IMG/VR virus record: IMGVR_UViG_3300042894_002597
Span: 1-29,617 of that record
Origin: a virus
Strand: one strand, 5' to 3'
Length of the DNA stretch: 29,617 bases
The notes under the pieces were generated by a model. That model did not search any database and was not told the origin of the DNA. It saw nothing but the letters and a program-made list of their open reading frames with translations. This document shows, in pieces, positions 1 through 29,617 of this stretch (positions within the stretch are counted from its first letter, which is position 1; each line of letters begins with the position of its first letter). The position numbers and the translations under genes are program-made.

Positions 1-127
1 CGATTCGTGTGGCGATCTCGAACAGCGCAACACCGACACCGGCATACATCGACATATTCCGAGGCACACTGGCGCCTCCGCAGATTCAGTATGAGCAAGC
101 AGATCTGTCGCAGAACTTCAGCAAACT
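1..127. repeat. Left copy of 127-bp contig-end repeat
   Basis: Bases 1-127 are identical to 29491-29617. An exact repeat at the two ends of a contig is the signature of a circular or circularly permuted molecule. The length 127 is a common maximum assembler k-mer, so I read it as an assembly overlap. The tail gene reading frame passes through it without interruption, which supports joining the ends into a 29,490-bp circle. Confidence 0.95.
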
Positions 128-1034
128 TCAGTTCGAAGGACAGGACCGCTCCCGAGACTTTGAGCTGTATTACTTCCAAGATGGTTTGCTCTACGACGGC
201 TATACGGCGGAGGCAGCCATCGGTGACATGATGACACTCGCCGGTTATCCTCCAGCGACATATCTCCTTTATACCGATGTGACAGGTATCAACATCAGTC
301 GGAGTCCTGACATCGCTCGTGGTTATTCGTCATTTGTTCCTCAGCGTGGCGACACGATTGCATCGATGCTGAACAAACTCAAAACCGACTACGCTGCGAC
401 ATTCGTCACCGGATGGTCTCCGACTACGACTGGCTATAAATACCAGTGGGCGAATCCGTACGACCTGTCATTCGACAGCGTAATGACTTTGTACCAGAGT
501 GTCCCTGCTGCGACAGCTGCTGGCGTCACTGCGGCGCTCCGTCAGAAGCGTGTGGTCCGTCGTATGACCGCGCATTATGAGTCGCCTGAGTGCAATCAAA
601 TCACAGTCATTGGACAGGATCCACGAAACGGTGATCTGCTGTATTCGTACAATGCAGACGCAGCGAGCCAGGACGCGACCACACTACCAGCCGACCGACC
701 TTACAACTGGAGGGGGCGACCAGTTCCGTACATTCTCGCTGATCCGAGCATCACAAATGCCGACGTTGCTTACCAGGCGAGAATCTCACTACAGAACCGA
801 CTCATGGAAGGGCGCATCCTCATCGAGTGGGAGAGTGACTTTCTGGTTCTGAGCACCACGAATAGACCTCTGTGGGTGCGTGACATCGTGACCATCATGC
901 AGCCTGACGGTGTGACAGTAAAGGGCCTGTATCGAATCGTGGCGATTCCGACAATCGAGTTCGTGGTGGAGAATGGAACCGTGCAGTTCCGCAAAGCAAT
1001 CTATCGAGGTCAGTACCTCTTCGGTGGCGAATAG
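1..1034 (+). CDS. Distal tail protein, C-terminal part (partial; begins at 28287 across the circle junction)
   Basis: This is the 3' portion of a 745-residue protein whose start is at 28287. Residues from about 402 to 745 are encoded here. The apparent ATG at 9 is internal: the frame is open upstream and joins exactly in phase with the right end of the window through the 127-bp overlap. The segment is rich in aromatic and beta-branched residues, consistent with a beta-structured tail or baseplate subunit. The stop codon at 1032-1034 overlaps the GTG start of the next tail gene. It follows the tape measure gene, the usual place for distal tail, hub or tail-associated proteins, so a role in tail-tip assembly is inferred from position. 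I recognise no enzymatic motif. The specific subunit identity is uncertain. Confidence 0.75.
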   Translation, partial: IRVAISNSATPTPAYIDIFRGTLAPPQIQYEQADLSQNFSKLQFEGQDRSRDFELYYFQDGLLYDGYTAEAAIGDMMTLAGYPPATYLLYTDVTGINISRSPDIARGYSSFVPQRGDTIASMLNKLKTDYAATFVTGWSPTTTGYKYQWANPYDLSFDSVMTLYQSVPAATAAGVTAALRQKRVVRRMTAHYESPECNQITVIGQDPRNGDLLYSYNADAASQDATTLPADRPYNWRGRPVPYILADPSITNADVAYQARISLQNRLMEGRILIEWESDFLVLSTTNRPLWVRDIVTIMQPDGVTVKGLYRIVAIPTIEFVVENGTVQFRKAIYRGQYLFGGE

Positions 1035-3973
1035 TGGCCTACATCGATGGGACACGTACATCGACGCTGACGATGTCGCACACGCAAAACGTCACGGAAC
1101 GCATCTGGAATCCATTCGCGACGCAACCTCTCGAGCCTGACTACGACACGCATTCAACAGACTTTACCTTCGGCGGACATTTAGGATTCCTCGGTTCGCT
1201 CGCCATTGCCACCAGCGTCAATGCACCATCACCTGGTTCGGCATGGACGTGGGAACTTCGTGCGAACCTAGCGGTAAACAACGGACACGGATCGACGAAC
1301 AGCGGATACGTGGTGCTCGCGTCTGGAAGTGAGACCGGCGCCACGACATACAAAGATGTGAGTGTGACATGTGCTGGCACATTCACAGCATCGGTGTCGA
1401 CAGATAAGCTGTGGGACGTCACTGAGACCGCATACAGCTCGAGCGTTGCACCGACTGTGTTTCCCCCTCGGACTGCATATCGCTGGCATGAGATGACCAC
1501 AAGTGGAGCAACGGCGGCCTGTAGCATCACGGCGAATGGTGGAAGTGTCAGCGTGTCCGCAGCTGCGACATCGAGGCGAACAGCAGACTACACCGCGATC
1601 CTGTCGGCGAATGGATTCTCGAGTGGTGATGTTCGTCATGACTTCGCTGTGTCATTGGTCAAGGTCAACACGGTCGCTGTGCATGACATCACGCATGCTC
1701 ACACCTTCCACGCGCAGAGCGCCACGGAGTTCTCTCTCAGCGTGCTCGGAACGACTGACGGCTTCGGCATTGTTTCAACAGCCAGCGCCACCATCAGCAC
1801 GAGCTCGTGTCTCGATCGCAGTGTCGCTGTCATTGGTCGAACCAGGGCGTGGTCCACATCGTACCCAGACTCACTCACAGTGACCGTCACAGGATTCGAT
1901 GGTTCCTCCAGGGCGATAACTGGAACAGGCTCGATGTCGGGGTCAGATACCTTCGTGGACTATGCGACCACGACGGTCCTGACGGATCCGGACTACGGGT
2001 CGAACACTCTGACTACATCGCTCGATGATGTTCCAGCAAGCATCTCGTGTGCCATTACTGGCGCATCACTTACAGCTGTCGGTGAGGCATCAACTGAGAC
2101 CAGGTGCATGTTCCGTGGCTTTAGGTTCAATGGCTGGTCACTCGCGTATGCCACAACACGAAGCATCGCGGGAACGACGAACGACAGACTCTTTGCGCCA
2201 TACGAAGGCATGTCGGGATATCGCTACCTTGACATCCAGATCAAGGCGCAAAGCGGGACCTCAGTCGCTGGAACATTCGTCATCACTGACTATCATGGCA
2301 ACACCAAAACCTGGAATGTCACAGCTGCGACTACTTCGTATCAGACGGTGACCATCGACCTGTGCAGTCCGGATGCGTGGTCAGTCTCCGCACTTCCACT
2401 CACCGATGGCAAGGACAATCCCTACCCGAGGAAGAATACCGCTAGCAGTTCGTACGCTGGCTCAGAGAGCGTAGACTCGGCTTACTGGGGCATCACGTCA
2501 TGCCAGCGTCTACGCATCGCTACAGGGGCGATTGACCTCGGCACCACGACACTCAAGCAGGACACGGTCAACGGCTTCACGAATAGTCACTATGTCCCGA
2601 GTGGTCTGGGATACGAAAACGAACGCATCACACCGGCGATTGTGGCCGAAGTCGACACGACCACTTATTACTATTCACGCCGCTTCTGGCAACAGAACAA
2701 CGATGGCAGGAACGAAGAAGAGAGCGACTATCGATGGCAAAAGACTGTAGGTGGCGCAACCGGCGTCACGACATACAGTGTCACACCGCTGACCATCGTG
2801 GACCTTGTCGGTCAAATTAACACATCCGATGACAGCATTGTTCGACATCCTGGCTGGACCGCCACGAACTCCGTGGCGTATCCGGGCAGTGGTACCTGTA
2901 GCGTCTCACAGCCGCCATTGAGGGACTGTTTCCTGAATGGTGGAACTGGTATCAGTACATGGCTATATGGTGGCGGAATCCTCGCAACACCTAACGCCAC
3001 AACCGGCACTGACTTCGCGTATGGCTTCGAGATCGGTGTCGGCACTATCACAGCACAGACGCTGTTCGACTCAATAAACGGCGACTTCATTCCCGATCTA
3101 TATGACCCGTTCGATGTCAATGGTGGCACAGACAGTGCTCTCTACCTGCCATTCGGGGCCATTCTTCGAGGGCCAGCGCACGGGATTGTCCTGGACACAT
3201 CAGGAGATCCGGCGACCAGCGGGACCGTGACGCTCCAGCTCTCGAGTGACAGTTCTTCTCGAGGCACTGACTCCACGTTCGACGCGCTGGGCAACTACCA
3301 GACCGGCTCACCGTTTGGACTCGGCAAAGCGAATCACTCCATCCTCATCGGCGCAAATAGCGTCGGTGTCAATCCGATGTACAGCGCCAAGCGACAACGA
3401 GCGGTGTTCCGGACGGAGACTCTTGCAGGTAACTGCACGGCTGCTGACGTCTCACCAGCACAGCAAGCGACGTATGGTGTCGTTACAGCTGGTGGCGGCG
3501 TCAAGCTGTATCACGCCAGGGCGCACAACGGGACCAACTGGTCAGAGGTTACAACGCCGATCACAGGCGCTGTTTGTCTTAGCCTGGCGTATCAGCGGAA
3601 TAGCGGCGCCATGTCGCTCATCATAATTGTGGATGACACTGATGGCAGCGTCAAGCGATACCTCACAAGCGACGAAGGGATAACAGTCAGCGTGGCAACA
3701 ACAATCGGAACCGGCACACATGGCACTGTCTGCGTGTCGCCAAACGGGATGGAGTACATCTTTTTCAGGACATCATCGAGCAACATCCAGCGTGTCAAGC
3801 GTGATCCGATGGGCAACGTGATAACAGCTGCGTCAAACGTCGTGACGGGTAACGTGGCCGATGATGAGCTGGCATGTTACTGGCGCCTCGGAGTGATCTA
3901 CATCATCTACACGCACACCACGAATGGCATCACGATCGTGTCATCTGCTGACGACGCGGAGACCTTCTCTTAA
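1034..3973 (+). CDS. Large tail fibre or tail-tip protein
   Basis: This is a 979-residue Ser/Thr/Gly-rich protein with the low charge and repetitive beta-strand character of phage fibres and receptor-binding proteins. The GTG start at 1034 overlaps the stop of the preceding tail gene, suggesting translational coupling. The last part, from about residue 800, alternates short hydrophobic strands and turns. It contains two Asp-box-like motifs (S-x-D-x-G/A-x-T), TSDEGIT and SADDAETFS, the second at the extreme C-terminus; such boxes mark beta-propeller folds of the sialidase/BNR type. I infer a propeller-like C-terminal lobe that may bind host surface glycans. No catalytic residues can be assigned. 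The gene is the last of the tail operon and is followed by a hairpin at 3981-4007. Confidence 0.7.
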   Translation: MAYIDGTRTSTLTMSHTQNVTERIWNPFATQPLEPDYDTHSTDFTFGGHLGFLGSLAIATSVNAPSPGSAWTWELRANLAVNNGHGSTNSGYVVLASGSETGATTYKDVSVTCAGTFTASVSTDKLWDVTETAYSSSVAPTVFPPRTAYRWHEMTTSGATAACSITANGGSVSVSAAATSRRTADYTAILSANGFSSGDVRHDFAVSLVKVNTVAVHDITHAHTFHAQSATEFSLSVLGTTDGFGIVSTASATISTSSCLDRSVAVIGRTRAWSTSYPDSLTVTVTGFDGSSRAITGTGSMSGSDTFVDYATTTVLTDPDYGSNTLTTSLDDVPASISCAITGASLTAVGEASTETRCMFRGFRFNGWSLAYATTRSIAGTTNDRLFAPYEGMSGYRYLDIQIKAQSGTSVAGTFVITDYHGNTKTWNVTAATTSYQTVTIDLCSPDAWSVSALPLTDGKDNPYPRKNTASSSYAGSESVDSAYWGITSCQRLRIATGAIDLGTTTLKQDTVNGFTNSHYVPSGLGYENERITPAIVAEVDTTTYYYSRRFWQQNNDGRNEEESDYRWQKTVGGATGVTTYSVTPLTIVDLVGQINTSDDSIVRHPGWTATNSVAYPGSGTCSVSQPPLRDCFLNGGTGISTWLYGGGILATPNATTGTDFAYGFEIGVGTITAQTLFDSINGDFIPDLYDPFDVNGGTDSALYLPFGAILRGPAHGIVLDTSGDPATSGTVTLQLSSDSSSRGTDSTFDALGNYQTGSPFGLGKANHSILIGANSVGVNPMYSAKRQRAVFRTETLAGNCTAADVSPAQQATYGVVTAGGGVKLYHARAHNGTNWSEVTTPITGAVCLSLAYQRNSGAMSLIIIVDDTDGSVKRYLTSDEGITVSVATTIGTGTHGTVCVSPNGMEYIFFRTSSSNIQRVKRDPMGNVITAASNVVTGNVADDELACYWRLGVIYIIYTHTTNGITIVSSADDAETFS

Positions 3974-3980
3974 AAAGGAA

Positions 3981-4007
3981 ACGCCTCCAGAGGGGTGCTG
4001 GAGGCGT
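3981..4007 (+). terminator. Perfect 10-bp hairpin after the tail operon
   Basis: ACGCCTCCAG (3981-3990) and CTGGAGGCGT (3998-4007) are perfect complements around a 7-nt loop, 8 nt after the fibre gene stop. On the + strand it is not followed by a U tract. An A tract precedes it, so a T-rich tail exists only on the complementary strand. It could be a U-less terminator, an mRNA 3'-end stabiliser, or an attenuator before the endolysin gene. Confidence 0.55.
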
Positions 4008-4053
4008 CAGGACTAGGAACTAAGAAACCGGTTGGACAATAGGAGTATACAAC

Positions 4054-4599
4054 ATGAGCGAGCGGACAATAGCACTACTGTCGACAGATCTGGCAATGGC
4101 GAATGTGGGCATCCAGGAAGTAGGCGAGAACAGAGGCAAAGCTGTCGAAGCGTATCAAGCATCATGTAAACCTCCGGTCCCTGCTGGTTCCCCCTGGTGC
4201 GCGGCACACGTGCGCTTCAGGCATAAGCAAGCAGCCACACAGCTCGGCATCACGTACGATGAGACTTTTCCTCGCTCGGCATATTGTCCAGACTGGTCGC
4301 GATGGTTCAAGGCAAATTCATTGTGGTTGCCTGTCCAACACATCCGCGATGGCACGACAGCGAAGCGACCACGGCGCGGTGATCTGGCGCTGTTCTACTT
4401 CTCTGCTCTCTCCCGCATCGCTCACATCGGTATCGTGACTAAGGTCGAGGAGTGGGGTGTCTATACGGTCGAAGGTAACACGAGTCCGGAGCCAAGCGAC
4501 GAACTTTCCGTCGAGCGTGATGGCGATGGCCTGTATGCCAAAAAGAGGAACTGGCACGAGCTCGGCAAGTTCGGCGGCTTCGGCTTCGTCAACTTCTGA
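4054..4599 (+). CDS. CHAP-domain endolysin
   Basis: The 181-residue product fits a single CHAP (NlpC/P60-type cysteine amidohydrolase/peptidase) domain that cleaves peptidoglycan for lysis. The expected elements are in order: the catalytic Cys in SPWCAAH (C49), the segment RRGDLALFYFS (about 107-117), the catalytic His in IAHIGIV (H124), and the third polar position in VEGNTS (E140/N142). No separate cell-wall-binding domain is present, so this is a minimal lysin. Start ATG 4054 has AGGAG about 9 nt upstream. It sits alone between a hairpin (3981-4007) and a bidirectional terminator (4601-4675). The holin-like genes are far away at 21787-22262, so the lysis functions are split on the map. Confidence 0.85.
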   Translation: MSERTIALLSTDLAMANVGIQEVGENRGKAVEAYQASCKPPVPAGSPWCAAHVRFRHKQAATQLGITYDETFPRSAYCPDWSRWFKANSLWLPVQHIRDGTTAKRPRRGDLALFYFSALSRIAHIGIVTKVEEWGVYTVEGNTSPEPSDELSVERDGDGLYAKKRNWHELGKFGGFGFVNF

Positions 4600-4600
4600 C

Positions 4601-4675
4601 AAACCAAAAACCATCTGTATACATGGGCTTCGTCCGGTAAACCGGGGCCATGCGACAGATGGTTTCTGTTTGGTT
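4601..4675. terminator. Nested bidirectional terminator-like structure
   Basis: Starting 2 nt after the endolysin stop, three nested stems can be drawn. The outer is AACCAAA (4602-4608)/TTTGGTT (4669-4675). The main stem is AAACCATCTGT (4608-4618)/ACAGATGGTTT (4655-4665). Inside lie CATGG/CCATG (4622-4626/4648-4652) and CCGG-TAAA-CCGG (4634-4645). The 3' arm is T-rich read from either strand. It lies between convergent transcription units (endolysin rightward, early operon leftward), so a bidirectional terminator is the simplest reading. The rest of the gap, 4676-4722, shows nothing further. Confidence 0.6.
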
Positions 4676-4722
4676 AGTTGTTCGTTCACCGATGTGGGAG
4701 CACCGGCATAACGACTATACAT

Positions 4723-4944
4723 TTACCGCCACACATGCACCACTTTTTGTTCGTGCTGTGGATTCTCTTCGATGCGGAAACTCACGATGCCATCGAGCGC
4801 AGGATGTACAAAGATGATTGCATCCTCAGCGTTCAATCGCTCCAGGATCTCATGTTCGCTCGCTTTGAGGAGCCACAGGAGACCTTCTGGTTTTTCTTCT
4901 ACGCGTGTGATTGATGGTTTATTCTCAGCTGGTTTTCTCGCCAT
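4723..4944 (-). CDS. Small protein of unknown function, last gene of leftward operon
   Basis: This is a 73-residue protein with a charged N-terminus (many K and E) and a mixed alpha/beta-looking body containing DAIIFVHPALDG. I do not recognise a family. The ATG at 4944 lies inside the end of the HNH nuclease gene (46-nt overlap), with only a weak purine-rich stretch (GGGA) upstream, so expression probably depends on translational coupling. It is the most promoter-distal gene of the leftward operon and ends before the bidirectional terminator. Its hydrophilic composition and lack of a signal peptide suggest a cytoplasmic protein. Confidence 0.55.
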   Translation of the reverse strand: MARKPAENKPSITRVEEKPEGLLWLLKASEHEILERLNAEDAIIFVHPALDGIVSFRIEENPQHEQKVVHVWR

Positions 4945-5561
4945 AGTTGTTCCCGTTCTTTTTCCATGTCATGGTCAATGTGATGATTTTTGTGGCACCT
5001 GGCGCAGTAAGTTATCAGATCTGACATTTGTTCTGCGCCATGGCGTACGTAAGTATTATGGTGACAATGCAGATACTCAGTCGAACCGCATGACTGACAG
5101 GTGTGATTGTCACGCTCAAACACAGCTGCTCTAAGCTTCATCCACCGTGCTGTTTTTAGATACCTTGAATGGTAAACCCTTTTTTGTTCGTTGAGATTAT
5201 GAGGATATTCCGCACGTAACCGATAGTATTCCTCACGTAAATACTCACGGTTTCGGAAGTAGTCATTGTCTGGGTCATATCGAACCTGTGCGTAGATGTG
5301 CCCATCATCTGATGCGCGATTGCCATTTAGAATCTTCAGTGCATCGACCTTTTTAATAGGCTTGACCATGTGTCCACAACGTAAGCATCTCATTCGATAA
5401 TGATCTCGTCCAAGAGAATCTATCTTTTGTGTCATGACAGTAGACTCATGCAGACATTCGTCGAATGTTGGATACACGGGTTTGTGTTGCTTCTCCCATG
5501 CTTCAAGGTATTCAGTCCAAGGAGGAAGGTCTGCATGCGGCATCATGTCAGAGAGCTTCAA
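4899..5561 (-). CDS. HNH endonuclease with an additional zinc-binding motif
   Basis: The product is about 220 residues. Its C-terminal third carries a zinc-type HNH nuclease core: CQSC, then YLHCHHNTYVRHG with the catalytic His pair, then the second zinc pair CARCHKNHH. A separate CLRCGH motif near residue 60 suggests a DNA-binding finger upstream of the nuclease. I chose the TTG at 5561 because it overlaps the thyX stop (TTGA) and has GGAGG seven bases upstream; the alternative is the ATG at 5546. An upstream extension of the frame to 6074 is only a shadow of thyX. Its location in a metabolic operon rather than beside terminase suggests a free-standing homing-type or nicking enzyme. A related HNH protein is encoded at 13658-13984. 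Confidence 0.8.
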   Translation of the reverse strand: MKLSDMMPHADLPPWTEYLEAWEKQHKPVYPTFDECLHESTVMTQKIDSLGRDHYRMRCLRCGHMVKPIKKVDALKILNGNRASDDGHIYAQVRYDPDNDYFRNREYLREEYYRLRAEYPHNLNEQKRVYHSRYLKTARWMKLRAAVFERDNHTCQSCGSTEYLHCHHNTYVRHGAEQMSDLITYCARCHKNHHIDHDMEKEREQLWRENQLRINHQSHA

Positions 5562-6187
5562 GCCAGCGCCTCCATCGTGATTGGCAAGTGTTCCAACATA
5601 ATGTTCTGGACGCTTTGGGCGATGTCGCGATGCTCGAGCTGCGTGTCCTGGCGCGTTCGCAGTTGGACATAATGTATCCACGAGCGGATGCTTCCGCTCA
5701 TGTACATCGTGGTCGGAGTGCAAAGCGGCAGGACCATGCGAGCAGTCTCCGCAGATATGCCATGTGCGATGAGATCGCGATAGACGTCGGTCGCAAACTC
5801 GATTGATGACCCGACCAAATACAGCGCGTCCTGCTGCTCCTTGGTCAGTTCTTCTATCTTCGGTAGTGGGAGGCTGGATTGGCGATTGTGAGCGCCAGCG
5901 AGGCGCATCTCTGGGACCTCGATGTCCTCGACCACGGTCGCGTATCGTTGGCTGAACTCCTGGAAGGAGAACGACCGATGTCGGAGCAGCTGCGCGGCGA
6001 TGGCTCTCGTGGTCTTGACCTCGATGCACATCGACGCCATCTCGAAGATTGACCAGTGTCCGTGACTGACACAAAATCGAAGCAACCTCGTGACATCAGG
6101 ATTGTCCTGGTTCGCGGGGTTCGAGACCCTGGCGCAATACCCGATGACTGCTTCAGCATCGGGCGTTATCCATACGAGTTTTGTCAT
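5558..6187 (-). CDS. thyX: Flavin-dependent thymidylate synthase ThyX
   Basis: This 209-residue protein contains the diagnostic ThyX signature RHRX7S as R69-H70-R71 to S79, followed by QRY. Length and motif position match the family. ThyX makes dTMP from dUMP using FAD, NAD(P)H and methylene-tetrahydrofolate; phages carry it to raise thymidine supply during replication. The ATG at 6187 overlaps the stop of the DUF2829-like gene (ATGA), and its own stop overlaps the HNH start, so it is embedded in a tightly coupled leftward operon with the ERF recombinase. No sign of truncation is seen. Confidence 0.95.
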   Translation of the reverse strand: MTKLVWITPDAEAVIGYCARVSNPANQDNPDVTRLLRFCVSHGHWSIFEMASMCIEVKTTRAIAAQLLRHRSFSFQEFSQRYATVVEDIEVPEMRLAGAHNRQSSLPLPKIEELTKEQQDALYLVGSSIEFATDVYRDLIAHGISAETARMVLPLCTPTTMYMSGSIRSWIHYVQLRTRQDTQLEHRDIAQSVQNIMLEHLPITMEALA

Positions 6188-6456
6188 TCAACTATCTCCC
6201 AATCGGTTTGAAGAGTGTCATAAATGGCGCGACATATATGAAATGATGGTGTGTTATTTGGAAGTATGTCATCGAGTCTTTTTGCCAGTTCCTTCAAGTC
6301 TGGACTAGTATTTATAAATTCATTTATTCCAAATCCATCTTTTCTGGAATCAACTTTTGATAATGAAATCCATAGGTCTCCAGCATGAACATCCCATTCT
6401 TGCCGTTTGATTTTGTGACCTTTACGCATTGCCCTTACGGCTTGTGTCCATGTCAT
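6184..6456 (-). CDS. DUF2829/Tad2-like protein (putative Thoeris anti-defence)
   Basis: This is a 90-residue protein with the hallmarks of the DUF2829 family, whose founding member Tad2 blocks the bacterial Thoeris defence by sequestering its cyclic nucleotide signal. The N-terminus reads MTWTQAVRAMRKGHKIKRQEW, matching the family pattern of an amphipathic helix, G-x-x-h-x-R and then W. The C-terminus ends in TDWEIVE, matching the conserved terminal DW(E)-V. The central 50 residues are divergent and somewhat longer than usual. Its start overlaps the ERF stop and its stop overlaps the thyX start (ATGA on both sides). It is one of three proteins of this type in the genome (see 12833-13414 and 13404-13649). 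Anti-defence function is inferred from family only. Confidence 0.65.
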   Translation of the reverse strand: MTWTQAVRAMRKGHKIKRQEWDVHAGDLWISLSKVDSRKDGFGINEFINTSPDLKELAKRLDDILPNNTPSFHICRAIYDTLQTDWEIVE

Positions 6457-6998
6457 GTGTTAGGGTCCTCTTCTCCGATCACAAAGTGTGAACCGTTATG
6501 ATAGCCAGGTATCGGCTTCGGTGTTGGTGCGAGCTTACGCAGCGTGGTCTGCTGTGGCGGTCCTGGCTTGATCTGTGGCCGTGCCTGTTGCTGTTGTGCA
6601 GCTCCATTGCCATCGTCATCCTCATCGGATGCCAGCGACAACAATGCACTGAGGCTGTAGCGTCGACCATACGAGAGTGCGCTGCCGAATCCATGCGATG
6701 TCTGTTGCATCACTGGAACCTGCACGATACCAGCAATCCACTCACCTGAGCTGTGGATGACACGACTCTCGACCATGATGCTGGTGCTGTGCTCACCGTC
6801 GATGGTGTCCAGCACCGACTGCACAACGAACAGACCATGTTTCGCAAGCACAGGTCGAACGACCTCCATGATGGCATCGAGCGATGTGTACTTCGACCTG
6901 AACGCTGGATTCGTGGAATCCTTGATGATTGGCTTGATTTCAGCCTGTGCCTTGACCAGCGCTGGCGCAATAGCGCCTATTGTCTCCGACATTTTCAT
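6453..6998 (-). CDS. ERF-family single-strand annealing protein
   Basis: The 181-residue product matches the ERF recombinase family: NPAFRSKYTSLDAIMEVVRPVLAKHG in its N-terminal third (seen in two adjacent pieces) and GSALSYGRRYSLSALLSLASDEDDDGN in the middle. These are the family's most conserved blocks. A Gln/Pro-rich linker follows and the C-terminus is basic to neutral. ERF proteins anneal complementary single strands for phage recombination and concatemer or circle formation, usually with an SSB, and an SSB-like gene is present at 12244. The start at 6998 is preferred over the ATG at 6992 because GGGGG lies six bases upstream and it forms an ATGA overlap with the previous stop. Confidence 0.9.
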   Translation of the reverse strand: MKMSETIGAIAPALVKAQAEIKPIIKDSTNPAFRSKYTSLDAIMEVVRPVLAKHGLFVVQSVLDTIDGEHSTSIMVESRVIHSSGEWIAGIVQVPVMQQTSHGFGSALSYGRRYSLSALLSLASDEDDDGNGAAQQQQARPQIKPGPPQQTTLRKLAPTPKPIPGYHNGSHFVIGEEDPNT

Positions 6999-7477
6999 TT
7001 CAAACCCCCTATGTGTAAGCCTGCCCGACTGAGCGCGTTCCTAAACGCTGTCGTCCAGTTGATGTTGCGTCGATCAATGATGGCGCCTGCCTGGCTGTAG
7101 GACCGCCAGATGCTGACATCATTCACCACTGGGCTGATTGCCCGTGCGATGGCTGGCCACTCATCCTGGCGTGTCTCGTACGCTTCGCGGAGGCAGTTGA
7201 GGACATGTGCGAGTGCTTCGTACTTCGTCGTTCGAATCGAACGTGCCCACTCGATCTGTTTCTCGGACCCGCTCATCACAATCGGATTCGGCTCGAGGAG
7301 TCGCTGTGTCAGTGACCATGCGCGTTCAGTCGAACGCTTCGACTCACACGCGGCGCAAATCTCAAGCGTCGACGCCATCATGGCCATTTTGTACTTCAGG
7401 TCCCCCTGCGTATATCCAACCGTGATGAATGCGGTATGACCGCACTTCCAAGTCAAGTCAACCCGTTCCTGTGTCAT
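6995..7477 (-). CDS. Unknown protein with N-terminal Cys/His motif
   Basis: The product is 160 residues. The first 50 residues contain CGH and later CAAC, a pattern that could bind zinc. A segment reading GSEKQIEWARSIR follows near residue 70, a sequence style common in uncharacterised phage and mobile-element proteins. The rest appears helical. It lies directly before and overlaps the ERF gene (4-nt overlap), so it may assist recombination or bind DNA, but this is inference from position. The ATG at 7477 is preceded by an A/G-rich SD-like stretch including AGGGGGACAGG. No catalytic motif is recognisable. Confidence 0.7.
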   Translation of the reverse strand: MTQERVDLTWKCGHTAFITVGYTQGDLKYKMAMMASTLEICAACESKRSTERAWSLTQRLLEPNPIVMSGSEKQIEWARSIRTTKYEALAHVLNCLREAYETRQDEWPAIARAISPVVNDVSIWRSYSQAGAIIDRRNINWTTAFRNALSRAGLHIGGLK

Positions 7478-7486
7478 CCTGTCCCC

Positions 7487-7690
7487 CTAGTTTTTCACTT
7501 TGATGCAAACGTCACCCATGCCAAAGATGACCACGTCATCATCGACACGGATATCATCGTCTTCGCACTCTTCGATGGCATCGATGGCCTCATCGAGATC
7601 GATGTCATGCAGTCCGGAAGGGCTGCTGAGTTGAATCGTCAAACCCTGCTCGATGAACCACTTGACCGTCGCGATAGCTGAACTTTTCAT
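7487..7690 (-). CDS. Small acidic protein, first gene of leftward operon
   Basis: This is a 67-residue, strongly acidic protein with a run of Asp/Glu around residues 38-52 (EECEDDDIRVDDD). Its net charge resembles DNA-mimic or anti-repressor-type small phage proteins, but I recognise no family. I placed the start at 7690 (MKSSAIATVKW), with AGGA just upstream; the longer open frame to 8065 runs through the promoter and the divergent repressor gene and is a shadow. It is the first gene after the leftward promoter, a position usually occupied by very early or host-takeover genes. Confidence 0.65.
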   Translation of the reverse strand: MKSSAIATVKWFIEQGLTIQLSSPSGLHDIDLDEAIDAIEECEDDDIRVDDDVVIFGMGDVCIKVKN

Positions 7691-7728
7691 TTTCCTAATC
7701 CTTCGTCGTGATGTCCAATCACATCGAC

Positions 7729-7758
7729 ATCCTAGCACGGGTTGACATACTGTGTCAA
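7729..7758 (-). promoter_or_regulatory. Leftward early promoter
   Basis: Read on the minus strand, TTGACA (7758-7753) and TAGGAT (7734-7729) are separated by 18 bases. Transcription would start near 7722, about 30 nt before the ATG at 7690. The -35 hexamer is one arm of the 7741-7759 palindrome. Confidence 0.65.
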
Positions 7759-7759
7759 C
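7741..7759. promoter_or_regulatory. Operator palindrome shared by two divergent promoters
   Basis: GTTGACA-tactg-TGTCAAC is a perfect 7+5+7 inverted repeat. Each arm contains a consensus TTGACA -35 box, one reading left and one reading right. A dimeric repressor bound here would block both promoters. The adjacent HTH gene at 7778 is the obvious candidate to bind it. Confidence 0.75.
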
Positions 7760-7771
7760 TGTGTGTATAAC
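7742..7771 (+). promoter_or_regulatory. Rightward promoter for the HTH gene, probably leaderless
   Basis: TTGACA (7742-7747) and TATAAC (7766-7771) are separated by 18 bases. The ATG of the HTH gene begins 6 nt after the -10 box, at 7778, which is about where transcription should start. The mRNA would therefore have little or no 5' leader. Confidence 0.7.
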
Positions 7772-7777
7772 GATGAC

Positions 7778-7975
7778 ATGATTTACGGACATACACAGGT
7801 GGATATCGCTGAGAAACTCGGCATCCACAAATCGGCAGTGTGTCGGATGCTCTCCGGCGCTCATGCTGTCAGACAGTCGACCGTCAAGCGCATCGCTGAT
7901 GCAATCGGTCGCAGTGAATACGAAGTGCAGCTGTGGATCCTGTGCAAGCGTACAGGACAGACTCTCCCTCAATAG
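7778..7975 (+). CDS. Cro/CI-type HTH repressor
   Basis: The 65-residue protein consists essentially of one lambda-repressor-like helix-turn-helix domain. HTQVDIAEKLGIHKSAVCRMLSG forms helices 2-3, with the recognition helix near HKSAVCRML, and a following helix contains STVKRIADAIG. Size and layout match Cro-like proteins. The frame is open upstream to 7742, but those codons lie over the promoter; the ATG at 7778 fits the -10 position. It is the first gene of the rightward operon that includes the sigma factor and replication proteins. It probably autoregulates by binding the palindrome at 7741-7759, also controlling the leftward operon. No C-terminal dimerisation or autocleavage domain is present. 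Confidence 0.8.
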   Translation: MIYGHTQVDIAEKLGIHKSAVCRMLSGAHAVRQSTVKRIADAIGRSEYEVQLWILCKRTGQTLPQ

Positions 7976-7999
7976 ACAAAACAGGACTAGGACAAAACA

Positions 8000-8260
8000 A
8001 TGGACATCAAACTTTCGTGCATCGTATGCAACAGACAAAACGTCGTGCCTTATGGCCGTGGACATCGCATCTGTGGAATCTGCTCACAGCGTGAGCTCAA
8101 GCGTGAGCGACGCCTCCGGACACAGCGCCGCATTCAGATGGTCGGCAGCTTCGTCCTGGTCGTTGGTGCTGTCTGGTTCTCGTGTCTGGTCGCATCCGAC
8201 TGGAACACACCAAACTCACCAGATCACCGTGCACACCAGGCGATGCAGTCTCGTGACTGA
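8000..8260 (+). CDS. Small zinc-ribbon protein with one membrane segment
   Basis: This is an 86-residue protein. The N-terminus has two Cys pairs, CIVC (about 7-10) and CGIC (about 25-28), typical of a zinc ribbon. A very basic stretch (RELKRERRLRTQRRIQ) follows, then a hydrophobic segment MVGSFVLVVGAVWFSCLVA long enough to cross the membrane once. The predicted topology is a cytoplasmic zinc ribbon anchored at the membrane by its positive flank. I recognise no family and assign no function. The ATG at 8000 is preceded by GGACTAGGA, which supplies an SD-like AGGA. Its stop lies inside the start region of the sigma factor gene. Confidence 0.65.
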   Translation: MDIKLSCIVCNRQNVVPYGRGHRICGICSQRELKRERRLRTQRRIQMVGSFVLVVGAVWFSCLVASDWNTPNSPDHRAHQAMQSRD

Positions 8261-9161
8261 CGCCATCACAACATGGTCACAGTATCGAGGTAGCAGACGC
8301 ACCAGCACCACAGGACTCCTGACGCCCGAGGAGGAGTTCTTTCTCGGGCGCATGGTCCAGGCTGGCACTGATAAAGATAAAGATCGAGCGACCGCTGAGT
8401 TTATTAATCACAACGTCCGCATGGTCAGCGCGATCGCGAAGAAGTTTCGTGGTCGTGGATGTGAACACGAAGACATGATCACGGATGGCATGCTCGGACT
8501 ACATCACGCGGTCCAGCGCTACGACCCGTCACTCGGTCACCGCTTCAGCACCTACGCCACGAACTGGGTCCGCCAGGCTATTGGGCGCGGTGTCGAGAGT
8601 CGTGGTCGAGACATCCGTCTACCGTCACACGCCATCGCTAAACTGTCTCACATCAGAGTGTCGCGCCAGGAGTACATCGTCAAGCACGGTGAGACTCCGA
8701 CACCGGCGGAACTTCTCGCGTACGTCCGTGAAGTTGTGCACACTTACCCGCGATACCTTCACAAGCAAATCGACTCACTGGATGTCAAGTCGCTGACGGA
8801 AATCCTCCAGCACGACGTCAAGCTGGTGTCGAGTATCGATGAACCGAACGCATACGGCCAAAGTCGATACGACTTCATGCCATCAGGTGAACCTCCTGTC
8901 GGTGACCGTCTAGACAGAGAGATTCTTTACGCGCAGCTGCGTACGGTCATGGAGGTCCTGACGGACCGCGAGATTGCATGTCTTCGCCTTCGCTTTGGGT
9001 TCGACGGCCTGTCGGATGGTCGCTCACTCGAGGACGTCGGAATCCTGATCGGCTACAGTCGCGAGCGCATCAGACAGATCCAGGTGCGCGCAATCGACAA
9101 ATTACGGGTGGCCGCTGGGGCTGATGTCTTGGCGGAGATATTTGAGAGGATGGAACTTTGA
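8253..9161 (+). CDS. Sigma-70 family RNA polymerase sigma factor
   Basis: The product is about 302 residues if it starts at the GTG at 8253, which overlaps the preceding stop; the frame opens earlier but those codons are shadows. It has the full arrangement of a primary-type sigma. Region 1.2-like LLTPEEEFFLGRMV comes first. Region 2 includes the core-binding and -10-reading segment around RFSTYATNWVRQAIGR. Region 3 covers IRLPSHAIAKL to ETPTPAELLAYV. Region 4 includes LTDREIACLRLRFG and the -35-binding helix-turn-helix EDVGILIGYSRERIRQIQ. It should redirect host core polymerase to phage promoters. It sits between the repressor and the replication genes, so it is likely made early to switch on later genes. 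Sigma factors of this completeness are unusual in a 29-kb phage. Confidence 0.93.
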   Translation: MTDAITTWSQYRGSRRTSTTGLLTPEEEFFLGRMVQAGTDKDKDRATAEFINHNVRMVSAIAKKFRGRGCEHEDMITDGMLGLHHAVQRYDPSLGHRFSTYATNWVRQAIGRGVESRGRDIRLPSHAIAKLSHIRVSRQEYIVKHGETPTPAELLAYVREVVHTYPRYLHKQIDSLDVKSLTEILQHDVKLVSSIDEPNAYGQSRYDFMPSGEPPVGDRLDREILYAQLRTVMEVLTDREIACLRLRFGFDGLSDGRSLEDVGILIGYSRERIRQIQVRAIDKLRVAAGADVLAEIFERMEL

Positions 9162-9520
9162 ACGAGTCCGAACAGCAGATCGCGTTTTTCAACTGGTGTC
9201 GCGTGATGAGTGGTAACGATGCGCGCCTGGGAACAATCTTCGCTGTGCCGAATGGTGGCTACAGGTCGAAGGCTACAGGTGGCCGCATGAAGTCCGAAGG
9301 ACTCAAGGCTGGCGTCTGGGATATCTTCATTCCGGTTCAAATGGGACAGCACTGCGGCATGTGGATCGAGATGAAGTCAGGCAAGAACAAACTAACGCCA
9401 GGACAGATCGCGTTTCGTGAGTCTGTTGGTGATGCTTACCTGTGGTTTGTCGCCTATTCCTGGGACGAAGCAGTCGAGGCGACGTGTCGATATCTAGGCA
9501 TCGCGAGTGGAATCAACTAA
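9158..9520 (+). CDS. VRR-NUC domain nuclease
   Basis: The 120-residue product matches the stand-alone phage VRR-NUC family of PD-(D/E)XK nucleases. It shows an N-terminal ESEQQIAFFNW helix, FAVPNGG (about 28-34), the catalytic Asp in AGVWDIFIPV (D55), and the E-x-K in WIEMKSGKNKLTPGQ (E71, K73), with Q83. The family includes Holliday junction or flap-type structure-specific nucleases, so a role in resolving replication or recombination intermediates is likely. The start is TTG at 9158, overlapping the sigma stop (TTGA) with AGGA seven bases upstream. Its 3' end overlaps the convergent DUF3310 gene by 27 nt. Confidence 0.88.
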   Translation: MNESEQQIAFFNWCRVMSGNDARLGTIFAVPNGGYRSKATGGRMKSEGLKAGVWDIFIPVQMGQHCGMWIEMKSGKNKLTPGQIAFRESVGDAYLWFVAYSWDEAVEATCRYLGIASGIN

Positions 9521-9745
9521 CAGCTGTTGATTGATTTCATCGGCGAGCTCGATGCTGTGCATCTCACAGATGATGTACCAGACCGCTTTGAGCAGATCGT
9601 CAGTCTTATCTTCGCCAGGTTTAGAACCTGCTCGTAAAAGGTATTTGAGAGCATTGCCACGCTTGAAGTCGAGACCATACATCTCGATGATTTCGATGGG
9701 CTGAACAGTTCGTGTGCGGTAATGTGGCGGGACCTGCTTGGACAT
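9494..9745 (-). CDS. DUF3310-family protein on the opposite strand
   Basis: This 83-residue protein matches DUF3310, a small phage family sometimes annotated as nucleotide-kinase-like. It contains PPHYRTRTVQPIEIIEMYGLDF, then GNALKYLLRAGSK, then DDLLKAVWYIICEM (motifs in order). The biochemical function is not established. It is encoded antisense within the rightward replication operon: tail-to-tail with VRR-NUC (27-nt overlap) and head-to-head with the primase (22 nt between starts). It therefore needs its own promoter; a perfect TATAAT lies 6 nt upstream of its ATG (9752-9757, minus strand), suggesting a leaderless message. Confidence 0.85.
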   Translation of the reverse strand: MSKQVPPHYRTRTVQPIEIIEMYGLDFKRGNALKYLLRAGSKPGEDKTDDLLKAVWYIICEMHSIELADEINQQLLVDSTRDA

Positions 9746-9751
9746 GCAGGG

Positions 9752-9757
9752 ATTATA
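9752..9757 (-). promoter_or_regulatory. -10 box of leaderless promoter for the DUF3310 gene
   Basis: On the minus strand TATAAT is followed by six bases and then ATG at 9745, the same spacing as at the 7778 gene. No convincing -35 hexamer is present at 16-18 bases; GTGAAA at about 20 bases is weak. The box also lies in the 22-bp gap between divergent starts. Confidence 0.5.
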
Positions 9758-9767
9758 AGGGGTAGAA

Positions 9768-10604
9768 ATGAATAGAGTTTCACAGGCTGTGACATTTTTG
9801 TCATGGCTGTTTGAGCAGTACTCTGACGGCTTCGTCGAGATTCGATGTCTGAATCAAGGACGAAATCAGATGCGCTTCTACGAGCTTCCACGAACGGTCG
9901 AAGACTGGACGGGCATCGGCGAAGCATGCGTTCAGTGGAGCGATGAAGGAAATGATGTATACGTCGGCGTGTTGCCGCGCTGGCGTAAAGGAGGAAGGGA
10001 CACCGATGTTCATTCTGCTGCTGTGGTGTGGTGCGATATTGATGATCTTGCTGGTCTGGATGAGACTGCAACGCTTGCTAAAGTTACAGTCGCGGTACGC
10101 TCGGGGAAGGGTCTCCACTGCTACCGTCGACTCAAAATGGCTGGTATTGGGACTAAGCCAACCGAACAGCGAGAGTTTGTACAGCTGCTCGAACGATGGA
10201 TGCTCACACTCTCGGCGTCCGCTGACGTCAAGTGCAAAAACCCGTCGCGAATATTACGAGTACCTGGAACTCTAAACTGGAAGAACAGGGAACTACCTCG
10301 ATTGGTGGAACTCGCAAAGTATCCTCCAGAAGCCTGCAGAATCATCGAGGAGACGACATCTACTCATCCATGGGGAGATGAGTGGTCGAGGCTTTTGATC
10401 GCCGCAAAAGCGGGGGACCTCCCAAAGCGCGAGCGGGGTAACTGGGACCTCGGACAATACAAGCATGGTCGATACCTGCTGTACTGTTTCAATCACACGG
10501 TGATCGGCATCGAGCAGATGCGATGTATGGGCATGGTCGCACATGCCGAGGAGTGTCGTACACTCGTAACCACTGCGCTGGACACGCAGACTTTCTTGGA
10601 CTAG
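9768..10604 (+). CDS. Archaeo-eukaryotic-type (AEP/PrimPol) primase
   Basis: The 278-residue protein shows the three signature motifs of the AEP superfamily, RepB'/PrimPol-like branch. These are the metal-binding D-x-D in VVWCDIDDL (D90, D92), the SxxGxH-type motif in RSGKGLHCY (S112, G115, H117), and the R-x-x-G-x-x-N region in SRILRVPGTLNWK (about 160-172). It should synthesise RNA or DNA primers for phage replication. GGGG lies about 5 nt before the ATG at 9768. The helicase gene follows 7 nt downstream and carries the PriCT-like domain that often accompanies AEP domains in one chain, so primase and helicase appear split into two adjacent polypeptides. Confidence 0.88.
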   Translation: MNRVSQAVTFLSWLFEQYSDGFVEIRCLNQGRNQMRFYELPRTVEDWTGIGEACVQWSDEGNDVYVGVLPRWRKGGRDTDVHSAAVVWCDIDDLAGLDETATLAKVTVAVRSGKGLHCYRRLKMAGIGTKPTEQREFVQLLERWMLTLSASADVKCKNPSRILRVPGTLNWKNRELPRLVELAKYPPEACRIIEETTSTHPWGDEWSRLLIAAKAGDLPKRERGNWDLGQYKHGRYLLYCFNHTVIGIEQMRCMGMVAHAEECRTLVTTALDTQTFLD

Positions 10605-10611
10605 GAACAAC

Positions 10612-11919
10612 ATGGAAGAACTTTCATTAGACGATCTCCGCGCCATGGTGGCCGGAGACATGCAGACGCATGCTCGGATTATCGCTCACGGCGAGCACCA
10701 CTGGGACAAACTGTGGCAACCTCACCCGGCATCGGGTGGCGCCTTCGGTGGCCGTAATAACGCACTCGTGACACTCTTAGGTTTTCTCCGCGCAAAGCGC
10801 TACACCATCGACGTCGCGCAGCTTCAAGCCGTCTGGTGGAGTGACACGTATTGTGATCCGCCACTGGACCGCGAAGTCATCCTCGAGACAGTCGGTCGAT
10901 TCTGGTCACAATGGGCAGCAGGTACCGTGCCCGATGACCTGCCTGGCGGCCAGACTCTCGCTCCCTGGGAGGTGTGGGACTGGACACGAATGGAGATCGA
11001 GGAGGAGAAGCTCGGTAAACAGTCCTGGCTGATTCCTCATGTACTCTCGACTGGCGGACTTCATTATCTTTCATCGCCACCAGGCAGTGGCAAAACGTGG
11101 GTGATGTGCGATCTCATTCGCGCCTGTTGCTTTGGTGGCAAGTGGCTCAATGAGTTTGAGATTCCACAGACTCGCGTCCTTTACCTCGATGAAGAGATGG
11201 GCGTCCAGAAGGTCCTAGAACGGCTGAGGAAGCTCGGAATGCGCTCGGCTGAGGGAATGGGCTACCTTAACCGTGTAGGCATCAGGTTCGACCAACCGCT
11301 TGATGTGGAGCGAATCGTGAAACATTGCCAGTCGCAGGGTATTGGCCTGGTGCTCATCGACTCACTGGTCCGCATCCATGGCATGGATGAGAATGACAAC
11401 TCGCAAATGCGGAAACTCTACGACGCGTTCAAGAAACTCCTGGACAACGGAATCACTGTCCTGATCGCTCACCACAATCGCAAGGGTGGCACTGATTCGA
11501 CGGTCAAGCACGAAGGTATGCGAGGCGCTGCGGAGATTGTCGCAGCTGCTGACATGGCCTACAGCGTCGAGAAGCAGGCGAACGGGTTGTATCGCATGTT
11601 CGTGACTAAGGGCCGCCTGATCAGTGATGAGGACGCGATCGACGTGACGTTTGAGATCCGCGATGAAGATGGCCTCACACAGGTGCGAACACTTGACGCC
11701 GGCGCCAGGAGCGAGGTCATCACACAAGAGATCCGCTCGAAACTCATTGAGCTCATCAGTGACTCACCAGGCATCACACAGTCACGCCTGATTGATTTGT
11801 GTGGCAGTCGCAGATCGGTCGTTATTGCCACACTAGCAGACCTCGAAGCGAGTCGGATTGTGATGTTCGAGAAGGGTCCGAAGAACGCAAAACAGTACAG
11901 TCCAACAGGCATGCTTTAA
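10612..11919 (+). CDS. RepA/AAA-type replicative helicase with PriCT-like N-terminus
   Basis: This is a 435-residue protein. Residues about 20-105 (HARIIAHGEHH to VGRFWSQW) resemble the primase C-terminal helical domain PriCT. Residues from about 140 form a RecA-like hexameric helicase of the RepA/AAA_25 type. It has Walker A PPGSGKT (156-162), the acidic pair in YLDEEMG after it, Walker B GLVLIDSL (about residue 245), and the sensor-like VLIAHHNRKG. The C-terminal 50 residues contain a winged-helix-looking segment (ITQSRLIDLCGSRRSVVIATLADLE, in two parts). It should unwind DNA at the phage origin. It follows the AEP primase by 7 nt and precedes the iteron region, an arrangement like RepA-type plasmid replicons. 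Confidence 0.9.
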   Translation: MEELSLDDLRAMVAGDMQTHARIIAHGEHHWDKLWQPHPASGGAFGGRNNALVTLLGFLRAKRYTIDVAQLQAVWWSDTYCDPPLDREVILETVGRFWSQWAAGTVPDDLPGGQTLAPWEVWDWTRMEIEEEKLGKQSWLIPHVLSTGGLHYLSSPPGSGKTWVMCDLIRACCFGGKWLNEFEIPQTRVLYLDEEMGVQKVLERLRKLGMRSAEGMGYLNRVGIRFDQPLDVERIVKHCQSQGIGLVLIDSLVRIHGMDENDNSQMRKLYDAFKKLLDNGITVLIAHHNRKGGTDSTVKHEGMRGAAEIVAAADMAYSVEKQANGLYRMFVTKGRLISDEDAIDVTFEIRDEDGLTQVRTLDAGARSEVITQEIRSKLIELISDSPGITQSRLIDLCGSRRSVVIATLADLEASRIVMFEKGPKNAKQYSPTGML

Positions 11920-11927
11920 GGCCATTT

Positions 11928-11990
11928 CTGCTGTTCCCGCTGCTGTTCCCGTGCTGTTCCCCCTTAAGTATGAGAAAACGGGAACAGCAG
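11928..11990. repeat. Iteron-like repeats, probable replication origin core
   Basis: CTGCTGTTCCC occurs at 11928-11938 and 11940-11950, with a variant GTGCTGTTCCC at 11951-11961. An exact inverted copy GGGAACAGCAG lies at 11980-11990. Copies repeat at about one helical turn (11-12 bp). They begin 8 nt after the helicase stop. Tandem plus inverted short repeats next to a RepA-type helicase are typical of iteron origins; they could alternatively be an operator array. Confidence 0.6.
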
Positions 11991-11994
11991 ACAG

Positions 11995-12097
11995 AAAACC
12001 CCCCTTTGGAAACCCCCCCTGCGAGCATGTAAGTGTGCTCGCTAAGGGGTCTTAAGTCGAAACTGTCCCTGCGGGCCGGACGCTTACGCTGGCCCGC
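11995..12097. other. C-tract repeats and two stem-loops in the noncoding origin region
   Basis: Two AAACCCCCC-type tracts lie at 11995-12004 and 12010-12019. They are followed by a 7-bp stem GCGAGCA (12021-12027)/TGCTCGC (12036-12042) and another, GCGGGCC (12071-12077)/GGCCCGC (12091-12097). No coding frame is convincing here. Such stems near iterons could be single-strand priming sites for the AEP primase; the first may alternatively terminate replication-operon transcription. The whole gene-free stretch is 11920-12243. Confidence 0.5.
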
Positions 12098-12120
12098 TAG
12101 TACAGCATCGACTTTTATGT

Positions 12121-12149
12121 TTGACAAGTGGTTTGATGTTTGGTAATGT
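12121..12149 (+). promoter_or_regulatory. Promoter for the SSB-like gene
   Basis: TTGACA (12121-12126) and TAATGT (12144-12149) are separated by 17 bases. Transcription would start near 12156, giving a leader of about 88 nt before the ATG at 12244. TTGACA here and TGTCAA at 12147-12152 echo the half-sites of the 7741-7759 operator, but with wider spacing. Confidence 0.55.
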
Positions 12150-12160
12150 CAACTTTGATG

Positions 12161-12233
12161 GTGCTGGTGGAAACACCTTTGGATTGGTAACTGAGCCAGC
12201 ACTGTCACAGAGTGGTCTTTTAGACCAAAGGAG
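12161..12233 (+). promoter_or_regulatory. Structured leader and ribosome-binding site of the SSB-like gene
   Basis: GTGCTGG (12161-12167) can pair with CCAGCAC (12196-12202), in competition with a smaller GGTG-GAAA-CACC hairpin. TGGTCT (12213-12218) pairs with AGACCA (12222-12227) immediately before the SD AAGGAG (12228-12233). The arrangement could allow translational control, for example autoregulation by the single-strand-binding product; this is inference. Confidence 0.4.
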
Positions 12234-12243
12234 AAATAGAGTT

Positions 12244-12744
12244 ATGGGTTTCTTTTCAAACGCCACGTTCAACGATGGCGCATCACAGTTCGAAGCAGCT
12301 GTCGCAGGCTCTTATGTCTGTCGTCTTGCAAACGTCGAGAGCATCGACCGACCATCGTACGATGATCCGAATGTTATGCTTCCGAACTTCAAGTTCACAT
12401 TTGAAACCACTGAGTATGGCGATTCCAACAGCAACGCGTTTCGCTTCGTCAAGTTTACGCGCCAGGGCTATGGTTCCGATAAGGCAGCACTCACGATCCT
12501 GCTTGACGGCATGCTCGGACGCCGCTTGACACAAGCAGAGTTTCATAACCTTGACATCGACTCGCTCCTGGCTAAGGAGTGGATGGTCACTGTCGACTCG
12601 AAGCTCAACACGCGTGGTTATCAAACCAACGCCATCGTGTCCGTTTCACCAGTCAGTGCCAAGAAGAAACTGACCAAGATCGCACAGCCAGCGATCAAAA
12701 CCGATGACATCGAAGACCCCTTCGGTGAAGACGCCAGCGAGTAA
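12244..12744 (+). CDS. Probable single-stranded DNA-binding protein
   Basis: The 166-residue product has a mixed beta-rich body with blocks SYVCRLANVESIDRPSYDD, PNFKFTFETTEYG, FRFVKFTRQGYG and TILLDGMLGRRLTQAEFHNLD. I associate this pattern with a phage family annotated as SSB/OB-fold-like replication proteins. It ends in an acidic tail (DDIEDPFGEDASE), the classic feature by which SSBs contact partner proteins. Residues 135-155 are basic. I chose ATG 12244, with SD AAGGAG upstream, instead of the in-frame TTG at 12121, which lies in the promoter. Its location next to the origin and its independent promoter fit a single-strand binder working with the primase, helicase and ERF protein. The identity is probable, not certain. 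Confidence 0.6.
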   Translation: MGFFSNATFNDGASQFEAAVAGSYVCRLANVESIDRPSYDDPNVMLPNFKFTFETTEYGDSNSNAFRFVKFTRQGYGSDKAALTILLDGMLGRRLTQAEFHNLDIDSLLAKEWMVTVDSKLNTRGYQTNAIVSVSPVSAKKKLTKIAQPAIKTDDIEDPFGEDASE

Positions 12745-12776
12745 CCATCTCCCGGTTGCCAACGACTCGCTGACGA

Positions 12777-12813
12777 ACCAGGCACATCATCCGAACGGTG
12801 TGCCTGGTCTTTT
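12777..12813 (+). terminator. Rho-independent terminator
   Basis: ACCAGGCACA (12777-12786) and TGTGCCTGGT (12799-12808) form a perfect 10-bp stem with a 12-nt loop, followed by CTTTT and a further T-rich stretch. It lies between the SSB-like gene and the packaging module, so it separates early and late transcription. Confidence 0.85.
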
Positions 12814-12832
12814 ACTTTGAAGGGGAGAATCA

Positions 12833-13414
12833 ATGTCGAAGAACACAAAGCTCGAGGAGCGAACACAACTCCTGGTGCAAATCAAGGAAATCAGAGCTGC
12901 TGGTAACAGCATCAGTCGAACCGCGCAGATCATGAAGATGACACGCGGGACAGTCCAGCGATGGATCAATGAAGAAAAGCCAGACAGGGTAGTCAAGAAA
13001 ATGGACCCGTACATTTCACTCGATGAAAAGACCGCGACCGTTATCAAGTGGGCGGAGCTCATCGCAAGCGGTGAGACACGAAGCAAAGCAGCCGAAGTCG
13101 TCGGTTATCCAATAATGATGATAAATCGATGGATGATGAGCGAACCTTCACTGCGTGTGGAGTTTCAGGAATCTGTCGGGAAGAAACAAAACAATCATGG
13201 TGGCCGCAAATCCTTCGAGTCAATCATGACAGATGTACGCGCAGGACGTCCTGTGTGGCGTGATGGCGCTCGTTTCAAGCTTCAGCTGGTCGAATCTGCA
13301 TTGATGCGATACGAGCTCGATGGCGCTAACGTGTGGAGGTGCAAGGGTTTTGCAACGTTATCAGGCAATGATGTCCTGGCGCGAGATTGGCTGGTAATGA
13401 CAAATGAAGTTTGA
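12833..13414 (+). CDS. HTH protein fused to a DUF2829/Tad2-like C-terminal domain
   Basis: The product is 193 residues. Residues about 15-46 contain one helix-turn-helix (SISRTAQIMKMTRGTVQRWI), and residues 75-108 a second (ETRSKAAEVVGYPIMMINRW), in the style of terminase-small-subunit or transposase HTH units. Residues 127-189 then match the DUF2829/Tad2 pattern: SFESIMTDVRAGRPVWRDG at the N-side and NDVLARDWLV at the end. I know of no standard family with this order, so the fusion is notable. Strong SD GGGGAG precedes ATG 12833. It is the first gene after a terminator and overlaps the next Tad2-like gene by 11 nt. It may be a DNA-binding regulator whose C-terminal pocket senses a nucleotide ligand, or a decoy terminase-like protein; both are inference. 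Confidence 0.65.
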   Translation: MSKNTKLEERTQLLVQIKEIRAAGNSISRTAQIMKMTRGTVQRWINEEKPDRVVKKMDPYISLDEKTATVIKWAELIASGETRSKAAEVVGYPIMMINRWMMSEPSLRVEFQESVGKKQNNHGGRKSFESIMTDVRAGRPVWRDGARFKLQLVESALMRYELDGANVWRCKGFATLSGNDVLARDWLVMTNEV

Positions 13415-13649
13415 ACACGTAATACAACACTTGATGCATGGCAAACCGATCACACGCGTATGCTTTGACCACGATGTCTACATCCGATACTCCGACCTTT
13501 TCGAAGCTTTCGTCATGCACACCGGGACAGAGTCCAAGACTCTACAAGGCCTCACACTCGATCCTGAATCGCTGTTCGCGACTGACTGGATGTGGGGCGA
13601 AGATCACCCGGTCAAGGATGAGATCACATGGACACGGACAACATCGTAA
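13404..13649 (+). CDS. Second small DUF2829/Tad2-like protein
   Basis: This 81-residue protein starts MKFEHVIQHLMHGKPITR, fitting the family pattern of a short amphipathic helix followed by G-x-x-h-x-R. It has LTLDPESLFATDWMW toward the end, fitting the conserved D-x-L-x-A-x-DW block. A charged tail of about 17 residues follows. It overlaps the upstream HTH-Tad2 fusion gene by 11 nt, and the AAGGAG for the HNH gene lies over its stop, so the three are probably co-translated. If it acts like Tad2 it would bind a cyclic ADP-ribose-type signal, but several aromatic positions differ (the Arg is followed by VCF, not a Trp), so ligand and target may differ. No clear SD is present; translational coupling is likely. 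Confidence 0.6.
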   Translation: MKFEHVIQHLMHGKPITRVCFDHDVYIRYSDLFEAFVMHTGTESKTLQGLTLDPESLFATDWMWGEDHPVKDEITWTRTTS

Positions 13650-13657
13650 GGAGCATC

Positions 13658-13984
13658 ATGGCGAAGCCATGGTCCAACACCTACAGTCTGCTCAAGGCCA
13701 TCGGAGCGTCCAGTGACCAGGTCGATGAAGCATGGCGCGACTACCGTCGCAAGTACATGCGGAGTCAGCGCTGGCAGGACATTCGGACGAAGGCGCTTGA
13801 GCGGTCAGGTAGAACGTGTGAGCAGTGTGGCCGTCGACAGGACGACGGCTACAAGCTCGATGTCCATCACATCACCTACATCAGACTCGGTGGCGAACTG
13901 ATGGAGGATGTGCAGGTCCTGTGTTACTTATGCCACGGACAGCTGCACTACAGGCGCAGAGTGCGCCAGGATGAGACAGAATAG
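13658..13984 (+). CDS. HNH endonuclease of the packaging module
   Basis: The 108-residue product has the zinc-HNH core CEQCGRRQ, LDVHHITYIRLGG, DVQVLCYLCHGQLH. A short N-terminal helical part contains YMRSQRWQDIRTKALERSG, a common lead-in for phage HNH enzymes. Position directly before TerS and TerL matches the HNH-TerS-TerL module described for cos-type siphoviruses, where HNH activity assists terminase cutting; so cos-style packaging is a reasonable inference. I chose ATG 13658, with AAGGAG at 13648-13653, over the in-frame ATG at 13628. It resembles the leftward-operon HNH nuclease (4899-5561) in the same core, suggesting distant paralogues. Confidence 0.85.
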   Translation: MAKPWSNTYSLLKAIGASSDQVDEAWRDYRRKYMRSQRWQDIRTKALERSGRTCEQCGRRQDDGYKLDVHHITYIRLGGELMEDVQVLCYLCHGQLHYRRRVRQDETE

Positions 13985-13988
13985 CATC

Positions 13989-14378
13989 ATGGCACGAGGT
14001 AATACAACAGAACCTGAGATTCTCGCACAGGTCGAATCGGCTTTGATCGCTGGTCAAAGTCCTTCGGTTATTGCACGGTCGTGTGGATTACCACGCACGA
14101 CCATCATCTCGATCAGGGACAGAATGACGACTCCTGTCGAACAGAGTCGACATGACATCACCACGACGATTCTTCCGACAAAGTCTCTCGATGATCTACT
14201 GACATCTGTGCTCGAGGACAGCCTGAAGGCGCTACAGGCGATAGCACGTACAGCGCAGAGTGAGCGTTACATCAATGGCCAATCAGCTGCCCAAATTGCA
14301 GCTCTCCATGAGCGCATTGCGAACTTCTCGATACAACTTCTCTCCGCCGCAGCCGAACCAAGCCAGGACAACAACTAG
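13989..14378 (+). CDS. Probable terminase small subunit
   Basis: The 129-residue product has an N-terminal helix-turn-helix (residues about 20-45, GQSPSVIARSCGLPRTTIISIRD), a linker, and a C-terminal helical region suited to oligomerisation. This is the usual layout of small terminase subunits that recognise packaging sites and recruit TerL. It lies directly between the HNH nuclease and the large subunit. An in-frame ATG at 13971 would lengthen it by six residues; neither start has a strong SD. Its 3' end overlaps the large-subunit frame by up to 104 nt. Assignment rests mainly on HTH plus position. Confidence 0.7.
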   Translation: MARGNTTEPEILAQVESALIAGQSPSVIARSCGLPRTTIISIRDRMTTPVEQSRHDITTTILPTKSLDDLLTSVLEDSLKALQAIARTAQSERYINGQSAAQIAALHERIANFSIQLLSAAAEPSQDNN

Positions 14379-15705
14379 CGCGCAGACAGCTCTGTGTTAT
14401 CTCGACTACCTTCGAGAGACTCTACCGCCTGGCTGGTCTTTTACAGCTCGGCATCTCATCGCCATCGCGTCGCACCTTGACGCTGTGGAGCGTGGTGAGA
14501 TTGACAGACTCGCGATCCACATGCCGCCACGTCATGGCAAAACAGAGACAGTCACGGTCCGCTACGGCGCCTATTGCATCGAACGAGATTCAAGCGCGAA
14601 CGTGTTGGTCACTGGCTATAACGAGCGCATCGCGAGACGCTTCTCGCGTAAGTCCAGACAGATCGTTTCGTCCAGGACAAAGCTCGCGAAGGACAACGCC
14701 GCACAGGATGAGTGGAGCTTACCGGAGGGCGGAACCTTCATGGCGCGTGGTGTAGGCAGTCCTCCGACCGGCGTCGGCTTCAAGCGCATCATCATCGATG
14801 ACCCGATCAGGAGTCGTGAGGATGCTGAGTCTTCGCTGTATCGTGACAAAGCATGGGACTGGTACACGGACGACCTCTACACGAGGCTCGAGCCTAAGGG
14901 CGCTCTCATCATTGTCTCGACCAGGTGGCATCACGACGACATCACCGCTCGCGCAATCAGCTCGGAACCTCATCGATGGACCGTGCTGAACCTTCCAGCC
15001 ATAGCGGAGGAGAAGGACCAGATCGGTCGAATGCCTGGCGAAGCTTTGTGGCCTGAACGATACGACGTCAAGGAACTCGGACGCATCAAGGAGGTCATGG
15101 TCGCGAACTCCGGGGACTACGGGTGGAGTGCTTTGTACCAGCAACATCCGACACCTCGCGAGGGTTCGTTCTTCAAGAGTGACCGGATCACCATCGAGCA
15201 TGCCACGCCGAACCTCACGAAGATGTCCCGTGCCTGGGACCTCGCAGCCACAGCTGGAAGTGGTGACTACACGGTCGGGGTCAAGATGGGCCGTGATGCC
15301 GATGGCCGCATCTGGATACTCGATGTCGTGCGTGGCCAGTATGACACCGACCAGCGCGATAAAGTTATAAAGCAGACAGCTGCTCTCGATGGACGTGGTA
15401 TCAGGATCCGACTACCGCAGGACCCGGGCCAGGCTGGCAAGAGTCAAGCGATGCACATGCTCCGACTCCTGCATGGTAGTGCTGTGACAGTCCTGCCGGT
15501 GACAGGTGCGAAGGATGTGCGCGCTGAACCGTTCGCATCTCAGGTCGCTGGCGGAAACGTGTACATGGTCGCAGCTTCGTGGAATCGCGAACTCCTGGAC
15601 GAAATGCGGACATTCCCGCTCGGTAAGAATGACGATATCGTCGACGCATTGACTGACGCCTACGACGAGCTCGTCGGTCGTGGCGGTGGGTGGGGTGCAG
15701 TCTAG
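14275..15705 (+). CDS. Terminase large subunit (packaging ATPase/nuclease)
   Basis: This is a protein of about 476 residues. The N-terminal ATPase has Walker A MPPRHGKT (near residue 83), the adenine-region motif LVTGYNERIARRFSRK, Walker B FKRIIIDDPI and the coupling motif STRWHHDD. The C-terminal RNase H-like nuclease begins at RAWDLAATAGSGDYTVG (catalytic Asp in AWDLA) and includes the late acidic pair NDDIVDALTDA. This is a complete TerL that drives DNA into proheads through the portal. The start is uncertain: GTG 14260, ATG 14275 and ATG 14308 are all in frame and lack clear SDs; all overlap the small-subunit gene, implying coupling. Confidence 0.92.
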   Translation: MANQLPKLQLSMSALRTSRYNFSPPQPNQARTTTSAQTALCYLDYLRETLPPGWSFTARHLIAIASHLDAVERGEIDRLAIHMPPRHGKTETVTVRYGAYCIERDSSANVLVTGYNERIARRFSRKSRQIVSSRTKLAKDNAAQDEWSLPEGGTFMARGVGSPPTGVGFKRIIIDDPIRSREDAESSLYRDKAWDWYTDDLYTRLEPKGALIIVSTRWHHDDITARAISSEPHRWTVLNLPAIAEEKDQIGRMPGEALWPERYDVKELGRIKEVMVANSGDYGWSALYQQHPTPREGSFFKSDRITIEHATPNLTKMSRAWDLAATAGSGDYTVGVKMGRDADGRIWILDVVRGQYDTDQRDKVIKQTAALDGRGIRIRLPQDPGQAGKSQAMHMLRLLHGSAVTVLPVTGAKDVRAEPFASQVAGGNVYMVAASWNRELLDEMRTFPLGKNDDIVDALTDAYDELVGRGGGWGAV

Positions 15706-15730
15706 CACATGATAGGAACACAATAGTCAT

Positions 15731-17476
15731 ATGGGACTCTTTGACAAACTTCTCGGAAAAGCAACCGCATCACCGTCCGCGCTGCTTCCGCCGCCGCTGA
15801 TCCAGCGCCAAACGTCCTATTTCACTGGCACTGGGAACGGCGACTTTTGGTCCCTGCTGACACGTAACCTTCCAGGCTCAAGTTTCAACTGGAGGAACCA
15901 GGCCGGTGACCTGATGCTTAATAGCATCGTCGCGATCGGCATGGACTGGTACATTCGCAACTGGAGCCAGGGTGTTCCTGTCGTCAGGCGACCGATGCCA
16001 GATGGCCAGGTCGAGACAGTCGCAGATCACCCGATCTTGCAGCTGCTCGCGCAGCCAACACCGAACGTTCCGCCTTCGCTCGTGTGGTCGTGGATTCTCC
16101 CTGACTACCAGCTGCTCGGAAACGCCTATTTCCGGAAGGTCCGCGTGTCTGGTCGTGTCGTCGGTCTGCAATACCTGGCTGCTGACATGATGAGGCCTGT
16201 CGGTAACAAGGTCAATCCGCTCATCAAGTATCAGTACACCGTCGATGGCACGTCGTACGACATCGCGCTCGAGGACTTGATTCACATTCGGTATGGTCGA
16301 GATCCGCAAGACTCTCGCTTCGGTCGCTCTCCTGTCACGTCTGTGCTTCGTGAGATCGCCACCGACAACGTGGCCGCATCAGCTGCATTCGGCATGGTTC
16401 GCAACGGTGGCATGCCATCGATCATGGTCGGGCCTGACTATAAAGGCGGCGTGGAAGACCTCAGCGAAGACGACGCCAGACAAACAAAGCGGAAACTTCA
16501 ACAGGACTTCACCGGCGACAATGCCGGCAGCGTGTTGGTGATGACTGGACCATTCAAGGTCGAGCAGGTATCACACAAACCATCCGAGATGGCGTTCGAC
16601 GAGATCAGACGCAAACCGGAAGAGCGCGTCTGTGCAGCTCTCGGACTCAATCCGCTGGTCCTGCAGCTCGGCAGCGGCCTCGAGCGCGCAACATACTCGA
16701 ACCTCGAGCAGGCAACACGATCAGCGTGGACTGATGGAATGATTCCTTTGATGCGTCAGATGTCCGAAGCGCTCACCATTGCACTGCTTCCAGATTATGA
16801 GGAAACGAAACCAGGCGACTACCTTGAGTTCGATGTAACGAATGTCCCGTCACTCCAGGCTGACCTCAATGAGGACGCAGAGAGAGCGGAGCGACTCTAC
16901 AAGAGTGGCATCGTGGACCTCGCAACCGCGAAGCGTGTCGCTGGTGTGACGCCTTCGGATGATGACGAAGGTTATTATCATCCGACTGCTGTTCCAGTCT
17001 CGAAGGATGGTCAGGAAGTTCTAGTTCCTGCGCCAGTCCAAACTGTGGCCAAAGCATACACGCAAGAAGAAACTACAAATGAGCCAGGGCTGAAGTTCTT
17101 TCCTTCCAAAGAAATGAAGGAGGAAGCACAACGCGCCATCGAGTGGCGTGATGCTGGTCACGATGGTGGAACCACTGTCGCATGGGCGAGAGCAAACCAG
17201 ATCATCAGCGGTGAGAAACTCAGCGAGTCGACTGTCCTTCGGATGTATTCGTTTTTCCGACGTCACGAAGTAGACAAGCAGGCGCAAGGATTCCGACCAG
17301 GCGAGGATGGTTATCCATCCGCTGGTCGTGTGGCATGGGCTGCATGGGGTGGCGATGCTGGATATCGCTGGGCTACAGCTGCGCGTAAAGAGATCCTCAA
17401 GAAAATGGCACCGAAGGAAAACGGCAAGTCATATCATCCGTACTATGGTTACGAGCTGACAGACGCCGATGCCTGA
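15731..17476 (+). CDS. Portal protein with an appended C-terminal domain
   Basis: The 581-residue product has residues 1 to about 430 forming an HK97-type portal. Features include the N-terminal MGLFDKLLGK, NSIVAIGMDWYIRNW, the conserved stem and wing stretch EDLIHIRYGRDP, and the late RVCAALGLNPLVLQLG and ATYSNLEQATR blocks. The portal is the dodecameric channel at the packaging vertex. From about 450 to 560 there is an extra module: EEAQRAIEWRDAGHDGG, VAWARANQI, MYSFFRRHEVDKQ, EDGYPSAGRVAWAAWGGDAG. I recognise this as a conserved unit that recurs in head-region proteins of diverse phages, with function unknown to me. Its fusion to the portal is unusual. The gene's last 8 nt overlap the next start. 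Confidence 0.9.
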   Translation: MGLFDKLLGKATASPSALLPPPLIQRQTSYFTGTGNGDFWSLLTRNLPGSSFNWRNQAGDLMLNSIVAIGMDWYIRNWSQGVPVVRRPMPDGQVETVADHPILQLLAQPTPNVPPSLVWSWILPDYQLLGNAYFRKVRVSGRVVGLQYLAADMMRPVGNKVNPLIKYQYTVDGTSYDIALEDLIHIRYGRDPQDSRFGRSPVTSVLREIATDNVAASAAFGMVRNGGMPSIMVGPDYKGGVEDLSEDDARQTKRKLQQDFTGDNAGSVLVMTGPFKVEQVSHKPSEMAFDEIRRKPEERVCAALGLNPLVLQLGSGLERATYSNLEQATRSAWTDGMIPLMRQMSEALTIALLPDYEETKPGDYLEFDVTNVPSLQADLNEDAERAERLYKSGIVDLATAKRVAGVTPSDDDEGYYHPTAVPVSKDGQEVLVPAPVQTVAKAYTQEETTNEPGLKFFPSKEMKEEAQRAIEWRDAGHDGGTTVAWARANQIISGEKLSESTVLRMYSFFRRHEVDKQAQGFRPGEDGYPSAGRVAWAAWGGDAGYRWATAARKEILKKMAPKENGKSYHPYYGYELTDADA

Positions 17477-18494
17477 CATCTATCAAGTCAATGAGTCCTA
17501 CCGTAATCGGCTCAGATTCCGTGAGAACGAAGCACTCGCGGAGATGCGACGGACATACGGTGTTCTCCAGGCTGACAATCTCCAGCGCCTCGAAGCGGTG
17601 ACAACCGCCATCGAGGAAGCACAGTCAGCAGGTGAGGACATCAGTGGCCTCAGCGAGTACATGCTCCGCCTCGAGGCACTGAATGCTCAGATGGCTGAAC
17701 AGGTCACGCGCTGGGCGCCACAAGCGACCGACATCGCCACGAATGGACAACGTCGCGCTATACAGCTGTCGCTGGACATTCAAGAGGATCTCGTGCGAGC
17801 AGTCGCAGGAGTTCCTCAGTCCGTGAGTCTCACCGCTGATCTGATGTGGAACCGTCTCCCCGTCGAAGCGATAACCAACGTCGTAGGCTTCGCGGCTGAC
17901 GGCTCACCGCTCGGCGCGCTGTTCGAAGCGATAGGGCCGTTCGCACTGGACCATGTCACGATCGGCATCGCGCAGGGTCTCAATCCGCTTCAGGTCGCAC
18001 GACGCATGGCAAGGACGTACGAAACTCTCGCTCCTTCACGAGCTGCTACCATCGCACGAACAGAGATGATTCGTGCCAATCGCGAAGCACAGCGACAGAC
18101 CTTCGAGGCGAATCTGAGTATCGTTCGTGGGTGGCGTCGCATCTCAGCTGGTGATGTGAACGTGTGCCCTGTGTGTTGGTCACTGCACGGAGATCCGAAT
18201 CCAGTTGCAGATATTGTTCCCTCGCATCCAAACTGTAGATGTACGATCGTCCCGATCACACCGACGTACGCCGAACTTGCAGGACTTCCGCCAGGGAGCT
18301 TCGATGAACCGGAAGAGATGCCGGACAAGGAAGAGCAGTTCAGGATGCTGAGTGAAGCGGAGCGTCGGCAGGTCTTAGGACCTTCGCGATATCGTTTGTG
18401 GGAGACAGGCACACCTCTCAGTGCATTCGGTAAAGTAGTACCGAACGCGGAGTGGGGACCACAGGCCGTGGTCGTGCCGGTCAAGGAGTTATGA
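17469..18494 (+). CDS. Mu gpF-like minor head protein
   Basis: The 341-residue product has a long, helical, Gln/Glu/Ala-rich N-terminal half. Its C-terminal half carries the gpF/SPP1 gp7-type minor head protein signature: ARTYETLAPSRAATIARTEMIRA (helix with conserved R-T-E), then the zinc-like knuckle CPVCWSLHG and, about 20 residues later, HPNCRCTIVP (near residues 232-260). These proteins associate with the portal and enter the prohead, where they may help DNA injection. It is translationally coupled to the portal (8-nt overlap) and its stop overlaps the protease start. Position and motif agree, so confidence is high. Confidence 0.9.
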   Translation: MPDIYQVNESYRNRLRFRENEALAEMRRTYGVLQADNLQRLEAVTTAIEEAQSAGEDISGLSEYMLRLEALNAQMAEQVTRWAPQATDIATNGQRRAIQLSLDIQEDLVRAVAGVPQSVSLTADLMWNRLPVEAITNVVGFAADGSPLGALFEAIGPFALDHVTIGIAQGLNPLQVARRMARTYETLAPSRAATIARTEMIRANREAQRQTFEANLSIVRGWRRISAGDVNVCPVCWSLHGDPNPVADIVPSHPNCRCTIVPITPTYAELAGLPPGSFDEPEEMPDKEEQFRMLSEAERRQVLGPSRYRLWETGTPLSAFGKVVPNAEWGPQAVVVPVKEL

Positions 18495-19480
18495 TGCAGA
18501 CTTTGGTATCCTTCGGTGATGCAATCAAAGCAGATGACAACGGTCGTGTGCGTGGTTACCTGGTGCGCTTCGGCGGCGCCGACCTCGAGGGCGACTACTT
18601 CACAGCTGCGACTGATTTTGGACGACCGATGAAGTCTGGTGAGAGAGTGCCGATGAACCTCTACTATCATCACGGCCAGGACAAGCAGGTCGGGAAGTCA
18701 CGCATCGGAACCGGCTACATCACCATGGACGACAAGGGTCTCTGGTATGAGAGCCAGGTGGAGATGGCTGACCAGTATCAGAAGATGATCCAGGAACTCG
18801 CGAAGTCTGGCAAGCTTGGATATTCGTCCGGCGCCACTGGTCACATGGTCGAGCGTAAGAAAATGGCCGATGGCCGATACGAGATCACACGCTGGCCGAT
18901 CGGTGAGGCATCGCTGACACCGACACCAGCCGAACCAATGAACATGGTCAAAAGTCTAAAAGACATGTATGGCGACATGGAGGATGATGGCATGGAAGAA
19001 GAAGAGATGATTATCCCTGTCGCACCTGGCGAAGACGTTGCAACCTTTGTCGAGAACGTCTACGGCGACCTTGACAAGGAAATGGTCCATGAAGGACTTG
19101 AGGCGCTCTACGAGCGTCTCTGTGCAGGTGTTACAGCTGCATATGACAGTGGACTCGGCAGTGGACATGTGGATGCGATCATCGATGCATTCGCAGTTCG
19201 TGCCAAGGAACTGAACAGCAAAGTAAAGGATCCGGCAGCGGAAGTGCAATCGATGAAGTCGAAGCACGAGCGACCGACATCCATCCGAGAAGTGGAGCGA
19301 CGTCTGCGAGATGCAGTTCGTCTCTCACGTAGCGAGTCGACAAGATTCGCCAAAACCATCTGGAACGAGCTTCGAGACGAAGCGTCGAGCGAAGATGTAA
19401 ACATCATCGACCAACCGAGCGAAGTGGACGAAGCGAAGAACGCTCTCCTCCGCCAGCTCATGATCCTGGAGTTATCCTAA
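18494..19480 (+). CDS. HK97-family prohead protease with scaffold-like C-terminus
   Basis: This is a protein of about 328 residues. The first 150 or so form a U35-type prohead protease: NGRVRGYLVRFGG, the catalytic His in NLYYHHG and the catalytic Ser region LGYSSGATGHMVER, then ITRWPIGEASLTPTPA. Residues about 165-328 are acidic and helical with long charged stretches, fitting a fused scaffolding domain that is cleaved during capsid maturation. I prefer the ATG at 18494, which lies five bases after AGGAG; ATG 18491 is an in-frame alternative too close to the SD. A further upstream GTG/ATG region to 18452 is a shadow of the preceding gene. The stop overlaps the capsid start (TAATG). Confidence 0.9.
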   Translation: MQTLVSFGDAIKADDNGRVRGYLVRFGGADLEGDYFTAATDFGRPMKSGERVPMNLYYHHGQDKQVGKSRIGTGYITMDDKGLWYESQVEMADQYQKMIQELAKSGKLGYSSGATGHMVERKKMADGRYEITRWPIGEASLTPTPAEPMNMVKSLKDMYGDMEDDGMEEEEMIIPVAPGEDVATFVENVYGDLDKEMVHEGLEALYERLCAGVTAAYDSGLGSGHVDAIIDAFAVRAKELNSKVKDPAAEVQSMKSKHERPTSIREVERRLRDAVRLSRSESTRFAKTIWNELRDEASSEDVNIIDQPSEVDEAKNALLRQLMILELS

Positions 19481-20775
19481 TGAACATCGAACAACTCGAA
19501 GCACAGCGACAATCGACTATCGCAGCTGCAAAAGAAGTCCTCATCAACGGCGGCGATATGTCCGAAGCGAATCGCCTTCATCAATCCGCAAAGTCTCTCT
19601 CTGAGCGCATCGACATGCTCAAGGAGTTCGGCTCCGTGCCTGCTCCTGTCGCATCTGAAGCGCCAAAGTCTGAGCCATGGAAGTCTGGCGGAGTAACACG
19701 GAACCCGTTCCCTGGAACGCGTGACGAAGCAAACTTCAAAGCATACGCATTCGGTCAGTGGGTCCGTGGATCTGTTCTTGGCAACGCCAAAGCAGCAAAG
19801 TGGTGTGCAGAGAATGGCATCAAGTCACAGACCGAAGGCACGAACAGTGAAGGTGGCTTCACGGTTCCTGAAATCGTTTCGTCCAGCCTGATCTGGCTCC
19901 GCAACGAGTACGGAATCGCACGTCGCTACAGCCGCATCTACCCGATGACATCTGACACTCTCAATGTGCCAAATGCATCGACCAGCACCACGACTTACTA
20001 CCCTGGAGAAGCAACGGCGATCACTGCGTCCGACGTGGTATTCAGCCAAGTACAGCTCCTTGCGAAGAAACTCGCCATTCTGACAATCGTGTCGAAGGAA
20101 CTGAACGAAGACACCGTCATCGACTTCGGTGCAATGTTGGCGCAGGACTTTGCATACGGCCTAGCACTCGCTGAGGATGCAGCTGCATTCCAGGGCGATG
20201 GCACATCGACGTATGGCTCCATCACTGGAATCATGCCACGAATCAAGGCGCTGTCCGGAACCTTTACTTCCATCGCATCGATGGTCGTTGGACCAGTCGG
20301 TACAGCTTCTGCACTCTCGAGCTTTACCCTGGCGAACTTCCAGTCAATGGTCGCGAAGCTTCAGCCATATGCAAATCAGCCACGCTGGTACATGCATAAA
20401 AACGTGTTCTACAGCGGCGTCGCAGACAAGTTGATTGCACTCTCTGGAAACTCGATCATGGACATCCAAAATGCGTACGGCGCTGAGCCAACGCTTTTCG
20501 GAATCCCGATCTCGTTTGTTCAGAACATGCCATCGGCACCAGCTGCGTCTCGTACCATCGCAGTCCTCGGAGATCTCTCCAAGGGTGTCGCCTTCGGCGA
20601 TCGTCGTGGTGTTAGCGTTGAGGTATCCGACCAGGTCAAGTTCATCGAGGACGCGCTCACGTTCAAGGCAACCGAGCGCTACGCCTTCAATGCTTTTGAT
20701 GTTGGAAACGTAACCGCGACCGTCGGCGACCAGGTCCCAGGTTCGCTCATCGTTCTTCAGTGTGCTGCCACATAG
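19480..20775 (+). CDS. HK97-fold major capsid protein
   Basis: This is a 431-residue protein. Residues 1-50 form a coiled-coil delta-like region (MNIEQLEAQRQSTIAAAKEV and on), followed by a linker and the HK97 fold: TEGTNSEGGFTVPEIVSS, an arch near IYPMTSDTLNVPNA, VVFSQVQLLAKKLAILTIVSKEL, LAEDAAAFQGDGT, LFGIPISFVQNMP, and the P-loop and E-loop-like ending VKFIEDALTFKATERYAFNAFD. It assembles the icosahedral shell. GGAG lies nine bases before the ATG. A strong terminator directly downstream (20796-20835) probably boosts or isolates its expression. Confidence 0.93.
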   Translation: MNIEQLEAQRQSTIAAAKEVLINGGDMSEANRLHQSAKSLSERIDMLKEFGSVPAPVASEAPKSEPWKSGGVTRNPFPGTRDEANFKAYAFGQWVRGSVLGNAKAAKWCAENGIKSQTEGTNSEGGFTVPEIVSSSLIWLRNEYGIARRYSRIYPMTSDTLNVPNASTSTTTYYPGEATAITASDVVFSQVQLLAKKLAILTIVSKELNEDTVIDFGAMLAQDFAYGLALAEDAAAFQGDGTSTYGSITGIMPRIKALSGTFTSIASMVVGPVGTASALSSFTLANFQSMVAKLQPYANQPRWYMHKNVFYSGVADKLIALSGNSIMDIQNAYGAEPTLFGIPISFVQNMPSAPAASRTIAVLGDLSKGVAFGDRRGVSVEVSDQVKFIEDALTFKATERYAFNAFDVGNVTATVGDQVPGSLIVLQCAAT

Positions 20776-20795
20776 GCCGTAGCACCTTCGCAGTC

Positions 20796-20835
20796 AAGGG
20801 GAGCGGGATACCATTCCCGTTCCCTTTTTGTTTTT
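20796..20835 (+). terminator. Strong rho-independent terminator after the capsid gene
   Basis: A 13-bp stem runs from 20796-20808 to 20815-20827, with two G-T wobbles and a 6-nt loop, followed by a T-rich run (TTTTTGTTTTT overlapping the 3' arm). It lies 20 nt after the capsid stop and before the connector gene, so it probably limits read-through into the tail operon. Confidence 0.85.
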
Positions 20836-20846
20836 AGGATGTACAC

Positions 20847-21335
20847 ATGCCACTCACAAGAACTCAAGCACTCGACCGACTCGCATGGATGACCGCATCC
20901 GACCAGTATCCTTTTCTGGATTCGACTGCGCTCCAGCAGCTCGTGGACGATCACGCTCGCTGGACTGTCTGGACCGCATCCACAGCCTTCGTGGTCGGCG
21001 ACATCATCATCCCGACCGTGGCGAATGGCAGACTCTACCAGTGCGTCATCGCAGGGACATCGAGCGCCACGGAGCCGCAGTTCCCACAGTGGACCAGGAC
21101 AACAGGCTACAGCGTCAATGACGGATCAGGTGACCTGTTGTGGCAGGACATAGGACCCGCCAACATCGAGCGCTATGACATTCGCACAGCTGCGCGACAG
21201 GGCTGGATTCGCAAAGCGTCCAGCATCACGCACCTCATTGACGTCAAGGATGGTCAGGTCGACGCTAAAATGGCCGTGCTCCGCGAGCATTGTCTCGACC
21301 AGGCGAAGCGATTCTCACCGATGGTGTTCGTATGA
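20847..21335 (+). CDS. Head-tail connector (adaptor) with inserted beta module
   Basis: The 162-residue product begins with an adaptor-like helical region (RTQALDRLAWMTASDQYPFLD). It ends with a helical block (DIRTAARQGWIRKASSITH... to LREHCLDQAKRF), the usual layout of gp6/gp15-type connectors. Between them, residues about 30-108 form an inserted beta module: AFVVGDIIIP, NGRLYQCVIAGTSSATEPQFP, DGSGDLLWQDIGP. This motif resembles a small carbohydrate-binding-like unit found in many phage tail and head proteins. It would join the portal ring to the closure protein, with the insert perhaps displayed at the neck. AGGA of the terminator tail region serves as SD. Stop and next start overlap (ATGA). 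Confidence 0.75.
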   Translation: MPLTRTQALDRLAWMTASDQYPFLDSTALQQLVDDHARWTVWTASTAFVVGDIIIPTVANGRLYQCVIAGTSSATEPQFPQWTRTTGYSVNDGSGDLLWQDIGPANIERYDIRTAARQGWIRKASSITHLIDVKDGQVDAKMAVLREHCLDQAKRFSPMVFV

Positions 21336-21712
21336 TTCCAGCAGCTTATTCCACAGCGCTCAAGAACGCGATCCAGGCGTATTCCTACGCTGACCGTGTC
21401 GCGATCTGGCGAACCGTCAATCAGGCGGATGGCATCGGTGGCGTGGCACAGCACTGGATACAGGTCGCTGAGATCCGTGGCACCATAAGCAACACCGGCG
21501 ACACTGAAGGCGTGGTGGGTGGCATGATCGAGCAGTCTGGTACATGGACGCTCACATGCTCACCAGACATCGAAGTCAAGGCCGATGACAGGATATACAC
21601 CAGCGGAAATCCGCAAAACCTAGCGCCATACTACGAAGTCATCGGCAGCGACTACGGCCACACTAACGCAGTCAGTCAGACCATCGGACTCCGCGCCAGG
21701 ACAAACGGCTAA
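21332..21712 (+). CDS. Head closure/head-tail joining protein
   Basis: The 126-residue product looks like the gp16-type head-closure family: a small beta-barrel with VAIWRTVNQADGIGG, ETRGT-like EIRGTISNTG, TWTLTCSPDIEVKADDRI and YYEVIGSDYG. This is the order of strands seen in stopper proteins, which close the connector and bind the tail. The ATG at 21332 overlaps the preceding stop; the in-frame extension to 21290 reads through the connector gene and is a shadow. It precedes a 74-nt gap holding only an imperfect stem (around 21748-21772) and the SD of the next gene. Confidence 0.7.
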   Translation: MIPAAYSTALKNAIQAYSYADRVAIWRTVNQADGIGGVAQHWIQVAEIRGTISNTGDTEGVVGGMIEQSGTWTLTCSPDIEVKADDRIYTSGNPQNLAPYYEVIGSDYGHTNAVSQTIGLRARTNG

Positions 21713-21786
21713 CTGTATCCACTGCGTGGTGCAAGCTTGGACCTTATCGCACCATGATAAAGGTGAAGTCATTGGTGGAGTAGTCT

Positions 21787-22014
21787 ATGAGTCCAGAGAT
21801 GTGGGTCCAAATCGGTATACAGGCGTTTATCACGACGGTGTCAATCGGTGCCGCTTGGGTGGCATTGCAGGTCAGGCTGACGCGCCTGGAGACTCAGGTG
21901 GCACACATCATCTCGACACTCGATGGACAACAGCAAGAAGTGCGCCGCATAGAACAGCGACTCGGTAAACTTGAAAACAAGGTCAGCGCGTTGGAGGCAG
22001 TAATAAACCGATGA
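21787..22014 (+). CDS. Small membrane protein with coiled coil (lysis cassette, XhlA-like)
   Basis: This is a 75-residue protein. Residues about 7-28 (VQIGIQAFITTVSIGAAWVAL) are hydrophobic enough to span the membrane. Residues 30-74 form a clear heptad-repeat coiled coil (RLTRLETQVAHIIS, RRIEQRLGKLENKVSALEAV). This resembles haemolysin/XhlA-type partners of holins, though the order of membrane and coil segments is reversed from classic XhlA. GGAG lies seven bases before the ATG. It overlaps the holin-like gene by 4 nt, so both are probably made together and help the distant endolysin reach the wall. A tail-anchored adaptor is an alternative. Confidence 0.6.
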   Translation: MSPEMWVQIGIQAFITTVSIGAAWVALQVRLTRLETQVAHIISTLDGQQQEVRRIEQRLGKLENKVSALEAVINR

Positions 22015-22262
22015 ACAGCATTTCAATCAAGAGACTCGTGGTCGTTGTGATCGTGGCTTTTACAGCTGCTTTCACTTCCGTTTTCGGTGATGGCGTCAGA
22101 ACGTCTGAAGCACACGACATCTCGGAGCTGGGCGCAGTGCTGGCACTCTACGGCTCGAAGGCGGTAGCGGCGGGTGTCTCCGCTGCGGTGTCGAGTGTGC
22201 TGGCGTTCTTGACGATGCCTTTCAAGGGTGTGCAAGCGAACAGCTTGAAGGTAGGCAAATGA
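22011..22262 (+). CDS. Putative holin
   Basis: This 83-residue protein has two hydrophobic segments: residues about 8-27 (RLVVVVIVAFTAAFTSVFG) and about 48-70 (KAVAAGVSAAVSSVLAFLTM). The N-terminus is short and basic and the C-terminus polar, a layout matching small two-TM holins that form lesions in the inner membrane. It overlaps its neighbours at both ends (ATGA), placing it in a three-gene coupled run. No family motif is diagnostic for holins, so assignment rests on topology and neighbour context. The endolysin lies about 11.5 kb away on the circular map (4054-4599). Confidence 0.55.
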   Translation: MNSISIKRLVVVVIVAFTAAFTSVFGDGVRTSEAHDISELGAVLALYGSKAVAAGVSAAVSSVLAFLTMPFKGVQANSLKVGK

Positions 22263-22486
22263 ACCTGCAAAACTACAGGCTGGAGCCTAACCCTAACGTC
22301 CCCGGTGACTGGATTGTATTTGGTGATATCTACGACAATGACGGCAATCTATTGGGTACGTTTGGGCCTGATGGCACTAGCGTCTTTGCTTGGTGGGCTT
22401 TACAAGACGCGCAGTTTCAACAGAGCTATTGCAATCAATTTGCGGTGATTATGGCTCAAGAAATCGTGAATGGAACCGCTGAATAA
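22259..22486 (+). CDS. Small protein before the receptor-binding gene
   Basis: This is a 75-residue, acidic, aromatic-rich protein (NYRLEPNPNVPGDWIVFG, DNDGNLLGTFGPDG, FAWWALQDAQF). I recognise no family. The N-terminal half looks like a short beta hairpin domain and the C-terminal half a helix. It is coupled to the putative holin upstream (4-nt overlap) and to the beta-helix protein downstream (TAATG). Base use is more A/T-rich than the genome average, like the beta-helix gene that follows, suggesting the two arrived together. It may be a chaperone or accessory subunit of the downstream spike; this is inference. Confidence 0.6.
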   Translation: MNLQNYRLEPNPNVPGDWIVFGDIYDNDGNLLGTFGPDGTSVFAWWALQDAQFQQSYCNQFAVIMAQEIVNGTAE

Positions 22487-24504
22487 TGGCAACGTATTAT
22501 GTAAGGCCTGACGGCAACAATGGCAACACTGGCACTGGTCAGTCTGCTGGACAGGCGTGGCAAACACTTACCAAGGCACTAGGCGCAACAGGCATCGCAT
22601 CAGGTGACACTGTCTACATCGCTCCCGGTTCATATAATGAATCGGTGACCATCGGCATGACATCAGCCACTGCGACAACGTTTGTTATTGGTGACCCTAC
22701 AGCAGCGCAGTTTACAGGCATAACAGCAGGGCCTGTGCTTTGGACTATTTACACATCAGTCGGTGCATCGCCTACGCTGACGTCTATAATCGCCACTAGC
22801 AAGAACTTTCTATCGTTTCAAAATATAATTTTTGACGGTGGATCCGTAGCGTTTACAACAAGTACAAATTTATCATTTACAAAATGCCAATTTACAGGCA
22901 CATCCTTGACCGCTGGAAACATGTTAACGGTCACGTCTCCGACTAGTACGGCAATGAACTTAACTGTCGCGTCTTGTAGTTTTATAGGTGGATTTACACA
23001 TATTGCCTTAACTGGACAAAATGTAAGCGACAGCACCAGTATTTCTGATTGTTTATTTTTAGGAGCTAGACAAGATCAGATAAATATTACTAACATACAA
23101 ACATCATGTATTAACAATACCCATATGGTGACTGGACTTTCTGCTGGAATTTACAATACTGGCGGCAGTGTTTCATTCCCATCAACTGTTACTAATTCAT
23201 TGTTTTACAATCTTATTTTTGCAATATATTCAAATACAGCAAATGTATTGACCCAATCCTTTAATCGTATAATTGCTTGTTTTACTTCCGTAACTAATGT
23301 TGCAACGAGTGTAACAACCACAAGTACGTTTAACCACGGGCTAATACTTCCTTATTATTTGCAAAACGGATTAGGCACGTTTCAGATGTTTTCAAGTATT
23401 TCTGCAGGCCCAAACACAGCGGCAGGAACGGCAACTGGCGCACCTGCTACCGACATGTATGGCGTGACGTGGACAGGTGCAACGCCAGACACTGGCTCGG
23501 CAACCTATCGAAATATTGGTTCTGTGTCCCCTTACATACCGACCGAGCGGAACGCCTCCGCCATCACTATCGCTCCCGCCTCCACTTCACAAAGCATCGA
23601 ACTCTACCTCGGTGCTACAGGACTCACAGCCTCCACAAGCGGTCTCACAGCCCGATACAACCGCACACGCACTGCATCTGTAAGCATCACTCTAGTAGCC
23701 CGTACCATCGCTCAGGCGTGGACTTCTGGCGGCTTTGCTGAGGTTGACGCAACCAACATGCCGGGAGTCTACAGACTTGACGTTCCTGATGCTGCGCTTG
23801 CGGCTGGTGCTGACGATGTAACGATTGTTGTACGTGGTGCGTCTGGTACTAACGGTGCGGTGATGACGGTGAAGTTGAGCAGTGGTGGCTTGACGGCAGC
23901 GCAGACAGCCGCAGCAGTGTGGGATGAGCCGTACACCTCGCACACAACAGCAAGCACGTTTGGAGCACGAACACTAAAGACAACGGTCGACAATCGTCCT
24001 GTGGATGTGGGGACATCGTTCCACATCCAGTCTAATGTCCACGCGATTGTCGATTCAACAGCAGCTGCTTCCGAGCTATCTGGCGCTCTCCTTCACAACG
24101 GTACTGACTACATCTCAGCAGAACTTCTCTCGCCAGTGTCAGCAGCGACCAGCGTACACATCGGACCTTATCAACTCCTGGCTGATGGCTTAGGTGCTGA
24201 TCAGCCGCTCGATGTCAATGTCGGCACCGCCACGAGCATCGATGTCCAGGTCACTGATGCGAATGGGACAGGCATCGACATCACTGGTGCGACAGTCAGC
24301 GCGAAGGTCTACAGCTCAGCGGGTACACTCGTGGCCACATACAGTGGAACTGCGACGTATGCGGACAATGGCAGACTGTCATTCGGTTTGACGACTACGG
24401 TCACGAACACGTCTGGCACGTACACTGTAACTGTGACCAGAACAACCGGCGCGACCGACACGCAGATCTTTGGACCACTTCGACTTTATGTGAGGCCAGT
24501 ATGA
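22486..24504 (+). CDS. Right-handed beta-helix receptor-binding/tail-spike protein
   Basis: This is a 672-residue protein. Residues 1-300 begin TYYVRPDGNNGNTGTGQSA and show repeating short hydrophobic strands with N/T/S turns, the pattern of a pectate-lyase-like parallel beta-helix. Residues about 345-470 form an Ig-like tail-fibre module (GLTARYNRTRTASVSIT, GGFAEVDATNMPGVYRLDV). A linker with AAAVWDEPY follows, and residues about 560-672 end in a BppU-N-type domain. It probably recognises or depolymerises a host surface glycan. The beta-helix coding stretch (about 22800-23450) is clearly A/T-rich compared with the genome, while the rest is not, indicating module exchange. It overlaps both neighbours by 1-4 nt. 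Confidence 0.7.
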   Translation: MATYYVRPDGNNGNTGTGQSAGQAWQTLTKALGATGIASGDTVYIAPGSYNESVTIGMTSATATTFVIGDPTAAQFTGITAGPVLWTIYTSVGASPTLTSIIATSKNFLSFQNIIFDGGSVAFTTSTNLSFTKCQFTGTSLTAGNMLTVTSPTSTAMNLTVASCSFIGGFTHIALTGQNVSDSTSISDCLFLGARQDQINITNIQTSCINNTHMVTGLSAGIYNTGGSVSFPSTVTNSLFYNLIFAIYSNTANVLTQSFNRIIACFTSVTNVATSVTTTSTFNHGLILPYYLQNGLGTFQMFSSISAGPNTAAGTATGAPATDMYGVTWTGATPDTGSATYRNIGSVSPYIPTERNASAITIAPASTSQSIELYLGATGLTASTSGLTARYNRTRTASVSITLVARTIAQAWTSGGFAEVDATNMPGVYRLDVPDAALAAGADDVTIVVRGASGTNGAVMTVKLSSGGLTAAQTAAAVWDEPYTSHTTASTFGARTLKTTVDNRPVDVGTSFHIQSNVHAIVDSTAAASELSGALLHNGTDYISAELLSPVSAATSVHIGPYQLLADGLGADQPLDVNVGTATSIDVQVTDANGTGIDITGATVSAKVYSSAGTLVATYSGTATYADNGRLSFGLTTTVTNTSGTYTVTVTRTTGATDTQIFGPLRLYVRPV

Positions 24505-24857
24505 GTGTGAACATCCTTCAGATAACCGAAGATCCGGAACAGGTCACGCAAATTGCGGCCTGGACAGGAGACTGGCACACTTACGTTTTGCGCCTGGTCG
24601 ATGACAACGGCTCACCGATTGACATCACGACAGGCACTCTCGCCGCCACGTATACCAATGCCGCCACAGGCGTCGCGTATAGCTTCGTGACAGGAACAGT
24701 CACGCTCACGAAGTCTCTGTCCTCACAGGGCATTGTGACGATCCTGAACCCCGCTGCATATCCAACAGCAGCTGTCGTGCGTCTGACTTTGTCCTTTACT
24801 GTGTCGACTACGGTGCGACGCTTCGGTCCACTGCTCATCGAGGTTCTAGCACCGTGA
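24501..24857 (+). CDS. BppU-N-like small tail protein
   Basis: The 118-residue product resembles the BppU N-terminal baseplate domain family: GDWHTYVLRLVDDNGSPIDITTGTLAATY at the front (seen as consecutive blocks) and RFGPLLIEVLAP at the end, nearly the same closing pattern as in the preceding protein (FGPLRLYVRP). The similarity between the two suggests duplication or a shared attachment fold used to mount receptor-binding subunits on the baseplate. It is translationally coupled on both sides (ATGA, GTGA). Function is inferred from the family resemblance. Confidence 0.65.
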   Translation: MSVNILQITEDPEQVTQIAAWTGDWHTYVLRLVDDNGSPIDITTGTLAATYTNAATGVAYSFVTGTVTLTKSLSSQGIVTILNPAAYPTAAVVRLTLSFTVSTTVRRFGPLLIEVLAP

Positions 24858-25237
24858 CCGTCAAGGTCGACCTGTCCGGCTTCGATGACGCGGAGCAACG
24901 TTTTCGCATGCTGGCTATTTTTCTCCAGAATGCGGTGAGCGCTTCGTACACTGGAATGATCGCACTCATGACAGGCGCAAAGTCAGGACGACGCTACAAG
25001 GTCGGCGGGACAGTCTATCAAGCATCCGCGCCAGGACAAGCACCAGCGGTGCGAACAGGATTCCTGCGGACATCGATCACAATTGGCAAAGTCAACGACT
25101 ACGAATATGTGATCAGCATCGCGGCGCCTTATGGAAAGATCTTGGAGTTTCAGAAGAACAGACCGTTCGCGATACCTGCCAGCACGAAGGCATGGAATGT
25201 TTTCACAGGCGTGGTGAGGAAGTACTTCAATGGTTGA
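24854..25237 (+). CDS. HK97 gp10-like tail protein
   Basis: The 127-residue product fits the HK97 gp10-like minor capsid/tail completion family. It has an N-terminal Val-rich strand, then ASAPGQAPAVRTGFLRTSI near residues 56-74, and the C-terminal APYGKILEFQKNRPFAIPA (about 90-108), which matches the family's Y-x-x-I-x-E-F and RPF-PA pattern. These proteins join the head to the tail. It starts at GTG 24854, overlapping the previous stop (GTGA). It overlaps the next gene by 8 nt. Confidence 0.8.
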   Translation: MTVKVDLSGFDDAEQRFRMLAIFLQNAVSASYTGMIALMTGAKSGRRYKVGGTVYQASAPGQAPAVRTGFLRTSITIGKVNDYEYVISIAAPYGKILEFQKNRPFAIPASTKAWNVFTGVVRKYFNG

Positions 25238-25712
25238 ATCCTTAGTCGTTGATGAGTGGATCTATGACACACTCACAGCTGATGCAACGCTTCAGGGACT
25301 GCTGGCGGTAGACAATCGATCGCCTTCGTACCAGCAAGGTATCTATTTGTACCTCGCTCCGGAAAAGGACCCGATCAGTCTGCGACAGCCACAGGTTCCC
25401 TACATCGTTGTACGTCACACTGACGCTGGCCAGGACGACACAACGGCCATGTGTGGCGGTCGAATCCTCACGAGTTCTGTGCACCAGGTGTGGTGCTGGG
25501 ACACACAGAGTGGTGCAGTCTCGATGGCGCGTATCAAGGGCATCGTGGACCGAATCGATACACTACTAAACCGACAGACAGTAAACACGACGACTCCTGT
25601 CTTTTTCCTGAATCGCGCATCCGTCAGTTCATCTGTCGACGTGTCGCAGGATGGTCGCGTCGATAATGGCATCGCTCAGATTTACGTTGCCACAATAACA
25701 CCAGAGGTATAA
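25230..25712 (+). CDS. Tail terminator/completion protein
   Basis: The 160-residue product has the layout of tail terminator proteins of the gpU/gp17 type. It starts DEWIYDTLTADATLQGLL, then LYLAPEKDPI, VPYIVVRHTDAG, a beta-rich middle and IKGIVDRIDTLLNRQ, ending in strands. It would cap the tail tube after assembly at the tape-measure-determined length and bind the head completion proteins. GAGGAAG precedes the ATG at 25230, which overlaps the gp10-like gene. Position between gp10-like and the major tail protein agrees with the usual siphovirus order. Confidence 0.7.
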   Translation: MVESLVVDEWIYDTLTADATLQGLLAVDNRSPSYQQGIYLYLAPEKDPISLRQPQVPYIVVRHTDAGQDDTTAMCGGRILTSSVHQVWCWDTQSGAVSMARIKGIVDRIDTLLNRQTVNTTTPVFFLNRASVSSSVDVSQDGRVDNGIAQIYVATITPEV

Positions 25713-25714
25713 CT

Positions 25715-26167
25715 ATGGCCCGTCCGCTTCTCGCTAAAGATGTAACACTTACAATCACTTTCACCGCTGCCGCTTTGACTGGCGACACGATTGCACTTCC
25801 GACCACAACCGCAACATCGGTGGTTTGTCTGGCTAAGTCGTTCAGCACAACAGTCACACAGAACATGGTCAACGCCACTGCTTTGTGCGCGGTCTACGAA
25901 GCATCACTCCCAACGACACAGGCTGGTACGGTCAATATTGAACTGTACATCGATAACACTACTGGTCCTCTTTTCGTATCAAAACTCGGATTCGGTTGTG
26001 AGATCGATGTCGACCTTGATGGCGCAGCTTCCGTTGCTGGCAACGTCGTGAAGTATTTTGGTATGGTGACAGAAGCAGGGCTGTCCCTGACTCCGGAAGA
26101 AACACAGACCGAAACCGCGACCATCAAGCTTGGCGTGTCCGGCATCACTGGTCTGTCAGGATCATAA
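25715..26167 (+). CDS. Major tail tube protein
   Basis: The 150-residue, beta-rich, Thr/Ala-rich protein starts MARPLLAKDVTLTITFTAA and has a middle block VNIELYIDNTTGPLFV and an ending of TETATIKLGVSGITGL, with no cysteine-rich or enzymatic motif. It precedes the frameshifted chaperone pair and the tape measure, which is the expected place of the tube protein in siphoviruses. Good SD (AGAGG, seven bases before the ATG). Its small size and lack of an added Ig-like domain indicate a minimal tube subunit. Assignment is based on gene order and composition rather than a diagnostic motif. Confidence 0.65.
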   Translation: MARPLLAKDVTLTITFTAAALTGDTIALPTTTATSVVCLAKSFSTTVTQNMVNATALCAVYEASLPTTQAGTVNIELYIDNTTGPLFVSKLGFGCEIDVDLDGAASVAGNVVKYFGMVTEAGLSLTPEETQTETATIKLGVSGITGLSGS

Positions 26168-26168
26168 T

Positions 26169-26546
26169 TTGAGTAATTCAATCTTCGACAATATTCCTAA
26201 ATCAGAAGGTCGACCAAATCACGTAGTCGACATCGAGCGCTTTATCGGTGCGCCAGGCAGTTTCACATTTCGTGAACCGAAGGCATCCGACCTATTCCCT
26301 CGACCTGAAGTACAGAAGGCGTTGAAGATTGGATTCCCTGAGTTTCCTGACCAGATGCTCCAGATTCTGATGATCATGGCGCGCTGTTATGTGATTCAGC
26401 CTGGCGATGGTGAAATCAATCCTGGACGTCGTTTCGCACAGTTGGCTCGTGACCGCTCCGAAATATACCTCTATGTAGTCGGAGAGTTTGCGAAGGCATT
26501 CCCTATTGATATCGAAGCGGCGGTAGACGAAGTCCCAAACGACTAG
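26169..26546 (+). CDS. Tail assembly chaperone, short (zero-frame) form
   Basis: This is a 125-residue protein starting at TTG 26169, preceded by AGGA with seven bases spacing; an ATG at 26130 is in frame but would overlap the tube gene by 38 nt. It contains RFIGAPGSFTFREPKASDLFPRPEV and a helical C-terminal half (FAKAFPIDIEAAVDEV). Its position between tube protein and tape measure, together with a frameshift signal at its 3' end, identifies it as the gpG-like tail assembly chaperone that wraps the tape measure during tube assembly. No motif beyond this is diagnostic. Confidence 0.75.
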   Translation: MSNSIFDNIPKSEGRPNHVVDIERFIGAPGSFTFREPKASDLFPRPEVQKALKIGFPEFPDQMLQILMIMARCYVIQPGDGEINPGRRFAQLARDRSEIYLYVVGEFAKAFPIDIEAAVDEVPND

Positions 26547-26725
26547 GTGGGGTGGCGCAGAAGATTCTCTACACTTCGGTGAGGCATCTTAAGCGCCATC
26601 CCAGCGAGACAGATTTGACTCTGGATGAGTTCGCCGAAGTCGCATGGGCTGGTGAAGTCTGGGAAAATCAAATCGTTGAGATCGTCAAGGCCGTGATGTC
26701 GGTGCTGGCGAAAAGGACATTCTAA
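26169..26725 (+). CDS. Tail assembly chaperone, frameshifted (gpGT-like) form
   Basis: A -1 shift at CCCAAAC (26534-26540) lets ribosomes pass the TAG at 26544 and read about 61 further codons to the TAA at 26723-26725. This gives a fusion of about 185 residues. The extension includes YTSVRHLKRHPSETDLTLDEF and ends in VMSVLAKRTF. This is the conserved siphovirus GT arrangement, in which the minor longer product links tape measure and tube. The -1 frame is open from 26510 onward. A separate GTG (26552) could start a 57-residue protein instead, but the slippery site and stem-loop favour frameshifting. The final codon overlaps the tape measure start (TAATG). Confidence 0.8.
26534..26602 (+). promoter_or_regulatory. 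Programmed -1 ribosomal frameshift signal
   Basis: The slippery heptamer C CCA AAC (26534-26540) is in the zero frame. It is followed by an 8-nt spacer that includes the zero-frame TAG. Then comes a 10-bp stem, GGGGTGGCGC (26549-26558) with GCGCCATCCC (26593-26602), containing one G-U pair. Inside the loop, AAGAT/ATCTT (26561-26565/26586-26590) can add a further stem. Confidence 0.85.
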
Positions 26726-28287
26726 TGGCGCTTGGCATCTTCGATATTGTTTTCAAAATTACAGGCGCCGGTGATGCTGTTCAGTCGCTTAAGAACATCA
26801 AGACCGAAGCAAAGTCAACGGCTGACAGCCTGGACAAAACCAAAGACAGTACATCCGCCCTCGCAGGTCAGGTCAAAGGTCTACTCGTCGGTGGCGCAGT
26901 CATTGGATTCGCTAAAGGTGCACTTGATGCAGCTGCACAATATGACTCACTGACACGCGCTGTCGCGACCACTGTTACCACAACAGACGAACTCACAGCG
27001 CAGATGGGACGCCTCGAACAGATCGCCGCGCTTCCAGGCATTAACCTCGAACAATCCATTCGTGGATTCATAGGTCTTCGTTCGGTGAAGCTCACTGCTG
27101 GAGAAGCGGAATCAGCACTAAAGGGAATGGCGAACGCTATCGCTGCTACTGGTGGATCTGCTGAGACACTAGGTCAGATGACTAAAGGTCTGACCGACAT
27201 GGCTGGCAAGGCAACTGTTTCACAAGAAGAAATAAATCAGTTGGTCGAAGCCAGTGCTGTCGCAGGAAATGCCATCGAGGCGGCGTTCGGAACACGAAGT
27301 GGTGAAGCGATCTCAAAGATGGGAATCACTGGTGCTCAAGCTGTCCGGAAGATTGCAATCGAACTCACTAAACTTCCGCAAGCATCATCAGGTATCCAGA
27401 CTGCCATGGACAACATCGGTGACGCAACATACAGATTCAATGTGGCACTAGGTCAAATCATCGCATCGTTTCTATCTGCATTTGGTCCAGACATTATCAA
27501 AAGTCTAGAAGTAGCCACCAATTTGATAAAGACTATGGCCACGCAAGGCACTGCCTTAAACATAGTTATGAAGACCTTTATATTGTTAGGTGTAGCAGCG
27601 GTCCTTGTCGATGTTGCATCTAAGTTCTCCTTGGTCGCGAAGGCCATTATGGGTGCTGTCGCAGCCATGAAGGCATTGAATGTCGCGGTGATTATTGGTA
27701 AAGCAGCAGCAAACCCAGCACTCGCGGCTGCCGCTTTAGCAGCTGCTGCACTGGCCGGATTCGGTGCCTATGCCTTATTCAATGAAATCGATAAGGCACA
27801 GCAGGTCGGTAAAACCACAGTCGAAGCCACAGGTGGAGCAGCTGCGGGATTGACACCTCCTACCACGACAGGTATTGGTAAAGCAGCAGAGGCAGCTGCT
27901 GGTGCAGCAAAGTCGACCGAAGGCAAGGGCGGTGGTCTAATCAATACAATGATAGACATCGCAACATACGCAGCCAAGATGCAGGCGGCATTTGTGGACA
28001 TGGCGAAGTCGATGGAAGGTCATCTCTACGAGATCGCGAAGAACACCGGCTCCACTCGAGATCTGCTTGACCTTCGAAAACAGACATTCGGTGGCGGACG
28101 CCTGGGCGCGATCGGTGTGACAGCTTCAGAACTTGCAACCGCTGGCAACAACCCAACGAACGTCGGTGGAGTCGGCATTATTCCGCAGACGCTCATCCCT
28201 GCTTCGACCGACCTCGAGCGCGCAATGCGTAAGATGATGATTCAAGCTGGACGTCAGAACCTGGTCACTGAAATGAGAAGAATCTAA
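26725..28287 (+). CDS. Tape measure protein
   Basis: This is a 520-residue, Ala/Gly-rich helical protein with an N-terminal coiled region (LKNIKTEAKSTADSLDKTKD). It has a TP901-like core (AQYDSLTRAVATTVTTTDELT, SIRGFIGLRSVKLTAGEAESAL, ATVSQEEINQLVEASAVAG) and two or three hydrophobic stretches around residues 255-350 (FILLGVAAVLVDV, AAALAAAALAGFGAYALF). Such segments may insert in the host membrane during injection. Tape measures set tail length; 520 residues would imply a rather short to medium tail. AAGGA lies eight bases before the ATG, within the frameshifted chaperone end. Confidence 0.88.
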   Translation: MALGIFDIVFKITGAGDAVQSLKNIKTEAKSTADSLDKTKDSTSALAGQVKGLLVGGAVIGFAKGALDAAAQYDSLTRAVATTVTTTDELTAQMGRLEQIAALPGINLEQSIRGFIGLRSVKLTAGEAESALKGMANAIAATGGSAETLGQMTKGLTDMAGKATVSQEEINQLVEASAVAGNAIEAAFGTRSGEAISKMGITGAQAVRKIAIELTKLPQASSGIQTAMDNIGDATYRFNVALGQIIASFLSAFGPDIIKSLEVATNLIKTMATQGTALNIVMKTFILLGVAAVLVDVASKFSLVAKAIMGAVAAMKALNVAVIIGKAAANPALAAAALAAAALAGFGAYALFNEIDKAQQVGKTTVEATGGAAAGLTPPTTTGIGKAAEAAAGAAKSTEGKGGGLINTMIDIATYAAKMQAAFVDMAKSMEGHLYEIAKNTGSTRDLLDLRKQTFGGGRLGAIGVTASELATAGNNPTNVGGVGIIPQTLIPASTDLERAMRKMMIQAGRQNLVTEMRRI

Positions 28288-29617
28288 TGGCGACAAACTG
28301 GCCGTTACTGGTCGAGGTCGACTGTCCTGAACCACGTCCTGCTTTAGGTCGTGTGTGCGTCGGTGCTGATGGAACATCATGGGACCGACAGAACTCCACT
28401 GGATGGTTTGACAGTGTGACCATGACGGCCATGCCAGCGCCTCTTCCTGTCACTGAAGGATGGTCGACCAACTTCGCGGGACTGTATGCGCGTGTGCCAC
28501 GAAGCGCCTACACGCTCACTACAGGCAGTGTATGGAAGCAGATGGAGGTAAATGCCGCTGGCGATTACTACCTCACCGCAACGACACTCGGCACAGCAAA
28601 TGCTGAATATGTGGTTACGACTGCGTCGTATGGCGTTAATCAGGGCTGGTACATTTCCGCTTATGTCCCGAACTGGGTCGATGCTTCACCACTACCTATC
28701 CTTCGCGTTCAGTGGGGCTACGGTGGAGCGAACACAGTCGAGCTGGTGTTTCGTGCGAACGGCTCCTGCATCGTTTACAAGAATGGCATCCAAAAAGGTG
28801 TCTACGACCAGTCTGACACGAACAAGACGCCAGGACGAAGCGTCACAAGCGCGAGTGCAGTAGGACAGCGAAACATCGCGCTGATGATGATTCCGTTCAA
28901 GCGTCGCGAGCTGCTTGTGACTTCGACATTCGGCGCTAACTTCTCACACCTTTTCGAGGATGTGCTTGACACTCCTGGACAAACCATCGTGCCATCCGGC
29001 AGCTTCGCCTGGAAGGTTCCTTATGGGCGACCGACTGTGCAGATTGCACCGATTGCATATGAGACCACTGGCGTGTTCTACTCGAAGCCGATCAAGCTGC
29101 GCTATGCTCCCCCGACTGGTGCGACCTTCGTGGGAACTGTCTGGTCTGACGTGGTTGGAACATCCACCGGAAGCATCACAGAAACTGTCAGCGTGACAAC
29201 GTCAGCAGGTGGCACGTATACACCTAATGGAGTCATAGACACGGTCCGGCTCAAGCTCGAGGTCACGACACCATCGCCATACACGCGCACCTCTGGTGTG
29301 GCGGCATCGATGGCGACGTATACGCCAGCTGCAACAGCGACAGCGAACCAACCTGTGGACATCACAGAGTACATCGACGACCTGGTGCTGTCGGTCGATG
29401 AGACGTCCAGAACAACGCTGAAGATGAGCGCCAGGCGTGGAGCACTTGAGACTGCTGGAGTTCAACAGCCACAGATCACATCGGACCGTCCGATTCGTGT
29501 GGCGATCTCGAACAGCGCAACACCGACACCGGCATACATCGACATATTCCGAGGCACACTGGCGCCTCCGCAGATTCAGTATGAGCAAGCAGATCTGTCG
29601 CAGAACTTCAGCAAACT
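28287..29617 (+). CDS. Distal tail protein, N-terminal part (partial; continues at position 1)
   Basis: This is the 5' part of the 745-residue tail protein that continues through the circle junction to 1034. The frame is open to the end of the window. The first 60 residues contain NWPLLVEVDCPEPRP and a Trp-rich stretch. Residues about 95-215 look like a concanavalin-type beta sandwich (YYLTATTLGTANAEYVVTT, LVFRANGSCIVYKNGIQ, IALMMIPFKRRELLV). Further on is a Thr/Val-rich strand region. The start ATG overlaps the tape measure stop (TAATG). Position and fold impression suggest a distal tail or tail-tip subunit with a carbohydrate-binding-like sandwich; precise identity is unknown. Confidence 0.75.
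   Translation, partial: MATNWPLLVEVDCPEPRPALGRVCVGADGTSWDRQNSTGWFDSVTMTAMPAPLPVTEGWSTNFAGLYARVPRSAYTLTTGSVWKQMEVNAAGDYYLTATTLGTANAEYVVTTASYGVNQGWYISAYVPNWVDASPLPILRVQWGYGGANTVELVFRANGSCIVYKNGIQKGVYDQSDTNKTPGRSVTSASAVGQRNIALMMIPFKRRELLVTSTFGANFSHLFEDVLDTPGQTIVPSGSFAWKVPYGRPTVQIAPIAYETTGVFYSKPIKLRYAPPTGATFVGTVWSDVVGTSTGSITETVSVTTSAGGTYTPNGVIDTVRLKLEVTTPSPYTRTSGVAASMATYTPAATATANQPVDITEYIDDLVLSVDETSRTTLKMSARRGALETAGVQQPQITSDRPIRVAISNSATPTPAYIDIFRGTLAPPQIQYEQADLSQNFSK
29491..29617. repeat. Right copy of 127-bp contig-end repeat
   Basis: Identical to 1-127. Removing one copy gives the 29,490-bp circle. Confidence 0.95.

Follow-up and report, generated by a model that had tools for sequence, protein, structure and literature searches.

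The DNA analysed here, all of which we call the window, is the IMG/VR virus record IMGVR_UViG_3300042894_002597, a stretch of 29,617 bases, and three of its open reading frames, at 12833-13414, 13404-13649 and 6184-6456, encode Tad2-like proteins. An earlier note, made from the letters of the sequence, had placed one copy in the early leftward operon and two in tandem before the packaging genes, and the ORF positions and the profiles of the neighboring genes agree with this arrangement. The features on which the following account is based are:

12833..13414, plus strand: HTH-Tad2 fusion gene, 193 aa (ORF, HTH_23 and HTH_28 matches, AF2, Foldseek)
12851..12976, plus strand: HTH module 1 of the fusion, residues about 7-48, allelic and mosaic (Pfam, AF2)
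13019..13177, plus strand: HTH module 2 and the helix after it, residues about 63-115 (AF2)
13211..13411, plus strand: Tad2-like domain of the fusion, residues 127-193, with the fold at 128-188 (profiles, AF2, Foldseek)
13404..13649, plus strand: stand-alone Tad2-like protein, 81 aa (PF11195, PDB profile search, AF2, Foldseek, linkage)
6184..6456, minus strand: Tad2-like protein of 90 aa carried as cargo in the ERF-thyX slot (PF11195, PDB profile search, slot census)
6453..6998, minus strand: ERF recombinase, slot border (PF04404, 4.4e-29)
5558..6187, minus strand: thyX, opposite slot border (PF02511, 8.2e-43)
12777..12808, plus strand: intrinsic-terminator-like hairpin, separating the SSB-like gene from the HTH-Tad2 gene
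13628..13984, plus strand: HNH endonuclease gene, overlapping the 3' end of 13404-13649 (PF01844, 3.1e-7)
13989..14378, plus strand: probable small terminase gene (HTH and helices), immediately 5' of TerL (weak HTH_23, position)
14260-15705: TerL

The start of 13404-13649 overlaps the end of the fusion gene by 11 nt, and the two rightward genes, referred to below as the pair, sit between the replication genes and the packaging genes. On their 5' side lies a gene that we read as SSB-like, itself without a profile match, followed by the hairpin at 12777-12808, which is kept in the standard-type upstream DNA of relatives with changes that, judged by eye, are mostly G-T-compatible. On their 3' side follow the HNH gene, the probable small terminase gene and TerL. 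The HNH gene at 13628-13984 and a second one at 4902-5558 are similar to each other, and the latter, which follows thyX, is missing from some relatives.

The three Tad2-like proteins had been linked by a shared motif, G-x-x-h-x-R followed after a variable middle by a closing (A/T)-x-DW, and this description fits two of them. The motif is literal in the fusion (GRPVWR...LARDW) and in the 13404-13649 protein (GKPITR...FATDW), but the 6184-6456 protein closes with QTDW, ATDW being found in its relatives. Residue-shuffled ORFs of the window give 0.07 motif matches per window, and the one further match in the window, in TerL, looks accidental. Profiles are the better test.

By profiles, by relatives and, for both rightward proteins, by AF2 models and Foldseek, all three proteins are members of the Tad2-like (DUF2829, PF11195) superfamily, as the earlier note had claimed. 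The 6184-6456 protein matches PF11195 with 25.1 bits against a cut-off of 25, the only one of the three Pfam results in the window above the gathering score, and a PDB search with its family profile returns SPO1 Gp34.65 first (E=0.02). Several stand-alone Tad2-like genes in distant and hotspot relatives also lie above the PF11195 cut-off, reaching 37.6 bits. The 13404-13649 protein itself scores below the cut-off (20.6 bits, E=6.7e-4), and PF11195 is matched by 16/16 aligned members of its family, at best with 7.2e-7; the top seven matches of the family profile in the PDB are all Tad2/AcrIIA7 chains (best E=0.0059). For the fused domain, Pfam, PHROG and NCBIfam scans with the window protein alone gave no Tad2 match, and single-sequence PDB searches with either rightward protein returned no matches. 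PF11195 matches appear in 5/21 members of the fusion family at E<=0.1. In whole-record scans the fused domains of relatives cover profile positions 2-72 of 73 (E=2.5e-4) and 2-73 (E=5.7e-4), and those of L149, L160, L093 and L092 match nearly the whole profile with 15.0-16.7 bits, under the cut-off of 25. A PDB search with the fusion-family profile includes six Tad2-family chains among 14 matches, at the expected places and individually weak. Profile-profile comparison relates the fused domain to the Tad2-like set (94.2%, E=1.1e-7) and to the 13404 family (89.1%, E=2.3e-6), and the scores of the fused domain and of the 13404 family far exceed those of a control of 40 column shuffles (41.3, 34.8 and 54.0 against shuffled maxima of 16.5, 18.8 and 13.9, the first of each being for the fused domain and the Tad2-like set). 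The 6184 family is likewise above its shuffled controls, with partial overlap (22-26 against at most 17). The strong divergence of the three copies noted earlier is supported; the different ligands that the note derived from it would be a possible consequence.

The structural models agree with the profiles. In the AF2 models, all of monomers, the 13404-13649 protein (pLDDT 87.5) and the C-terminal domain of the fusion both have the Tad2 fold of alpha1, a small beta sheet, a short helix and a closing DW strand, the elements following in the same order in both. Foldseek places SptTad2 and Myroides Tad2 first for the 13404 model with probability 1.00, the next among the matches listed being at about 0.1-0.16; with E-values of 0.07-0.09, the claim is carried by the probability and by the distance to the next matches. 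For the fusion, modeled with pLDDT 79.7 and a pTM of 0.38, which leaves the relative orientation of its domains uncertain, the first PDB match is SPO1 Tad2 (probability 1.00, E=0.008), and the best BFVD matches are mostly proteins named Thoeris anti-defense 2-like. We looked specifically for the opposite outcome, either the absence of a match to the DUF2829 profile or models without the Tad2 sheet; both rightward families match the profile and both models contain the sheet.

Tad2 proteins form tetramers and bind their nucleotide signals at the interfaces of the subunits, and in SptTad2 an insertion binds cyclic dinucleotides. Like SPO1 Gp34.65 (PF11195, formerly DUF2829), the proteins described here have alpha1, G-x-x-h-x-R, beta strands, a short helix and a closing DW strand, but the identity by structural alignment is about 16% and one window copy is fused behind HTH modules. 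MoTad2, SptTad2 and HgmTad2 (AcrIIA7) take ranks 1-2 when the 13404 model is compared by structure (TM 0.51-0.68), whereas the 13404 protein has a short middle region and only 15-17% identity to them. The Tad2 proteins of known function act as sponges for gcADPR, His-ADPR or cyclic dinucleotides (PMC12043709, PMC13299392), with a ligand pocket built by the loops beta1-beta2, beta3-beta4 and beta4-alpha3 and by alpha3 (PMC12043709). In the fused domain the most conserved positions are R143, D163-G164-A165 and D180-V-L-A-x-D-W; R143, G164, A174, D180, A183, D185 and W186 are conserved even at 25% identity, as nearly are D163, A165, V181 and L182. With the pocket loops of PMC12043709 placed by secondary structure rather than by superposition, conservation averages 0.79 in the pocket-type loops against 0.69 elsewhere, a weak result that 2/62 circular shifts also reach (about 0.03). 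We regard this conservation as a suggestive hint that the fused domain may bind a ligand.

The fused copy had been described as joined to a double HTH, and this is upheld by matches above cut-off to HTH_23 (28.9 bits, cut-off 24.6) and HTH_28 (28.2 bits, cut-off 25). The AF2 model contains two three-helix HTH units, with helices within residues 7-48 and 63-103, then a further helix and the C-terminal Tad2 fold; the helices of the second region are at 63-78, 83-90, 94-103 and 105-115. The number of modules in the fusion family varies from one (L088, L093) to three, the latter in a 246-aa variant encoded by L029:4923-5663, and such variation is as expected for a genuine DNA-binding part. The tethering to DNA that the earlier note considered is possible. 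Among the relatives there are two alleles of module 2, which occur in varied combinations with the alleles of module 1, and the association of HTH alleles with flanking DNA decays within a few hundred bases. Recombination that swaps the DNA-binding part and leaves the Tad2 part in place would give this picture. Indeed, among 38 distinct close relatives pN/pS is 0.46 in HTH1 (residues 1-57), 0.20 in HTH2 and 0.16 in the Tad2 domain, and it is 0.13 in the 13404 protein (43 sequences). The Tad2 parts of the pair are under purifying selection, and the contrast again shows a retained Tad2 part beside an exchanged DNA-binding part.

The fusion family occurs in 179 IMG/VR stretches, of which the best 80 were kept. 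In 70/70 distinct loci with downstream DNA, a homologue of the 13404 gene lies 3' of the fusion, within 60 nt in 61/70 and at up to about 650 nt in the rest. Seven loci have an extra Tad2-like gene of about 66 aa between the two, and extra tandem copies occur, e.g., in L043, L085 and G039, the last with HTH-Tad2, Tad2 and Tad2 consecutively and a fourth copy elsewhere in the record. A distant clade (L088, L094, L092 and others) carries a single-HTH fusion together with 13404-like and 6184-like genes in one operon, which in L088 and L094 also includes thyX. The conservation of the pair in every relative argues for a core role over that of ordinary anti-defense cargo. A protein search of 50,697 cultured phage records returned no relative of the fusion, of the 13404 protein or of the distant single-HTH fusion, and no HTH-Tad2 fusion was found in the published literature searched; a query of GTDB genomes with two conserved peptides gave candidates, none of which was confirmed as a relative of the fusion. 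A Tad2 fusion as such is not new, since CPT_Parlo_009 of Serratia phage Parlo (239 aa) has a C-terminal Tad2 domain (PF11195, residues 166-234) behind an N-terminal part, but unlike that of the fusion the Parlo N-terminal part has no HTH match.

The 6184-6456 copy behaves differently. The earlier note had seen the three copies as one small expanded set, and while the number stands, they are not equal members of it: two form a fixed, conserved pair and the third is cargo of a slot whose content turns over. The 6184 gene sits between ERF and thyX, and this interval is a cargo hotspot in the phage lineage. A pooled profile finds one or more Tad2-like genes in 34 of the 67 slots for which both borders are present; 17 slots are empty. 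The Tad2-like genes form seven mutually dissimilar groups at 35% identity, of which one, of 104 aa (MKFELAFEAMRHG...), matches the pooled profile only and is tentative because Pfam does not see it; without it there are six. Altogether the slot has at least 12 gene groups (relatives L167-L245; window 5558-6998), the other cargo being an HNH-like gene, a DUF3307 protein and unknown genes. The 6184 type occurs in the ERF-thyX slot only in the window, and the proteins closest to it (69-72%) belong to the distant clade. Such turnover and the scattered distribution of the 6184 type are typical of exchangeable accessory genes, probably for anti-defense, and the 6184-6456 protein most likely acts as a plain Tad2 sponge against the nucleotide signaling of the host. 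The thyX gene adjoins Tad2-like genes in both clades (L088:5139-5765, L094:5136-5759, window 5558-6187) despite the different operon arrangement.

A search of 12680-12833 for a sigma-70-like promoter gave no match. At 8241-9161 the window encodes a sigma-70 family protein (regions 2 and 4) and at 7742-7975 a small HTH protein of the Cro/C1 type, and with a sigma factor of its own the phage may use other promoters, its own promoters being likely. A search for an operator, in which DNA words were compared with the HTH alleles for covariation in a small sample, found none upstream or within about 6 kb.

Based on these data, we tentatively propose, with somewhat less than even confidence, that the pair is a core, DNA-bound and probably nucleotide-responsive regulatory module placed before the packaging operon. 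Specifically, the fusion would bind phage (or host) DNA via its HTH modules, and its Tad2 domain would oligomerize with itself and perhaps with the free 13404 partner. The DNA binding of the fusion would then change once it takes up a small molecule derived from a nucleotide, or through titration by the 13404 partner, and the packaging/late operon, which starts behind the terminator at the pair, would thereby be regulated by that molecule. The data above show the Tad2 fold and family, the HTH modules and their mosaic nature, the obligate linkage, the purifying selection and the turnover of the slot, whereas the oligomerization, ligand, DNA target and direction and effect of regulation assumed here are inferred. 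A more specific form, which we consider unlikely, is that the fusion is a phage transcription factor whose sponge-derived domain detects an immune nucleotide of the host, the free Tad2 protein setting the threshold and the late programme being adjusted.

A rival reading, which we rate as rather unlikely, is that both rightward proteins are plain anti-defense sponges, with the HTH part serving to tether or concentrate the sponge on phage DNA or to provide Aca-like autoregulation. To our knowledge Aca (anti-CRISPR-associated) proteins carry no Tad2 domain; they resemble the pair in being phage HTH genes beside a small putative anti-defense gene, and the free Tad2 gene always lies 3' of the fusion as an anti-defense gene does after an aca gene, but here HTH and Tad2 domain are in one polypeptide. 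Nor does the DNA 5' of the fusion covary with the HTH alleles; it is unchanged across them, so that autoregulation via the adjacent intergenic region is not supported, which counts against it and is not decisive. The extra tandem Tad2 copies would suit a sponge, and sequestering nucleotide signals is what every functionally characterized Tad2 does (PMC12043709; PMC13299392 for SPO1 Tad2 and MoTad2). Against this reading, no relative lacks the pair and its sequence evolves slowly, in contrast to the slot copies.

There are two further readings. It is rather improbable that the fusion has an accessory task in packaging or replication, as a small-terminase-like recognition protein whose Tad2 domain is for oligomerization only. 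In favor of this, TerL is the fourth gene after the fusion, small-terminase PHROGs match the HTH part weakly (3218 at 4.2e-4; 1482 at 8.4e-5 for L085), and allelic HTH modules would fit changing pac sites; yet conservation peaks in the pocket-type loops and not in the core only, and the search to 6 kb that found no covarying DNA site applies here too. The fusion was rejected as first choice for the small terminase itself, the separate HTH gene 13989-14378 right before TerL being the better candidate, and the distant clade also has its own before TerL. Least probable to us is that the ligand of the Tad2-like domains is a metabolic nucleotide connected with the metabolism of thymidylate or DNA precursors. 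A conserved core role is compatible with such a ligand, and the proximity to thyX in both clades would favor it, but the thyX neighbors are mixed cargo, 17 slots have thyX and no Tad2, and adjacency alone is weak.

Tad2 is known as a passive sponge, and the conserved HTH fusion with its obligate free partner suggests that the same pocket may also read a signal. Were the sensor form of our proposal true, the phage would read the host alarm and adjust its late programme. The question raised, which nucleotides bind these pockets and whether binding alters DNA occupancy, is a testable one, and the rapid exchange of the seven Tad2-like groups in one lineage makes the ERF-thyX slot a natural collection for finding new ligands. 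The commonest cargo of this slot is a small HNH-like gene (MTSECYYCG...) with 30 members, e.g., L180:4546-4845 and L092:2370-2645, and in the distant phage L092 it separates the 13404-like gene from the HTH-Tad2 gene.
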